In this document: positions 1 through 64,000 of the stretch, piece after piece
Layout of the letters: every line of letters begins with the position of its first letter
Numbering within the stretch: the first letter of the stretch is position 1
DNA from: Brachyspira sp. SAP_772
GTDB lineage: Bacteria; Spirochaetota; Brachyspiria; Brachyspirales; Brachyspiraceae
Assembly (NCBI RefSeq): GCF_009755885.1
Contig: NZ_VYIX01000001.1
Coordinates: forward strand, 1,134,586-1,198,585
Direction of reading: 5' to 3'
Length of the DNA: 64,000 nucleotides
The notes under the pieces: generated by a model
The model's database searches: none
What the model saw: only the letters and a program-made list of their open reading frames with translations
What the model was told of the DNA's origin: nothing
Translations under genes and position numbers: made by a program

Positions 1-1
1 T

Positions 2-814
2 CCCAATATACTTAAAGATTTAGATAAAGTATTATTTTTAGATATTGATCTTATTATATTGAAAAGTTTGAAAGAAATATTTAATGAAAATATAGATGAT
101 TACTGTTTATTAACATGTTATTTGGAGGATTCCATATATTTTATGAATAACGATAACTATGAGGTATATTCCAAAATATACTCTGATTCTGTTGCTAGGC
201 GTCTTAAAGTAGGTAAAAAACTATTAGATTGGATTCCTGGCGGATTTATGTATCTGAATTTGAAAAAATTAAGAGAAATGTATGATGAAGAAAAAATAAT
301 TAATTATATTTCATATCTAATTGATAATGGAACAGCACCTCTTGAAGAGAGAATCATTAACCATTTTCTTAATAAAGATCGTTATATAAAAAGATTTGGT
401 CCTTGTTATCATAGAAATGATGGAATATGGTTGGATGATAAATATATAGAAGATATGTATATAGCACATTGTACATGCGGTAAAATTTTTAGCACAGAAA
501 GTCACTGGATACCTAAATATAAAAATAAAGTTTTGCATCTTGGATGGAAGTATTTAACTATGACTCAGTGGTTTAAGGAAGATCCTATTTATTTTTTAGA
601 GAATTATTCAAAATATAATACCCATTTTATAAGTAATGAATTAGCCGATATAAAAAACAAAACTAGTGAAGAAAAATTAAAGAAATTAAATGAAATTAAT
701 AAGGCTAATGAAGAAAAATTAATTAAAGTAATTAATAAGATAGTTTGGTTTATACCTATAAGAAATATTAGGAATAACGTTAGGAACAAAATGAAAGCTT
801 ATTTTAATATTTAA
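2..814 (+). CDS. Family 8-type glycosyltransferase, 5' end outside window
   Basis: The reading frame is open from the first bases of the window, so the N-terminus lies upstream. An internal TTG at 59 is not the start, because the codons before it already encode the GT8 core. The first 20 residues include LFLDIDLIIL, whose DID is the DxD motif that binds the metal and nucleotide sugar in GT-A enzymes. The same block (DLDxVLFLDxD) is found in the complete GT8 protein at 31752-32783. The C-terminus ends in a basic amphipathic stretch (NKIVWFIPIRNIRNNVRNK) also shared with that protein. The likely role is sugar transfer to lipooligosaccharide or another surface glycan in the cytoplasm or at the inner membrane. 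The acceptor is unknown. Confidence 0.8.
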   Translation, partial: PNILKDLDKVLFLDIDLIILKSLKEIFNENIDDYCLLTCYLEDSIYFMNNDNYEVYSKIYSDSVARRLKVGKKLLDWIPGGFMYLNLKKLREMYDEEKIINYISYLIDNGTAPLEERIINHFLNKDRYIKRFGPCYHRNDGIWLDDKYIEDMYIAHCTCGKIFSTESHWIPKYKNKVLHLGWKYLTMTQWFKEDPIYFLENYSKYNTHFISNELADIKNKTSEEKLKKLNEINKANEEKLIKVINKIVWFIPIRNIRNNVRNKMKAYFNI

Positions 815-981
815 AAAATAATTTATAAAAAATGTAAATTAGATTGAGTTAAAGTACATATATAAATTTTATTTAATATACAATTTATGGGTTAGATAAC
901 TTAAAATTTTAAAAAACTAATATAGAACTTAAAAATTAAATTCATATAATTTATATTACTAATATTTTGATTATATAATCT

Positions 982-2454
982 TTATTTTTCAATTAGCCAT
1001 TCATCGCCATATTGTTTTACTTCTAAAATTAAAAACTCCCCCATATCCTCATTACTAATGCATAAAACATCATCAGAATAAATTGTTATATCATCAAGTT
1101 TCATTTGATTATTTATGATATCAAGATAAGAATCAATCTCCTGAGTTACCAAAAACCAGTCAGCATCCATACCTTCTGGAGCTCCGTCATTTTGTTTATT
1201 TTCTTCCAAATTCTTTTTTATCTCTTCAAAACTATTTTCTAAACTTTTAATATAGTTATCAGAAAAATATCCTGACTCTCTAAACTTAGATATGTAATCA
1301 TTAGCATTAAACATATTAATTTCATAATATCCGCCACTTTCAAAATTAAACTCAACTATTTTGTTAAAGACTTCATTTATTTCATCATAATTTTTAGCAT
1401 ACCATTTGCATGCATTATAATATGCTTTCTCTTTAGTGCTTTTATCGTTAGAATCTATTTGTTCAGGAGTTTTTTTATATATACCAGTAAATCCATAGCT
1501 TCCATTAGGCTCTGTTACCATAATAGTGTTAGCATTTATAGGCTGAATTGATATAATATAACCGCCATCAGCTCCCACAATCTCTTCATAATCTAAAGTA
1601 TTGGCACCTATAGCACAATAAGGTTCAACATATTGATTTTCTTCTAATATCATTTTACTTGTATCTGTGCTTTGAATATTAGTTACTGTTTGTCCGTTCT
1701 CATTTGTTATTATATTAATGGCATATAAATAAAAACTATCATCATCATTTTTATTTAACTCAATAGAAGCATTATTATTTAAATATATACCGTTAAAATT
1801 ATAAGTATTAATATCCCCTACTTCTTCTGCTTTATAGTCTGACTCATTTATTAATATACCTTCTTGTCTTTCATTATATTTATCAAAAGTTACATCTGCT
1901 TTATTCTCATAAGGGAAATTATCAAAATTAGGATTTTCTTTTACTTCTCTGTAATAATAATTAGAATAATAATTTTCTCTTTCCCATTTAGTAATTATAG
2001 TTTCAACAGGGTCGCTTTCATATCCAACATAATTATCTTCATAAAGAATGCCATTTTTTACAGAAAAGCCTTTATAATTTGTGGCAATATTACTTGGTCC
2101 TTTTTCGTATTTATCCTGTATATTATAAAGCTCATAATAATAGGCGTTAGTGCCGTCTAAAGAAGATTCAAATATATAATTTTTATCTTCTCTATAATTT
2201 CCAGCATCAAATACATAGTCTATATCGCCATTATCTTTGAAAGTATATTTAGCTCTGCCGCTTATAATTATTTTATTCTTTACTTTATCTAAAAATGCAG
2301 CATCTTCCTGTGATAATATTTTTGCTGCTGGTATAGTTTCATTTGACTCTATAGATTCATTTGTATTTACTTCATTGTTATTAGTATCTGTTTTACTTCC
2401 GCATTGAATGATAACTAAAGATATTATTGTAATTAATAAAAATATTCTTTTCAT
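982..2454 (-). CDS. Hypothetical lipoprotein, 490 aa
   Basis: The N-terminus MKRIFLLITIISLVIIQCGS is a lipoprotein signal peptide with a lipobox Cys at residue 18, so the product is probably an acylated envelope protein. The mature part is acidic and rich in Asn, Tyr and Asp. I recognise no enzymatic motif or known domain. The C-terminal half has a helical, charged segment followed by a stretch (LDDITIYSDDVLCISNEDMG) that could form a small beta domain. The gene stands alone, with AT-rich gaps on both sides. Function is unknown. Confidence 0.8.
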   Translation of the reverse strand: MKRIFLLITIISLVIIQCGSKTDTNNNEVNTNESIESNETIPAAKILSQEDAAFLDKVKNKIIISGRAKYTFKDNGDIDYVFDAGNYREDKNYIFESSLDGTNAYYYELYNIQDKYEKGPSNIATNYKGFSVKNGILYEDNYVGYESDPVETIITKWERENYYSNYYYREVKENPNFDNFPYENKADVTFDKYNERQEGILINESDYKAEEVGDINTYNFNGIYLNNNASIELNKNDDDSFYLYAINIITNENGQTVTNIQSTDTSKMILEENQYVEPYCAIGANTLDYEEIVGADGGYIISIQPINANTIMVTEPNGSYGFTGIYKKTPEQIDSNDKSTKEKAYYNACKWYAKNYDEINEVFNKIVEFNFESGGYYEINMFNANDYISKFRESGYFSDNYIKSLENSFEEIKKNLEENKQNDGAPEGMDADWFLVTQEIDSYLDIINNQMKLDDITIYSDDVLCISNEDMGEFLILEVKQYGDEWLIEK

Positions 2455-2549
2455 AATAATTTCACCCTTAATATTTTATATAATATTATTTATAGCAATA
2501 TAAACTTTTTAAATAAATAATTTGAGTTTAGTTTTTGAATAATAATGTT

Positions 2550-3284
2550 TTACTTATTTCTCATTTCATCATAATTTTTTGTCATTATGTTATACCAATA
2601 ATCTAATTTATCATTATCATCGCCTTCTATGTCTTTGAAGTAGAAAGGTTTTAAAAATCTTATCTTTATTTTTTTAAATGGTCTTAAAACAAAACTTTTT
2701 GCTTTCATAATATCTCTAGTACCATATATAACAACAGGAAGTACAGCCACATCTTCACATCTCTCAGCAATTTTTAATATGCCTCTTTTTGGCTTTTTAA
2801 TTTCCCCGTCTTTGCTTCTAGTGCCCTCTGGATATATAATTATACTTGTTTTTGATTTCAACCTATCTTCCATATCATCTATAGATTTTGCAGCTCCTAT
2901 AGTTCCCCTCTTTACAAATATATAATTAGCTACACTCATACCAAAACCAACCATAGGCACTTTTCCGTATGTATCTTTAGAGACAAAAGCAAACATGCCT
3001 TTAAATATTGCAAAACAGCAAAATATGTCAAAAGCACTTTGATGATTTGGAGTAATTAAATAAGTTTGTTTATAATCATAATTCTCACTGCCTTCAATAT
3101 CAAAAGAAATAAAGGCACTTTTCATCAAAAAAGTTCCCCAAAATTTTGCTATATTATGAGTAATTTTTATTGAAAGCCTCTTACTAAAAGGTCTCACTAA
3201 AATAAATAAAATCACAGCTACTATAAACAAAATAATAGTAAAAAGTACATTTAATAAAATATAAAATATGCTAAATATAATCAT
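2550..3284 (-). CDS. plsC: 1-acyl-sn-glycerol-3-phosphate acyltransferase (PlsC family)
   Basis: This enzyme acylates lysophosphatidic acid to phosphatidic acid in phospholipid synthesis at the inner membrane. An N-terminal hydrophobic segment (about residues 3-30) is followed by the catalytic HX4D block NHQSAFD (His81, Asp86). The acceptor-binding motif YPEGTRS lies at about residues 151-157, and there is a conserved VKRG stretch near 125. The length of 244 aa is typical of the family. It is a single gene transcribed leftwards. The PlsC fold is very secure. Whether the substrate is lysophosphatidate or another lyso-lipid cannot be read from sequence. Confidence 0.9.
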   Translation of the reverse strand: MIIFSIFYILLNVLFTIILFIVAVILFILVRPFSKRLSIKITHNIAKFWGTFLMKSAFISFDIEGSENYDYKQTYLITPNHQSAFDIFCCFAIFKGMFAFVSKDTYGKVPMVGFGMSVANYIFVKRGTIGAAKSIDDMEDRLKSKTSIIIYPEGTRSKDGEIKKPKRGILKIAERCEDVAVLPVVIYGTRDIMKAKSFVLRPFKKIKIRFLKPFYFKDIEGDDNDKLDYWYNIMTKNYDEMRNK

Positions 3285-3418
3285 AGCAAAGAGTTTAATA
3301 TAAATACAAAAATTATCAATAGCTTAAATAATTATTTTTTAATTTATTGAATTAAGATAATATTTTGCAGGGATATTATTTTGATATTCTTTTTATAAAT
3401 TAATATCCCTAAACAAAA

Positions 3419-4393
3419 TTATTTCTGTTTAACTACAGTAAAATTACAACCTAAAAAATTCTTCCAAGTATTATAATCTGGATTAGGCACATTTGGAAGT
3501 ATTAAAGTTGTAAGGTTATTACAATATAAAAATGCATCATTCTCATAATTTATATCATTAGGAGAAGTACCTAAATAAATAACCGTATTTAATTTACGAG
3601 AAGTGTTGAAAGCTGAGTTTTTTATTTCTTTTACAGATGCTGAAATAGTTACTTTTTCTAAAGAAGAATTAGCAAATGCCCCTTTACCTATTGATATTAC
3701 AGAATCTGGTATTATCAATTCTCTTAATGACTCTAAATATAAAAAAGCATAATCTCCTATAATTTGTAATTTACTGTCTAATGTAAGACTTTTTAATGAA
3801 TAAATAGCTTGAAAAGCCCTCTCCCCTATTGAAACAACAGAATTAGGTATTATTAATTCTTCTATATTATTATTTAAGTTCAAAAAAGCATTCTGTTCTA
3901 TAGTTATTATTTTATCATCTGGAAATATAAAACTTAATCTTTTTTTACTTACTCCTCCGCTTGCAAACATTAATTCTGTTATAGCACCATTTTGAAAATC
4001 AATATTTTTGGTGTCTATTGTTATATTATCAGCATTAATTTTTTCTGCTGCGTTTATAGTTAAAGCTGCAAGAGAAGAATTTGCTTTTAGCATATAATTT
4101 TTAGGAACACCTTTAAATATTACTTTATATGAAGCTTTTTCATTATAATATTCTTGCAATTTCTCTTCTATTTGCTTAGATATTTCAGCATCATCTTGTG
4201 AAATATCTATACCATATTTTTGTGTTTCTTCATCTAAAGTAGGAGGTATTACTGGCGTCTGTGTTTCCCCAGAGTTACCAGTATCTCCGTTGTTTCCTAT
4301 ATTACCATTGTTGCTGCTATTTGGACTGCTTGGGCTTGAACAAGATATTGCAACTAAAAAGCATAACATTATTAATACAATTTTTTTATACAT
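3419..4393 (-). CDS. Leucine-rich-repeat (BspA-like) lipoprotein, third of a tandem trio
   Basis: This is a surface-type lipoprotein with signal peptide MYKKIVLIMLCFLVAISCSS (lipobox Cys18) and a Ser/Asn/Gly-rich linker. A conserved block around KYGIDISQDDAEISKQIEEK follows. The C-terminal half consists of LRR_5/BspA-type repeats with the pattern LTIPxSVxxIGxxAF. Such proteins often bind host matrix or other bacteria (family knowledge; no ligand is shown here). It lies 9 nt downstream of a close paralogue and shares its whole architecture, so it arose by tandem duplication. Each copy ends with a LGCNFTVV-like tail. Confidence 0.87.
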   Translation of the reverse strand: MYKKIVLIMLCFLVAISCSSPSSPNSSNNGNIGNNGDTGNSGETQTPVIPPTLDEETQKYGIDISQDDAEISKQIEEKLQEYYNEKASYKVIFKGVPKNYMLKANSSLAALTINAAEKINADNITIDTKNIDFQNGAITELMFASGGVSKKRLSFIFPDDKIITIEQNAFLNLNNNIEELIIPNSVVSIGERAFQAIYSLKSLTLDSKLQIIGDYAFLYLESLRELIIPDSVISIGKGAFANSSLEKVTISASVKEIKNSAFNTSRKLNTVIYLGTSPNDINYENDAFLYCNNLTTLILPNVPNPDYNTWKNFLGCNFTVVKQK

Positions 4394-4402
4394 AATTTAC
4401 TC

Positions 4403-5386
4403 TTAATTAATTTGTTTTTTTATAGTAGTGAAATTACATCCCAAAAAGTTTTGCCATTTACTTTTAAGCTCTTCTTCACTTGTTTCAGGAGCATTAGGAA
4501 CTATTAAAGTTGTAACTGTATCATCAAATATATTTCCGCTATGTGATATATCATTAGGGCTTGTTCCTAAATAAATAACAGTAGTTAAAGAGGATGAGCT
4601 TCCAAATGCTCTGCTTCCTATTGACTTAACTGAAGCAGGTATAGTTATTTCTTTCAATGCTGAATATGTAAAAGCTAAATCTCCTATATATTCAAGTTTA
4701 CTGTTAGCACCAAATGTTACTTTTTCAAGTTTGTAATCTGTCTGAAAAGCAGCGGCATCAATACCAATAACAGAATCTGGTATTGTTATTTCTTTTAAAA
4801 ATTTACTAAAAAGTGAAAAAGCATTTCCTTCTATAACTCTTATAATATTTTCTGGAAATTTAAAAGTTATTGTATACTCACCAGAACTTGTATATCCTTG
4901 AAACATTTTAGATTTTATTTTTCTCTCATTAAAATAAATATTACTAATATCTATTTCTATATTTTTGTTATAACCAATAGGTAAGTCTTTTGTAACTTCT
5001 ATTACTAACTTTGTAAGAGAATTTCTTTGGGCATATTCAGCTTTTGGTGTCCCCGTAAATATTACTTTATATAATTTTTTATCATTATAATATGCTTGTA
5101 ATTTAGATTTTATTTCTTGTTTTATCAGATTATCATCTTGAGAAATATCTATACCATAGGTTTTTGCCTCATCATCTAAAATAGGCAAAGGCGGAGCTAT
5201 TTCAGTCCAAGGTATACCGCCTGCATCTCCTATATTTCCAGAACCGCCACTGTTTCCAGAATTTCCTCCTGTTTGACCTGAATCACCACTATTTCCTATA
5301 TTACCCTGATTGTTAGGACTGCTTGGGCTAGAACAAGACATTGCAACTAGAAAACACAACATTATCAATACAATTCTTTTATACAT
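4403..5386 (-). CDS. Leucine-rich-repeat (BspA-like) lipoprotein, second of a tandem trio
   Basis: The N-terminus MYKRIVLIMLCFLVAMSCSS is nearly identical to the flanking paralogue and carries a lipobox Cys18. The linker is longer and very Gly/Asn/Ser-rich (NSGNSGGSGN type, about residues 24-60), which would hold the repeat domain away from the membrane. The conserved TYGIDISQDD block and the BspA-type LRRs (IPDSVIGIDAAAF, IPASVKSIGSRAF) follow. The end has the shared TVIYLGTSPNDI segment and FLGCNFT tail. The gap to the next gene is only 9 nt and to the preceding one 28 nt, so the three genes are probably co-transcribed leftwards. Confidence 0.87.
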   Translation of the reverse strand: MYKRIVLIMLCFLVAMSCSSPSSPNNQGNIGNSGDSGQTGGNSGNSGGSGNIGDAGGIPWTEIAPPLPILDDEAKTYGIDISQDDNLIKQEIKSKLQAYYNDKKLYKVIFTGTPKAEYAQRNSLTKLVIEVTKDLPIGYNKNIEIDISNIYFNERKIKSKMFQGYTSSGEYTITFKFPENIIRVIEGNAFSLFSKFLKEITIPDSVIGIDAAAFQTDYKLEKVTFGANSKLEYIGDLAFTYSALKEITIPASVKSIGSRAFGSSSSLTTVIYLGTSPNDISHSGNIFDDTVTTLIVPNAPETSEEELKSKWQNFLGCNFTTIKKQIN

Positions 5387-5414
5387 AATTACTCCAATTT
5401 ACTCTAAATTATTT

Positions 5415-6431
5415 TTATTTTGTTACAGTATTAAAAGTTCCGCCCAAAAAAGTTTTCCATCCATTATCATTAGGATTTGTAGCATTAGGCACTATTAAAG
5501 TTTTAAGACTATCACACATAATAAAAACATCACTATTATTATTTATAGCATCAGGAGTTGCACCTAAATAAGTAACTGTTGTTAGTTGCTGAGAAAATGC
5601 AAATGCTGTAATTCCTATTGATTTTACAGATGCAGGTATTGTAAGTTCTGTAATACTAGTAGAATCAAAAGCTGAATCCCCTATTGTTTCTAATGAAGAA
5701 GATAATTTTAATGTTTCTATAAATGATCCGCTAAACGCCCCAACTCCTATTGATGTTACAGAATCAGGAATAACTAACTCTTTTATTCCCTGAGTATATA
5801 GAAAAGCTTGATCACCTATAGTTTTAACATTTTTACCTAAAGTTAATTTCTCTATGCTGCTAGAAAGATAGAAAGCTTCTGACTCTATAGTTGTTACAGA
5901 ATTAGGTATTGTTATTTCTTTTGTATTGTATAAACTCTCAAACGCCCTTACTCCTATAGTTGTTATCTTATTTTCTGGGAATTTAAAACTAATAAATATA
6001 TTTTCAGAACCATCAACAACTGCTCCAGAGAACATACCTGTTGGTACAATTCCGTCTTTAAAATCAATATTGCTTATATCCATCTCTATATTCATAGAAG
6101 TATTAACATTCACTGCTGCTTCTAAAGTTAATTCATATAGAGATTTATTATTACTATAATCTTTAGGAGTTCCTGTAAATATTACTCTATATGAACCCAT
6201 TTCAGTATAATAAGCTTTTAAATTCGCCTCTATTTGTTTGCTTATTTCTGCATCTGCCTGACTTATATCTATACCATATTTCGCTATTAATTCTTCTTCT
6301 GTTGGGGATGTAGTTGGCGGTGTAGTGCCTCCATTATTACTCTGATTACCACTATTGGGATTATTTGGACTCGAACATGAAATTGTAAATAAAAAACACA
6401 ATAATACTAATAATACAATTTTTTTATACAT
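5415..6431 (-). CDS. Leucine-rich-repeat (BspA-like) lipoprotein, first of a tandem trio
   Basis: This is the first gene of the leftward trio. A lipoprotein signal peptide (MYKKIVLLVLLCFLFTISCS, lipobox Cys19) precedes a short Asn/Gly/Thr/Pro linker. The shared KYGIDISQADAEISKQIEAN block and about six BspA-type repeats follow (ITIPNSVTTIESEAF, LVIPDSVTSIGVGAF, LTIPASVKSIGITAF). This copy has the most regular repeats. The C-terminal tail FLGGTFNTV has Gly where the other two have Cys. It is predicted to be an outer-envelope or surface protein. Its binding partner is unknown. Confidence 0.87.
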   Translation of the reverse strand: MYKKIVLLVLLCFLFTISCSSPNNPNSGNQSNNGGTTPPTTSPTEEELIAKYGIDISQADAEISKQIEANLKAYYTEMGSYRVIFTGTPKDYSNNKSLYELTLEAAVNVNTSMNIEMDISNIDFKDGIVPTGMFSGAVVDGSENIFISFKFPENKITTIGVRAFESLYNTKEITIPNSVTTIESEAFYLSSSIEKLTLGKNVKTIGDQAFLYTQGIKELVIPDSVTSIGVGAFSGSFIETLKLSSSLETIGDSAFDSTSITELTIPASVKSIGITAFAFSQQLTTVTYLGATPDAINNNSDVFIMCDSLKTLIVPNATNPNDNGWKTFLGGTFNTVTK

Positions 6432-6536
6432 TCATAACCTCTCATATTTACTCAAATTTTACATAATGTTACTTAGAATAACATTATATATAATATAACA
6501 ATATATTTTTTAAAATGTTGTATTTTTTTGAAAAAT

Positions 6537-7967
6537 TTAATAATCTCTTTCTATTGTTTCAGATATAGAATCATTAGTGTAAGGCAAATCAAAATAATCA
6601 ACTACTTCAGAAGTAATGTTATCATAAACTACTATATTTACACCATTAGTTGTCTCTCTTAAATTGCTTCTGCTTATAAATATTCTGTTTCCGCTGTCTA
6701 TCACCAAATCATTATATTTATTAAGCTCTTTATGATAAAGATAATTAGTCTCCCCCATTGATGAAAATACAAGTTTGTTTTTATCTATAACATAAGAAAC
6801 ATTATTAGTATACATTTCATTAGTTATATTAAAATTAGAATATAAGCTCTTAACTACATTATCATTAGTGGAATACTCACCAAGCATATTAACTACTATT
6901 GTATAATCATTAAGGTTAGTGATTTTTTCTATATAATCATAAATATTATCTGTATCTCTTAAACCCATATCATACACTTTATTATACTCATATAAAGCAT
7001 TTCTCTCCCAAGTATAATAATTAGTATCTCCTCTTCTATCTGGTAAATCATAATTATCTTTTAAATATTTACCCAAAAAAGAAGTATATTTCTGAACACC
7101 TTTATAATTTAAATGCCCAGAATCATTATAATCTCTCCAAAAATTCAAATCATAATCATCATAGTAGAGATTAAAATTCATAAAAGGAACATCATATTCT
7201 TTTGCAATTTCCCCTACTCTATTAAAATGCATTGCCTCTTCATCGGTCATAGGAAAAGGAGAAGCTATTACAACAATAGGTATATTATTTGTTTTTGCTA
7301 ACTCTAATATTTTTCTATAATAAGTTTCTTGTTGCTCTAACAAAGGCAAACTATCTTTAATATTTTTTATGTTAGGCTCTTTAACAGGAAATGTTTTATT
7401 ATGAAAAGAGTACCCCTTAAAATATTTATAATGATTATAATTATTTGCATAAGGCACAAAATCTTCTGGTTTTAAATCTTTGTATCTGTTATGATATCTA
7501 TACATAGGGTTAATAAACTCATCAAACCTTTCTGCCGCTGTTACTTTTAGAGAGTTTATTCTATTTTCTGACCATTTTAATGCATAAGTGGCAGCTACTA
7601 TCTGATAATCTACAACATTAGTTCTGCTTGCTGCAATAATATAAGATTCTAATGCAATCAATTTAGGCTTTTGATATTTTAAAACCTCTATTAAATAATG
7701 ATAAGTGCTCCAAATAGGCTGACTTCCAGAGGTGAAGTTATAAGCAGCAATTCCATATTCATTAAAAAGTATAGCAGGATTAACATTATAATGCACATGA
7801 CTGCTTCCCAAAAATATTACATCTATAGAATTTGTCTTCTGTTCATAAAAGCTGTCGCCTTGATATATGCCATTTTCATTTTTAAATCTTAATACCCTAC
7901 TTGAAAACCAAAGCAATGTAATAAATATAGCTATAAAGCAAATAATTTTTATAGTGTTTTTTATCAT
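6537..7967 (-). CDS. SGNH-hydrolase-like membrane-anchored protein, probable partner of the MBOAT acyltransferase
   Basis: One N-terminal transmembrane anchor (about residues 5-27) is followed by an extracytoplasmic domain. Its block DVIFLGSSHVHYNVNP (Ser in GSSH as candidate nucleophile) and a later DSGHLNYKG (DxxH-like Asp/His) resemble SGNH/AlgJ/DltD-type O-acyl-transfer proteins. In those systems an MBOAT protein passes an acyl group across the membrane and an SGNH protein puts it on a glycan or polymer (family knowledge). The MBOAT gene lies two genes upstream in the same direction, which supports that pairing. The last 150 residues have no recognisable domain. The polymer is not known. 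Confidence 0.72.
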   Translation of the reverse strand: MIKNTIKIICFIAIFITLLWFSSRVLRFKNENGIYQGDSFYEQKTNSIDVIFLGSSHVHYNVNPAILFNEYGIAAYNFTSGSQPIWSTYHYLIEVLKYQKPKLIALESYIIAASRTNVVDYQIVAATYALKWSENRINSLKVTAAERFDEFINPMYRYHNRYKDLKPEDFVPYANNYNHYKYFKGYSFHNKTFPVKEPNIKNIKDSLPLLEQQETYYRKILELAKTNNIPIVVIASPFPMTDEEAMHFNRVGEIAKEYDVPFMNFNLYYDDYDLNFWRDYNDSGHLNYKGVQKYTSFLGKYLKDNYDLPDRRGDTNYYTWERNALYEYNKVYDMGLRDTDNIYDYIEKITNLNDYTIVVNMLGEYSTNDNVVKSLYSNFNITNEMYTNNVSYVIDKNKLVFSSMGETNYLYHKELNKYNDLVIDSGNRIFISRSNLRETTNGVNIVVYDNITSEVVDYFDLPYTNDSISETIERDY

Positions 7968-8029
7968 TTTACAAATAACCTATTAATTTTTTTTTATTAT
8001 TTATCAAGTAATCAACTACATTATAATAA

Positions 8030-8797
8030 TTATAAAAAACTACATTCAAATAAAAACATATCACATTTATCATTAACTGCAATTTCCTTTTCAAAAGAAG
8101 AAAATGTTTTAACTTGAGTAAATCCAACTTCTTTTAAATACTGCTCCATTTCACCATATTTATAAAGGTGCGTCTGAAAATCCATAAACTCACTTTGAAG
8201 CAATTCAGTATTATTATACATTTCATAAATTGATGGTGAGAACTGAGTTTGAGTTTGTTCTTCATAATAATTTTTTGATTTAAGCACTATTTCAAAATTT
8301 TCTTTTGTTTTGACAGATACAGCAATATTATAATCATTATCATCTATACATCTATTTTTTATTGTATCAACTGCAAAAACAAATTTACCCGTTTTAAAAA
8401 GCCATTCCTTTATTCTTGTTAGAATTTGTTTGCAAATATCAATATCTGTAAACAATGATACTGAACCTGAGCTAATAAATATATAATCAAATTTTTCTTT
8501 CGGAGAATATTTCATAATATCAGTATGAACCGTTTTTGCATCAGGAAATTTTAATTTTAATTTTTGCAGCATTTCATTAGACATATCTATTCCTGTTATG
8601 TCAAACCCTCTTTCTATAAATGGAATAAGAAATCGTCCGCTTCCGCATAAAGGCTCTAAAATCTTTTTACCTTTTTCAGCATAAGATAAATAAAAGTTTA
8701 ATTCATCTTCAGGTGCTTTTTTATGTAGTATCTCATACATTTCAGTACAAAGACTGCCATAATAATTTTTTTTAACTTCACTCATTTCTATAACCAC
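8030..8797 (-). CDS. Class I SAM-dependent methyltransferase
   Basis: A Rossmann-type methyltransferase core is clear. GKKILEPLCGSGRFLIPF is motif I (SAM-binding glycine loop), GFDITGIDMSNEMLQKL is motif II with the acidic ribose-binding Asp, and FDYIFISSGSVSLF is motif IV. The open frame can start at a GTG that overlaps the stop of the upstream MBOAT gene by one base. An ATG four codons in, at 8785, is an alternative. Neither has a strong ribosome binding site, which suggests translational coupling to the MBOAT gene. The substrate is not evident. Its position inside an O-acylation set may be functional or coincidental. Confidence 0.78.
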   Translation of the reverse strand: MVIEMSEVKKNYYGSLCTEMYEILHKKAPEDELNFYLSYAEKGKKILEPLCGSGRFLIPFIERGFDITGIDMSNEMLQKLKLKFPDAKTVHTDIMKYSPKEKFDYIFISSGSVSLFTDIDICKQILTRIKEWLFKTGKFVFAVDTIKNRCIDDNDYNIAVSVKTKENFEIVLKSKNYYEEQTQTQFSPSIYEMYNNTELLQSEFMDFQTHLYKYGEMEQYLKEVGFTQVKTFSSFEKEIAVNDKCDMFLFECSFL

Positions 8798-10272
8798 TAA
8801 AATTGGAAATATATAAACTGCTTAGGGTCAAAACCCGCTCCGTATTTTCCATATATTATTATAAAAAATAATAAGAAAAATATTGCTGCCCATCTAAAAT
8901 ATAAACATTGATTTTTCAAAAACATATAAATAGTTTCTTTCTTTATATATTTTATTAAATCAACTAAAAACAAAATCACCAAAGATATTATAAGTATATT
9001 CATTTCAAAACGGTCTAAACCAAGTTTATATAATGAACCGTCAAATATACGCCATAAATCTATTTTGGTAAACATTCTCTGTATATAGTAAAAAGCATCA
9101 TGTATGGTTTCAGCTCTAAAAAATATCCAAGCCAAATCCACTATTATAAATGTAATAATTACTTCAAGGAGCTTAAAACTAAAACTTTTCACTTTCACAT
9201 TAAACTTATTTAAAACATTATTTTTGAATTTTGACGTAATATCTTCTATTAAATAGCACACACCATGAATAGCACCCCAAGCTATAAAAGTAAAATTAGC
9301 CCCATGCCAAAGTCCGCTTACCAAAAATGTTATTAATATATTGAAACTTCTTCTAAGTTTTGAACACCTATTTCCGCCCAAAGGTATATAAAGATAATCC
9401 CTAAACCAAGTAGATAATGATATATGCCACCTACCCCAAAATTCTTTTATGCTTCTTGCAAAATATGGAGTATTAAAGTTTTCCATTAAATCTATACCCA
9501 TAATTTTAGCAGTTCCTATTGCTATGAGCGAATAACTTGCAAAATCACAATATATCTGCACCGCAAAAAGCAATGCTGATAATATTAATTCACTTGTATT
9601 ATAAATATAATATCTGTTAAATACAGTATCCACCAATATAGAAGCCCTATCTGCTATTACCATCTTTTGAAAATAACCAAAAAGCATTAAAATTAACCCC
9701 TCTGTTATTCTCTGATAATCAAACCTTTTAATTTTATCCATGTTCTGTATTTGACCGAGCAAATGTTTTGAACGCTCTATAGGGCCTGCTACAAGTTGAG
9801 GGAAGAAAGATACAAACAATGCATATTTAATAATGTTTTTCTCTGACTTTATCTCTCCCCTATAAACATCTATAGTATAGCTTAATGCCTGAAAAGTGTA
9901 AAATGATATGCCGACAGGAAGCACTATATCAAAAGGTTTTTCTATTAATTGTATGTTTAATGCTGATAATACAATATTAATATTCTGAAGTAAAAAGTCA
10001 AAATACTTAAAAAACACAAGTATTGCAATGTTTATAATAAAACTAAATGCAACCACTATTCTCTTATATTTTAATTTTTCTATTAATATGCCGCTTAAAA
10101 AAGTTACAACAGTGGAAGTTGCCATTAATAATGCATATTTAGGGTTCCAAAACATATAAAATATATAACTTGCTATAAACAAACAAATATATCTTAATTT
10201 CTTTGGAAATATCCAATACAAAATAAGCGTTATAGGAAAAAATATCAAAAAATCCGTAGAATTAAATAGCAT
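8797..10272 (-). CDS. MBOAT-family O-acyltransferase (AlgI/DltB-like)
   Basis: This polytopic membrane protein of 491 aa has the MBOAT core PYFARSIKEFWGRWHISLSTWFRDYLYIPLGG and the later SGLWHGANFTFIAWG. The second block contains the invariant membrane-embedded His. Proteins of this group (AlgI, DltB, PatA) move acyl groups to an extracytoplasmic acceptor. Length and topology, with many hydrophobic segments over the whole protein, match AlgI. The gene starts with ATG at 10272 and runs leftwards into a methyltransferase and an SGNH-like gene. The likely function is O-acetylation of a surface glycan. Confidence 0.87.
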   Translation of the reverse strand: MLFNSTDFLIFFPITLILYWIFPKKLRYICLFIASYIFYMFWNPKYALLMATSTVVTFLSGILIEKLKYKRIVVAFSFIINIAILVFFKYFDFLLQNINIVLSALNIQLIEKPFDIVLPVGISFYTFQALSYTIDVYRGEIKSEKNIIKYALFVSFFPQLVAGPIERSKHLLGQIQNMDKIKRFDYQRITEGLILMLFGYFQKMVIADRASILVDTVFNRYYIYNTSELILSALLFAVQIYCDFASYSLIAIGTAKIMGIDLMENFNTPYFARSIKEFWGRWHISLSTWFRDYLYIPLGGNRCSKLRRSFNILITFLVSGLWHGANFTFIAWGAIHGVCYLIEDITSKFKNNVLNKFNVKVKSFSFKLLEVIITFIIVDLAWIFFRAETIHDAFYYIQRMFTKIDLWRIFDGSLYKLGLDRFEMNILIISLVILFLVDLIKYIKKETIYMFLKNQCLYFRWAAIFFLLFFIIIYGKYGAGFDPKQFIYFQF

Positions 10273-10448
10273 TTACATAACTCATCATAAAATATACATT
10301 TATAACTAAAAAAATATTTAATTGTAATATAATTAAAAGTTAATTTAATAAGATTTTTAATTAAATTATAGTGCAGTATATTATTATAAAACCAAATATA
10401 TTACAACTTATTTAATAAAAAGTATCACAAAACTACATAATATTATAC

Positions 10449-10476
10449 TTGACTTTTTTTAAAATATTAATAATAT
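10449..10476 (+). promoter_or_regulatory. Candidate sigma-70 promoter for dnaG-rpoD
   Basis: TTGACT at 10449-10454 and TAATAT at 10471-10476 are separated by 16 bp, about 40 bp before the dnaG GTG. The -35 is good and the -10 weak, so this is a sequence-only prediction. Confidence 0.45.
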
Positions 10477-10517
10477 TTATACACAAATAAATTAAATTAT
10501 ACTATATTTTAAACATT

Positions 10518-12332
10518 GTGGATACTTTATTTACAGAAAAACTAAATCAGCTTTTATCCAATGTCTCTTTAATAGATATATTGAGAGATAGATATAAAGT
10601 TATATCTAGAGGCGGAAGTCAATATACCGTTCAATGCCCCTTTCATAAAGATGGTCAAGAGGCAAATCCTTCTATGTCTGTTGATGATTCTAAAGGTATA
10701 TACAAATGCTTTACATGCGGTGCTAAAGGAAATGTATTTACATACCTAAAAGAAAAAGAAGCTATGGATTTTAAAGAGGCTGTAAAATATCTTGGAAATA
10801 GATTTTCTTTTGATACTAGTAATTTCTTTTCTCAAAAGAACAAACATAAAGATCAAATATTTGTAGAAAGCAAAAGAATAAATAAAATAGCCTGCAACTT
10901 CTTTGGTAAAAATCTTTTATTAAAGAATAATAATGGAGAATATTTTTATAAAGAGGCTATAGATTATCTAAAAAAAAGAAAAATACCTTTTTCAATTATA
11001 AAAGAGTTCAAAATAGGATATGCTCCTCCAAGTTGGAATGCTTTAATTAGAGCCTTAAACGAAAATAATATAAGCACAAACAATATAAATGTATTAGGGT
11101 TAGCAAGCATAAGCAAAAATAATCCAAATCATTTTTATGACACATTTATAAATAGAATAATGTTTCCGATAATCAATGAAAAAGAGGAGATTATAGGCTT
11201 TGGAGGAAGAAGTATTGATGGAAAAGAGCCAAAATATTTAAACTCAAAAGAGAGTTTAATATTCAAAAAGAAATCTGCTCTATATGGCATAAATATAGCC
11301 AAAACACATATAATGAAGAAAGATGAAGCTATATTGGTAGAAGGCTACATGGATACAATCGCTTGCCATAAAATGAATATAAAAAATGTTGTTGGAAGTT
11401 TAGGCACTGCCATTACAGAAGAGCATGCAAAAGAGATAAAAAAATATACCAATAATGTAGTTTTAGCTTTGGATAATGACGAGGCTGGGCAAAAAGCTAC
11501 AAAAATGGCTATATTAACACTATTGAAGTTTGATTTAAAATTGACTATACTATTGATAGAAACAACTAAAGATTTAGATGAGTTTTTTACTATAAATAAT
11601 ACTGATGGTTTTGATATACTATATAATAAAAAACTAACTTGGTATGACTATTTGTTAAAAACATCAACAAATAAGGATATATCATTACTTACTATAGAAG
11701 AAAAACTCTATATAGTAAAGTTATTTTATAATTATTTAGATGTTTTGAAAAGTGAGACGGAAAAACAAATGATAATCTCTCATATTTCATCAGAACTTTC
11801 TATTGATAGAGATGCTTTCAATAGAGATTATTTAAGAACTTTAACTAATAAAGCTCAAAATACAAAAGTTGTTTCTGCTTTACAAAGACCTATAAAAGAT
11901 AATAAATTTTACTATGAAAATAGTTTAATATATTTGCTTGCTTTAAATCCATCTTTAATAAAAGAGGCAGAGAAAGAGATAGGTGTAGATCTTATTAAAA
12001 AAGATATCACAAGGGAATTTTATATAAGGCTCTTAACTCTTAATAAAGATGCAACAGCTGAAGATGCTCTTAATGTATTAGGCAATGAGCATATAGCTAA
12101 TCAGATAAGAAGCAAGGAGAAATTGTATACTGATAATATACAAGAAAAACTATATGAGCTTATTGTAAAGATAAAAAGCGGGGATATAGACTATAGGAGG
12201 GAGGAAGTATTAAAAACTGCAACACTCCAAAGTAATGAAGGATTTGAAGCTATATGTAATAAAGCCCGAGAAATACATTTACTAAATAAGCAAAAGGAAA
12301 AACTATATCAAGGAAGTGATTATGATGATTGA
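10518..12332 (+). CDS. dnaG: DNA primase
   Basis: DnaG lays down RNA primers at the replication fork. The N-terminal zinc-binding domain is present (Cys40, His43, Cys64, Cys67 in CPFH...CFTCG). The catalytic core contains [19 protein letters not shown] and the Toprim-type [22 protein letters not shown] and [11 protein letters not shown] blocks. The C-terminal helicase-interaction region is divergent. The frame starts with GTG at 10518 and lacks a clear ribosome binding site. No closer ATG fits, because the zinc domain begins immediately. It overlaps the start of rpoD, giving the conserved dnaG-rpoD order of the macromolecular synthesis operon, here without rpsU. Confidence 0.95.
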
Positions 12333-14079
12333 AGATGATAGCGATCTTCTAAGTAATGACAAAATTAGAAAATTGCTTGAAAAAGGAAATACTAACAAAT
12401 ATCTTACATACAAAGAGATTAATGCTACCATAGACCACATGGATACTGGAGTAATGGAGGCACTTTTTGATCTATTAAGTGATAGAAAGATTCCAATTGT
12501 TGAAGATAAGAGGGAATTTGAAAGTCTTTCTAGAAATCAAAATAAAATTGATGATGCTGCAAGATTCATACATGTAGAGGATAAAGTTGGAAATAATGAT
12601 GACCCTATAAGGCTTTATCTTAAAGAGATTGGCAAAGTTGATCTTCTTACTCATGATGATGAAGTGGAATATTCTAAAAAAATAGAACTCGGTGAATCTG
12701 AGATAGAGTCTATTATATTAAATACGCACTTAGTTGTTGGAGAAGTTTTAAATACTATTAAATGTGTAAAAAGCGGTAAAGTATCTATACATGAAATATT
12801 AGAACCTCCAAGAATATATAATGTATCCACACAAGAAAAAAGAAAATTAGAGAGAAAGTATAAAAACTTTGAAAAAGAATACGTCGATTTAGCAGAAAAA
12901 TATTTAGCTTTAGACAAAAGAATAAAAAAAGCTACCACACAAAAAACTATAAAATCTCTTACAAATGAACAAAATGAAATAAAAGAAAATATAGTAAAAC
13001 TATTAGGTAAAGTAAAACTTAATAGAATGGAGATTGATAGAATAGCAGAAAAATTAAAGTTTTATTTACTTAGAATCAATCAAATAGAAGAGTATTTTGA
13101 AAAATTAAAAAAGAGATACGGCAAAGAGATAAGTGATTTTGAAAATTACTATAATGAAATTGAAAATGGAAATAAAAAAATATACACTAGACTTGTTGAT
13201 GAGTTTAATATTACTCCAGAGGCTATAAAAGCAGTATTAACAAGTTTTCATAAATATCAAATTCGTATGGCAGATATTTATGATGAAGTTCGCACAGATA
13301 AAGAAACTTTAGTTGAATGGGTAAGAAAAATTGATTCTTCAAGAAGAAAGATAGCTCAGGCAAAAGACCATATTGTTAAGGCTAATTTAAGACTTGTTAT
13401 ATCTATAGCAAAAAAATATACCAATAGAGGTCTTCATTTCTTTGACTTAGTACAAGAAGGAAATATTGGTCTTATTAAGGCTGTTGATAAATTTGAATAT
13501 CAAAAAGGCTACAAATTTTCAACATATGCTACTTGGTGGATTCGTCAGGCTATTACTCGTTCTATAAGCGATCAGGCTAGAACTATAAGAGTACCTGTTC
13601 ATATGATAGAACAAATCAACAAAGTAACTAGAGTAATAAGACAATATATGCAGCAGTATGGAAGAGAGCCTTCTATACAGGAAATAGCAAAATCTTTAAG
13701 TTGGCCAGAAAGCAGAGTTAAAAGCGTAAGAAATGTTGCTAAAGACCCTGTATCTTTGAATGCTCCTATTGGTGATGAAGAGGATACTATACTTGGAGAG
13801 CTTATCGAAGACAAAGAGTTTGAAAGCCCTCAAAACATTACTACATTTAAAATCTTAAGAAAGCATATAGATTCTTTACTTGATAATTTGCCTGAAAGAG
13901 AACAGAAAGTTATCAGAATGCGCTATGGATTAGATGACGGATACAATCACACTTTAGAAGAAGTTGGATATGTGTTTAAAGTTACAAGAGAGCGTATAAG
14001 ACAGATTGAGGCTAAGGCTATTAGAAGATTAAGAGCTACTTCAAAAAAGAAAGAGTTAAAAGAGTTTTTAGATTCTTAA
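12322..14079 (+). CDS. rpoD: RNA polymerase primary sigma factor (sigma-70)
   Basis: All primary sigma regions are visible. These are region 1.2 ([22 protein letters not shown]), region 2 ([20 protein letters not shown], then [20 protein letters not shown] and [11 protein letters not shown]), region 3 ([14 protein letters not shown]) and region 4 ([15 protein letters not shown]). A non-conserved coiled insert of about 200 residues lies between regions 1.2 and 2. I place the start at ATG 12322 rather than the in-frame GTG at 12316, because AAGGAAG at 12310-12316 is then correctly spaced. This overlaps the end of dnaG by 11 nt, so the two are translationally coupled. A strong hairpin terminator follows at 14101. 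Confidence 0.95.
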
Positions 14080-14100
14080 AATTATTAAATTAAAGAAAAT

Positions 14101-14131
14101 AAAAGGGAGATAAGTTAATTATCTCCCTTTT
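14101..14131. terminator. Bidirectional intrinsic terminator between rpoD and the acyl-CoA synthetase
   Basis: A perfect 13-bp stem has a left arm at 14101-14113 (AAAAGGGAGATAA) and a right arm at 14119-14131, with a 5-nt loop. A-rich sequence flanks one side and T-rich the other, so it can stop convergent transcription from both sides. Confidence 0.9.
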
Positions 14132-14142
14132 ATTATTATTTC

Positions 14143-16014
14143 TTATTTTGTATAAAGCTCTTCTATTTGGTCTTTATATTCTTCCATTATTTTATGTCTT
14201 TTTATTTTTAATGATTGTGTGAGAAGGCCATTTTCTATAGTAAAGTCTTTGCTTGTTATAATAAGTTTAGAAATAGCTTCATAAGGTCTAAAACCATTTT
14301 TACTATTAATTAATCTATTTAATTCATGTCTAATAAGTTTAACAACATCTTTAGAGTTTTCCATATTATTTTCATCATAATGTATTTTATGTTTATCCAA
14401 AAACTCTTTTACATTTTCTTTATCTATTACAACTATAGCCCCTGTAGAAGCTTTATCTTGACCTACAAGCATTATTTGAGAAATATATTTAGATTCCATA
14501 GCTTTATTTTCTATAGGCTGAGGCTCGACATTTTCACCTGTTAGAAGAACTATAGTCTCTTTTGCTCTTCCTGTAAGTACTATCTCTCCTTGTTTTGTAT
14601 AAGCTCCTAAATCTCCAGAATTAAAGAAACCATCTTTTTTAGCTTGTACTGTTAGCTCTTTATCTTTATAATACTCTTTAAAAATATTAGGTCCTTTAAT
14701 ATAGCATACTCCTAACTCTCCATCTCTACAAACATTGCCATTTTTATCTCTAACTTCTATTATTACTTCAGGCACTGGTGCTCCGCAAGTTCCTCTATAG
14801 TTTTTAAAAGGAGACCTTAAAGTTACAACAGGTGCCGTTTCAGTGATACCCCAACCAACAACCAAATTAATTCCAGTGGCTTCTATAAAATCTTCTATAT
14901 ACATAGGCAAAGCTCCGCCGCCTGATATAGTTAAGCGAAGTCTGCCGCCTGTAAGTTCTTTTATTTTCTTATAAACCAATTTTTGTGCCATTTTATGACT
15001 TATAGGGTCTAAAGGCAATATATCATATTCTATCTTTTTGTTTTCTTTTTTTTCATCTCCAAGCAAGTAAATCATATTATTTTGATATCTTAAATTTCTT
15101 ATATATCTAATAGAGCCTTGTATAAAAGATTTAACCATCATTTTTACCGCAGCAGGTTTTTTTTCTATATTTTTCATAACACCATTATATATATTAACCC
15201 AAATTGCAGGCACTGATATAAATATATCTGGCTTTTCTTCGGCAAAATCATTTTTTAAATCTCTTTTATTTGTAATGGCAGTAAAACAGCCTACTATTGC
15301 TGTAACATAAGAAATTGTCCTTTCATATATATGCCATATTGGAAGAATAGTTAAAAGTTTCTCTCCCTTTTGAAGCTTTATTATATCAGGAAGCACTCTA
15401 ACATTATGCAAAATATTTCCGTGTGTAAGAATTACTCCCTTAGGTTTTCCTGTAGTACCTGATGTATATATTATAGTTGCCGTATCATCGTTACTAAGTT
15501 TTGAAGCTTTTTTTATAGCAAACTCTTCATCACCATTTAAAGCCTCTTCTCCAAACTCTAAAAACTTGCTAAATGAATAAATATTATTTTTAGGGTCATG
15601 AATAGAATTATCCAAAACAAGTATAAGCTGTATTTTTTTGGAAGATCTATCTATTTTATTTAACACATATTGATTTTCTACTATTACAGCCATTGAATCA
15701 CTATGATCTATTATATAATTTAATTCTTCCGATGTAGAATCATTTCCTCTAGGTACATCTGCTGAACCTATAGCTAAAAGCGCCATATCACATATAAACC
15801 ATTCTATGCGGTTCTCTGAAAATATAGCAACGTGCTTACCAGATAATCCTTTTGCATCGAATGCTTTAGCAATAGCATTTATTTTATCATACAATTTTTT
15901 ATATACTATAGTTACTTTTTCCCCATTATTGTTCCTATATCTATAAGCAGGGCTTTGAGGCATTTCCTTTACAGTATCAAAATAAGCACTAGGTATAGAA
16001 TTGTATCCTTTCAT
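14143..16014 (-). CDS. Long-chain acyl-CoA synthetase (AMP-forming)
   Basis: This enzyme activates fatty acids to acyl-CoA through an acyl-adenylate. The ATP/AMP signature TIIYTSGTTGKPKGVILTHGN is intact. The A5-like GWGITETAPVVTLRS, the hinge GELGVCYIKGPNIFKEY and the adenylate-binding FNSGDLGAYTKQGEIVLTGR are also present. The frame is open five codons further, to an ATG at 16029. The purine-rich GGGGGA just upstream of the ATG at 16014 favours the shorter form of 623 aa. The length matches bacterial FAA1/FadD-like proteins. It is a monocistronic leftward gene sharing a terminator with rpoD. Confidence 0.9.
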   Translation of the reverse strand: MKGYNSIPSAYFDTVKEMPQSPAYRYRNNNGEKVTIVYKKLYDKINAIAKAFDAKGLSGKHVAIFSENRIEWFICDMALLAIGSADVPRGNDSTSEELNYIIDHSDSMAVIVENQYVLNKIDRSSKKIQLILVLDNSIHDPKNNIYSFSKFLEFGEEALNGDEEFAIKKASKLSNDDTATIIYTSGTTGKPKGVILTHGNILHNVRVLPDIIKLQKGEKLLTILPIWHIYERTISYVTAIVGCFTAITNKRDLKNDFAEEKPDIFISVPAIWVNIYNGVMKNIEKKPAAVKMMVKSFIQGSIRYIRNLRYQNNMIYLLGDEKKENKKIEYDILPLDPISHKMAQKLVYKKIKELTGGRLRLTISGGGALPMYIEDFIEATGINLVVGWGITETAPVVTLRSPFKNYRGTCGAPVPEVIIEVRDKNGNVCRDGELGVCYIKGPNIFKEYYKDKELTVQAKKDGFFNSGDLGAYTKQGEIVLTGRAKETIVLLTGENVEPQPIENKAMESKYISQIMLVGQDKASTGAIVVIDKENVKEFLDKHKIHYDENNMENSKDVVKLIRHELNRLINSKNGFRPYEAISKLIITSKDFTIENGLLTQSLKIKRHKIMEEYKDQIEELYTK

Positions 16015-16100
16015 AAATCCCCCAATCATGATTTTTTAAAATAGTTAATTATCACTATAAAACTAATTACTTTTAACTATCATAATATATATAAAAAATA

Positions 16101-17222
16101 TTACAAGTGATTTTCAATATATTCTAAAAGACTTAAACAATAATTATCCACTTTAAAAATTGATAAAATATCGGTAGAGAGCAATTTTCTTTTTATATTA
16201 TTATTATCAATATATATTTCATACATAGCATTAGATATATCATTAATATTATTCATATTGCAAGAAACGCTGCAATCTTTTACAACCTCATAAACCCCAG
16301 AATATTTTGAAATAATAGAAATACAAGAACAATATAAAGCCTCTATAACGGTAAGCCCAAAAGGTTCATTTATAGCTGGCATAACAAGAGAGTAGCTTCT
16401 ATTAAGCAAATCTTTTTTCTCATCATCGCTTACAAAACCAACAAATATAATGTTTCTCTCCATTCCAATATTAGAAACTAATTTTTTTAATTTATCTTCA
16501 TACCTACCCTTACCGGCTATTATAAACTTTAAATCTTTATTATCAATTCTCTCTAAAAAGCTCTTAAAAGCAATTATGGCATTTTCTAAATTTTTTACTT
16601 TCTCTAATCTACCCACATAAAAAAAATGCTCTGCTTCTTTTGTGTTCATTATATCATCAAAACCAGTTACGCAAGGATATATAATCTTACTTTCTCTACC
16701 ATAAACACGCATTACAGAATTTGAAGTTCTCTCACTATTAGCCATTATATAATCTATAACACTTACACCAAACCTATCTAATTTCATAGTATAGCGTGCA
16801 ATAAAATCTAAAGTTTTTTGTTTAGCTTTATAACTTTTATCATCTTCACCATAAAGCCTTACACTTGGTTCATGGCAATACCAAAAACTTTTAGGAAGTT
16901 TTATAGAGTTCTTTTTAGCGTACTTATAAGCTAAACCAAAAAATATAGTTGCTGGAAAATTATGAATTAGTATAGCATCATAATCTTTTAATTGATACGC
17001 CAAAAACTTCGCAGTATTTCTAAAAATAAATGGATTTAAAGTTATGTCAGTTTTTATTTGTTTTATATAATCTGGAATATTTTCTCTTAACTTGTAGGTG
17101 TAAATAGTGCATTCAATATTATACTTCTCATAAAAATGTTTTACTGTGGCAAGTATTACATTTTCTGCCCCGCCATTATATCCAAAAGTAGGATGCATTA
17201 TAGCAATTTTTTTAATCTTCAT
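16101..17222 (-). CDS. GT4-family glycosyltransferase
   Basis: The protein has a GT-B fold of the GT4 type. The N-terminal domain has the glycine loop FGYNGGAENVI. The C-terminal domain has EHFFYVGRLEKVKNLENAI and NEPFGLTVIEALYCSCISII, the E-x7-E nucleotide-sugar-binding motif of the family. The length of 373 aa is usual. The product probably transfers a hexose to a lipid or glycan acceptor on the cytoplasmic face. The gene reads leftwards and is divergent from the metal-handling operon that starts at 17.3 kb. Donor and acceptor are unknown. Confidence 0.87.
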   Translation of the reverse strand: MKIKKIAIMHPTFGYNGGAENVILATVKHFYEKYNIECTIYTYKLRENIPDYIKQIKTDITLNPFIFRNTAKFLAYQLKDYDAILIHNFPATIFFGLAYKYAKKNSIKLPKSFWYCHEPSVRLYGEDDKSYKAKQKTLDFIARYTMKLDRFGVSVIDYIMANSERTSNSVMRVYGRESKIIYPCVTGFDDIMNTKEAEHFFYVGRLEKVKNLENAIIAFKSFLERIDNKDLKFIIAGKGRYEDKLKKLVSNIGMERNIIFVGFVSDDEKKDLLNRSYSLVMPAINEPFGLTVIEALYCSCISIISKYSGVYEVVKDCSVSCNMNNINDISNAMYEIYIDNNNIKRKLLSTDILSIFKVDNYCLSLLEYIENHL

Positions 17223-17332
17223 TTTATTATAATAATTTATTTTTCAATAACTTACAACATAAAAAATTAATATTTATAAATATAAAAAAATGATAAATAA
17301 ATACTATAAAACTATAAAAAATGTTTTTGTAG

Positions 17333-17360
17333 TTGACTTTATTATAGTTTGTGTTATCAT
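17333..17360 (+). promoter_or_regulatory. Candidate promoter of the organometal operon
   Basis: TTGACT (17333-17338), a 16-bp spacer and TATCAT (17355-17360) form a good sigma-70 promoter. It is the only obvious one before the run of eight closely spaced genes from 17579 to 23664. About 220 nt of leader separate it from the first large gene, and a small reading frame lies in that leader. Confidence 0.6.
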
Positions 17361-17386
17361 GATTTTTAGTATAAGAGGATAATATT

Positions 17387-17455
17387 ATGTATTTGAGTCT
17401 AAAACAAAAATTATTCTTCAATCAGGACGCTTTTCCAGATATTTACTTTCTATAA
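17387..17455 (+). CDS. Possible 22-codon small protein or leader peptide
   Basis: An ATG at 17387 is preceded by AGAGGA at 17374-17379 with suitable spacing. It opens a frame encoding MYLSLKQKLFFNQDAFPDIY plus two residues, ending in TAA. It lies just after the predicted promoter and 123 nt before the thioredoxin-like gene, so it would be the first frame of the operon mRNA. I see no Cys or metal-binding residues and no attenuator-like hairpin. It could be a leader peptide, a real microprotein or chance. Confidence 0.3.
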   Translation: MYLSLKQKLFFNQDAFPDIYFL

Positions 17456-17578
17456 ATATACCGTGTGTATATCTTAAATCTAACTATTATTTTTTTATTA
17501 TTGCATTAAAGTATCGTTTTTTAATAATTTTTTATTAATAATATTATATTTCAACATTATATTTTATAAGGATTTTTT

Positions 17579-17842
17579 ATGTCTAAAGTATTGGTGGAAT
17601 TTATAAATACCTGCCCTACTTGCGATGGGTATTCATCATATTTAAAAGAACTTCAAGAAACGTATAAAGATAAAATAGAAGTAAAACTATATTATGCAGG
17701 AAAAGATTTTGATTATTTAGCAAAATATGGAATGGTAGACAGAGGTACACTAATTATAAATGAAAAAAATAGATATGATGTGTTAAGCAAAAAGTTAATA
17801 GAACAAGAAATAAAAAAAGCTATAGAAGAACCAAACTCTTAA
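17579..17842 (+). CDS. Small thioredoxin-like protein with CPTC motif
   Basis: This is an 87-aa protein of the thioredoxin/glutaredoxin fold. Strand one runs into NTCPTCDGYSSYL, with the CxxC at Cys12 and Cys15 at the start of a helix. A later strand, VDRGTLIINEKNRYDVL, is in the usual place for the cis-Pro strand, although no obvious cis-Pro is seen. It probably reduces disulphides or passes a thiol-bound metal or metalloid to a partner. It starts after AAGGA and ends 3 nt before the permease gene, so the two are surely co-translated. Thioredoxin-like proteins of this size are often found beside YraQ/ArsP permeases (family knowledge). Confidence 0.8.
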   Translation: MSKVLVEFINTCPTCDGYSSYLKELQETYKDKIEVKLYYAGKDFDYLAKYGMVDRGTLIINEKNRYDVLSKKLIEQEIKKAIEEPNS

Positions 17843-17845
17843 ATT

Positions 17846-18967
17846 ATGGAAATAAAAAATATGATAATGAATTTTTTATATGTATTTTGGGACTTTCTTG
17901 TTATAAGTTCAGAATGGATTGTTATAAGCTTAATACTATCGGGTATAATACATGCCTTTGTTCGTCCGCAGGTGCTTCAAAAATCTATAGGAAATAAAAA
18001 AATATCTTCTCTAATAAAAACAACAATATCAGGAGCTATACTTCCTATATGCAGTTGCGGGGTGCTTCCATTGGCTTTGAGTTTATATAGAACAGGTGCA
18101 TATTTGGGACCTACTCTTTCTTTTTTGGTGGCAACTCCAATAATTAACCCTGCTGCAATAATAGTAGCTTTTGCTATGCTTGGAAAAGAGGTTACTTTTA
18201 TATATATTTTATGCGGAATATTTTTGCCTTTAATAATAGGAATGTTGGGAAATATTTTTGGAGGCAAAGAATTAATTGCTCCTGAAGTTTTAAAACTTAA
18301 GAGCATGAATATAAAAATTCCAGAAAACACTTATGTAGATAAAACTCCTTGGTACAAAAAATTATATAACGGCATATTATGGGGATTTAATAATTTAGGA
18401 ATAGAGATAAGCAGATTTATATTAGTAGGTACTTTATTTGGAGCTATTTTATTAACGGTAGTGCCTCAGTCATTTGTTATGCAATATTTAAGCAATCCTA
18501 AATTAGTTTCAATTATAGGCATAACATTAGTAGGATGCATAATGTATGTGTGTGCTTTAGGGCATATTCCTTTTATTGCTGCATTAATATCTGCAGGTGC
18601 TTCGCCCGGTATAGCTATTACTTTTTTAATTACTGGTGTTGCTACAAATATATCTGAATTAATAAGCATATATAAATTAATAGGAAAAAGAACTTTAATA
18701 ATATATCTTTTCTCTATGCTTTTCTTTGGCATATTGATAGGATACATTACAAATATTGTATTGGCAAACAACTTTACTCCAATATTTGATTTATCAAGTT
18801 CAAGCAAGCAAATAGAATTGGCAAATAATATCAATATTACTTTTCCAGATTGGTTCAAAAATATATGTGCTGTTGCGGTGTTGTTTATGGGGCTTTATTC
18901 ATGGTTTATGATTATAGTTAAAAAGATAAAGGTTTTGTTAAGCAGAGGAAAAGAAGTTGAATGTTAA
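17846..18967 (+). CDS. YraQ/ArsP (DUF318) family permease
   Basis: This integral membrane protein of 373 aa has about eight hydrophobic segments in two halves. The hallmark LPICSCGVLPLALSLYRTGA (Cys69, Cys71) and SFLVATPIINPAA are the conserved loops of the permease family that includes ArsP, a trivalent organoarsenical exporter, and SO_0444-type metal efflux proteins. The second half repeats the pattern with CALGHIPFIAALISAGASPG. The paired Cys suit binding of a thiophilic metal or metalloid. The gene starts 3 nt after the thioredoxin-like gene and overlaps the next gene by 7 nt. I infer export of a metal(loid) product. The substrate is not proven. Confidence 0.85.
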   Translation: MEIKNMIMNFLYVFWDFLVISSEWIVISLILSGIIHAFVRPQVLQKSIGNKKISSLIKTTISGAILPICSCGVLPLALSLYRTGAYLGPTLSFLVATPIINPAAIIVAFAMLGKEVTFIYILCGIFLPLIIGMLGNIFGGKELIAPEVLKLKSMNIKIPENTYVDKTPWYKKLYNGILWGFNNLGIEISRFILVGTLFGAILLTVVPQSFVMQYLSNPKLVSIIGITLVGCIMYVCALGHIPFIAALISAGASPGIAITFLITGVATNISELISIYKLIGKRTLIIYLFSMLFFGILIGYITNIVLANNFTPIFDLSSSSKQIELANNINITFPDWFKNICAVAVLFMGLYSWFMIIVKKIKVLLSRGKEVEC

Positions 18968-19407
18968 AGATAGTTTGGGCTTTGTGCTTTTTTATATTTA
19001 TCTCATGCAATGATAATACTGAATATATAAAAAGTGCAGAAGGCATAAATAATACAGAGCTTTATAAAGAGTATATAAAAAAATATTCTGATAAAGAACT
19101 ATTAACTTTTTTGGAGGGAGATTTTAACGGAGATAATATAGATGATTTAATAATAATATATAAAGAATCTGAATATTCAAACAAATTAATAGGTATATAT
19201 AAAGATTCTAATAAAATATTAATGACTACTCCAATACCGGCACCTATAGAAAATTATATAATCAAATTCTACAACATAGATGAAAAAGTTCCTAACGAAA
19301 TTTTGGTATCTGGTAAAAAGGGGGCTAATATAGGTTTTGCCGTTTATAGGCTTGAAAATGGAGAGTTTATAAGTTTGTTTGAAAATGGCATGGAAAAATG
19401 TTGCTAA
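18961..19407 (+). CDS. Small lipoprotein with FG-GAP/VCBS-like motif
   Basis: This 148-aa protein has an N-terminal signal MLKIVWALCFFIFISCNDN with a lipobox Cys at residue 16. Its core contains LEGDFNGDNIDDLIIIYKES, an FG-GAP/VCBS-like calcium-loop pattern (D-x-N-G-D-x-x-D-D). It also has GKKGANIGFAVYRLENGEFI. The end carries a vicinal Cys pair (KCC) that could bind a soft metal. It overlaps the permease gene by 7 nt and is read from the AGAGGAAAAGAAG before it. The role within the operon is unknown. Its length and motif suggest a periplasmic accessory protein. Confidence 0.7.
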   Translation: MLKIVWALCFFIFISCNDNTEYIKSAEGINNTELYKEYIKKYSDKELLTFLEGDFNGDNIDDLIIIYKESEYSNKLIGIYKDSNKILMTTPIPAPIENYIIKFYNIDEKVPNEILVSGKKGANIGFAVYRLENGEFISLFENGMEKCC

Positions 19408-19436
19408 ATATAAATAAAAAATATAAGGAGAACAAA

Positions 19437-20609
19437 ATGAAAAAAATTGTAATTATTTTATTTATGATGATTTTTATCCTTTCATGCGGCGGAAGTGATA
19501 ATGCATCTAAAACAACAGAAGCTTCTATTCCAAAAGATGTACAAGCTATAGTTGCTGGATATGATTTGGAAGAGTTAAGTGATGAAGACAAAAAATACAA
19601 AATTAATTTAGGATATTACAACTGCGACCATATGACAGCAGCTTGTGTTGGAGAAGATACTGGCATATTTAAAGCATTAGGTTTAAATGTTACAGTTACA
19701 GGAAATGGTAATGTACCAGAGGCTATGAGTGCTGGGCAGATGGACATGGCTTATGCTGGTTTTACAACTACTTTGAATGCAGTAAAAAATAAAGTTCCTC
19801 TTTTTATAGCAGCAGAAAATCATACAGGGGGAGCTGAATATTTTGTTGTTTCTAAAGATATAGAAAAGCCAGAAGATTTATTAAATAAAAGAATATCTAT
19901 GGGGGCCAATGCTGAAACAGTAAATTTAAACTGGGCAGAATGGACAGAACAATTAAATATACCAAGAGATACAAAATATTATGAAAACTTTTCTATGAGT
20001 GATTCTGATGCATATTTTGCATTTAAGTTAGGACAGCTTGACGGATATGGTGCATGTGACCCTTGGGGTTCTATGGCAGAATATGAAAACACTGGTAAAA
20101 TATTAAAAAGACAAAACACAGACAGAGAAATAGATGGTCATGGCACTTGCTGTAAAGTTTGTATGAATTATAACTTTGCTAAAGCTCATCCAAAATTGGC
20201 AGAAAGAATACTTCTTGCTCATGCTATGTCTATAGAATATATGTATCTTCACCCATATAAAGCAGCTGAAATATTCGCTGAAAATTATAATGTTCCTTTA
20301 GAAGTTGGCTTAATGACTTTATGGAAAAAACTTAATGAAGAAGGAAGAACTATCACTTGGAAATTAAACAGAGAGTATGTTCATAATCAAATGAAAACTA
20401 TGAGAAGATTAGGTGTGAGAGATGATATTAATTCTCTTGATATAGATGATTATATTGACTTATCTTATTTTGATAATTGCGGTGCTAAAGATTTTGATGT
20501 ATTCATTAAAGAAGAAGTTGATCCAATATTCCCACTTGGTATGAGTTATGAAGATTGGAGGGCTAAAGCAGTAGAGATAGATAATATCATAGAAGAGCCT
20601 AAAGCGTAA
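19437..20609 (+). CDS. Cysteine-rich ABC transporter substrate-binding lipoprotein (NMT1/SsuA-like)
   Basis: This is a lipoprotein (MKKIVIILFMMIFILSCGGS, lipobox Cys17) with the NMT1/SsuA/TauA-type periplasmic fold: INLGYYNCDHMTAACVGEDT, GIFKALGLNV, EAMSAGQMDMAYAGFTTTLN. The start at 19437 is chosen over an upstream TTG-type extension because AAGGAG precedes it and a signal peptide begins there. Unusually for this family the mature protein has seven further Cys, at 63, 70, 207, 238, 239, 242 and 348, including a TCCKVC cluster. That suits a ligand bound through thiolates, such as a soft-metal or organometal complex. The permease and ATPase genes follow in the same operon. Confidence 0.85.
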   Translation: MKKIVIILFMMIFILSCGGSDNASKTTEASIPKDVQAIVAGYDLEELSDEDKKYKINLGYYNCDHMTAACVGEDTGIFKALGLNVTVTGNGNVPEAMSAGQMDMAYAGFTTTLNAVKNKVPLFIAAENHTGGAEYFVVSKDIEKPEDLLNKRISMGANAETVNLNWAEWTEQLNIPRDTKYYENFSMSDSDAYFAFKLGQLDGYGACDPWGSMAEYENTGKILKRQNTDREIDGHGTCCKVCMNYNFAKAHPKLAERILLAHAMSIEYMYLHPYKAAEIFAENYNVPLEVGLMTLWKKLNEEGRTITWKLNREYVHNQMKTMRRLGVRDDINSLDIDDYIDLSYFDNCGAKDFDVFIKEEVDPIFPLGMSYEDWRAKAVEIDNIIEEPKA

Positions 20610-20632
20610 AGTAATAAGCGAGAAAAATAAAG

Positions 20633-21463
20633 ATGAGGCATATAATAAATAAAAACAAATATATTATTGTATTTAGTATAATTTTTGTTATATGCTTCCT
20701 TTTATTTCAAAATTATAAAAACTATAAATTAGATAAAAAAGATACAATAACAATAGCATGCGGAAATGATGCTTCTGGAATGCTCTTTGATTATATAATA
20801 AACACTAAAAAAAATTCTAATATAGAGTTTTCAAATATTGATTATATACAGTTTTTGGATTGCTGCGGTTCTCAAGCTGAGTTTGCTTTTATATCAGGAA
20901 GAGTTGATATGGCGGTATTATGTCCTGATGCTGCTTTTCAATTAGTATCTATAGACACTAATTATTATATAGTAGATTCTATAGTAAAAGGCTCTAATAT
21001 ATTAGTTTATTATAATGAAAGCTATGATGATGATAATATAAAACCAAAAAATATTGGGTATATGAATAAAAGATTGCTTCAAGAAATATTGTTAAAAGAG
21101 AAATATTCAAATTCCAATTATTATCCCATGCTTTCAACTGCATTGCCTTATGCCTTAGAAAAGAAAACGGTTGATGCAGTGCTTATTGATATTATTTTGG
21201 CTTTAAAAATAAAAGAAGCAAGATTTAAAAAAATAGATACTGAAGAGGTTGATTATTATTTGGTGGCATCAAAAAAATTAAAAGACACTTTAATGCTTAA
21301 TAATTTTATTAAAGCTTACAATGAAGCGGTGAATGATATTGAAGATGAAATTATATTATCAAATATGCTTGTTAATTATTTAGATATTTCAAATTCTGAA
21401 GGAGAGATAAAAACATGGAAAACAATGGGAGTCAAGTTCCTCAAAATAAAAGCAGAGTCATAA
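20633..21463 (+). CDS. Membrane-anchored second substrate-binding-like protein
   Basis: This 276-aa protein has one N-terminal hydrophobic segment (about residues 11-26), either an uncleaved anchor or a signal, and a periplasmic domain of the type II binding-protein fold. ITIACGNDASG, FAFISGRVDMAVLCPDAAF and NIGYMNKRLLQEIL correspond to the hinge and ligand strands of NMT1-like proteins. It has a vicinal Cys pair in FLDCCGSQAEF (Cys77, Cys78), plus Cys43 and Cys97. It starts 23 nt after the first binding protein and overlaps the permease gene by 49 nt. Two different binding proteins in one ABC operon is uncommon. It may hand the ligand on from the first or bind a second form of it. Confidence 0.72.
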   Translation: MRHIINKNKYIIVFSIIFVICFLLFQNYKNYKLDKKDTITIACGNDASGMLFDYIINTKKNSNIEFSNIDYIQFLDCCGSQAEFAFISGRVDMAVLCPDAAFQLVSIDTNYYIVDSIVKGSNILVYYNESYDDDNIKPKNIGYMNKRLLQEILLKEKYSNSNYYPMLSTALPYALEKKTVDAVLIDIILALKIKEARFKKIDTEEVDYYLVASKKLKDTLMLNNFIKAYNEAVNDIEDEIILSNMLVNYLDISNSEGEIKTWKTMGVKFLKIKAES

Positions 21464-22242
21464 ATTTAGGAAATGCTGGAAACAGTTTATTTATGAAGTT
21501 TTATAGTGTTTCTGTACTTTTAGCTATTATGATAATTTGGTATTTTCTTGCCAAAAAGATAGATAATAATTTACTTCTTCCAGATTTTATTTTAACTTGC
21601 AAAGAGTTTTTTAAATCTTGGGTAGATTCTTATACAGTACAAAATCTACTTATAACATTAGAGAGAGTATTTAGAGGTTTTATTATAGCCTGCATAATAG
21701 GTCTTCCTTTAGGGCTTATTATGGGTTATTCAAAGCCTATACTTTTAGCCATATCCCCAATAATAAACTCAATAAGACAAGTACCCATAATGGCATGGAT
21801 TCCATTAGCTATAGTGTGGTTTGGACTTGGGGACGGCCCTACAATATTTTTAATTACTATGAGTGCAATATTCCCACTTATAATAAACACAATAGATGGA
21901 GTTAGAGGAATAGACCCTAATTATATTAATGCTGCAAGGAGTATGGGAGCAAGAAATATAGACATAATGCTTGATATAATTCTCCCCGGTGCCTTGCCTT
22001 CATTTCTAACAGGATGCAGACTTGCTTTAGGGCTTGGTTGGATGAGCGTAATATGTGCAGAGTTTATAGCTACGAGTAAAGGTTTTGGATTCATATTGGT
22101 AGAAGCTCAGCAGAGACTTGAGACTCCTAAGCTTTATGCTCTTATGATAGTGTCTGCTATTATTGGCTTTAGTATGGATAGGATATTAATTATATTAGAA
22201 AAACTACTAACTTCTTGGAGATTTAAAAATGGCAATTCTTGA
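21415..22242 (+). CDS. ABC transporter permease (SsuC/TauC-like)
   Basis: This inner-membrane permease of the binding-protein-dependent family has six hydrophobic segments. The EAA loop that docks the ATPase is INAARSMGARNIDIMLDIIL followed by PGALPSFLTGCRLALGLGWM, typical of SsuC/TauC/NrtB proteins. The start ATG at 21415 follows a clear AAGGAG and lies 49 nt inside the preceding gene in another frame, so translation is coupled. The partner ATPase follows with a 14-nt overlap. The imported ligand is inferred from context to be an organometal or soft-metal species. On family alone it could be a sulphonate-like compound. Confidence 0.9.
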   Translation: MENNGSQVPQNKSRVINLGNAGNSLFMKFYSVSVLLAIMIIWYFLAKKIDNNLLLPDFILTCKEFFKSWVDSYTVQNLLITLERVFRGFIIACIIGLPLGLIMGYSKPILLAISPIINSIRQVPIMAWIPLAIVWFGLGDGPTIFLITMSAIFPLIINTIDGVRGIDPNYINAARSMGARNIDIMLDIILPGALPSFLTGCRLALGLGWMSVICAEFIATSKGFGFILVEAQQRLETPKLYALMIVSAIIGFSMDRILIILEKLLTSWRFKNGNS

Positions 22243-23011
22243 AGTTAAAAATGTATGCAAATCTTTTAAAGTTTCAAAAAAAGCTCCTGAAGTTGAAGTA
22301 TTAAGAAACATTAATTTTAATATAGAAAAAGGAGAGTTTGTAACTTTGCTTGGACCTTCAGGCTGCGGAAAAACAACACTTCTTACTATGATAGGCGGTT
22401 TTCAAAATCCTACTTCTGGAGAGGTATTACTTGAAGGCGAGAAAATAGAAAAACCTTCTTCTGAAAGAGGATATGTTTTTCAAAATTATGCTCTATTTCC
22501 TTGGATGAATGTTGAAAAAAATATTTTGTATTCACTTAAGTTTTCAAAGATGAATAGAGAAGAAAAAAAGAAAAGATTAGAAGAGCTTCTTGAAATGTCC
22601 CATCTTAAGGGGCATGAAAAAAAGTATCCTATATCTCTTTCTGGAGGTATGCAGCAGAGGGTTGCTGTTGTGAGGGCATTAGCACCCAATCCAAAAATAC
22701 TTCTTTTAGATGAACCGCTTGGGGCAATAGATTTGCAGATGAGAGAGCATATGCAAAAAGAGTTACTGCAATTAGTTAAAGAAAGTAACAGCACCATATT
22801 AATGGTTACTCATGATGTATCTGAAGCTGTTTATATGAGCGATAGAGTTATAGTGATGAGTTTAAACAAAGGGGAAATTGTTGCTGATATAAAAATAGAT
22901 TTAAAGCATCCAAGAGAAAGAGATAGTATTGAGTATATAGAACATGTTAGAGAACTTAGTAATAGTGTTAAAAAAGCTTTTATCAATGAAGCGTCTATTG
23001 ATAAAAGTTAA
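22229..23011 (+). CDS. ABC transporter ATP-binding protein (SsuB/TauB-like)
   Basis: This 260-aa nucleotide-binding subunit powers the permease encoded just before it. Walker A is GPSGCGKTT (residues 42-50), the Q-loop is RGYVFQNYALFPWM, the signature is LSGGMQQRVAVVRAL, Walker B is ILLLDEPLGAID and the switch His is in MVTHDVSEA. All are intact. It overlaps the permease by 14 nt and is read from a GGAG inside that gene. The merB-like gene starts 32 nt downstream, so transporter and lyase are evidently produced together. Confidence 0.93.
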   Translation: MAILEVKNVCKSFKVSKKAPEVEVLRNINFNIEKGEFVTLLGPSGCGKTTLLTMIGGFQNPTSGEVLLEGEKIEKPSSERGYVFQNYALFPWMNVEKNILYSLKFSKMNREEKKKRLEELLEMSHLKGHEKKYPISLSGGMQQRVAVVRALAPNPKILLLDEPLGAIDLQMREHMQKELLQLVKESNSTILMVTHDVSEAVYMSDRVIVMSLNKGEIVADIKIDLKHPRERDSIEYIEHVRELSNSVKKAFINEASIDKS

Positions 23012-23043
23012 TATAAATATTTTTTTAGAGGATTTAATTTATT

Positions 23044-23664
23044 ATGTTTGATGAGAATTTTATGAACAAATATGGTGTGTCTGATAAGTATCATAATTTA
23101 CCTTCAGATATGCAAAACGCAAGGTTAAGGTTAATTGACAAAGTAATAGAAACAGGATGCACTATAAGTAAAGAAGAAGCTATAAAAATATGCGGCGATG
23201 AAAAATTATACAATTCTTTAATAGAAAAAGAAATTGTTACTATGAGCGGAGATTCTATTGCATTTCTTTATCCTGTATCAGCTATGGAAACTAATCATAG
23301 AGTAAAACTTTCAGACGGAAGAGAGTTTTGTTCTATGTGTGCTATTGATGCTTTAGGCTCTTATAGTTTATTTCACCAAGATACTGAAATTAATTCTATA
23401 TGCTCTCAAACAGGAGAGAAAATATATGTAAGAATTAAAGACAGAGAGATAGTAGAGCATTCACCTAAAAATATTCATGTTATTCATGTTGATCTTAATA
23501 AGAATAAAAACTGGGCTAGCACTTGCTGAAATATAATGAATTTCTTTGGTTCAAAGAATGATATGAATGAATGGCTTAAAAATCAAGATGTTGATAATAA
23601 CACAACATATCTTTTAGATTTAGAAACCGCTTTTAAAGTAGCAACTGCTATATTTCAGATATAA
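23044..23664 (+). CDS. merB: Organomercurial (alkylmercury) lyase with in-frame UGA, probable selenoprotein
   Basis: MerB cleaves the carbon-mercury bond of organomercurials, releasing Hg(II). The frame reads 161 residues to a TGA at 23527, then stays open for 44 more sense codons of MerB-like sequence (NFFGSKNDMNEW, then LDLETAFKVA) to a TAA, giving 206 residues against 212 for R831b MerB. Relative to R831b numbering, Cys96, Asp99, Cys117 and Cys159 correspond at a constant offset of +3 to Cys99, Asp102, Cys120 and the TGA codon 162. The TGA therefore stands where the second catalytic Cys should be. A SECIS-like hairpin follows the TGA. I read codon 162 as selenocysteine. Cys161 next to it could form a selenenylsulphide. 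The alternative is a truncating mutation. The gene has an AGAGGA ribosome site and closes the operon. Confidence 0.85.
23527..23560 (+). promoter_or_regulatory. Putative bacterial SECIS element after the merB UGA
   Basis: The TGA at 23527-23529 is followed by a hairpin with left arm TTCTTTG (23542-23548), loop GTT (23549-23551) and right arm CAAAGAA (23552-23558), a perfect 7-bp stem. The loop begins with G and starts 19 nt after the TGA. Bacterial SECIS elements have an apical loop with an early G, placed roughly 16-37 nt from the UGA. The hairpin lies within the coding sequence for NFFGSKN, as expected in bacteria. Confidence 0.72.
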
Positions 23665-23684
23665 TTTTTTATATACAATTTTTT

Positions 23685-23830
23685 ATTGTTCTTTTTCCCA
23701 TCGCAAAAAGAACCAAAAAGTGCAAGTGAAAATAATAGTGAATTTAGTAATTATACCTTATATAAGATAAATTACTAAATTTAGATTAAAAACATAGCAT
23801 TTTACTTTTTGCATGGGAAAAAGAAGTTAT
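23685..23830. repeat. Structured intergenic repeat, copy A (long palindrome after merB)
   Basis: Arms of about 21 nt at 23689-23710 and 23805-23825 are complementary except for one extra base. The inner part also pairs (around 23735-23750 with 23770-23785). The left arm holds the family hairpin GTTCTTTTT..AAAAAGAAC, followed by the CCAAAAAGTGCAAG tail. It may also end transcription of the operon. Confidence 0.75.
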
Positions 23831-23922
23831 TACAATGTAAATCCACTTTATAAAATTAAAATAATAGATTTAAAATTATTATTAAATATTTTAAAAAGTT
23901 TTGAAATAAATATATTAATAAA

Positions 23923-25755
23923 TTATTTATGAAAATAATTATAAATATTATTAGCCACCTTATAACTTATTCCGGGTATATTGGCTATATTTTCTAATGA
24001 AGCATTTTTTATATTGTCTATATTGATAAAATGAGAATAAAGTTTTTCTATACCTTTTTTGCCCAAACCTTCTATTTTTTCAAGTTCGCTTTTTACCATC
24101 TCTCTGCTTCTCTTTCTTCCATGACTAGTATTAACCCATCTATGCGTTTCATCTCTCACCTTTTGTAAAAACAACCTCGCAGGCTCATTATCATTTAATT
24201 GAACTGGGCTTTCTCTGTTTGGTAAATATATCTCTTCAAACTTTTTAGCAAGTGCCATTATAGGCTGATTTTTTATGTCTAATTCTTTTAAAGCTTCTAT
24301 TGCAGAATTAAGCTGCCCTCTTCCTCCATCTATAAGAATTAAATCTGGAAATGTAGAGTTCTCTTCTTTAAGTCTTTTATATCTTCTATATACTGCCTCT
24401 TTTATAGAAGCAAAGTCATCTATCCCTGTAACAGTCTTCATATTAAATATTCTATAGTTTTTATTGTCAGAAATACCATTAACAAATCTCACCATTCCAG
24501 CCATAGTGTAGCTTCCTTGAATATGTGCTATGTCGAAAGATTCTATTATAGAAGGAGCTTTTTTAAGTTTAAATATTTCTTGAAGTCTTGTAATTCCAAT
24601 AGGCACTTCTCTAATCAATGCCCTCTCTTTAAATAAATGTCTTGCATTTTCATTGGCTATGGATATTAATCCTTTCTTTGTATTGTCAAGTTTTATTTCA
24701 ACATCTCTTCCCGATATCTCTTTTAAATAATCCTTTACAACATCAAAATCTTTAATTACAAAATCTGTGGCTATTGAAGCGGGTATTAAATTATTATGAG
24801 TATAATATTGAGTAATAAAAGCAGAAATAACTTCACTATATCTTGATCTATTAGAAAATTCGTCAATGTTTTTATCTTGCATAGCAAAAGTTTTTCTATC
24901 TACAAGTTTGCCTCCTTTTACAGAAATCACTACAATAGTATAATCTCCATTTTGTCCATAAGCTCCTATAATATCTATATCATCGCTCTCTGGTACATAT
25001 ATACTCTGTTCAACTGTAATAGATTTAAGTAAGTCAATTTTATCTCTTAAATCTTTTGCCCTCTCAAACTCTAACTTTTCTGCAAATACAAACATATCTT
25101 GCTTCATCTTAGCAACAAGCTCATCAACATTACCCTCAAGAAGCATGATAGCAGCGTCAATATCTTTATCATACTCTTTCTCATCAATCAAATCAGCACA
25201 AGGAGCAGTGCATTTACCTATATGATAATAAAGACAAGGTCTTATTTTACGTTTTAGAGGAAAATCATATTTGCATCTTCTAAGCTTAAAATTATCTATT
25301 ATAAACTTTACTATGTTTTCAGCCCTCTCAGCAGCAACATAAGGTCCATAATATTTTTTATATTTTTTAGCATTTTCTTTGTCTATTACATTTCTTGCTT
25401 TTATCACCCTCGGAAAATGTTCGTTTGTAATTGCTATAAAAGGAAAAGATTTTTGGTCTTTAAGAAGTATATTATAATGAGGCTTATGCTTTCTTATCAT
25501 CTCAGCTTCAAGTATTAAAGCCTCCACTTCATTTTTTGTAACTATATAATCAATATCTCTAATATGTTCTACTAATGCAGTTGTTTTTGCATCTTTATTG
25601 TTCCCTATAAAATAGGAAGATACTCTTTTTTTTAATGATTTTGCTTTGCCTATATATATGATATTGGCATCTTTATCTTTCATAAAGTATACGCCAGATT
25701 TTGTAGGAAGGCGTTTTAATTTTTCTGAAATATATTCTTTAACTTGATTATTCAT
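23923..25755 (-). CDS. uvrC: UvrABC system protein C
   Basis: UvrC makes both incisions in nucleotide excision repair. The N-terminal GIY-YIG nuclease domain is intact (SGVYFMKDKDANIIYIGKAK, then LKKRVSSYF). The Cys-rich CPxCxx region (RPCLYYHIGKCTAPC) and UVR motif (ERAKDLRDKIDLL) follow, then the RNase H-like 5' nuclease domain (ESFDIAHIQGSYTMAGMVRF, and DLILIDGGRGQLNSA). The tail carries tandem helix-hairpin-helix motifs (IEGLGKKGIEKL and IPGISYKVANNIY). The length of 610 aa is standard. It is transcribed leftwards as a single gene, ending near copy A of the repeat family. Confidence 0.96.
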   Translation of the reverse strand: MNNQVKEYISEKLKRLPTKSGVYFMKDKDANIIYIGKAKSLKKRVSSYFIGNNKDAKTTALVEHIRDIDYIVTKNEVEALILEAEMIRKHKPHYNILLKDQKSFPFIAITNEHFPRVIKARNVIDKENAKKYKKYYGPYVAAERAENIVKFIIDNFKLRRCKYDFPLKRKIRPCLYYHIGKCTAPCADLIDEKEYDKDIDAAIMLLEGNVDELVAKMKQDMFVFAEKLEFERAKDLRDKIDLLKSITVEQSIYVPESDDIDIIGAYGQNGDYTIVVISVKGGKLVDRKTFAMQDKNIDEFSNRSRYSEVISAFITQYYTHNNLIPASIATDFVIKDFDVVKDYLKEISGRDVEIKLDNTKKGLISIANENARHLFKERALIREVPIGITRLQEIFKLKKAPSIIESFDIAHIQGSYTMAGMVRFVNGISDNKNYRIFNMKTVTGIDDFASIKEAVYRRYKRLKEENSTFPDLILIDGGRGQLNSAIEALKELDIKNQPIMALAKKFEEIYLPNRESPVQLNDNEPARLFLQKVRDETHRWVNTSHGRKRSREMVKSELEKIEGLGKKGIEKLYSHFINIDNIKNASLENIANIPGISYKVANNIYNYFHK

Positions 25756-25788
25756 AATTATAAGTTTTATAATTATATAAAAAATAAA

Positions 25789-26081
25789 AAGTTTGTCAAA
25801 AATAAATGCTGCTATGCCTAAACAATTTTATTTATATTTTTTATAATTTTTTTATTCAATTTTTTCCCGTAGCAAAAAGTTGCAAAAAGTACAATTTATT
25901 TAGCCTTATACGAAAAAATATGTATCAAATAATGTATAATAAAACTCAATTTTAGTTTAAAAATGCAGTCTTTTTGGTTCTTTGTGTCAACAAAAGAACT
26001 GGGGGTACGGGGGCTAGTCCCCGCAAATATTTAAAATTAAAAAATATAAATTTTGACAAACTTAAAAATTTTCAGTATATA
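25789..26081. repeat. Structured intergenic repeat, copy B, with promoter-like right end
   Basis: Terminal inverted arms AAGTTTGTCAAAA (25789-25801) and TTTTGACAAACTT (26051-26063) match exactly. Inside lie the left hairpin with CCCGTAGC loop (about 25860-25890), a variable AT spacer, the TGCAGTCTTTTTGGTTCTTTG hairpin half and a GC-rich GGGGGCTAGTCCCC hairpin. The right end reads TTGACA, 17 bp, TATATA, facing out to the right. Confidence 0.75.
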
Positions 26082-26223
26082 CCTAAACAATTATAATTTA
26101 TCAATTTTTATTTATTTGCAAATAGAACCATAATTTATTAAGACTATAAAAACTTATAATATATTACTAAAATGCTTTATATGTAAAATAAGTTCTTTAT
26201 TTTGTGTAATAATAAGCAATAAA

Positions 26224-26289
26224 CCGCACGTATAAAGGGCATTGAATAGAGGTAGGCAGTACCGTGCGGAGAGGTGCCGCGGCTCGCGG
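26224..26289. repeat. GC-rich double hairpin upstream of the alcohol dehydrogenase
   Basis: CCGCACG (26224-26230) pairs with CGTGCGG (26263-26269), and CCGCG (26277-26281) with CGCGG (26285-26289). The block is far richer in G+C than its surroundings and abuts the TTGACA at 26290. It looks like another fragment of the intergenic repeat family. No protein of note is encoded. Confidence 0.5.
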
Positions 26290-26318
26290 TTGACAAATTT
26301 AAAAATTTTTACTATATA
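26290..26318 (+). promoter_or_regulatory. Candidate promoter of the zinc alcohol dehydrogenase
   Basis: TTGACA (26290-26295) and TATATA (26313-26318) are separated by 17 bp, 35 bp before the ATG. The stretch TTGACAAATTTAAAAATTTT closely matches the right end of repeat copy B, so the promoter seems to be derived from a repeat end. Confidence 0.55.
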
Positions 26319-26353
26319 TTTATTAATAACTATTAAAAATTTTAGGAACAACA

Positions 26354-27397
26354 ATGAAAGCTTTATTTTATATTGGAGATAAAAAAATAGAATTAAAAGA
26401 AATAGAAAATCCAAAGATTATAGACGGCAAAGACGCTATAGTGAAGGTGCAATTATCGAGCATATGCACAAGCGATTTTCATATAATAAATGGGCAAGTA
26501 CCGAGGGCAAACAAAAATATAGTGCTTGGGCATGAATTTGTGGGTGAAGTAGTAGAAGTTGGAAGCGAAGTAAAAAAATTAAAAAAAGGAGACAGAGTAT
26601 CTGCCAACTGCATAACTTTTTGCGGAGAATGTTTTTATTGCAAAAATGGCTTTATAAACAACTGCGAAAAAGGAGGCTGGGATATAGGATGCCGTATTAA
26701 TGGCTGTCAGGCTGAATATGTGAGAGTACCTTTTGCCGATATGTCATTAAATATACTTCCAGAAAATGTTACATACAAAAATGCATTATTTGTAGGGGAT
26801 ATTTTAGCAAGCGGATATTTTGGTGCTGAGCTTTGTGAGATAGATAATAATGATACTGTTTCTGTGATAGGGGCTGGGCCTGTGGGGCTTTGTGCAATGA
26901 TGAGTGCGAGAGTTTTAGGAGCAAAAAAGATTATAGCTATAGACATAAATGAAGATAGATTAAACATAGCAAAAGAAAACAAATTAGCTGACTTTTTTAT
27001 TAATCCTAATAAAACTAATAATATAGAAGAATATATAAAAGATATAAATGCTGGAAAACTTTCTGACGGCACAATAGAGGCAGCAGGAGGAGAAAATACA
27101 TTCGATTTGGCTTGGAGAATTGCAAGGCCTAATTCTGTTGTGGCATTGGTTGCAATGTATGAAAAGCCTCAGATACTTCCGTTAAATATAATGTATGGAA
27201 AAAACTTAATATTCAAAACAGGCGGTGTTGATGCTGTTCACAGTGATGATATCTTAAAACTAATATCTCAAGGCAAGTTAAATACAGATTTTCTAATCAC
27301 CCATACTATAAAACTAGATAACATATTAAGAGGCTATGAAATATTTGATAAAAAAGAGGATAATTGCATAAAAATTGCAGTTACACCAATACAATAA
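26354..27397 (+). CDS. Zinc-dependent alcohol dehydrogenase (MDR family)
   Basis: This medium-chain dehydrogenase oxidises an alcohol or polyol with NAD(P). The catalytic zinc ligand Cys is in SSICTSDFH, and GHEFVGEVVEVG carries the His-Glu pair. The structural zinc is bound by the four-Cys loop CGECFYCKNGFINNC. The cofactor Rossmann motif is VIGAGPVGL, followed by KIIAIDINEDRL, whose Asp at the end of strand two favours NAD. Length (347 aa) and layout are like threonine or sorbitol dehydrogenases. The substrate cannot be assigned. It is a single gene flanked by repeats on its left. Confidence 0.9.
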   Translation: MKALFYIGDKKIELKEIENPKIIDGKDAIVKVQLSSICTSDFHIINGQVPRANKNIVLGHEFVGEVVEVGSEVKKLKKGDRVSANCITFCGECFYCKNGFINNCEKGGWDIGCRINGCQAEYVRVPFADMSLNILPENVTYKNALFVGDILASGYFGAELCEIDNNDTVSVIGAGPVGLCAMMSARVLGAKKIIAIDINEDRLNIAKENKLADFFINPNKTNNIEEYIKDINAGKLSDGTIEAAGGENTFDLAWRIARPNSVVALVAMYEKPQILPLNIMYGKNLIFKTGGVDAVHSDDILKLISQGKLNTDFLITHTIKLDNILRGYEIFDKKEDNCIKIAVTPIQ

Positions 27398-27433
27398 ACG
27401 TCTAAACAATTAGAATAGCCTAACATTTTCTAA

Positions 27434-27462
27434 TTGTAATAATATTAAAATAGGTGTATAAT
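27434..27462 (+). promoter_or_regulatory. gyrB promoter
   Basis: TTGTAA (27434-27439), a 17-bp spacer and a perfect TATAAT (27457-27462) lie 44 bp before the gyrB ATG, which also has an AGAGGA ribosome binding site. Confidence 0.65.
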
Positions 27463-27491
27463 ATATCAATTAAAATTTAATTAAGTATTGA

Positions 27492-29420
<1,929 letters not shown>

Positions 29421-29465
29421 TTTTTACTATATAGATAAATAACTATATTTTGTAATTTCTTATTT

Positions 29466-29645
29466 TATTAAACTTTTATGCAGTGTTACGCAGCTAAAAG
29501 AAGTTTCTTATACTTTGGTGTGTACTTTGTTAAGAGTTTTTATACTTTGGATACATTTTGCAAAAGTGCAGATATTTAGCTTTATATATTTGTAAGATAT
29601 GTAAAAAATGCACTCTTTTACAAAGCATATTCAAAGTATATAGAT
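29466..29645. repeat. Degenerate intergenic repeat, copy C
   Basis: AAACTTTT near 29474 and AAAAGAAGTTT near 29497 form the family hairpin with altered arm sequence. The AGCTTTATATATTTGTAA-type spacer and a TGCACTCTTTT right half follow. The similarity to other copies is partial. Nothing else is seen in the 29421-29817 gap except the promoter at 29727. Confidence 0.45.
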
Positions 29646-29726
29646 TATTATTATATCAATAAAATAGCTGTAGAAAAGTTGTTGCTAATATATAAAAAGT
29701 TAAAATTTTTTAGCATATAAAGCTGT

Positions 29727-29754
29727 TTGACTTTTCTAACTTTTATTTTATAAT
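29727..29754 (+). promoter_or_regulatory. Promoter of the flavoprotein / PTS IIB pair
   Basis: TTGACT (29727-29732), 16 bp and TATAAT (29749-29754) lie about 64 bp before the ATG, with AAGGAGG-like sequence just before the start codon. Confidence 0.65.
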
Positions 29755-29817
29755 ATTTCATATTAATAATTGATTTTTCATGTTAAAGATATATATTTTA
29801 TTTAAGGAGGTAAAATT

Positions 29818-30780
29818 ATGGATAATATATATGATTTAATTATAGTAGGAGGCGGCCCGGGTGGAATTGCTGCTGCTGTTGAGGCTGCTATACTTCAAAT
29901 GCAAAAAGTGCTTCTTATAGAAAAAGGTGATAATCACTCTACTACTATTAGAAAATTTTATAAAGATGATAAAAGAGTAGACAAAGATTATAAAGGCGAA
30001 GCTTTAGATTTGAAAGGCAACATAAAATTTGAAACAGCAACTAAAGGCGATGTATTAGATTTATTTAGCGAATGTTTGTTTGGAAACTACATTGAAGCTA
30101 TGTTTAATACTGAAGTTGAATCTATTAAAAAGAATGGTGAATATTTAGAAGTTACTACTGTTGATAATAAGAGTTATACTGCTAAATATGTTGTAGCTTC
30201 TATTGGTAAAATGGGAAGACCTAATAGACCTGATTATAATATACCTGCTAGTTTGAATGCTGTTGTAAACTTTAATATTTACAAATGTAAAGAAAATGAG
30301 AAAGTATTAGTAGTTGGAGGCGGAAACTCTGCTGTTGAGTATGCTTATCTTTTAGGTAAGGATAATGATGTTACAATTAATTATAGAAAAGCTGAGTTTA
30401 CAAGACCTAATGAAAAGAACTTAGAAACTATTAAAGAAGATATTGCTAGTGGAAAAGTAAAACCAAGATTAGGTGTTGATATAAAATCTATAGAAGACAG
30501 CAACGGAAAAGTATTAGTACATTATGCTGATGGTGTTGATGATACTTATGACAGAGTGATATATGCTTTAGGAGGAGTTGCTCCAATAGATTTCTTAAAG
30601 AGATGTGATATAGAGTTAGATGAAAGCGGGGTGCCTATAGTTAATGAAATACATGAAAGTTCTGTTAAAAACTTATTTATAGCTGGAGATATATTATATA
30701 AATCTGGAGGTTCTATTGCTAAGGCTTTGAATGCTGGATTTGATATAGTTAAGCATATAGATACGTTAATGAAAAAATAA
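29818..30780 (+). CDS. FAD-dependent NAD(P) oxidoreductase, thioredoxin-reductase-like without CxxC
   Basis: This two-dinucleotide-fold flavoprotein of 320 aa has the FAD-binding IIVGGGPGGIAAAVEA at the N-terminus, NAD(P)-binding VLVVGGGNSAVEYAYLLG mid-protein, and the closing NLFIAGDILYKSGGSIAKAL that contacts the flavin. The layout is that of thioredoxin reductase, but the redox-active CxxC between the two folds is absent. It therefore resembles the YpdA / TrxR2 / ferredoxin-NADP reductase-like group and cannot work as a classical thioredoxin reductase. A strong ribosome site precedes the ATG. A PTS IIB gene follows after 26 nt. Confidence 0.82.
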   Translation: MDNIYDLIIVGGGPGGIAAAVEAAILQMQKVLLIEKGDNHSTTIRKFYKDDKRVDKDYKGEALDLKGNIKFETATKGDVLDLFSECLFGNYIEAMFNTEVESIKKNGEYLEVTTVDNKSYTAKYVVASIGKMGRPNRPDYNIPASLNAVVNFNIYKCKENEKVLVVGGGNSAVEYAYLLGKDNDVTINYRKAEFTRPNEKNLETIKEDIASGKVKPRLGVDIKSIEDSNGKVLVHYADGVDDTYDRVIYALGGVAPIDFLKRCDIELDESGVPIVNEIHESSVKNLFIAGDILYKSGGSIAKALNAGFDIVKHIDTLMKK

Positions 30781-30806
30781 TTTTGTTAGTAGGAGTATAA
30801 ATTAAA

Positions 30807-31109
30807 ATGTTAAAAGTACTTGCAGTTTGTGCTAATGGTTCTGGAACTAGTTTAATGATGGTAGAAAAAATTAAAAAAGTTTTAGAAAGTTTTAACATAA
30901 AATATGCTCAAATAGAACATTCTGATTTACAGAACAATAAAATAGATGAATATAATTTAATATTTTGCCCTTTTGCTTTTTTAGAAAGAGTAAAAGAAGC
31001 TGTAAAAGGTGATGCTAAAATTATAGGCATTAAAAACATATTATCTGAAGAAGAGTTTAAAAAACAAATTATAGATTCAGGTAATTTAGAAGAATTAAAA
31101 AAATTATAA
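30807..31109 (+). CDS. Orphan PTS IIB component (lactose/ascorbate-type fold)
   Basis: This 100-aa protein of the PTS IIB superfamily accepts phosphate on a Cys in the N-terminal loop, here VCANGSGTSLMM (Cys8). The pattern C-x-x-G-x-G-T-S after a hydrophobic strand is that of SgaB/UlaB-like IIB domains. The rest alternates strands and helices as expected. No IIA or IIC gene is nearby, so it may serve a IIC elsewhere or have a regulatory task. It is probably co-transcribed with the flavoprotein gene and is closed by a hairpin terminator at 31127. Confidence 0.78.
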   Translation: MLKVLAVCANGSGTSLMMVEKIKKVLESFNIKYAQIEHSDLQNNKIDEYNLIFCPFAFLERVKEAVKGDAKIIGIKNILSEEEFKKQIIDSGNLEELKKL

Positions 31110-31126
31110 TAATTTTTTTAAATAAT

Positions 31127-31164
31127 AAAAAGCGAAAGGTTAATTAAATCCCTTCGCTTTTTTT
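31127..31164. terminator. Intrinsic terminator after the PTS IIB gene
   Basis: AAAAAGCGAA (31127-31136) pairs with TTCGCTTTTT (31153-31162), followed by T-rich sequence. The complementary strand also ends in a T-run, so it can work in both directions. Confidence 0.85.
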
Positions 31165-31176
31165 ATTATAATGTTT

Positions 31177-31597
31177 TCAGCTATTAGGATATATCAATTT
31201 GTAATCTTTCTTTTTTCCTGCTTCAACATAATCTTTAGGCACTACTTTCCAATTATTAAGTTTTTCAACACTAATAGCATCATTTTGTTTTTCAAACCAA
31301 TCTATAATATAATATCTCAAATCTTTATCTGTAGACTTTAATACCAAATCCATGTTTTGCAAAGTTTTTAAATCTATTTTAGCACCTTGTGATAAATGTC
31401 CTCCTCCTCCGTTTCCTCTATAAGAGTTAATAGCAACTTTATATTCTTTGTCCAATTCAAAAGCTCTTCCGTCAGTAAAAGATTCTATTGTAACTTTTTC
31501 TCCTCTAGGCTTAGTAACATCAACAATATAATTAATACCTCCAACACTTTCATAATTATAAGTAGGTGTGACTGTGTCATAAGAATTATATTTATAT
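31177..31597 (-). pseudogene. C-terminal remnant of a 5'-nucleotidase / 2',3'-cyclic phosphodiesterase
   Basis: Read leftwards, the open frame encodes only the last third of the 5'-nucleotidase C-terminal domain. It includes GGINYIVDVTKPRGEKVTI, then KEYKVAINSYRGNGGGGHLS, the substrate-specificity loop of UshA/CpdB-like enzymes. The frame is open to a stop near 31598. The whole N-terminal metallophosphatase domain, signal peptide and any good start codon are missing. An internal ATG at 31455 would give 92 aa, but homology continues upstream of it, so a real short gene is unlikely. It is the stump of a deleted gene next to a GT8 gene. Confidence 0.75.
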
Positions 31598-31627
31598 TAC
31601 TTAAATACGAATTTGTTTAAATGTTTG

Positions 31628-31655
31628 TTGCATATTATATAATTATTGATATAAT
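31628..31655 (+). promoter_or_regulatory. Promoter of the GT8 gene
   Basis: TTGCAT (31628-31633), 16 bp and a perfect TATAAT (31650-31655) stand about 100 bp before the ATG at 31752. Confidence 0.55.
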
Positions 31656-31751
31656 ACGTGAATAGTTTTTTTAATATAAATTTTTCAATCGTGTGTAAAA
31701 GATGGTTATATGTTTTTTTGTATTTAAATAAAAATATTATGGAGTTGTATT

Positions 31752-32783
31752 ATGAATATATGTTTAATATCAAATAATAATTATGTTGACTATGTTTCTT
31801 CATTAATCGTATCTATATTAAAAAATTCATCATTAAATGATAAATTTCACTTCCATATTATAGAAATTGATATTACAGATTATAATAAAGATAAGCTAAA
31901 AGAGCTAAAAAATATTAAAGATTTTGAAATATCTTTTTATAGACCTGAAAAATATATTAATAAAGCTAAAGAATTAAGTAATAGAGAACATAATAAATAT
32001 TGGCATTATACTATATTTATTAAATTATTTATACCTCTTATATTAAAAGATTTGGATAATGTATTGTTTTTAGATTCTGATCAAATAGTTTTATCAAGTC
32101 TATCTAAATTTTATGAGTATAACATTTCTAATAGTTATCTTTTGGTTGTTAGGTTATTTGGACATAATATATCATGGATTGGAAATAATATTGAAAGCAT
32201 TATGAATAAGTTTGGAGCTAATAAAAATGATTATATTAATGGTGGAATATTATTGTTTAATATAAAACATTTATATAATAATATTAAATATGATGAGTTA
32301 TCAAAAAATATAGATGATGCTATAGATTATTTTGAAAAGATAGGAATTGGCTGGACAGAAGAATTAGTTTTTTTATATCTTTTTACAAAAAAAATATCAT
32401 ATATAGATTGTAATGTTGTATATGGTACAGATATAAACAACAATTCACCCAAATTAAGCAAATCTATAGAATTATTAGAAAGCAATAATAAAGATGAAAT
32501 TAATATAATACATTTTAGTGCAAAAAATATTAAACCATTGTCTAATTATAAAAATATAGATATATATTATAATATATTTTGGGAATATTTTATTTTAACT
32601 CCATTTTTTAAAGAAAATACAATAAAATATATAAATATTTATAGTAATAATATATCAAAATATAACATAATAAAATTAAAATCAAATTTTATAAAAATTA
32701 TTGATAAAATAGTATGGTATATACCCATTAAAAAAATCAGAAATTCTATTAGAGATAGTCTTACAAAAAAAATATTTGAATAA
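31752..32783 (+). CDS. Family 8-type glycosyltransferase
   Basis: This is a complete GT-A glycosyltransferase of 343 aa. The N-terminal ICLISNNNYVDYVSSLIVSI is typical of GT8 enzymes that act on lipopolysaccharide cores. The DxD is in VLFLDSDQIVL (Asp108, Asp110), and INGGILLFNIKHL is the second conserved block. A late HFSAKNIKPL corresponds to the HxxGxxKPW metal-binding motif in weakened form. The C-terminal tail (IDKIVWYIPIKKIRNSIRDS) is shared with the partial GT8 protein at the window start and is basic-amphipathic. Very low G+C and Asn/Ile richness, even for this genome, suggest a variable surface-glycan gene. GGAG at 31741 sets the start. Confidence 0.87.
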   Translation: MNICLISNNNYVDYVSSLIVSILKNSSLNDKFHFHIIEIDITDYNKDKLKELKNIKDFEISFYRPEKYINKAKELSNREHNKYWHYTIFIKLFIPLILKDLDNVLFLDSDQIVLSSLSKFYEYNISNSYLLVVRLFGHNISWIGNNIESIMNKFGANKNDYINGGILLFNIKHLYNNIKYDELSKNIDDAIDYFEKIGIGWTEELVFLYLFTKKISYIDCNVVYGTDINNNSPKLSKSIELLESNNKDEINIIHFSAKNIKPLSNYKNIDIYYNIFWEYFILTPFFKENTIKYINIYSNNISKYNIIKLKSNFIKIIDKIVWYIPIKKIRNSIRDSLTKKIFE

Positions 32784-32788
32784 ACTAA

Positions 32789-33724
32789 TTATTTTGTAAA
32801 ACCTTTGGTGTCGTCATAAAATTCTATATATTTTTTTACGCCTTTTGCTGTAGCTTTTACCATTTTTAGTCTTGTCTCTTTGTTTTTTAAGAACTTAGCA
32901 TCATCTGGATTAGTTATAAATCCAACCTCTATAAGTGTAGAAGGCATTATCGCACCTTTTAAAACATAAAATAATGCATTTTGTACAGGTTTATTTCTTT
33001 TTGATACACCAGATACTTTATAAACTTCATCTGTAATAGACTCTGCCAATATTCTGCTTTCTTTTTGATACTGCTCTATAAGCATATAATTATGTGTAAC
33101 TTGTGATGAATAGTCTTCGTATTTTGCTGAATCTATTTTATCAAACTTTACCAATGCATCATTTTCAAACATAGACACTGCCCTAGCATATTCGCTTGAT
33201 TCCTGAGCACTTACAAAATATGCCTCAAAACCCTTAGCACTAGAACTTAATGAAGCATTGGCATGAACACTTATTAATAATGCATTATTTGCTTTTTCTG
33301 TGTTTATTTTTGCTGCAGTATTTGCTATTTCAAAACGCTCTGCAAGAGTTGGATATGTGTCATTTGTTCTCGTTAATACTATTTTTACATTTGGCAGTAT
33401 ATTTTCTAATTCTTTTTTAAGCTCTAAAGAAAATGACAAAACTATATCTTTTTCATATATCTTTCCAACACCAATAGAACCGGGATCTCTTCCGCCATGT
33501 CCGGGGTCTATTATTATTGTTGTTATGCCTTTAGAATCAAATTTATTTTTTGCTGGGTTAAAAGCTTTTTTTAATTCTTCTGCTGTAATATTTAAATTGT
33601 TTAATTTTATCTTATCATTATTCTCTGGATATAATAAAAAGTAAGTATTAAATAGAGCTAATACCAAAAATAATATTATTCTTCTTTTATTTCCTCTGAA
33701 TAACCACAATCTTCCTTGATACAA
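32789..33724 (-). CDS. N-acetylmuramoyl-L-alanine amidase (Amidase_3)
   Basis: This zinc amidase cleaves the lactyl-Ala bond of peptidoglycan. Motifs are IIIDPGHGGRDPGSIG (zinc His), a Glu in YEKDIVLS, SVHANASLS (zinc His) and STLIEVGFITNPDDAKFL (catalytic Glu). A hydrophobic N-terminal segment (about residues 15-32) sends or anchors it to the periplasm. The start is uncertain. The longest frame begins at a TTG at 33724 inside topA, overlapping it by 49 nt, and I see no ATG with a good ribosome site before the membrane segment. It is the last gene of the TPR-dprA-topA-amidase operon. Confidence 0.88.
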   Translation of the reverse strand: MYQGRLWLFRGNKRRIILFLVLALFNTYFLLYPENNDKIKLNNLNITAEELKKAFNPAKNKFDSKGITTIIIDPGHGGRDPGSIGVGKIYEKDIVLSFSLELKKELENILPNVKIVLTRTNDTYPTLAERFEIANTAAKINTEKANNALLISVHANASLSSSAKGFEAYFVSAQESSEYARAVSMFENDALVKFDKIDSAKYEDYSSQVTHNYMLIEQYQKESRILAESITDEVYKVSGVSKRNKPVQNALFYVLKGAIMPSTLIEVGFITNPDDAKFLKNKETRLKMVKATAKGVKKYIEFYDDTKGFTK

Positions 33725-35781
33725 ACCTTAAACAATCCTTTGTTTTTAATATTCTTCTCTACCATAAGCCCATTACATTTAGGACAAGGCTCAAGCAAAG
33801 GTTTATCCCAACTTACAAAATCGCATTTAGGATAATTGGAACAACCATAAAACTCTCTTCCTCTCTTAGAACGCTTTAATGTAATATCTCCTCCACATTT
33901 AGGACAAACACCAAAAGATATACCTTTAGTGTTCTTACATTCAGGAAAACCAGAACAAGCAATAAAATATCCGTATCTTCCTAAGCGTTTAATCATCTTC
34001 TTGCCGCATTTCTCACATACAAAATCAGTCTCTTCATTGAAGAAATCTTTCATATTGTGAATATTTTCTGTGGCAGTTTTGAGCGTATCCAAAAAATGAG
34101 GATAGAACTCTTTTAATATATTATTCCATTCAACATTATCGTCTTCTATTTTATCAAGTTTACTTTCCATGTCGGCAGTAAAGTGAATATTTACAAGTTC
34201 TGGGAAATTTTCGCTTATAAGTTCATTAACAAGCTTTCCAAGCTCTGTTGGTACAAGCTGTTTGCCTTTTCTCTGTACATAATGCCTTGATATAATTGTT
34301 TTAATTGTTGGAGCATAAGTAGAAGGTCTGCCTATACCTGATTCTTCAAGTATTTTTACAAGTGAAGCATCTGTATATCTTGGAGGAGGTGTTGTAAAAT
34401 GCTGCTGAGGATTATGCTCTACAAAATCGCATACTTCACCATTAGATAAACTAGGCATTTTTGAAGCCTTTTCTTTATCCTCTTTGTCTATAGTAAGCAC
34501 TTTCATAAATCCGTCAAACTCTATTTTTGATGAAGAAACAGCAAACTCACAATCACCCGCAACAATTACTGCTCTTGTATTTTTCATTTTTGCAGGAAGC
34601 ATCTGTGAAGAAACAAATCTCTCCCATATAAGTTTATAAAGTTTATATTGATCTGTTTTTAAATATTCTTTAACGCTCTCTGGTGTTAAAAATACATTAG
34701 TAGGTCTTATAGCTTCGTGAGCATCTTGTGCATTCTTTTTTACAGAATAATTTGGAGGCTCTGGAGGAAGATAATTGCTTCCATATTCCTTTTGTATAAA
34801 ATCCCTCGCCTGCTCTTGTGCCACTGGAGATATTCTCACGCTATCAGTACGCATATATGTTATAAGCCCTGTAGCCTCTCCTGCTATAGAAACTCCTTCA
34901 TAGAGTGTTTGTGCTATTTGCATTGTCTTTGATGAGTTATAACCTAAAGATGTGCTTGCTGCCTGCTGTAATTTACTTGTAGTGTATGGAGCTGTTGGGT
35001 TTCTTAATCTGTCTTTTATCTCTATGTTTGATACTGTGTAATTTTTATCTTTTAAATGCTCCATTATGGCATCAACATCTTCTTTTGTTTTTAATTCTGG
35101 CTTTTCACCTTTATATTTCTGAAGCTCTGCCAAAAACTCTTTATTTTTATGCTTTAAAAATACTCCAAATGTCCAATATTCTACAGGAACAAATGTTTCA
35201 ATCTCATCTTCTCTGTTGCAAATTATAAGCAAAGCAACATTTTGTACCCTTCCTGCAGAAAGTCCTCTTTTTATCTTCTCCCAAAGTAAAGGACTCAAAT
35301 TATAACCAATAAGTCTGTCTAATACCCTTCTTGCTTTTTGGGCATTTACTTTTGCTATGTCTATATCCCTAGGTTTATCAATGGCTTCTTTAAGTGCATC
35401 TTTTGTAATCTCATGAAAAACTATTCTCTTTATAGGTACAGCAGAGTTAATGCTTCTTATCTTGTTTCCTATGTGCCAAGCTATACTCTCCCCTTCCCTA
35501 TCATCATCAGCTGCAAGTAATACCTCTTCAGATTTCTTTGCCTCTTTTTTAAGCTCATTTAATATCTTGGCTCTTCCCCTTATTGTTATATATTCTGGCT
35601 CAAAACCATTGTCTACATCTATAGCTAGTCTGCTTCTTGGTAAATCTATTAAATGCCCCATTGATGATAATACTACATAATCTGAACCTAAATATCTATT
35701 TATAGTCTTTGCCTTAGCTGGGGACTCAACTATTACTAATTTCTTTTTGGTAGTTTTCTTTTCTTTAGTTTTTGTAGCCAT
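33676..35781 (-). CDS. topA: DNA topoisomerase I
   Basis: This type IA topoisomerase relaxes negative supercoils. The Toprim start KLVIVESPAKAKTINRYLG and acidic AADDDREGESIAWH are intact. GLSAGRVQ lies in domain III and the active-site Tyr is in GLITYMRTDSVRIS. The 701-aa protein ends in three four-Cys zinc ribbons (CEKCGKKM...CSGFPEC, CPKCGGDI...CSNYPKC, CPKCNGLM...CIKEDC), normal for bacterial TopA. It starts 21 nt after dprA and overlaps the downstream amidase frame. Confidence 0.96.
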   Translation of the reverse strand: MATKTKEKKTTKKKLVIVESPAKAKTINRYLGSDYVVLSSMGHLIDLPRSRLAIDVDNGFEPEYITIRGRAKILNELKKEAKKSEEVLLAADDDREGESIAWHIGNKIRSINSAVPIKRIVFHEITKDALKEAIDKPRDIDIAKVNAQKARRVLDRLIGYNLSPLLWEKIKRGLSAGRVQNVALLIICNREDEIETFVPVEYWTFGVFLKHKNKEFLAELQKYKGEKPELKTKEDVDAIMEHLKDKNYTVSNIEIKDRLRNPTAPYTTSKLQQAASTSLGYNSSKTMQIAQTLYEGVSIAGEATGLITYMRTDSVRISPVAQEQARDFIQKEYGSNYLPPEPPNYSVKKNAQDAHEAIRPTNVFLTPESVKEYLKTDQYKLYKLIWERFVSSQMLPAKMKNTRAVIVAGDCEFAVSSSKIEFDGFMKVLTIDKEDKEKASKMPSLSNGEVCDFVEHNPQQHFTTPPPRYTDASLVKILEESGIGRPSTYAPTIKTIISRHYVQRKGKQLVPTELGKLVNELISENFPELVNIHFTADMESKLDKIEDDNVEWNNILKEFYPHFLDTLKTATENIHNMKDFFNEETDFVCEKCGKKMIKRLGRYGYFIACSGFPECKNTKGISFGVCPKCGGDITLKRSKRGREFYGCSNYPKCDFVSWDKPLLEPCPKCNGLMVEKNIKNKGLFKVCIKEDCGYSEEIKEE

Positions 35782-35801
35782 TTTTTTATATCCTTAATTT
35801 T

Positions 35802-37091
35802 TTATTTCTCTATACTATAATATTTTCCAGATAACTGCTTTATAAAACCATTAATCTCTAATTGCATAAGCAAAGATGTTACAACCTGAACTTTCATATT
35901 AGTTTTTTCTATTATATCGTCTATGTGTATTTTTTCAACCTCGCTTATTATATTATAAATAAAAGCTTCATCATCTTCTAAATTAGGTTTTACAACAACA
36001 TCCTTTACTTTACCATTTTGTTTTTTATTTTGTTTCTTGTTTTCTTTCTTCTCTAATTTCTTCTCTTGTTTTGAAACCTTATTATTTTCTTTAACATCAT
36101 TAACCTTATTAACTTTTTTTACTTTTTTAACTTCTCTAGTTTTGTTAATATTGCCGCCTTCAAAATATTTAAGCTTCATCTTAACATAATTTTCATCATT
36201 AGAAAATATATCATCAAAATCTTCTAATATGTCTAATATATTATAGGCTATTTTGGCACCGTCCTTATAAAGTTTATGATTGCCGTAATATTCTTTTAAC
36301 TTTTCATCGTATGGAGCTATATAAACATCTCTGCCTTGATTGAGTGCAAAATCTACAGTTATTAAAGCACCCGATTTACTAGAAGCCTCAACCATAACAA
36401 CAGCATAAGAAAGTCCTGATATTATTCTGTTTCTTCTTGGGAAATTTGTTTTATCCGGCTTTCTTCCTACTTCAAACTCACTTACTATAAGCCCCTTTTC
36501 TATTAACTTATTATAAACCTTTAAATTCTCTGAAGGATAAACATTGTCTATTCCGCAGCCCAAAACCGCTACAGTATTAGCCCCAGAACTTATAGCCCCA
36601 ATATGTGCCTCTTTATCTACTCCCTTAGCCATGCCAGATACTACTGAAATATTTAATGCTGAAAGCTTTGAAGATATATCAAAAGCATATTTACAACTTT
36701 TATCTGTGGGAAACCTTGTGCCTACCACTCCTATAGAATTTCTTCTTAACTTTTTTAAATCCCCTTTATAATAAAGTATATACGGAGGATTGTCTATTTG
36801 CTTTAAGTTAAACGGATAGTCTTTATCAAATAAACTTAATATGCCAATATTATGACTTTTTGATTTTTCTATTATATCGTTTGCTTTGTCTAATATTTCA
36901 TTTTTATTAAAATTGCCTATTTGTGATTTGAACTTCTTTTCTAATAGCAATTTTATATTCTCTTCTTTGTCTTCAAAAATATTTTCTACAGAGTCATAAT
37001 GAGTGATAAGCTCTGATATTCTTTTGTCGCCTACTTTGTCAATCTGATTTAAAGCTATTAGATATATGTTCTTTCTATTATCACTATGCAT
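35802..37091 (-). CDS. dprA: DNA processing protein DprA/Smf
   Basis: DprA loads RecA on incoming single-stranded DNA during transformation and is present even in species not known to be competent. The Rossmann-like core shows IGVVGTRFPTDKSCKYAF, VVSGMAKGVDKEAHIGAI, AVLGCGIDNVYPSEN and FPRRNRIISGLSYAVVMVEA. A Lys-rich low-complexity linker (about residues 320-365) leads to a C-terminal winged-helix domain. I use ATG 37091, which has GGAG eight bases upstream, instead of the TTG two codons earlier. It lies between the TPR lipoprotein and topA with very short gaps. Confidence 0.92.
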   Translation of the reverse strand: MHSDNRKNIYLIALNQIDKVGDKRISELITHYDSVENIFEDKEENIKLLLEKKFKSQIGNFNKNEILDKANDIIEKSKSHNIGILSLFDKDYPFNLKQIDNPPYILYYKGDLKKLRRNSIGVVGTRFPTDKSCKYAFDISSKLSALNISVVSGMAKGVDKEAHIGAISSGANTVAVLGCGIDNVYPSENLKVYNKLIEKGLIVSEFEVGRKPDKTNFPRRNRIISGLSYAVVMVEASSKSGALITVDFALNQGRDVYIAPYDEKLKEYYGNHKLYKDGAKIAYNILDILEDFDDIFSNDENYVKMKLKYFEGGNINKTREVKKVKKVNKVNDVKENNKVSKQEKKLEKKENKKQNKKQNGKVKDVVVKPNLEDDEAFIYNIISEVEKIHIDDIIEKTNMKVQVVTSLLMQLEINGFIKQLSGKYYSIEK

Positions 37092-37114
37092 CAACAATTC
37101 TCCGTAAACCCGCT

Positions 37115-37840
37115 CTAATTCATTTGATTTATTATTTGATTTATGTTATTCAAAGCCGTTTGCTTTATGTTGTTTTCTTTTGCTAAAGACACTATCTTTC
37201 TATAGGCTTCTATTGATTCTTTGCCGTTTCCTAAACTATATTGTATGCGTGCAAGTATAAACAAATAATCTATATTGTTGGGGTCAGTTTCGAGAGATTT
37301 ATTTATTAGGCTTAATGCTTCTTCATAGTAGTTTTGCTGTATGCCCCTAAGTGATGATAACGCTGCATAGTAGTTTGGGTTTTGCGGGTCTTTACTTATG
37401 GCAAACTGTATGTTGTTTTCTGCACGGGATAAAAAGTTTGTTTTTTGTGTTTCATTGTCGGCACTCTCTGCAAGGTTTGCATACGATAATCCTAAACCAT
37501 AACGCAAGTACGGGCTGTTGGGAAGAATTTTTAAAGCCTCTGTAAAATATTTTGCAGCATAGGCATATTGCTTTTTTGCTAGGCTTCTTTCTGCCAAAAC
37601 TCTATATACTGCCCCTAACCTATCTTGAGCATAAATCTTTTGGTTTATTATGTCGTTGTAGGTGTCTGTAATATCGAGAAGGGCTTTGTCATCATCTTCA
37701 TTTTTGCCTTTCTCATAAAGATTGTAGGCACGGTTGAGATTAAATCTGTTTTTAAATACCTGATCGCAAGACATCAAAAAAAAGCAAGAAAAAACAAATA
37801 ATGATATTTTTAAAAATTTCTTCATATCAAAAAACCTCAT
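37115..37840 (-). CDS. TPR-repeat lipoprotein
   Basis: A signal peptide with lipobox FFLMSC is followed by about 200 residues of tetratricopeptide repeats. The clearest units are AYAAKYFTEALKILPNSPYL, DPQNPNYYAALSSL, YYEEALSLINKSLETDPNNI and SIEAYRKIVSLA. TPR lipoproteins usually act as scaffolds for envelope complexes. Two starts are possible, ATG 37840 and ATG 37825. The second gives the more canonical MKKFLKISLF signal. It is first in an operon with dprA, topA and an amidase. A link to cell-wall growth is possible through the amidase, but no specific partner is visible. Confidence 0.83.
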   Translation of the reverse strand: MRFFDMKKFLKISLFVFSCFFLMSCDQVFKNRFNLNRAYNLYEKGKNEDDDKALLDITDTYNDIINQKIYAQDRLGAVYRVLAERSLAKKQYAYAAKYFTEALKILPNSPYLRYGLGLSYANLAESADNETQKTNFLSRAENNIQFAISKDPQNPNYYAALSSLRGIQQNYYEEALSLINKSLETDPNNIDYLFILARIQYSLGNGKESIEAYRKIVSLAKENNIKQTALNNINQIINQMN

Positions 37841-38030
37841 AATAAAAAACCCTCACATAAGGAAATATACTATATTATATAAAAAAGTAAAGAATTAATT
37901 AATAATTATGTTTATATAAATACTTGCTAAAAAAACAAAAAGTAATATAATTTAATGTAGGTTTTTAAAGTAATATTAAAAAATAAATTACTTTTAACCG
38001 AAATTTGAGTAAGTAATTTGTAAAATTTAC

Positions 38031-38058
38031 TTGACTTTATATTTTATTTTAATATATT
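38031..38058 (+). promoter_or_regulatory. Promoter and long leader of sialidase-like gene 1
   Basis: TTGACT (38031-38036), 16 bp and TATATT (38053-38058). A leader of about 150 nt follows, with AAATTGC near 38124 pairing with GCAATTT near 38160. The same arrangement recurs before the genes at 43203 and 45161. Confidence 0.6.
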
Positions 38059-38223
38059 TTATATATAGAAAGGATAAATATGTAAAGTTCTTTCTATGTT
38101 ATGTTCTTTTTGGAAATAATAAATTGCTAAAAAAAACTTTGCTGGAAGAGAAGTTAAGAGCAATTTTTATTTTAATAAAAAAAATAATAAATAAGCAAAA
38201 AAATTTTATATAAGGAGATTTAT

Positions 38224-39600
38224 ATGAGTAAAAAGATTATTTATTTATTATCATTACTTATGGCTTTAAGCTTAGTGTTTGCAAGCTGTAAGAAAAACAG
38301 CGTTACAGACGCTCTTCAAAATCAGCCTGATACACCTGATACCACTAAACCACCTACAGAAGATTTAACTGGCGGTCTATTTACAGATGCGGATAAACTA
38401 GCTGGATATGCAACAAAACCAGTACAAGAGACAGAAGTTGCTAAATATTACAACAAAGACTATATGCGTAACCCAGTAATCACTGTAGTAAATGGTACAA
38501 ATGTAGTTATATTTTATGAGGTAAGATACCAAACTCCAGGTGCTGGCAACGACGTAGCTTTAACAGGTACTAATGCTGTAGATATAGTTTATATACAAAG
38601 TTATGATGGTGGTGTAAGTTTTGACACTACTATAGGTGACCCTAAATATGTAGGCGGAAGCAAAACAACTGACCCTAAAAATTCTCATGGTGCTCCTATA
38701 GTTTTCTATGATAAAACACATAAAAAAATTGTAGTAGTAGCTTCAGCAGGTATAGGTCTTTCTTCTGGTACTTTACAAAATGGTTCATCAAAAATAGAAT
38801 ACTCTGTAGCACCTATTAATGATGATGGCAGTGTAGGAAACTTCGGTCAATGGAGAGAAGTTAGTGTTTCTGACGGAACAGGAAACTTTAAACAGTTTGG
38901 TACACATTCTGCAAGAGGAACTGTTTATAATAATAACCTTCTTCTTCCTGTTACATTAGTTACTTATAACCAAGCAAATGTGAGCCAATCAACATTTGGT
39001 TATTCAGTTTATCAAGGAACAACTACTGATAATGGAACAACATATAGTTGGAAAAAATTACATGGTCCTGTAACTATGTCTAGTACTGCAGTAAAAGAAA
39101 CACGTATAGTATCAGCAACTAGTGAAAGCGCATATACATCTATATCTGTACCTGCTGGTGATGCTAACTTATACCAAGCTGCAAATGGTGCTGTACCTAA
39201 TCCTACTTCTATAAAAGCTGGTGACGGTTCTGCTGGTACTTTAGTTGTTAAAGATTGGAAAGGTGCAACTTCATATAGTCCTTCTGATTATGCTGGTACT
39301 TTTGATACAGCAAATGGTACGCCACAAGCTATAGTTTCTCATGTTTTGAATACTGAATCAAACTTGGCTGTAAGATTAGTTGATGGTAATTTTAAAACAC
39401 AACAAAAGAACTCCTTTAACCTTGGAGGTTCTTATGCAAGAAACTCTAAATCATCTTCTTTAGATATATTGAAAGATGGTACTATAGTTATGGCTGCTGA
39501 AGGTGGTGTAGCTGATTCTACTGTTAAAGGTAGTCAAACATTCTACATCTACTTCAATAGATATACTCAGGCTTATCTTACTGCTCAAACAGGTAACTAA
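38224..39600 (+). CDS. Sialidase-like (BNR/Asp-box) lipoprotein 1
   Basis: This is a lipoprotein (MSKKIIYLLSLLMALSLVFA then SCKK, lipobox Cys22) with a six-bladed sialidase-type domain. MRNPVITVV stands where sialidases have the FRIP motif, FYEVRYQ gives the second Arg, and VDIVYIQSYDGGVSFD is an Asp-box (S-x-D-x-G-x-x-F). GTHSARG and the C-terminal SSSLDILKDGTIVMAAE are shared by most paralogues. Exo-sialidases remove sialic acid from mucin glycans, a plausible nutrient source for a gut spirochaete. Activity is not proven, and FRIP is altered to RNP. AAGGAG-type ribosome site; a terminator hairpin follows. Confidence 0.78.
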   Translation: MSKKIIYLLSLLMALSLVFASCKKNSVTDALQNQPDTPDTTKPPTEDLTGGLFTDADKLAGYATKPVQETEVAKYYNKDYMRNPVITVVNGTNVVIFYEVRYQTPGAGNDVALTGTNAVDIVYIQSYDGGVSFDTTIGDPKYVGGSKTTDPKNSHGAPIVFYDKTHKKIVVVASAGIGLSSGTLQNGSSKIEYSVAPINDDGSVGNFGQWREVSVSDGTGNFKQFGTHSARGTVYNNNLLLPVTLVTYNQANVSQSTFGYSVYQGTTTDNGTTYSWKKLHGPVTMSSTAVKETRIVSATSESAYTSISVPAGDANLYQAANGAVPNPTSIKAGDGSAGTLVVKDWKGATSYSPSDYAGTFDTANGTPQAIVSHVLNTESNLAVRLVDGNFKTQQKNSFNLGGSYARNSKSSSLDILKDGTIVMAAEGGVADSTVKGSQTFYIYFNRYTQAYLTAQTGN

Positions 39601-39625
39601 TAACTGCAGATAATACGGTAAATAA

Positions 39626-39660
39626 AAAGAAGGATGCATTTTACTAGTGTGTCCTTCTTT
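39626..39660 (+). terminator. Hairpin terminator after sialidase-like gene 1
   Basis: AAAGAAGGA (39626-39634) pairs with TCCTTCTTT (39652-39660). The T-run after it is short. Confidence 0.6.
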
Positions 39661-39686
39661 GTTGTAAAATAAAGGTTTTATTTAAA

Positions 39687-41015
39687 ATGATGAAAAAAAT
39701 TGTAATTTTACTGATGTCCTTTATATTATTAAGCTGTGGAACTACCTATATGCTTTCAAGCTTTTATACAAGAGATTATGACCTAAATTGGATGCTTACA
39801 CCTTCAGAACAGACCGACCTTAATTTTAGAAGTACTCCTATAGGAACAAAAAATTATAATTTTAATTCTCCTTCTTTAATTAGCACTAAAGATAATTACA
39901 TATTATTCTTTTATGAAAAAAGAAATAATAATAATAGTGCTATTATAGGAGTAGACGGAAACACAGCAAACAGCACAGAAGTTTATGCGGCTATTTCTAA
40001 AAATGCCCAAAATTTTACTGTTGTTTCACAACTTATAGGCGGTTCTAGTTCAAAGTCTCATGGTTCACCTATTTCATTTTTAAATAACAACTCAGATATT
40101 GTGGTATTGGCTATTAGCGGAAGCGGTTTTGGAGGAGCTGGAACAACTGGAGATTCTTTAATATCAAAATCCGTAAGCGTTCCTAATGGTGCTTATAGAT
40201 ATTGGACAGATTGGGAAGATTTAGACACTAATATATTTGAACCTCTTTTTAAAGCTGGTTTTGATAGATTTTATACAAGCCCAGACAGCGGAGTTACTTT
40301 ACGCAATGGCACTTTAGCATGTATTATAGATTATAAAAATTCTACTAATAGCACTAGAGCAGAAGGTTTTGCTATTCTTTATTCTACAGACGACGGAAAT
40401 ACTTGGAAAATAGGCTCAAGAGCAGCTTATACAGACCATAGATTTGCAAAAATAATAGCAGAAAGAAATGACGGCAAATTGCTTATAGCTGCAGTTGAAA
40501 ATAGCAATAATGATTATAATAAGCAAGCAAATTTAGTTTGGTTTTTGGCAGATTCTTTAGAAGGCAATATATCAAGCTTTACTGTTAATGGTTTGAAAGA
40601 GCATAATTGCGGAAGCACTGCAGGAGGAAAAATAACATTGTCTGAAAATGGAGTTTCTAGAGAAGCTATTTTATTATTACATTCATACCCTAACCGTGAA
40701 ACAGTAAATCCAAATGGTGTTGTCAATAATGTAGTAAATGCAAATGCTTTGTATGTAAGTTTTGATAATGGTCAAAATTGGAATATGATAACAAACATAT
40801 TTTATCCTCTTAGCAAAGGTAGTGGTGATTTTTATGTTTATGATGACTATGATAATATGAGTTCTTTTAGGCAGAGCATGAAAATTTTTAAAGACGGAAC
40901 AATAGCCTCTGTAATTGAAAACGGCGGGTATACTATAACAGGCTTTAATCTTGTTTACAGGAGATTTAGTTTAAGTGCTATATCGGACGGTAAATACAAA
41001 TATGAAGGCTTATAA
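39687..41015 (+). CDS. Divergent sialidase-like lipoprotein 2
   Basis: The signal MMKKIVILLMSFILLSCGTT has lipobox Cys17. The domain keeps the outline of the array but with lower similarity. FNSPSLISTKDNYILFFYEKR replaces the YRNP block, followed by GVDGNTANSTEVYAAIS. An Asp-box-like YSTDDGNTW and late YVSFDNGQNW are clear. HGSPISFLNN matches the middle block of the other members. The FRIP Arg has become Ser, so one of the three substrate-binding Arg seems lost and catalysis is doubtful. It may bind glycans without cleaving them. It probably reads from its own weak promoter or through from gene 1. Confidence 0.7.
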   Translation: MMKKIVILLMSFILLSCGTTYMLSSFYTRDYDLNWMLTPSEQTDLNFRSTPIGTKNYNFNSPSLISTKDNYILFFYEKRNNNNSAIIGVDGNTANSTEVYAAISKNAQNFTVVSQLIGGSSSKSHGSPISFLNNNSDIVVLAISGSGFGGAGTTGDSLISKSVSVPNGAYRYWTDWEDLDTNIFEPLFKAGFDRFYTSPDSGVTLRNGTLACIIDYKNSTNSTRAEGFAILYSTDDGNTWKIGSRAAYTDHRFAKIIAERNDGKLLIAAVENSNNDYNKQANLVWFLADSLEGNISSFTVNGLKEHNCGSTAGGKITLSENGVSREAILLLHSYPNRETVNPNGVVNNVVNANALYVSFDNGQNWNMITNIFYPLSKGSGDFYVYDDYDNMSSFRQSMKIFKDGTIASVIENGGYTITGFNLVYRRFSLSAISDGKYKYEGL

Positions 41016-41025
41016 TTTTATTAAT

Positions 41026-41055
41026 AAAAAAGAGAGTGTTAAGCTCTCTTTTTTT
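41026..41055 (+). terminator. Intrinsic terminator after sialidase-like gene 2
   Basis: AAAAAAGAGAG (41026-41036) pairs with CTCTCTTTTTT (41044-41054), with a T-run in the right arm. Confidence 0.85.
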
Positions 41056-41129
41056 GTTTTAAATATTTCATAATCCCCTACCCTTTTGTAAAAAATTCAA
41101 TATTTTTATGTTATTTTTGTAAAAAACAT

Positions 41130-41158
41130 TTGACTTTATTTGCATATATTACTATACT
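41130..41158 (+). promoter_or_regulatory. Promoter of sialidase-like gene 3
   Basis: TTGACT (41130-41135), 17 bp and TATACT (41153-41158) lie 33 bp before the ATG, which has a strong AGGGGG ribosome site. Confidence 0.7.
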
Positions 41159-41191
41159 GTTAAAATATGAGTAATATTCTAGGGGGTCTAT

Positions 41192-42769
41192 ATGAAAAAG
41201 ATTATTTATTCATTTTTGATAATATCTTTTTTAATGGCTATAAGCTGTAAAGACATGGGTAGTCTGCAAGATCAATTAAGCAATTTAGGTAAACCACCTG
41301 AAGAAATAGAAATACCAGATGGAGTTACTGATCCAGATACAGGACTTATAAAACCTGACGATGGAGATAGCGGCAGTACAGGCGGTGATAACACAGGAGG
41401 AGGCACTACAGGCGGCGGAAGTACTGGAGGCAGCGGAAGCACAGGCGGAAGCACTACTACTGGTCCTACTTATACTGTTTCATCAGATTTTCAAAGCAAT
41501 AGCCCTATGAGAAGAAAAGTACTTCTTCAAGGTGTTGGTAATGCGTATTATAGAAATCCTGTTCTTGTGGTAGTTGGGGGAAATAGAATTTTTGCTTTCT
41601 CTGAAAAAAGGTATGTAAACTCTTCTGCTGGTAAAGATGTTGGTGTAGATGGTAAAACTAAAGTTGATATAGTTTATATGGTGAGTGCAAACAGCGGAAA
41701 TGATTGGAGTGAGCATGAAAGTTATGTTAATCCAAACAATACAGAAACAACTAGTATAAATGATTCACACAGCGGTCATGTGGTATTTAAATATTCAGAC
41801 ACAAAAATAGTAATTGTTGCATCTGCAGGTGCAGGTTTAGCAAGAACAGATGAAGACCCAGACAAAAAAGATCCTCCTTCAAGAGTGGATTATATAGTTG
41901 GTACTGTTGATGGAACTAAAATTACTTGGGGCAATTGGCAGGAAGTAAGAACATCAGAAGGCACACCATTAGAAAAAGCTAGAAAGACTTGTGCTTTATA
42001 TTTAAATGTAACTTGGAACAACAGAAACTATTCTCAAGTAGGTACGCAATCTGCAAGAGGCTATGTAATGACATCTGGAACGACATATATGATTATGCCT
42101 ATTATATTTGCACACATGGGTCAAAACTCTAATTTATATGAGCTTATGGGAAGATATGTGTTAAAAGGAGAACTTAATAATGATACTGTAACTTGGACAG
42201 AGTATGAAAGTCCTGTTGCATATGGCGGATATGGTTCTGATTTTAATGGAAAAGTTGGAATGTGGAAAGAGACACAAGTTATAAGTGCTGGTGTTAATAA
42301 TATTAAATACCTAGTTAGTCCTAGTGCGTTATGGAGACATTTCAAATTAGGCATTGTTACAGAGTCAGGAGCTAAGCCAAAAGATACTTCAATAACAGCT
42401 TCAGAGGGTTCTATAGGTTATTACAATGTAGGCACAAAGTGGTTTGGTACTTGGGAATACCCTATTAAGGATGGTTGGATACAAGGAACTAATAATAGTT
42501 CTCGTTCAAGCGGAATATTAATAGTTACTAAATACAAAGATGGTGTTGTATATAGAGATTTAACTATGTATTTGGTAAATGATAGTATTGGTATTAAAGG
42601 AAACGGTTTTGTAATAAATGCTGTTGGAAGATCTGCTTCTGTGGATATGTTGGCTGATGGTACTATAGTTACTTATGCCGAAGAAGGCAGTGATTATTAT
42701 AATTACTTCAATGTATTTACAAGATATTCTCAAGCTTATATTGCTAAGAAGACTGGAAACGTTAATTAA
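41192..42769 (+). CDS. Sialidase-like lipoprotein 3 with Gly/Ser/Thr-rich linker
   Basis: This is the largest member of the array (525 aa). A lipoprotein signal (MKKIIYSFLIISFLMAISCK, lipobox Cys19) leads to a long GGSTGG-type linker (about residues 60-95) that would extend the domain from the membrane. AYYRNPVLVVVGGNRIFAFS carries the RNP variant of FRIP. EKRYVNSSAGKDVGVDG, then VDIVYMVSANSGNDWSEHES, is an Asp-box-like stretch. GTQSARGYV and SVDMLADGTIVTYAEEG follow. It has its own promoter and terminator, so it is an independent unit. Sialidase activity is likely but not shown. Confidence 0.78.
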   Translation: MKKIIYSFLIISFLMAISCKDMGSLQDQLSNLGKPPEEIEIPDGVTDPDTGLIKPDDGDSGSTGGDNTGGGTTGGGSTGGSGSTGGSTTTGPTYTVSSDFQSNSPMRRKVLLQGVGNAYYRNPVLVVVGGNRIFAFSEKRYVNSSAGKDVGVDGKTKVDIVYMVSANSGNDWSEHESYVNPNNTETTSINDSHSGHVVFKYSDTKIVIVASAGAGLARTDEDPDKKDPPSRVDYIVGTVDGTKITWGNWQEVRTSEGTPLEKARKTCALYLNVTWNNRNYSQVGTQSARGYVMTSGTTYMIMPIIFAHMGQNSNLYELMGRYVLKGELNNDTVTWTEYESPVAYGGYGSDFNGKVGMWKETQVISAGVNNIKYLVSPSALWRHFKLGIVTESGAKPKDTSITASEGSIGYYNVGTKWFGTWEYPIKDGWIQGTNNSSRSSGILIVTKYKDGVVYRDLTMYLVNDSIGIKGNGFVINAVGRSASVDMLADGTIVTYAEEGSDYYNYFNVFTRYSQAYIAKKTGNVN

Positions 42770-42791
42770 AATATAAATATTAATAAAAATT

Positions 42792-42827
42792 AAAGAGAGT
42801 GTATATTTTTTATATGCTCTCTTTTTT
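42792..42827 (+). terminator. Intrinsic terminator after sialidase-like gene 3
   Basis: AAAGAGAG (42792-42799) pairs with CTCTCTTT (42817-42824), with further pairing inside (TGTATA with TATATG) and a T-run after. Confidence 0.85.
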
Positions 42828-43027
42828 ATTTTAACAAAATTATTCTAATATAAAAAATCAATAAAAAAATAGTTCTCAAAAAATTAAAAGATTTATTTTT
42901 AAATGATAATTCTATATTTTTTTAATAAAACATATCTTATAAATATAGAAAAAACAATAAAAAGTATATAATTTTAATTTTTATTTAAAATTTAAGTGAA
43001 TTCAAGTAAATAAATATAAAATTTTGC

Positions 43028-43055
43028 TTGACTTTAGTTTTTTATTCAATATACT
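43028..43055 (+). promoter_or_regulatory. Promoter and leader of sialidase-like gene 4 (duplicated segment)
   Basis: TTGACT (43028-43033), 16 bp and TATACT (43050-43055). The 42990-43202 stretch is nearly the same as 44945-45160: both share AAGTGAATTCAAGTAAATAA upstream of the -35 and a TTTTGGAAATAATAAAT leader. Confidence 0.65.
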
Positions 43056-43202
43056 TAAATATAGACGGGGTGGGTATAAATCTTTTTCTATAATATGATC
43101 TTTTGGAAATAATAAATCGATTAAAAAAACTTTGCTGTAAAAAAATTGGAAGTAATTTTTATTTTAATAAATAGGCAAAAAATTATATTTATGGAGATTT
43201 TT

Positions 43203-44636
43203 ATGAGTAAAAAGATTATTTATTTATTGTTTTTAGTTGTAGCTTTAATCTTAGCATTTGCAAGCTGTAAGAAAGATAACGGTTTAAATCCCACTGTCTT
43301 TAAGAGTAACCCAAATAAAGAAGAAGTAATAAAAACGAATACAGGCGGTTTATATAAAGACTGGGATTCAATAAAAGACTTAACTGTTATACAAGACTTT
43401 CCTGTTATAGATGAATCAAAATCAGATAAATACTATTATAGAAACCCTATAATAGTTTCTTTGGTTGATAATGCTATCATAATGATAATTGAGAAAAGAA
43501 TTGGTTTTAAAGGTTCTGAAAATGACATAGGTATAAACGGTGAAGGACCAGTAGATATAGTATATTCAACGTCTTTTGGCGGTGATTATTGGACTCCATT
43601 ATCTACATTTGGTAATAATATATTTGGTGATTCTTCAACTGGTGCTGATGATGCTGTTTCTTCTCCTATAGTATATTATAAAAAACCTTCTTCTGGTAAT
43701 ACTACTAAAATGTATATAATAGCTTCTGCTGGTGCTGGTTTATCTCGTACTGATACAGCATATTCAAATAGAAATCCTCAGTCAAAACTTAAATATTTTG
43801 TTTGTGATATTTATTCCTCTAATAAAGACATTAGTATAACATGGAAAGGAGACTGGAAAGAGCTAACAATAACTGACCCTAGTCTTTCAGATATACAGTT
43901 TGGTACACATTCTGCAAGAGGAGTATTTATTTCTGATAATAAATTAGTTCTTCCTATAATAACAGCAGACTTAGGTGTTAATAATAATATTAAAGATGCA
44001 ATGGGAGTGAAGTTCTTTGAGATTCAAATTAGTGCTGATAAAAATACCCTTACTATGGGTAATCAAATTGGTACAACAATAGAGTTTGATAAAGATAGTA
44101 GCGGTAAGTTTAGTATGTATAAAGAAGTAGAAGCAGTAGCTTATGATACTGATAAAGTAACTTATTTGGCAGTTCCTAACCCATCAAGAAATAATTATAC
44201 TATGGGAAAAGGGGACAGCAGCAGTCAAACTGTAACAGCACTTACAGGATTAAAAGGTTCAGAAGGTTCTTTCGGTTTTTTGAAAATAAATAATGGTTGG
44301 TATGGTGCACAAGAATATAATCCAAATGCATATGCTTCAAATCCTTCAACTGCTGGTAATAGTGCTGGTAGTACAGTTTCAACTGCAATATTGTTCTCAC
44401 ATGTAGCATCTAAGGTTGGAAAAAATTATTTGTATATTCTTAACAGTGATTATACTCCTAAAGGCGGCGGTTTACAAATAGCTAAAACAAGTAAAAGCTC
44501 TTCTATAGATATATTGTCAGATGGTACTATAATTATGGCTACTGAAAAAGAAAGAAACCCTAATGTTGATGGCAATAAATTTAGTATATTCTTCAGCAGA
44601 TATACTCAAAAATATTTAGCTGAAAACATAAAATAA
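43203..44636 (+). CDS. Sialidase-like lipoprotein 4
   Basis: The start is ATG 43203, because GGAG lies just before it and MSKKIIYLLFLVVALILAFA is a lipoprotein signal (then SCKKD). An in-frame ATG 57 nt upstream lacks these features. The protein has YYYRNPIIVSL (FRIP variant), EKRIGFKGSENDIGINGEG, VDIVYSTSFGGDYW (degenerate Asp-box), IIASAGAGLSRTDTAYSN, GTHSARGVF and SSSIDILSDGTIIMATEKER. It is closest to members 5 and 6, with which it shares long identical segments, showing recent duplication. Confidence 0.78.
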   Translation: MSKKIIYLLFLVVALILAFASCKKDNGLNPTVFKSNPNKEEVIKTNTGGLYKDWDSIKDLTVIQDFPVIDESKSDKYYYRNPIIVSLVDNAIIMIIEKRIGFKGSENDIGINGEGPVDIVYSTSFGGDYWTPLSTFGNNIFGDSSTGADDAVSSPIVYYKKPSSGNTTKMYIIASAGAGLSRTDTAYSNRNPQSKLKYFVCDIYSSNKDISITWKGDWKELTITDPSLSDIQFGTHSARGVFISDNKLVLPIITADLGVNNNIKDAMGVKFFEIQISADKNTLTMGNQIGTTIEFDKDSSGKFSMYKEVEAVAYDTDKVTYLAVPNPSRNNYTMGKGDSSSQTVTALTGLKGSEGSFGFLKINNGWYGAQEYNPNAYASNPSTAGNSAGSTVSTAILFSHVASKVGKNYLYILNSDYTPKGGGLQIAKTSKSSSIDILSDGTIIMATEKERNPNVDGNKFSIFFSRYTQKYLAENIK

Positions 44637-44720
44637 TTTAGAAATTAAATAGTTATGCTAGGAATATGTTTGATAGTGTCAAGTATATTTCTTGTTGTAT
44701 TTTTTATTAGGAGAATACAA

Positions 44721-44796
44721 GTGAAAGAAATTATTTATATTATTTACTCTAATCAGTTGCGGCAGTGATTACTTTTATAAAATTATATTAAAATAA
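44721..44796 (+). pseudogene. Relic of a lipoprotein gene start
   Basis: AGGAG (44709-44713) and a GTG at 44721 open KEIIYII. After a one-base shift the sequence continues LISCGSDYFYKIILK to a TAA at 44796. This is the layout of a lipoprotein signal peptide and lipobox, but frameshifted and cut to some 24 codons. It is probably what is left of a seventh paralogue or a neighbour like gene 2. The remaining 44797-44940 gap shows nothing else. Confidence 0.4.
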
Positions 44797-44979
44797 ATTA
44801 AAAAATGCTTGTAAAAAAAAGTAAAAGATTTATAATTATTTTGTATGAAATTTTGATATTTATTTATAATAAAATATATATTATAGAGGTGTATAAATAA
44901 TAAAAATATACAATTTAATTTTTATTTGAATTTTATTAAAAAAATAAGTGAATTCAAGTAAATAAATATAAAATTTTGC

Positions 44980-45008
44980 TTGAATTTAGTTTTTTTATTT
45001 AATATACT
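44980..45008 (+). promoter_or_regulatory. Promoter and leader of sialidase-like gene 5 (duplicated segment)
   Basis: TTGAAT (44980-44985), 17 bp and TATACT (45003-45008). The leader has AAATTGC near 45070 pairing with GCAATTT near 45110, as in gene 1. Confidence 0.6.
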
Positions 45009-45160
45009 TAAATATAGATGTAAGGGGTATAAGGTATAAAGTTTTTCTATAATTCGGTCTTTTGAAAATAATAAATTGCTAAAAAACTTTGCTAAAAAAG
45101 AAGTTAAAGGCAATTTTTATTTAAATAATAAGGTAACAATTTTATTTTATGGAGATTATT

Positions 45161-46600
45161 ATGAGTAAAAAGATTATTTATTTATTGTCTTTAGTTGTGG
45201 TTTTAAGCTTGTTATTTGCAAGTTGTAAGAAGGATAACGGTTTTAGTCCTATCAAAGATAAGAATGAAAATTCAGAAGATGAAATAAAAAATAATACAGG
45301 CGGTGTGATAGACAACTGGGAGGGTTTGGAAGAATATGCTGAGAAACCTATACAAGATTATGCTGTTATAGATGTTTCAAAATCAGGCAGTGACTATTAT
45401 AGAAACCCTGTAGTTGTTGCTTTAGGCGGATCAAATGTATTAATAATCACTGAAAAAAGAATCGGTTTTAAAGGTTCAGAAAACGATGTAGGTGTAGATG
45501 GTAAAAATAGAACAGATATAGTATATTTATTGAGTAGTAATGCAGGCGATAGCTTTGCAAGTGCACAGACAGTTGGAAGTGCATCAACTAGCGGCAGTGA
45601 CGCTGTTTGTTCTCCTATAGTATATTATAAGAAACCTTCTTCTGGTACTACTGCTAAAATATATATAATAGCCTCTTCTGGTGCTGGTTTATCTCGTACT
45701 GATACAGCATATACAGATAGAGATATTAAATCAAAGCTTAAATATATTGTTGGTACAGTTAGCGGTATTGATGGAAAAGCTACTGTAAGTTGGGATGCAG
45801 GTTGGCAAGATTTAAGTTGGACAGATAGCGGATCTGCACAGTATGGTACACACAGTGCAAGAGGTGTAATGGGTGATGATGGCAGTTTAATTCTTCCTGT
45901 AATATTTACAGAAGCGAACACGGGAGGTCTTGGTACTATTAGTGACCCTAAAGAGCGTTTGATGATGAATATATTTAAAATTGATAATAATAATTTTTCT
46001 ATTGTAAATAATAATTCATTTGGTTTGTCTAGTTTCACACCGCTTGCTGCAGATACAAATTTCAACTCATATAAAGCAGCATCAGTAATAAGTTATAGTA
46101 GTACTGAACGAACTATAGACTATCTTTGTGTACCAACCGAGGAACCAATGAAAATTATGAAATGGGTGCATCGTGATGACCAAAATTCAGATAATTATTG
46201 GTCAATAACGGGTGGTTATGTTACTTTATTATCTAGCGGTGATGGCTCTTTCGGTTTCTTGAAAATAGATAACGGTTGGTATGGTACTAATGAGTATGAT
46301 CCTTCAGTATATGCTTCAAATCCTGCAAATGCTGGCAGTAGTGTTGATAGTAAATCTTTGTTATCACATGCATTGCCTATGAATAATGGTGGAAAAGGCT
46401 ATTTAATTTTCTATTATCTTGATATACATCAAGCTGGTGGTGGTATAGTACAAGCTAAAACAAGTAAAAGTTCTTCTATAGATATATTGCCAGATGGTAC
46501 TATAATTATGGCTACCGAAAAAGAAAGAGATCCTAATGCTGATGGTAATAAATTTAGTATATTCTTCAGCAGATACACTCAAAAATATATATCAAAATAA
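45161..46600 (+). CDS. Sialidase-like lipoprotein 5
   Basis: The start is ATG 45161, after GGAG. The lipoprotein signal is MSKKIIYLLSLVVVLSLLFA followed by SCKKD. Motifs run in the same order as in member 4: DYYRNPVVVALGG, ITEKRIGFKGSENDVGVDG, TDIVYLLSSNAGDSFA (Asp-box-like), IIASSGAGLSRTDTAYTD, GTHSARGVM, LILPVIF and SSSIDILPDGTIIMATEKER. The middle (about residues 280-340) differs from members 4 and 6, so the paralogues diverge in the loops likely to touch the substrate. A CAAGGGATATA hairpin terminator follows. Confidence 0.78.
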   Translation: MSKKIIYLLSLVVVLSLLFASCKKDNGFSPIKDKNENSEDEIKNNTGGVIDNWEGLEEYAEKPIQDYAVIDVSKSGSDYYRNPVVVALGGSNVLIITEKRIGFKGSENDVGVDGKNRTDIVYLLSSNAGDSFASAQTVGSASTSGSDAVCSPIVYYKKPSSGTTAKIYIIASSGAGLSRTDTAYTDRDIKSKLKYIVGTVSGIDGKATVSWDAGWQDLSWTDSGSAQYGTHSARGVMGDDGSLILPVIFTEANTGGLGTISDPKERLMMNIFKIDNNNFSIVNNNSFGLSSFTPLAADTNFNSYKAASVISYSSTERTIDYLCVPTEEPMKIMKWVHRDDQNSDNYWSITGGYVTLLSSGDGSFGFLKIDNGWYGTNEYDPSVYASNPANAGSSVDSKSLLSHALPMNNGGKGYLIFYYLDIHQAGGGIVQAKTSKSSSIDILPDGTIIMATEKERDPNADGNKFSIFFSRYTQKYISK

Positions 46601-46634
46601 AATAATTTGGAAAGATATTAATTAAATAATTATG

Positions 46635-46670
46635 CAAGGGATATATTTTTTCAAGTATATCCCTTGTTTT
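46635..46670 (+). terminator. Intrinsic terminator after sialidase-like gene 5
   Basis: CAAGGGATATA (46635-46645) pairs with TATATCCCTTG (46656-46666), then TTTT. A near copy follows gene 6. Confidence 0.85.
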
Positions 46671-46723
46671 ATGATTTTTTATTTAATAAATAATAAGGAT
46701 AAAAATTATACATGGAGATTATT

Positions 46724-48151
46724 ATGAGTAAGAAGATTATTTATTTATTGTTTTTACTTATGGCTTTAACCTTAGCGTTTGCAAGCTGTAAGAAAGATAA
46801 CGGTTTAAATCCTACAACAGGATTTAACAACCCAATCATTCCAAGCGTTACCAACAGTATAAAAGATGAAGATAAAAATGTACAAACGAATACAGGCGGT
46901 TTATATGAAGATTGGGATTCAATAAAAGATTTAACTGTTATAGAAAACTATGCTGCTATAGATAAAGCAAGAGCAGGTACTAACTATTATAGAAATCCTA
47001 TAGTAGTTGCATTAGGTTATAAGACTGTTATGATAATATTTGAGAGTAGAATGGGTTTCGGAGGTTCCGAAAACGGCACAGGTGTAAATGGTAAAGACCC
47101 AGTAGCTTTGGCATATACAATAGGTGTTAACTCTGGCGATCCTAATGACTTTTATAAAATAGCTCAGCCTAGTAGTTTTCAAACCGGTCCTGAGTACTAT
47201 GTTTCTGATTTTGTAGTATATTATCAGAAACTTCCTACTAGTGATACTGCTACATTATATATAATAGCTTCTTCTGGTGCTGGTTTATCTCGTACTAATA
47301 CACCATATGCAAGTAGAACTATTAAATCAAAACTTAGATATATGGCTTGCACTATTACTACTAGTCCTACTTCTGCTGATTTTCGATGGAACGATGACTG
47401 GACAGATTTAGAAATAACTGATTCTAGTCTTTCAGATATACAGTTTGGTACGCATTCTGCAAGAGGAGTTATTGCTTCTGACGGCAGTTTAATTCTTCCT
47501 ATAATAACAGCAGACTTAGGTACTACTAGTGAGCCTAAAGAAAATATGGGCGTTAGATTCTATAAAGTTAATGCTAACGGTAGAACTCTTACACTTGGGT
47601 CACAAATTGGCAGAAGTATAGAATTTAAAGACAGTAGTAATTATAAAGAAGTACAAGCTGTAGCTTATGATGCTAGTAAAGTAACTTATTTGGCAATACC
47701 TAACTCATCAAGAAATAATTATACTATGGGAAAAGGTACTAGTGCTAATTCAACTGTAACAGCACTTACAGGAGTAAAAGGTTCAGATGGTTCTTTCGGC
47801 TTCTTGAAAATATCTAAAGGCTGGTATGGCACTAATCAGTATGATCCTAAACTATATGTTACTAGTCCTTCAACTGCCGGCAGTAAAGCTGAAGATACAA
47901 TATTGTTCTCACATACGGAATCTAAGCTTGGAGCAAATTATTTGTATATGCTAAATGATTATTATACTTCTAAAGGCAAGTCAATACTTCAAATAGGCGA
48001 AACAAGTAAAAGTTCTTCTATAGATGTATTGGCAGATGGTACTATAATTATGGCTTCTGAAAGAGATGGAGAGGAAACGGCTAATGGTTTGAAATTTAGT
48101 ATATACTTCAGCAGATATACTCAAAAATATTTAGCTGAACAATTAAAATAA
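46724..48151 (+). CDS. Sialidase-like lipoprotein 6
   Basis: The start is ATG 46724, after GGAG. The signal is MSKKIIYLLFLLMALTLAFA then SCKKD. It has NYYRNPIVVALGY (FRIP variant), FESRMGFGGSENGTGVNG, IIASSGAGLSRTNTPYAS, GTHSARGVI, LILPIITADLG and SSSIDVLADGTIIMASERDG. The usual DIVY before the first Asp-box is changed to VALAYTIGVNSGDPND, so that blade is altered. There is no separate duplicated leader before this gene. It may be read from the promoter of gene 5 through a leaky terminator, or from an unrecognised promoter. Confidence 0.77.
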   Translation: MSKKIIYLLFLLMALTLAFASCKKDNGLNPTTGFNNPIIPSVTNSIKDEDKNVQTNTGGLYEDWDSIKDLTVIENYAAIDKARAGTNYYRNPIVVALGYKTVMIIFESRMGFGGSENGTGVNGKDPVALAYTIGVNSGDPNDFYKIAQPSSFQTGPEYYVSDFVVYYQKLPTSDTATLYIIASSGAGLSRTNTPYASRTIKSKLRYMACTITTSPTSADFRWNDDWTDLEITDSSLSDIQFGTHSARGVIASDGSLILPIITADLGTTSEPKENMGVRFYKVNANGRTLTLGSQIGRSIEFKDSSNYKEVQAVAYDASKVTYLAIPNSSRNNYTMGKGTSANSTVTALTGVKGSDGSFGFLKISKGWYGTNQYDPKLYVTSPSTAGSKAEDTILFSHTESKLGANYLYMLNDYYTSKGKSILQIGETSKSSSIDVLADGTIIMASERDGEETANGLKFSIYFSRYTQKYLAEQLK

Positions 48152-48181
48152 TTTTGAAGATACTAATATTGAATAGTTATG

Positions 48182-48216
48182 CAAGGGGTATATTTTTCAA
48201 GTATATCCCTTGTTTT
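48182..48216 (+). terminator. Intrinsic terminator after sialidase-like gene 6
   Basis: CAAGGGGTATA (48182-48192) pairs with TATATCCCTTG (48202-48212), then TTTT. It is nearly identical to the terminator after gene 5. Confidence 0.85.
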
Positions 48217-48353
48217 ATTATTTACTTAAGCAGTTACAGCACTAGTTATTTTTATTCAATATTTTATTTAATTTATAATTTTAATCCAGTATTTAGTTTT
48301 ATGCCCTCTTTTTTATTTTAAATACATTTTTTTATATTATTAAATTTAAATTA

Positions 48354-48382
48354 TTTACTAAAAATTAATTTTATTGTATAAT
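48354..48382 (+). promoter_or_regulatory. pckG promoter
   Basis: TTTACT (48354-48359), 17 bp and perfect TATAAT (48377-48382), 32 bp before the ATG. Confidence 0.65.
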
Positions 48383-48414
48383 AATTGCAACAATTTTTTT
48401 AAGGAGTATAATTA

Positions 48415-50208
48415 ATGAGGCTTGAAGATTTAAAACATGAAAAGCTTAAAGCTTGGATAAAAGAAGTAGCTGATATGTGCGAACCTAAAGATATATATGT
48501 TTGCGATGGAAGTAAAGAAGAATATGACAGCTGTATGCAAGGGCTTGTTGATTTAGGTTTAGCTCATCCATTAACAAAAAGACCGCATAGCCATTCATTT
48601 AGAAGTGACCCTTCTGACGTGGCTCGTGTTGAAGACAGAACTTATATTAGTTATCCTAATAAAGAAGATGCAGGTCCTACTAACAACTGGATGTCTCCAG
48701 ATGAATTAAAAAGCACTATGAAAGGTTTATATAAAGGTTGTATGAAAAATAGAACTATGTATGTTATTCCTTTCTCTATGGGTCCTGTTGGTTCTCCTAT
48801 AGCTAAAATTGGTGTTGAGCTTACTGACAGTGCTTATGTTGTATGTAACATGCATATAATGACTAGAGTTGGTACTAAAGTATTAGATGTATTAGGTACT
48901 GATGGTGAGTTTATACCTTGTTTACATTCTGTAGGTGCTCCTCTTGCTGATGGTGAAAAAGACACTAAATGGCCTTGTGCACCAATAGAGAAAAAATATA
49001 TTTCTCATTTCCCTGATGAAAACTTAATATGGTCTTATGGTTCTGGTTACGGCGGAAACGCTTTACTTGGTAAAAAATGTTTTGCTTTACGTATTGCTTC
49101 TGCTATGGCTAGAAGAGAAGGTTGGATGGCAGAACATATGCTTATTTTACGCCTAACTAATCCTGAAGGTAAAAGATTCCACATTGCTGCTGCATTCCCT
49201 AGTGCTTGCGGTAAAACTAACCTTGCTATGTTACAGCCTACAATTCCTGGTTGGAAATGTGAAACTATAGGTGACGATATTGCTTGGATGAAAATAAATC
49301 CTGAAGACGGAAGACTTTATGCTATTAACCCAGAAGCTGGTTTCTTTGGTGTAGCTCCCGGTACTTCTTATGATTCTAACCCTATGGCTATGGATTCAAT
49401 AAAAGAAAACACTATATTCACTAACTGTGTAGAAACAGATGACGGTGATGTATGGTGGGAAGGTATGGGACCTGCTCCTAAACATGGTAAAGACTGGAAA
49501 GGTAATGACTGGACTCCAGAAAGCGGAGAGAAAGGTGCTCACCCTAATGCTAGATTTACAGCTCCTGCTAGACAATGTCCTGTTATATGTAAAGACTGGG
49601 AAGACCCTAAAGGTGTGCCTATAGATATATTTATCTTTGGTGGAAGAAGAGCTTCTGTTATGCCATTAGTACATGAATCTTACAGCTGGGATCATGGTGT
49701 ATTTATGGGTTCTACTGCTGCTAGTGAAACTACTGCTGCTAACATTGGTGCTGCTGGTCAGTTAAGATTTGACCCATTTGCTATGCTTCCTTTTGCTGGT
49801 TACAATATGGGCGATTATATGAACCACTGGCTTGAAATGGGAGATAAATTAGGCGATAAAGCTCCTAGAATCTTCTATGTAAACTGGTTTAGAAAAGATG
49901 CTGACGGTAAATGGTTATGGCCTGGATTTGGTGATAACTCAAGAGTCTTAAAATGGATGTGTGAAAGAGTTGAAGGTAAAATTGATGCTGTTGACACTCC
50001 TATAGGTAAAATGCCTAAAGATGGTGATTTAGACCTTAAAGGTTTAGATATTCCTGAAGCTGATTTCAAAGAGCTTATGAGAGTAGATGTTGAGGCTTGG
50101 AAAGATCAAGCTAATCAGATTGAAGCTCATTATGCTAAATTTGGTTCAAGACTTCCAGAAAGACTTAAAAAACAATTAGAAGAATTAAGAGCTAGATTAA
50201 GCAAATAA
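48415..50208 (+). CDS. pckG: Phosphoenolpyruvate carboxykinase (GTP)
   Basis: This enzyme interconverts oxaloacetate and PEP with GTP/GDP. In anaerobes it often works towards CO2 fixation, feeding the succinate or pyruvate branch. Motifs are [20 protein letters not shown] (substrate loop), [13 protein letters not shown] (kinase P-loop with the reactive Cys265), [10 protein letters not shown] (metal site) and [23 protein letters not shown] (guanine-binding region). The length of 597 aa is standard for the GTP family. AAGGAG precedes the ATG. Codons here are more biased than in neighbouring genes (for example many GGT and GCT), suggesting high expression. A strong terminator follows. Confidence 0.96.
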
Positions 50209-50231
50209 TTTAGTTTTTCTTAGAAATATTT

Positions 50232-50273
50232 AAGCCAATAGTTTAATAAAAACATTAAGCTATTGGCTTTTTT
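50232..50273 (+). terminator. Strong intrinsic terminator of pckG
   Basis: AAGCCAATAGTTTAAT (50232-50247) pairs with ATTAAGCTATTGGCTT (50254-50269) with one G-T wobble, followed by a T-run. Confidence 0.9.
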
Positions 50274-50274
50274 A

Positions 50275-50590
50275 GTATATAATAAATAACTATATTTTGT
50301 AATGTAAGTTTTTGTTTTATTCAACTTTTTCCAACTGCAAAAATTTTTTACCTTTTTAGTGTGCTTCGTAAAAGTGCTATAGCTTTATATATTTGTAATA
50401 TGTATAAAATATAAAGCAATACCTGCTTTTAGCTAAAAATGCAGTCTTTTTGCTTCTTTGTGTCAATCCCACAGGTACTTACTATGGTCGCCCTGAAGGA
50501 CTCATTTCAGTCGCAAAATAGAGGCACTCTTCACAGCGGGAAAGCACCACAAATAAAAAACTAAAAAAATAAACTTTTAGTATATATTTA
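50275..50590. repeat. Structured intergenic repeat, copy D (degenerate left part)
   Basis: It has a CAACTTTTTCCAACTGC left part, an AGCTTTATATATTTGTAATATG spacer, and TGCAGTCTTTTTGCTTCTTTG at the right. It then carries a variable GC-rich insert (CCCACAGGTACTTACTATGG type) and a TTTTAGTATATAT end. Together with copy E it fills the 644-bp gap between pckG and the oppA-like gene. Confidence 0.65.
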
Positions 50591-50591
50591 A

Positions 50592-50790
50592 AGAATTATT
50601 TTTTATCAACTTTTTCCCGTAGCTACGCTCTGCGGACTTCGTCAAAGTTGCAAAAAGTACAAGTACTATAGCTAATATATTAGGAATATGTATTAATATA
50701 AAATAATATTTGTATTTTAATCTAAAAAATGCAGCCTTTTTGTTTCTTTGACGAAGCAGCATCACGACCTTAAAAATTTTCAGTATATAT
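50592..50790. repeat. Structured intergenic repeat, copy E
   Basis: CAACTTTTTCCCG (about 50609) and CAAAGTTGCAAAAAGTAC form the family hairpin. Here CAACTTT/AAAGTTG replaces GTTCTTT/AAAGAAC of other copies. The loop holds the TGCGGACTTCGTC insert. The right end is TTAAAAATTTTCAGTATATA. Confidence 0.7.
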
Positions 50791-50823
50791 AAAAATAGGC
50801 TCGAATCTATTAATTCAAGCCTA
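50791..50823 (-). terminator. Intrinsic terminator of the oppA-like gene
   Basis: On the minus strand AGGCTTGAAT pairs with ATTCGAGCCT (one G-T wobble), followed by a T-rich run. Confidence 0.8.
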
Positions 50824-50852
50824 ATATAAATATATTAAATTATTATTAAAAA

Positions 50853-52460
50853 CTATTCTAAATAACAGTGATGGAATCTGTGGAAACCTAAAGAGTCATA
50901 ATATACGCCTTTAAGTTTTGGAGATACTAAAAGAGGCTCCGTATAGAAATATATTGGTATTATAGCTTCCTCTTTCATAAGCATCTCTTCTGCCTTATGC
51001 ATAGTCTCCATTCTAAACTTTTGATCTCCTGAAAGCATAACTTCATTTATCATATCATCATAAGCTTTGTTGCTGTAAACACTATAATTGTTTGGAGAAT
51101 AACTAACACATAAAGTCATAAAGTTAATAGGGTCATTAAAGTCTCCATTCCAACCACCTCTAGCCATTTCTATATTTCTATCATATCTAGTTTGTAAAAA
51201 TACTGCCCACTCCTCTTGTGTTAAACTAACATCGATACCTAAATTTTCTTTCCACATCTGCTGAACAGCTTCAAATATTTTTACATGAAGTCCGGGATCT
51301 GCTTTAAACTCCATAACAGGAAAACCTTCTCCATTAGGATATCCAGCTTCAGCCATTAATCTTTTAGCTTCTTCTACATTAGACTTATATCCCTCTTTGC
51401 TTACATCTATATAATCACCGCCGTTTTCTCTAAAATCTCCTTCATAATCTGATATGCCATAAGGAACTAAAGCAGCAGCAGGTTTCTCCCCTCCCCTTGT
51501 TATTTGCTCAACTATATAGTTTCTATCAATTGCAAGAGATAATGCTTTTCTTACTCTTACATCTTTTAATATATCATTTGTTAAATTCAAACAATAATAA
51601 TATGATGATATTCTTGGTTTAATTACTATAAATCCTTCATCATTTAATGTTTGTATATCTTGTCTAGGGAATGATCTAGCAAAATGCAAACTTCCTGCTT
51701 TTACACCAGCTACAGAAGCAGTTTCATTTTCCATAAGAACGAATGTGATTTTATCAGGTACAATAGTATCTATATTCCAATAATTTGTATTTTTTACCAT
51801 TACAAGGCTTTCATCTCTGTTTCTCTCTACAAGTTTGAAAGCACCATTTCCTATATAAGTTTCTGCATTTAAAGTCCATTTATCACCATATTGTTCAATG
51901 ATATCTTTTCTTAAAGGGTAGAAAGTAGGAAAGCTTAAAAGCTCTAAAAAATATGCAGTAGGTGCTTCCAACTGAACTTCTAATGTAAAATCATCTAATG
52001 CCTTAACACCTAAATTTTCTTTTGGCATATCTCCAGCAGTTATAGCTTTAGCATTTTTTACAGGTTCATGCTGATATCCATACTGACTTCCTGTTGCTGG
52101 ATCTACTACTCTCTGCCAAGAATATACAAAATCATTTGCTGTAACTGTTTTACCATCAGTCCATTTTGCATTGGTTCTAAGTTTGAATGTATATGTAAGC
52201 CCGTCATCGCTTATTTCCCAACTTTCAGCAACTCCCGGTATTAACTTACCATTATCATCTTTTTCTATTAACCCTTCAAATGTATGAGTTAGATAAAATA
52301 CTGCATCAGATGTTACATTTATACTAGGGTCTATAGTATTTGGTTCAGGACCTGTATTAATAAATATTGATATTCCTTCTTCTTTCTTATTGCCATTTGA
52401 ACATGATATAACAGATAAAAATATTAAAAAAGATATAATTATTTTATTTAGTTTTGTCAT
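50853..52460 (-). CDS. Oligopeptide ABC transporter substrate-binding lipoprotein (OppA-like)
   Basis: This family 5 extracytoplasmic binding protein captures peptides for an Opp-type ABC importer. The signal MTKLNKIIISFLIFLSVISC has its lipobox Cys at residue 20. SBP_bac_5 features are GPEPNTIDPSINVTSDAVFY, GLTYTFKLRTNAKWTDGKTV and DFVYSWQRVVDPATGS, then VRKALSLAIDRNYIVEQIT. The start ATG 52460 follows AGGAGG with correct spacing. The ATG five codons upstream lacks one. It stands alone, with no opp permease genes near it, and has its own promoter and terminator. Confidence 0.92.
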   Translation of the reverse strand: MTKLNKIIISFLIFLSVISCSNGNKKEEGISIFINTGPEPNTIDPSINVTSDAVFYLTHTFEGLIEKDDNGKLIPGVAESWEISDDGLTYTFKLRTNAKWTDGKTVTANDFVYSWQRVVDPATGSQYGYQHEPVKNAKAITAGDMPKENLGVKALDDFTLEVQLEAPTAYFLELLSFPTFYPLRKDIIEQYGDKWTLNAETYIGNGAFKLVERNRDESLVMVKNTNYWNIDTIVPDKITFVLMENETASVAGVKAGSLHFARSFPRQDIQTLNDEGFIVIKPRISSYYYCLNLTNDILKDVRVRKALSLAIDRNYIVEQITRGGEKPAAALVPYGISDYEGDFRENGGDYIDVSKEGYKSNVEEAKRLMAEAGYPNGEGFPVMEFKADPGLHVKIFEAVQQMWKENLGIDVSLTQEEWAVFLQTRYDRNIEMARGGWNGDFNDPINFMTLCVSYSPNNYSVYSNKAYDDMINEVMLSGDQKFRMETMHKAEEMLMKEEAIIPIYFYTEPLLVSPKLKGVYYDSLGFHRFHHCYLE

Positions 52461-52513
52461 ATTTCCTCCTAACATTAATTAAAAAAATAACTTTATAAAG
52501 TATTATTTTGAAT

Positions 52514-52542
52514 AGTATATACTTTATATGTATTAAAGTCAA
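52514..52542 (-). promoter_or_regulatory. Promoter of the oppA-like gene
   Basis: On the minus strand TTGACT (52542-52537), 17 bp and TATACT (52519-52514) lie about 55 bp before the start codon. Confidence 0.65.
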
Positions 52543-52593
52543 TTTTATATTGTTTTCTATAATAAGTTTTTATTATTATAAAAAAAGCCAAAA

Positions 52594-52622
52594 TTGACAA
52601 AATATAATCATTTAAATATAAT
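52594..52622 (+). promoter_or_regulatory. Consensus promoter of the NADAR gene
   Basis: Perfect TTGACA (52594-52599), a 17-bp spacer and perfect TATAAT (52617-52622), 31 bp before the ATG, which has AAGGA upstream. This is the best promoter match in the window. Confidence 0.8.
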
Positions 52623-52653
52623 GAGTCTATAAAATAAATTATAAGGAATTAAT

Positions 52654-53457
52654 ATGCAAAGTGTAATAATGCCTCCTATATGGTTTGTAAATAATAGTTC
52701 TTATAATAAAACATTTAAAAATTATTTTAATTCTCTTTCAGATATTGATAAAGAAGAATATCAAAAACTTTTTGAAGAACCTATTGTATTTAGAGGTTTT
52801 TATAGTGATAATATATTTATAAATAATGATTATAAAATACTGTATTGGAATAAAGAAGGAAAACAAAAATATTCTTTAGAGAAGCTTCAAAAAGATTTTA
52901 ATAAAGGAAAGAAAATAGATTTTTTATTTTTTTATGGTCATACTAGTGATAAGAAAGAGATTACTAAATCATCATTAAGTCAATGGTATATTACTGATTT
53001 TAAAGAAAATGATTTAGTATTTAATTGTATGGAAAAATATATGATGTACAATAAGGCATTATTATTTGGAGATAAAGATATAGCATTTGAAATTTTAGAT
53101 AATAGTCAGCCTAAAAAGATAAAAGAGCTTGGAAGAAAAGTTAAAAATTTTGATAATGAAATATGGAATAAAATTAAATATACAATAGTACTTACCGGAA
53201 ATTATTATAAATTTTCTCAAAATAATGATTTAAGAAATTTTTTATTAAGTACAAAAAATAAAGTATTAGTTGAAGCAAGTCCTTATGATAAAGTATGGGG
53301 AATAAAAATGAAATATGATGATGAAAATGCAGAAAATCCTTTTTTATGGAAAGGAGAAAATTTATTAGGTTTTGCTTTAATGGAAGTAAGAGATGAAATA
53401 AATAGAGTATATAAAAATTATGATATTATAGATTGGGAAAGATTTTATAATAAATAA
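52654..53457 (+). CDS. NADAR/YbiA-family N-glycosidase-like protein with N-terminal extension
   Basis: The C-terminal 170 residues are a NADAR domain. Key stretches are LSQWYITDF, NCMEKYMMYNKALLFGDKDI, IKELGRKVKNFDNEIWNKIK, VLVEASPYDKVWGIKM and WKGENLLGFALMEVRDEI. YbiA-type members hydrolyse the N-glycosidic bond of toxic early riboflavin intermediates, and others act on ADP-ribose or NAD-linked compounds (family knowledge). About 85 residues precede the domain (VFRGFYSDNIFINNDYKILY). They have no family I can name but may be a beta-rich partner domain. It is a single gene with a consensus promoter. Confidence 0.8.
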   Translation: MQSVIMPPIWFVNNSSYNKTFKNYFNSLSDIDKEEYQKLFEEPIVFRGFYSDNIFINNDYKILYWNKEGKQKYSLEKLQKDFNKGKKIDFLFFYGHTSDKKEITKSSLSQWYITDFKENDLVFNCMEKYMMYNKALLFGDKDIAFEILDNSQPKKIKELGRKVKNFDNEIWNKIKYTIVLTGNYYKFSQNNDLRNFLLSTKNKVLVEASPYDKVWGIKMKYDDENAENPFLWKGENLLGFALMEVRDEINRVYKNYDIIDWERFYNK

Positions 53458-53612
53458 TATTGTTATAACTATTTTTTACTTAAAAATTTCATAAAAAATT
53501 AAAAAATATTATTTACAAATAAAAGAATAATTGGTATTATTAAAACAACCTAAGTGAATAACTATTAATGTTTATCATGAAGGAATATTTTTAGTTTTAT
53601 ATTATCTAATTT

Positions 53613-53864
53613 ATGGAAAATAATAGAATTGCTGTTATAGGTATAATAATTGAAAACACTGATAATGTTTTAAAGGTGAATGAAATTTTGCATGAATACA
53701 GCGATTTTATTATAGGAAGAATGGGTATTCCTTATAGAGAAGAGAATATAAATATAATCAGCATAGTCTTAAATGCTCCTAATGATAAAATTAATAGTTT
53801 GACTGGTAAACTAGGTATGCTTGAAGGTGTTTCTGCTAAAGCACTTTATGCAAACAAAAAATAA
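53613..53864 (+). CDS. TM1266-type regulator of the [FeFe]-hydrogenase maturation cluster
   Basis: This 83-aa protein has an ACT/NikR-C-like fold: RIAVIGIIIENTDNVLKVNE, then IIGRMGIPYREENINIISIV and GMLEGVSAKALYA. It is the small protein known as TM1266 or iron-only hydrogenase system regulator, regularly found beside hydG/hydE/hydF. It starts 31 nt before hydG and is surely co-transcribed. Its biochemical role is not known. Ligand or metal sensing is a guess from the fold. Confidence 0.85.
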   Translation: MENNRIAVIGIIIENTDNVLKVNEILHEYSDFIIGRMGIPYREENINIISIVLNAPNDKINSLTGKLGMLEGVSAKALYANKK

Positions 53865-53894
53865 TAAGCAGTTTAATTATTAGGAGTTTATATT

Positions 53895-55319
53895 ATGTCT
53901 TCGGATACTTTATTTAAGTACGATTCAAAGTCAAGAAATGCAAATGAATTTATTAATGATGAAGAAATATTAAAAACAATATCTCAAGTCGAAAACGGTG
54001 ATTACAATATAAGAGATATATTAAACAAAGCTAATGAAATGAAAGGACTTGAACCTAATGAGGCATTGGCTTTACTTCTTTGTGATGACAAGAAAATAGA
54101 AAATGAAATGTTTGAAATAGCGAAGAAAATAAAATTAGAAATATACGGAAAGAGAATAGTTTTATTTGCTCCGCTTTATTTATCAAATTATTGTGTTAAT
54201 GGATGTGTTTACTGTCCTTATCATGCTAAAAACAAACATATAGCTAGAAAGCAATTAACTCAAGATGAGATTAGAGCGGAAGTAATAGCATTGCAGGATA
54301 TGGGTCATAAAAGACTTGCATTAGAAACAGGAGAAGACCCAGACTATGCAAGCATGGAGTATTTACTTGAATCAATAAAAACAATATACAGCATTAAACA
54401 TAAAAACGGTGCAATAAGAAGGGTGAATGTTAATATTGCAGCTACTACAGTAGAGAATTATAAAAAGTTAAAAGATGCAGGCATTGGTACTTATGTATTA
54501 TTTCAAGAAACATATCATAAACCTACTTATGAGAAAGTTCACCCAAGCGGACCAAAAAGCAATTACGAATATCATACAGAGGCAATGGATAGAGCTATGG
54601 AAGGCGGTATTGATGATGTTGGTATAGGGGTATTATTTGGGCTTTACAATTATAAATATGATTTTACTGCTATGCTTTATCATGCCAAACATTTGGAAGA
54701 AACTTTTGGGTGCGGGCCTCATACAATAAGTGTTCCGAGAATAAGACCTGCTGATGATGTTGATGTGAAAAGTTTTCCTAATGCTATAACAGACAGTTTA
54801 TTCAAAAAAATAGTTGCTGTTTTAAGGATTGCTGTTCCTTATACTGGAATAATAGTTTCTACAAGAGAGAGTAAGAAATCAAGAGAGGAAGTTTTGGAAG
54901 TTGGAGTTTCACAGATAAGCGGAGGGTCAAGAACAAGCGTGGGCGGATATGTTGAAGAGGAGGAAGAGAACTCCAAACAATTTGAAATATCTGACAACCG
55001 TTCACTTGATGATGTTATAAAATGGCTTTGCGATATAGATTATCTTCCGAGCTTTTGTACTGCTTGTTATAGAGAAGGAAGAACAGGCGACAGGTTTATG
55101 TCTTTTGCTAAAAGCGGACAGATAAAAAATTTCTGTCAGGCTAATGCTATAATAACTTTAAAAGAGTATGAGAATGATTATGCCAAAGAAGAGACTAAAA
55201 AATCAATAGACAAAGTTATGAATAATGAAATAGAACGCATACCTAATGAAAAAGTTAAAGCAAAATTGGCAGAAGCTTTAAAAGGAATAGACGAAGGAAG
55301 GAGAGATTTTAAGTTTTAA
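53895..55319 (+). CDS. hydG: [FeFe]-hydrogenase maturase HydG
   Basis: HydG is a radical-SAM enzyme that splits tyrosine to supply the CO and cyanide ligands of the H-cluster. The SAM cluster motif is Cys100-x3-Cys104-x2-Cys107 in NYCVNGCVYCPYH. The C-terminal auxiliary cluster is bound by Cys388, Cys391 and Cys414 (FCTACYREGRTGDRFM ... NFCQAN), which tells HydG from ThiH. The length of 474 aa is standard. AGGAG lies before the ATG. It is followed not by hydF directly but by about 530 bp of repeats, which would break an ancestral operon. Confidence 0.96.
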   Translation: MSSDTLFKYDSKSRNANEFINDEEILKTISQVENGDYNIRDILNKANEMKGLEPNEALALLLCDDKKIENEMFEIAKKIKLEIYGKRIVLFAPLYLSNYCVNGCVYCPYHAKNKHIARKQLTQDEIRAEVIALQDMGHKRLALETGEDPDYASMEYLLESIKTIYSIKHKNGAIRRVNVNIAATTVENYKKLKDAGIGTYVLFQETYHKPTYEKVHPSGPKSNYEYHTEAMDRAMEGGIDDVGIGVLFGLYNYKYDFTAMLYHAKHLEETFGCGPHTISVPRIRPADDVDVKSFPNAITDSLFKKIVAVLRIAVPYTGIIVSTRESKKSREEVLEVGVSQISGGSRTSVGGYVEEEEENSKQFEISDNRSLDDVIKWLCDIDYLPSFCTACYREGRTGDRFMSFAKSGQIKNFCQANAIITLKEYENDYAKEETKKSIDKVMNNEIERIPNEKVKAKLAEALKGIDEGRRDFKF

Positions 55320-55383
55320 ATATATTTATTTTAGTGTATAGCTAAACAATTACGTTTTACTAAATTCTATACATTATTATGTA

Positions 55384-55525
55384 TTAAATATAGGATATAA
55401 TTAAATTTATACTAAAAAATGCAGTCTTTTTGGTTCTTTGTGCCAACAAAAGAACTGGGGGTGTGTACCCTAAGGGCACGCTTCGCAGGGGGCTAGTCCC
55501 CACAAATAATAAAAAACTTAGAAAT
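55384..55525. repeat. Structured intergenic repeat, copy F (right half)
   Basis: The TGCAGTCTTTTTGGTTCTTTG half, its hairpin (GTTCTTTgtgccaacAAAAGAAC), and a GC-rich insert ending GGGGGCTAGTCCCC, joined directly to copy G. No left half is seen. Confidence 0.7.
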
Positions 55526-55815
55526 TTTGTTGTTCTTTTTCCCGCCTTCGTACCCACAGGCACTTCCTTCGGTCGCGGTGCGGACTTCGTCAAAGAACCA
55601 AAAAGTGCAAGTGTTTTAGCTTTATATGTTGGTAATATGTATAAGCGAATATAAAATAATATATATTTTTTTTATATATAAAGCTGAATTTTATAAAATG
55701 CAGTTCTTTTGGTTCTTTTATACCAATAAAAGAACTGGGGTGCGGGGCAAAGCCCTGCGAACAATAAAAAAATTAATTTTTAATAAGCTTAAAAAAATTT
55801 AGTATATATTAAAAG
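55526..55815. repeat. Structured intergenic repeat, copy G (complete)
   Basis: The left hairpin is GTTCTTTTTCCCG and CAAAGAACCAAAAAGTGCAAG, with a long GC-rich insert in its loop. An AGCTTTATATGTTGGTAATA spacer follows, then a second hairpin (GGTTCTTTtataccaatAAAAGAAC). GCGGGGCaaaGCCCTGC and a TTTAGTATATATT end complete it, just upstream of hydF. Small frames over it are not genes. Confidence 0.75.
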
Positions 55816-55847
55816 CATGAATTAATTTATTTATAATAGGAAAAAAT

Positions 55848-57032
55848 ATGAATGATACACCAAATTCTAATAGAACTCATATTGCAATATTTGGAAGAAG
55901 AAATGTTGGTAAATCAAGTATTATCAATGCAATTGCAAATCAAGATGTTGCAATAGTTTCAGATACTGCAGGGACAACTACCGACCCTGTTAAAAAAGCT
56001 ATAGAAATAAATAAAATAGGAGCATGCACTATTGTTGATACTGCTGGCTTTGATGATGAGGGAGAGCTTGGGGAATTAAGAATAAAAAGAACAAAAAAAA
56101 TAATGGAGTCGGATGATATTGCTTTGCTTGTTTTTGACGCTAGTTTTATTAATAATGATTATTTGCTTGAGTTAAAATGGAAAAATGAATTAACAAGTTT
56201 AGAGATACCTGTTGTAGCAGTTTTAAACAAAATAGATTTAAATAATAATTACAAACAAATAGAACAAAATATAAAAGATGTATTTGATTTGGAAACTGTT
56301 TCAATAAGTGCTAGTAAGAAAATTAATATAGATTTGTTAATTGATACTATAAAATTAACTATTCCAAAAACAGAAGAGATAAGTATAACAGGGCATATAA
56401 TAAAAGAAGATGATATAGTAATGCTTGTTATGCCTCAGGATATTCAAGCCCCTAAAGGCAGGCTCATTCTTCCGCAGGTTCAAACTATAAGGGATATTTT
56501 AGACAATAAAGCTGTGATAATGGCTTCAACATTTGATAAATTTGAAAATGCATTAAAAGCATTAAGCAAGGCTCCTAAAGTTATAATAACAGATTCTCAA
56601 GTATTCAAAGAAGTAGAAAGATTAAAACCTAAAGAGAGTTTATTAACTTCTTTTTCAGTGCTTTTTGCTCGTTATAAAGGAAATGAAGAAGTATACAAAA
56701 GAGGAGCTGATTTTATAGATAGCCTAACAAAAGAGAGTAAAATATTAATAGCAGAAAGCTGTAGTCATATACCTCTTGAAGGAGATATAGGCAGAGTAAA
56801 AATTCCTAATCTATTAAAAAAGAAATTCGGTTTTGAGTTTGATATAGATTATGTGGCAGGGGCTGATTTTCCAGATAATTTGTCAAAATATGATTTAGTT
56901 ATACATTGCGGAGGATGCATGGGTACTAGAAAACATATTTTAAATAGAATAAGAATATGCGAAGAGCAGAATGTGCCTATCACTAATTACGGCATGACTA
57001 TAGCGAAAATTAATGGCGTTAAATATATATAA
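55848..57032 (+). CDS. hydF: [FeFe]-hydrogenase maturation GTPase HydF
   Basis: HydF is the scaffold on which the 2Fe subcluster is assembled before transfer to the hydrogenase. The N-terminal GTPase domain has G1 GRRNVGKSS (residues 16-24), G3 DTAGFDDEG and G4 NKID. The C-terminal [4Fe-4S] site is Cys305, His307, Cys354 and Cys357 (ESCSHIP ... HCGGCMG), the CxHx46CxxC pattern of the family. The length of 394 aa is normal. Repeats lie on both sides (copies G and H), so it may be transcribed on its own, possibly from the end of copy G. Confidence 0.95.
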   Translation: MNDTPNSNRTHIAIFGRRNVGKSSIINAIANQDVAIVSDTAGTTTDPVKKAIEINKIGACTIVDTAGFDDEGELGELRIKRTKKIMESDDIALLVFDASFINNDYLLELKWKNELTSLEIPVVAVLNKIDLNNNYKQIEQNIKDVFDLETVSISASKKINIDLLIDTIKLTIPKTEEISITGHIIKEDDIVMLVMPQDIQAPKGRLILPQVQTIRDILDNKAVIMASTFDKFENALKALSKAPKVIITDSQVFKEVERLKPKESLLTSFSVLFARYKGNEEVYKRGADFIDSLTKESKILIAESCSHIPLEGDIGRVKIPNLLKKKFGFEFDIDYVAGADFPDNLSKYDLVIHCGGCMGTRKHILNRIRICEEQNVPITNYGMTIAKINGVKYI

Positions 57033-57067
57033 TAATTTTATATAATTAAAACAATTACATTTTATTA

Positions 57068-57112
57068 ATTTTTTGTTGTTCTTTTTCCCGCAGCAAAAGA
57101 ACCAAAAAGTGC
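57068..57112. repeat. Structured intergenic repeat, copy H (minimal hairpin)
   Basis: Only the left hairpin is present: GTTCTTTTTCCCGC, then AGCAAAAGAACC and AAAAAGTGCAA. It shows the core without any GC-rich insert. It lies between hydF and hydE. Confidence 0.7.
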
Positions 57113-57184
57113 AAAATAATATTAGTTGTATTTTATATTTAATATAATTTATTAATTTTTTTTAAAAAATAAAGGAATATAAAC

Positions 57185-58306
57185 TTGATTAATATAAATA
57201 AAACAAAAGAAATTATTAACAAAATAGAAATAGAAGAAAAAATATCAAGAGAAGATGCTTTCGCTCTTTTATCATCTTTTGAATATGATAATAATATTAA
57301 TATAAAAAATTTAAATGATGAAGAGAAAGAAGAAGTAAAAAAACTAAAAGAATATCTAAGAATTAAGGCAAGAGAAAAGGCTGATAAAATATTCGGAAAA
57401 TATGTTTTTATGCGTGGTCTTATAGAGTTTACTAATTATTGTAAGAATGACTGTATATATTGCGGAATAAGAAAAAGCAATAAAAAAGCAGAGCATTACA
57501 GATTGAGTAAAGAAGATATTTTATCATGCTGTGAACTTGGCTATGAAATAGGATTCAGAACTTTTGTACTTCAGGGAGGGGAAGACCCTTATTATAATAT
57601 AAATATAATGTCTGATATAGTTGAGGCAATTAAAACTAAATTTTCAGATTGTGCTCTAACATTATCTATAGGTGAAAAAAAAGAAGAATATTATAAAGTA
57701 TTAAAAGAAAAAGGTGCAGACAGATTTTTACTAAGACATGAAACAGCTGATAATATTCATTATTCAAAACTTCATCCTAATAATATGAGTTTAGAAAATA
57801 GAAAAGAATGTTTGAGAACTTTAAAAAAATTAGGATATCAAACAGGCACAGGCATAATGGTTGGAAGCCCTTATCAAACTTTGGAAAATATTGCCGATGA
57901 TTTTATTTTCATGCAGGAAATTAATCCTGAGATGATAGGAATAGGACCTTTTTTGCCTCATAAAGACACACCTTTTGCAAATGAAAAAAAAGGAGAATTG
58001 GAACTTACTTTAATACTTATAGCAATACTTCGTTTAGTTTTTCCATTAGCACTGATACCAGCTACCACTGCTTTAGGCACTATCAAAGAAGGAGGCAGGG
58101 AACTTGGTATACTTTATGGAGCTAATGTTGTTATGCCTAATTTATCTCCTCTTGATGTGAGAAAAAAATATTCACTATATAATAATAAAATAGCAACAGG
58201 TACAGAATCTGCCGAAGGAGTTGAAAGCCTTAGAAAAAATATGTTAGATATAGGATACATACTCACAGGAGAACGAGGAGATTTTGATATAAACAGAGGA
58301 AAATAA
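57185..58306 (+). CDS. hydE: [FeFe]-hydrogenase maturase HydE
   Basis: HydE is a radical-SAM enzyme that works between HydG and HydF in making the dithiomethylamine-bridged 2Fe unit. The SAM cluster is Cys86-x3-Cys90-x2-Cys93 in NYCKNDCIYCGIRKSN. RFLLRHETADNIHYSKLHP and GYQTGTGIMVGSPYQT are characteristic of HydE. The length of 373 aa is usual. The frame starts with TTG at 57185, with AAAGGA some nine bases upstream. No ATG fits better. Confidence 0.94.
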   Translation: MININKTKEIINKIEIEEKISREDAFALLSSFEYDNNINIKNLNDEEKEEVKKLKEYLRIKAREKADKIFGKYVFMRGLIEFTNYCKNDCIYCGIRKSNKKAEHYRLSKEDILSCCELGYEIGFRTFVLQGGEDPYYNINIMSDIVEAIKTKFSDCALTLSIGEKKEEYYKVLKEKGADRFLLRHETADNIHYSKLHPNNMSLENRKECLRTLKKLGYQTGTGIMVGSPYQTLENIADDFIFMQEINPEMIGIGPFLPHKDTPFANEKKGELELTLILIAILRLVFPLALIPATTALGTIKEGGRELGILYGANVVMPNLSPLDVRKKYSLYNNKIATGTESAEGVESLRKNMLDIGYILTGERGDFDINRGK

Positions 58307-58359
58307 TTTTTTTTGCATAAATTAAGTTTTTATTGAAATACTTTATTGTATTAAAAAAA

Positions 58360-58701
58360 TTAAAAGTCCAAATTAAATCTATCATTTATTAATGGTATAA
58401 TATTTATAACAGGCTCTTCATAAGGATGCACTTCTTTTATTACTTTTACTGCATTTTCAACATTCTTTATATTTGTAGCAAACTCTATCTTATCTTCACT
58501 AGCCTTTGATAATTTATTAATTTCCCCATCAAAAGGATTAGCATTTTTTAAAGGTCTCCAATAACCCGTTACCTTTGTTACACTCATTACATTATCATAA
58601 TTACCAACTCCCAAAACTCCTATATCGTTTAATGCCTCTCTTAATTTATCTCTATATTCTTCAGGTATATAAACTTCAATTTTTACTTTTTTAAAATCCA
58701 T
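58360..58701 (-). CDS. Stand-alone PII/CutA-like domain (YqfO/NIF3-insert type)
   Basis: This 113-aa protein matches the PII-like domain that sits inside long NIF3/YqfO proteins. KIEVYIPEEYRDKLREALND, GVGNYDNVMSVTKVTGYWRP, ANPFDGEINKLS and VHPYEEPVINIIPL are the family landmarks, with HPYEEP the clearest. Here it is encoded as a separate gene. Such domains trimerise and may bind metal or small molecules. No function is established. A GNAT gene lies upstream with a 51-nt gap. Confidence 0.8.
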   Translation of the reverse strand: MDFKKVKIEVYIPEEYRDKLREALNDIGVLGVGNYDNVMSVTKVTGYWRPLKNANPFDGEINKLSKASEDKIEFATNIKNVENAVKVIKEVHPYEEPVINIIPLINDRFNLDF

Positions 58702-58752
58702 TATATTTGCTCCTAATTTATATTAATTAAGTTAATTAAATCAATTATAAAA

Positions 58753-59235
58753 TCACAAATCTATGTAATAAAGAACTATATCCTCATACTCATTATTTTT
58801 ATTGAGATAGCCTTTCTTTACAATACCTATTTCATTAAAGCCTATTTTTTTATATAACCTATGAGCTGTTTCATTAGACAATACAACAGCATTAAACTGA
58901 AGTATTTTATACCCCAATTTACCACCTTGTTTAATGGAATCTCGCACTAATGCCTCCCCTACTCCTTTACCCCTAATATTTTTATCTACCGCATAAGAAG
59001 CATTGCATATATGTCCGCACCTTCCTATATTATTAGGGTGAAGTATATAAACTCCATAAACTTTTTCATCTTCTACTGCTAAGCCAGTATAGTCTTGAGA
59101 AGAAAAATATTTATCTGCTTCTTCTATATCTTTTAAAACATCTATTTGGGGAAAATAAACACCATCTTCTATAATGTTATTCCATATACACAAAGCCTTT
59201 TTAACATATTTTTTATTATATTTTACTATTTCCAT
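58753..59235 (-). CDS. GNAT-family N-acetyltransferase
   Basis: This 160-aa acetyl-CoA-dependent transferase has motif A, YAVDKNIRGKGVGEALVRDS, with the R-x-x-G-x-G pyrophosphate loop. FNAVVLSNETAHRLYKKIGF is motif B with the usual Asn and Tyr. The product probably acetylates an amine or a protein N-terminus. The substrate cannot be told. It may be co-transcribed with the PII-like gene downstream. Confidence 0.87.
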   Translation of the reverse strand: MEIVKYNKKYVKKALCIWNNIIEDGVYFPQIDVLKDIEEADKYFSSQDYTGLAVEDEKVYGVYILHPNNIGRCGHICNASYAVDKNIRGKGVGEALVRDSIKQGGKLGYKILQFNAVVLSNETAHRLYKKIGFNEIGIVKKGYLNKNNEYEDIVLYYIDL

Positions 59236-59372
59236 AATTAAACTCCTTTGTGTTATTATATATTATCAATTTATATTATGCTATTGACAAATAAACAAAA
59301 ATATTTATACTACTATCAGTCTGAAAACGTACTTCTAATATTTTTTTATTTACAACTAAATAGACATACAAA

Positions 59373-60713
59373 ATGGAACTTAATGATAAAACTTTAATAG
59401 AAAATACAAGTATAAAACTATTTTTTAAATTTGCTATACCTAGTATTTTGGGTATGATTATGGGAAGTGCTGCGGTATTTGTAGACGGTTTTTTTGTGGC
59501 ACATTTTATCTCTGCTAATGCTTTCACTGCAATTAATATAGTTTGGCCAATCACTGCTTTATCATTTGGTATATACGTAATGCTTACAATAGGCTCTATT
59601 GCACTCGCTGGTAAATGCATAGGAGAAAACAATATAAGAAGAGCTAATTTAATATTTACTCAAACTTTAATTGTAGTGCTTACAATAGCAACTTTACCTC
59701 TTATAATAGCATATATATTTAGAACTAATTTACTTCCATTGTTTGGAGCTCATGGAGAGATATATCAATTATCATTAGATTATATTGAGGGGGTATTATT
59801 TGCTACATTTTTTTGGGGAATTGCTTATGTACTTAGTCAGTTTGTAAGGCTTAATGGTTCTCCGAAATTTGCTTCTTTAATGTTTATAATATCTTCTATA
59901 GCAAATATGATATTAGACCCTATTTTTATTGTGATTTTTAAGTTAGGAATTTCTGGAGCTGCTTGGGCTACTGCAATATCTCAAATGATTGCATTTATTA
60001 TGGGGCTGTTATATTTCTTTAAGCCAAATTGCAAATTAAAAATTATAAAAGTTTATGGAGGCTGGATTTATATATTAAAAGCATCATTCAACGGATTTTC
60101 AGAGTTTCTAAGTAATTTATCTTCAGGACTCATACCTTGGCTGTTTAATATCACAGCATATAAAATTTCTGGTAATAACGGCATACTTGTTTATTCTGTT
60201 GCTAATTACGCTATAATGTTTTTTATAATGCTAGCATATTCTATTGGTGAAGCATTAGAGCCGCTTGTAAGTGTTTCGTATGGAGCTAAAAACAAAAACA
60301 GAATGAAAGATTTTCTAAAAATATCAATACTTTTAATTTCTATTATATCAATATTAATATCAATTGTATTGTTAATAAATCCAAGTTCATTAGTAAAAAT
60401 GCTTTTACAAGATGTTGATATAAAAACATTTGAAGAGGCTAATTTTTTTGTAAGAGCATCAATACCCACTTTTATAGGTGTAGGAATAAATATTATAATG
60501 AGTGCCTACTACACATCTGTACAAAAAGCAGGAGCTTCAGCAATAGTTGCAGCTTTAAGAAGCACAATACTTCCAATAGCATTAGTATTAACTTTGCCTA
60601 ATATAATAGGATTTCTTGGTTTAATTTTAGTTCTTCCTATAAGCGAAATAGCAACCTTAATTGTTTCTGTGATGTTATACAAAAATAGAAAGCCAGATAT
60701 TTTGATTAGTTAG
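59373..60713 (+). CDS. MATE-family multidrug/cation antiporter
   Basis: This membrane protein of 446 aa has 12 hydrophobic segments in two homologous halves, typical of MATE transporters that export drugs or metabolites against Na+ or H+. The first half begins LFFKFAIPSILGMIMGSAAV and has VDGFFVAHFISANAFTAINI. The second has GISGAAWATAISQMIAFIMG and SYGAKNKNRMKDF. It is a single gene divergent from the GNAT gene. Repeat copy I follows it. The substrate is unknown. Confidence 0.9.
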   Translation: MELNDKTLIENTSIKLFFKFAIPSILGMIMGSAAVFVDGFFVAHFISANAFTAINIVWPITALSFGIYVMLTIGSIALAGKCIGENNIRRANLIFTQTLIVVLTIATLPLIIAYIFRTNLLPLFGAHGEIYQLSLDYIEGVLFATFFWGIAYVLSQFVRLNGSPKFASLMFIISSIANMILDPIFIVIFKLGISGAAWATAISQMIAFIMGLLYFFKPNCKLKIIKVYGGWIYILKASFNGFSEFLSNLSSGLIPWLFNITAYKISGNNGILVYSVANYAIMFFIMLAYSIGEALEPLVSVSYGAKNKNRMKDFLKISILLISIISILISIVLLINPSSLVKMLLQDVDIKTFEEANFFVRASIPTFIGVGINIIMSAYYTSVQKAGASAIVAALRSTILPIALVLTLPNIIGFLGLILVLPISEIATLIVSVMLYKNRKPDILIS

Positions 60714-60771
60714 AAGAGATAATTTTAAAAACTCTTTTAAACTATAAAAAATATTATTTATTTTAATTTTA

Positions 60772-60979
60772 TATATACTGAAAATTTTTGAGTTTGTTAT
60801 TTTTTTATTGTTCTTTTTCCAGCAGCTCGCTGTGCGGACTTCGTCAAAAGAACCAAAAAGTGCGAGTAATAAAATAATACTAAATATTAATAATTACGCT
60901 TTATATGTAAGATAAATTATTAAATTCATAATAAAATTAAAAAAATCAAAATTACAAACTTAAAATTTTAAGTATATAT
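60772..60979. repeat. Structured intergenic repeat, copy I (with terminal inverted repeats)
   Basis: The ends TATATACTGAAAATTTTTGA and AAAATTTTAAGTATATATA are imperfect inverted repeats that continue inwards into GTTTGT and ACAAAC. Inside lie GTTCTTTTTCCAGC and CAAAAGAACCAAAAAGTGCG with a CTGTGCGGACTTCGTC insert. About 208 bp in all. This is the best-defined copy and looks like a miniature inverted-repeat element. Confidence 0.7.
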
Positions 60980-60987
60980 AAACAAAT

Positions 60988-61503
60988 TTATACTGTTTCT
61001 AAAGCATTAAGCAAAACATTTCCAAACTCTTTTGCAGATTGCGGCCCATTAGCTGTTATTATATTACCAGATACTACAACATTCTCTTCTACAATATTAG
61101 CATTATTATGCCTTACAGGAGATTCATTTTCTTTTAAACAAGTAACATTAATATTTGCCAATATACCTGCATTAGCCATTATAACAACACCGCTCCCAAT
61201 ACCAGCTACTATTTTTCCATTGTCAAGAAATAACTTAGCAAGACCCTGTGCACGCCAATCGTCCCAAAGCTTTATAGAACCAACGCCCCCAACAAAAACT
61301 ATAGCATCAAAATCATCTGTACTCACTTCGCTAAATAAAAGCTCTGTGTCGACAGTACTTCCCAACTTTCCATGTGCCTCGCCTATTATGCTAGAGGTTA
61401 GTTTTATACTATACCCTTTAGATTCTAAAATCTTTTTACTTTCAAAAAACTCTTCATCTTGAAAATTTTCATTTGCAACTACATATACTACACTTTTAGA
61501 CAT
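60988..61503 (-). CDS. DJ-1/PfpI-family protein lacking the nucleophile Cys
   Basis: This 171-aa protein has the DJ-1/PfpI fold: SKSVVYVVANENFQDEEF, then DDFDAIVFVGGVGSIKLWDD, and VVSGNIITANGPQSAKEFGN near the end. In active members the nucleophile elbow reads like A-I-C-A-G. Here it is AGIGSGVVIM, with Gly at position 103 where Cys is expected. It is unlikely to be a normal DJ-1 deglycase, glyoxalase or protease, and may have a binding or chaperone role. Another Cys (about residue 124, in NVTCL) is not in the elbow. It is transcribed leftwards, just after repeat copy I. Confidence 0.82.
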   Translation of the reverse strand: MSKSVVYVVANENFQDEEFFESKKILESKGYSIKLTSSIIGEAHGKLGSTVDTELLFSEVSTDDFDAIVFVGGVGSIKLWDDWRAQGLAKLFLDNGKIVAGIGSGVVIMANAGILANINVTCLKENESPVRHNNANIVEENVVVSGNIITANGPQSAKEFGNVLLNALETV

Positions 61504-61524
61504 TTTTTAAAAATTCTCCTTTCA

Positions 61525-63018
61525 TTATAGTCCGCAATTTTTATCATAGTTTTTCTTATTTTCTATAGCAACCTTATATGCCTTTACATATTCTTTAGCA
61601 CTCTTCTCCCAAGAATTATCTATCTTCATCACACGTTTTTGCATAGCTTCAAATTTATCTCTATGATCATAATAAACACTAATAGCCCAGCCAATAGTAT
61701 TATATAAAGCAGAATTATTAGAATCATAAAACTTAAATCCAGAACCTTCGCCTGTAGCTTCATTATAGTTCTCAACAGTATCTTCAAGCCCGCCAGTAGC
61801 ATGCACTATAGGAATAGTTCCATATCTTAAAGAATACATCTGATTAAGTCCGCAAGGTTCAAATAAAGAAGGCATTACAAACATATCAGCACCCGCCTCT
61901 ATTAAATGTGATAATTCATTGCTATAACCAATATAAGAGCCTATTCTGCCGGGATATCTTTTAGGCAAATCACCAAAGAAACTTTCAAACCCTTTATCAC
62001 CCGTACCAAGTATACAAAATTGAAACTTCATATTAGCCATTAAAGGCTCAATAACAGAAGCAAGTAAATGATACCCCTTCTGATCAACAAATCTTCCTAT
62101 AGCACCAATTAAAGCTACATCATCATCTTCTTCGAGTAAAAATCTCTTCTGTAATTCTCTCTTACATATTTTTTTGCCTTTCATATCTTTAGAAGAGAAA
62201 TGTGCCGCTATCATAGTATCTTTTTCTGGTGACCAAACATCTTCATCTATTCCGTTTAATATGCCAAAGAAACTTGTTGTCTTATTATTTAAATAAGGTG
62301 CTATACCATGACCGCCGTAAGGAGAAGCTATTTCTCTTGCATAAGTTGGGCTTACTGTTGTAACCAAATCAGAGAAAAATATTCCGCCCTTTAGTAAATT
62401 AATATTGCCATGATCCTCAAAAGTATCTGGGCTAAAATTATTCCAACCCAAACCTAAATAATTATAAGTGCTTGTTGCATTATAAACACCTTGATAATTA
62501 GCATTATGTATAGTAAGTACACTTGCTGCCTTACCTACATCATCATTCCAGTGCCAAGTTTTTATATATGCTGGTATTGCTGCTGTTTGCCAATCATTAG
62601 CATGAATTACATCTGGTTTTAAATTTAAATCTTTACATAATTGAAGTACTGCTCTTGAAAAAAATCCAAATCTCCAAGCATTGTCCTGATAGTCATTAAA
62701 AGCATTATCATGATAAAGACCTTCCCTGCTAAAGAAATGATGATGCTCTATAAAATAAAAATCTATACCATTATATACAGTCTTAAAAACACTGCACCAC
62801 TCTTCACCTGTACCCATCCACACACCCATAGTAGGAAGTACATTCTCTAAATGACATCCCTTAAAATCAATATCTCTGTACTTTGGAATAACAACCGAAA
62901 CCTCTACATCTAGCTTTTTTAAATATATTGGTAAAGAGCCAGCAACATCTGCTAAACCTCCTGTCTTTATAAAAGGAACAGCCTCTGATGAAGCTATAAC
63001 TACTCTCATTTTTGACAT
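61525..63018 (-). CDS. glgA: Glycogen synthase (ADP-glucose type, GT5)
   Basis: GlgA extends alpha-1,4-glucan from ADP-glucose. The N-terminal KTGGLADVAGSLP binds the nucleotide sugar. HANDWQTAAIPAY lies in the first domain, and IGRFVDQKGYHLL and SLFEPCGLNQMYSLRYGTIP in the second carry the catalytic Glu. I use ATG 63018 (MSKMRVVIASSEAVPF), which has AGGAG upstream. The frame is open 20 codons further, but those residues do not belong to the family. The length of 497 aa is slightly long but normal. No other glg gene is nearby. Confidence 0.95.
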   Translation of the reverse strand: MSKMRVVIASSEAVPFIKTGGLADVAGSLPIYLKKLDVEVSVVIPKYRDIDFKGCHLENVLPTMGVWMGTGEEWCSVFKTVYNGIDFYFIEHHHFFSREGLYHDNAFNDYQDNAWRFGFFSRAVLQLCKDLNLKPDVIHANDWQTAAIPAYIKTWHWNDDVGKAASVLTIHNANYQGVYNATSTYNYLGLGWNNFSPDTFEDHGNINLLKGGIFFSDLVTTVSPTYAREIASPYGGHGIAPYLNNKTTSFFGILNGIDEDVWSPEKDTMIAAHFSSKDMKGKKICKRELQKRFLLEEDDDVALIGAIGRFVDQKGYHLLASVIEPLMANMKFQFCILGTGDKGFESFFGDLPKRYPGRIGSYIGYSNELSHLIEAGADMFVMPSLFEPCGLNQMYSLRYGTIPIVHATGGLEDTVENYNEATGEGSGFKFYDSNNSALYNTIGWAISVYYDHRDKFEAMQKRVMKIDNSWEKSAKEYVKAYKVAIENKKNYDKNCGL

Positions 63019-63050
63019 ATAAAAAACTCCTAAATATAGAATATATTTTA

Positions 63051-63078
63051 AATATACTACTTTATGAAAAAACTTCAA
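63051..63078 (-). promoter_or_regulatory. Candidate glgA promoter
   Basis: On the minus strand TTGAAG (63078-63073), 16 bp and TATATT (63056-63051) lie just upstream of the chosen start and inside the rejected N-terminal extension. Confidence 0.5.
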
Positions 63079-63098
63079 GTAAAAATCACAATATATTT

Positions 63099-63755
63099 TT
63101 AGTTATTTAAATAATGTTTAAATAATAATTGCTTTGTGGAATAAAGACTCACCCCTTTAATAGGGCTAATTTTTAAAGTAATAGTTGCTATTTTTATTTT
63201 TTTGTTTTTTACAATAAGATATCTCTCATGAATGGCATTAATTATTTCTTCTGATAAATCAAAAATATTTTTCTCTTCACTTTCAATTAAGCTATATTCT
63301 ATATTATTATTTTTTAGTATTTTAAAAAAATTATTCTCTGTAAATCTGCTTGTAAAAATTATGAGGTTTATATTTTTTATAATTTCAACAATTAAATTAT
63401 TATATTCTAATACAATCAAATCAATATCTTTGGAGCTATTTTTATTTTTTCTTTTGCATTTATAAAACACATCTGCTATAGCAATTTTTTTATCATAAAA
63501 AAGTTTTTTCTTTAGTTCTTTAGAAACTAAAAAGTTTTTATTATCAATATCAAATCTATAAGCAATTAATTTCCAAAACTCACTTTTTTTGCTTGAATAA
63601 TACCATGCATTATTTTTCTCTTCATCATCAAGCAAATTAAATTTTTCCTCTTGAGTATACAACGGCACAGGAAAACTTCCTAGTATAAGTATATCGCTAT
63701 CATCAAAAAAGAAATTTGTATCACTAAAAAGATGTGTTTCTATATTATTTTCCAT
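63099..63755 (-). CDS. Uracil-DNA-glycosylase-superfamily-like protein
   Basis: This 218-aa protein begins with DILILGSFPVPLY, similar to the LILGSFPG water-activating motif of the Mug/UDG superfamily. NAWYYSSKKSEFWKLIAYRF, like the YYGNPRNxFW block of that group, and IAIADVFYKCKRKN follow. Later parts are divergent and very Ile/Asn/Lys-rich. It may remove deaminated bases or may be a non-enzymatic relative, because the usual Asp/Asn after GSFPG is not obvious. It lies 7 nt from the next gene on the right, with which it is probably co-transcribed. Confidence 0.55.
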   Translation of the reverse strand: MENNIETHLFSDTNFFFDDSDILILGSFPVPLYTQEEKFNLLDDEEKNNAWYYSSKKSEFWKLIAYRFDIDNKNFLVSKELKKKLFYDKKIAIADVFYKCKRKNKNSSKDIDLIVLEYNNLIVEIIKNINLIIFTSRFTENNFFKILKNNNIEYSLIESEEKNIFDLSEEIINAIHERYLIVKNKKIKIATITLKISPIKGVSLYSTKQLLFKHYLNN

Positions 63756-63761
63756 AATAAA

Positions 63762-63998
63762 CTATTCTAATATTTTAAGCATCTCAGCTTCTATTGCTTT
63801 AATATCTCCTTTTTTATCTTGAATAGATTTTATCTCTGCTCTTCTTTGTTCTAATAATTCTTCCTGACCTTGTTTATCTAAAGTTTCTCTTTTAGCAAAA
63901 TATGCATCGCTTATAAGTTTATCAGCCATTCTCAAAGTTCTGTCGGACACTATTGCTTTGTCTGAGGCGTTTTCTGCTTTAGACATGTCAAAGCTAGC
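63762..63998 (-). CDS. Coiled-coil protein, probably the C-terminal part of a longer gene
   Basis: The frame is open to the right edge of the window. An ATG at 63986 would give 74 aa but has no ribosome binding site, so the gene probably starts outside. The visible part is helical and charged (ETLDKQGQEELLEQRRAEIK, then AIEAEMLKILE), consistent with a coiled coil. There is no recognised domain. It directly precedes the UDG-like gene. Confidence 0.5.
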   Translation of the reverse strand, partial: ASFDMSKAENASDKAIVSDRTLRMADKLISDAYFAKRETLDKQGQEELLEQRRAEIKSIQDKKGDIKAIEAEMLKILE

Positions 63999-64000
63999 AT

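Follow-up and report, generated by a model that had tools for sequence, protein, structure and literature searches.

A sao operon in Brachyspira sp. SAP_772 encodes a MerB-like lyase with a predicted catalytic selenocysteine, and double-UGA relatives occur in other spirochaetes

Results

The sao operon and the saoL reading frame

The 64,000-nucleotide stretch of the Brachyspira sp. SAP_772 genome analysed here (hereafter the window) carries an eight-gene sao operon in the order saoT-E-C-X-B-P-A-L (17579-23664), in which every product scores over its NCBIfam cut-off (Table 1). The last gene, saoL, encodes a protein that reaches 189.7 bits against NF040728 (curated cut-off 140), where positions 2-159 of the 159 in the model match SaoL residues 14-161, so that the model stops exactly at Cys161. 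The neighbouring genes encode ABC-transporter components and an ArsP-type permease, and neither merA nor merR was found among the sao genes. The true start of saoX probably lies downstream of 19398, near the sequence MKKIVIILF; its orthologues begin at MKK.

Eight Brachyspira genomes carry a DsrE-related gene, saoD, between saoA and saoL (L033:7627-7917), a position occupied here by the gap 23011-23044. No saoD was found in this genome, nor in G001 and G007. Apparent splits by a single frameshift, due to either sequencing error or decay, were seen in saoD of G021 (L034:1213-1499, minus strand) and in saoA of G007 (L035:6151-6931, plus strand).

Translation of the plus-strand frame at 23044-23664 showed an ATG at 23044, a lone internal stop (TGA, 23527-23529) and a terminal TAA at 23662. 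Reading through the TGA gives a product of 206 residues (MFDENF...NWASTC-U-NIMNFFGS...AIFQI) with U162 and 44 residues beyond it, and the coordinates and residue counts of the original prediction were thus correct. That prediction remarked neither on Cys161, which immediately precedes U162 to form a 'CU' pair, nor on the place of the gene at the end of a sao operon. No other sao gene of the operon could plausibly be extended past an in-frame TGA. SaoT (CPTC), SaoC (EKCC) and SaoB (DCCGSQ) are all Cys forms, which leaves SaoL as the only predicted selenocysteine (Sec) protein of the operon and indicates that Sec is not required throughout the SAO system.

Table 1. Features of the sao operon in the window and of related MerB-like genes in other spirochaete genomes
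Feature	Position	Strand	Evidence
saoT: thioredoxin-like protein, CPTC, Cys form	17579..17842	+	NF040730, 131.8 bits (cut-off 65)
saoE: efflux permease, ArsP_1 family	17846..18967	+	NF040736, 496.7 bits (cut-off 325); PF03773
saoC: Cys-Cys-COOH protein, EKCC terminus, without Sec	18961..19407	+	NF040734, 159.1 bits (cut-off 80)
saoX: ABC substrate-binding subunit	19398..20609	+	NF040735, 502.4 bits (cut-off 300)
saoB: ABC substrate-binding protein, Cys-Cys (DCCGSQ), without UGA	20633..21463	+	NF040727, 318.1 bits (cut-off 140)
saoP: ABC transporter permease	21415..22242	+	NF040733, 388.2 bits (cut-off 295)
saoA: ABC transporter ATP-binding protein	22229..23011	+	NF040729, 367.5 bits (cut-off 360)
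saoL: MerB-like organometallic lyase, 206 aa, predicted Sec at residue 162	23044..23664	+	NF040728; PF03243; UGA kept in orthologues
UGA codon, predicted Sec, in the invariant catalytic Cys column (R831b MerB Cys159), after Cys161	23527..23529	+	MerB alignment
Candidate SECIS apical hairpin, UUCUUUG-GUU-CAAAGAA, 13-29 nt 3' of UGA	23542..23558	+	Covariation, silent sites, local MFE
Double-UGA MerB-like gene	G142:C21:6339-7088; L052:1279-2031	-	SaoL profile match
Double-UGA MerB-like gene	G165:C364; L059:1489-2190	-	50% identical to G142 gene
Cys-form MerB-like paralogue, WYAEC-SLE, APC-DNNRFF, just 3' of a flavodoxin-like gene	G142:C3; L060:1264-2106	+	Alignment

The UGA codon occupies a catalytic column of the MerB domain

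With Cys substituted for U, the read-through sequence matches the Pfam MerB domain (PF03243) over residues 79-205 with 104 bits (cut-off 27), so the 44-residue tail is part of this domain. The conserved active-site residues of MerB are Cys96, Asp99 and Cys159 (PMC4525700). When SaoL was aligned with plasmid MerB proteins and the Tissierella SaoL, the columns that hold Cys99, Asp102 and U162 proved invariant; U162 falls in the catalytic Cys column, as the original prediction had anticipated. The same alignment bears out the equivalences proposed for Cys99, Asp102 and the TGA at codon 162 but not that for Cys120, whose column varies across the family. A gapped phmmer alignment to R831b MerB raised the possibility of a register shifted by one residue, in which Cys161 would be the counterpart of Cys159. 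This was ruled out by MerB2 (PDB 5c17), which aligns without gaps in this region and places its Cys opposite U162, and is also contradicted by the 'AFC' motif of Staphylococcus aureus MerB, where the sole Cys lies in the U162 column.

Description of the protein as a MerB-type alkylmercury lyase is borne out in part: the Pfam domain and the catalytic columns are present, but SaoL scores far under the cut-offs of the true-MerB models (NF009710, 66.8 bits against 193; NF033555, 58.3 bits against 200) and the gene has no merA or merR neighbours. An AlphaFold model of SaoL built from seven close sequences had a mean pLDDT of 46.8 and was too poor for use.

Intact orthologues retain the UGA codon and a constrained tail

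Of 26 Brachyspira genomes, 11 carry saoL, each with a single TGA at the same codon. Among the ten intact copies, pN/pS was 0.150 after the UGA compared with 0.176 before it, indicating that the tail is selected as protein; this purifying selection, together with conservation of the UGA at one codon in all ten, exceeds chance. The eleventh copy, in G016, has a 10-nt tandem duplication (GCTGAAATAT) right after the UGA that causes a frameshift (G016:C1:90450-90480; L026 / L033). Downstream disruption, which the original prediction had named as potentially damaging to its case, was thus confined to one orthologue. Outside the genus, SaoL of Tissierella creatinophila is 42% identical and has the same UGA (NWSGEC-U-NIMNFF), while searches of viral and phage collections yielded no SaoL relatives.

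Selenocysteine machinery and a candidate SECIS hairpin

All four components whose absence would have spoken against Sec are present in the genome. The tRNA-Sec gene (59.9 bits over cut-off) is clustered with selB (301 bits) and selA (459 bits) at C1:1056508-1059909, and selD (356 bits) lies elsewhere. selB was detected in all 26 Brachyspira genomes. In addition, grdA of the same genome contains one in-frame TGA, which indicates that UGA decoding is in use in this organism. Glycine reductase selenoproteins have been reported from Brachyspira pilosicoli (PMC2897892), and a thioredoxin-like selenoprotein family in Brachyspira was described earlier on the same type of evidence (PMC5330540).

A potential hairpin with a seven-pair stem follows the saoL UGA (Table 1), and its counterpart in Tissierella (UUCUUCU-GUA-GGAAGAA) has two pairs altered on both sides. 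At invariant degenerate codons, silent variation was found at 3/10 sites within the 14 codons after the UGA, compared with 86/109 in the rest of saoL (Fisher p = 0.0024). The 70-nt fold after the UGA had a z-score of 0.32, a stability not beyond chance; the local MFE of the hairpin was matched by 0.4% of synonymous shuffles, and an equally long stem appeared in 20% of them. We consider this moderately unusual hairpin a probable SECIS element. Its use as strong proof of Sec was abandoned because, as the shuffles indicate, the encoded peptide itself already favours such a hairpin.

Double-UGA relatives in other spirochaetes

A SaoL profile search of Spirochaetota identified, in genome G142, a MerB-like gene whose reading frame is interrupted by two TGAs. 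Read through, it encodes 250 residues, with QUAFES where MerB has Cys96 and YSUSTMNFF where MerB has Cys159, and in the family alignment its two U columns are the two catalytic Cys columns; Glu stands in place of Asp99. The protein matches Pfam MerB with 79.1 bits as well as MerB from the PDB, and falls under the cut-off of every model in NCBIfam (release 20). A second such gene, in G165, a member of a different spirochaete family, has TGAs at the same two codons. The double-UGA form was confined to these 2 of the 393 Spirochaetota genomes searched, in which matches in G272 and G342 were weak and partial. A seven-pair hairpin follows each UGA of the two genes, none strongly significant against synonymous shuffles, and selB is present in G142. 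This genome also encodes a MerB-like paralogue with Cys at both catalytic sites.

No account of a double-Sec MerB turned up in the papers searched, and the G142 and G165 genes likely encode an undescribed double-Sec lyase. More broadly, we think it rather probable that MerB-fold lyases use selenium to differing degrees, perhaps gained repeatedly, and that the G142/G165 lineage, separate from SaoL, represents a double-Sec organometal lyase absent from both NCBIfam release 20 and the papers searched.

Discussion

If UGA 23527 were an ordinary stop codon, the product would be a 161-residue protein ending in Cys161, and the tail would be a decaying remnant. Termination of the NF040728 model at this very residue and the broken tail of G016 would agree with this, but the end of the model may simply reflect training sequences that were called short at UGA. 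Purifying selection on the tail is as strong as on the body, the tail lies within the Pfam MerB domain and the catalytic column is also U in Tissierella SaoL, all of which make an ordinary stop very improbable. Near-cognate reading of UGA is known in bacteria, and read-through with another amino acid, such as Trp or Cys, would likewise yield a full-length protein. This we regard as less probable still, given the full Sec machinery of the genome, the position of the UGA in a catalytic Cys column and the publication of the SaoL family as Sec-containing. Sec at the catalytic position of SaoL is very likely, and the original placement of Sec at the site of the second catalytic thiol, Cys159, is backed by machinery, conservation and selection. 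Overall, we assign a probability of roughly 0.88 to the reading that saoL encodes the lyase of the Brachyspira sao (Sec-assisted organometallic) operon, in which UGA 23527 would be decoded as Sec to give a full-length MerB-fold enzyme.

The identity of the substrate is a separate matter that is compatible with Sec decoding whichever metal is involved. The ArsP_1 family, to which SaoE belongs, includes organoarsenical permeases, and arsenic is therefore a possible substrate. An organoarsenical, an organotin or another non-mercury compound would also fit the lack of merA and merR among the sao genes, the scores under the true-MerB cut-offs and a family name that says just 'organometallic', whereas the intact MerB catalytic columns of SaoL argue for mercury. 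We tentatively entertain a non-mercury metal or metalloid as a serious contender.

From the operon, the decoding machinery, the conservation and the alignment, each read directly from sequence, we infer a scheme for selenium incorporation, catalysis, substrate and metal flow. UGA 23527 would be decoded by SelB and tRNA-Sec, probably aided by the hairpin 3' of the codon. By family membership, SaoX, SaoB, SaoP and SaoA appear to form an importer that would deliver the substrate. By analogy with MerB, Cys99 and Sec162 would clamp the metal of the organometallic compound and Asp102 would help to deliver a proton to the carbon, with cleavage of the carbon-metal bond; MerB chemistry suggests that a selenolate would hold a soft metal tighter than a thiol. 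Candidate acceptors for release of the metal product are the adjoining Cys161 or the SaoT and SaoC dithiols, and SaoE, judging from its family, may export the metal ion.

A catalytic site that clamps metal with selenium is relevant to the possible breakdown of methylmercury-like compounds in anaerobic guts. Retention of the predicted Sec in the Brachyspira lyase, among operon partners that have Cys instead, suggests that selenium is of advantage at the lyase step. If confirmed, the double-Sec relative would provide a naturally occurring test of the two MerB thiols, with Cys/Cys, Cys/Sec and Sec/Sec forms of one active site open to enzymatic comparison.

Comparison with known systems

SaoL (NF040728) is listed in a 2026 review as a protein of the SAO system with one Sec and the motif CU (PMC13188914), and an 'alkylmercury lyase MerB-like protein' already appeared among the selenoproteins of a 2022 review (PMC9312934). 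Given these listings, the enzyme class was already known; the original suggestion of a mechanistically new organomercurial lyase does not hold, and the gene at 23044-23664 is a further member of the SaoL family rather than a new kind of enzyme. Of the two findings, the relatives with two predicted Sec residues offer the greater novelty.

The Brachyspira operon resembles the known system in that SaoL exceeds the curated cut-off, has the CU motif with one predicted Sec and lies among sao genes. It differs in the absence of saoD and in having SaoL as its only predicted Sec protein, compared with the six selenoprotein genes attributed to the SAO operon in the 2026 review's account, which cites Haft & Gwadz 2023 (J Bacteriol 205:e0025922, as cited in PMC13188914). 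GrdA of the same genome shares with SaoL an in-frame TGA predicted to be read as Sec but is an unrelated protein. With MerB (NF033555, NF009710, PF03243; R831b), SaoL shares the domain and the Cys, Asp and Cys/Sec catalytic columns, and it is set apart by the predicted Sec in place of Cys159, the extra adjoining Cys161, scores far under the MerB cut-offs and the lack of a mer operon nearby.
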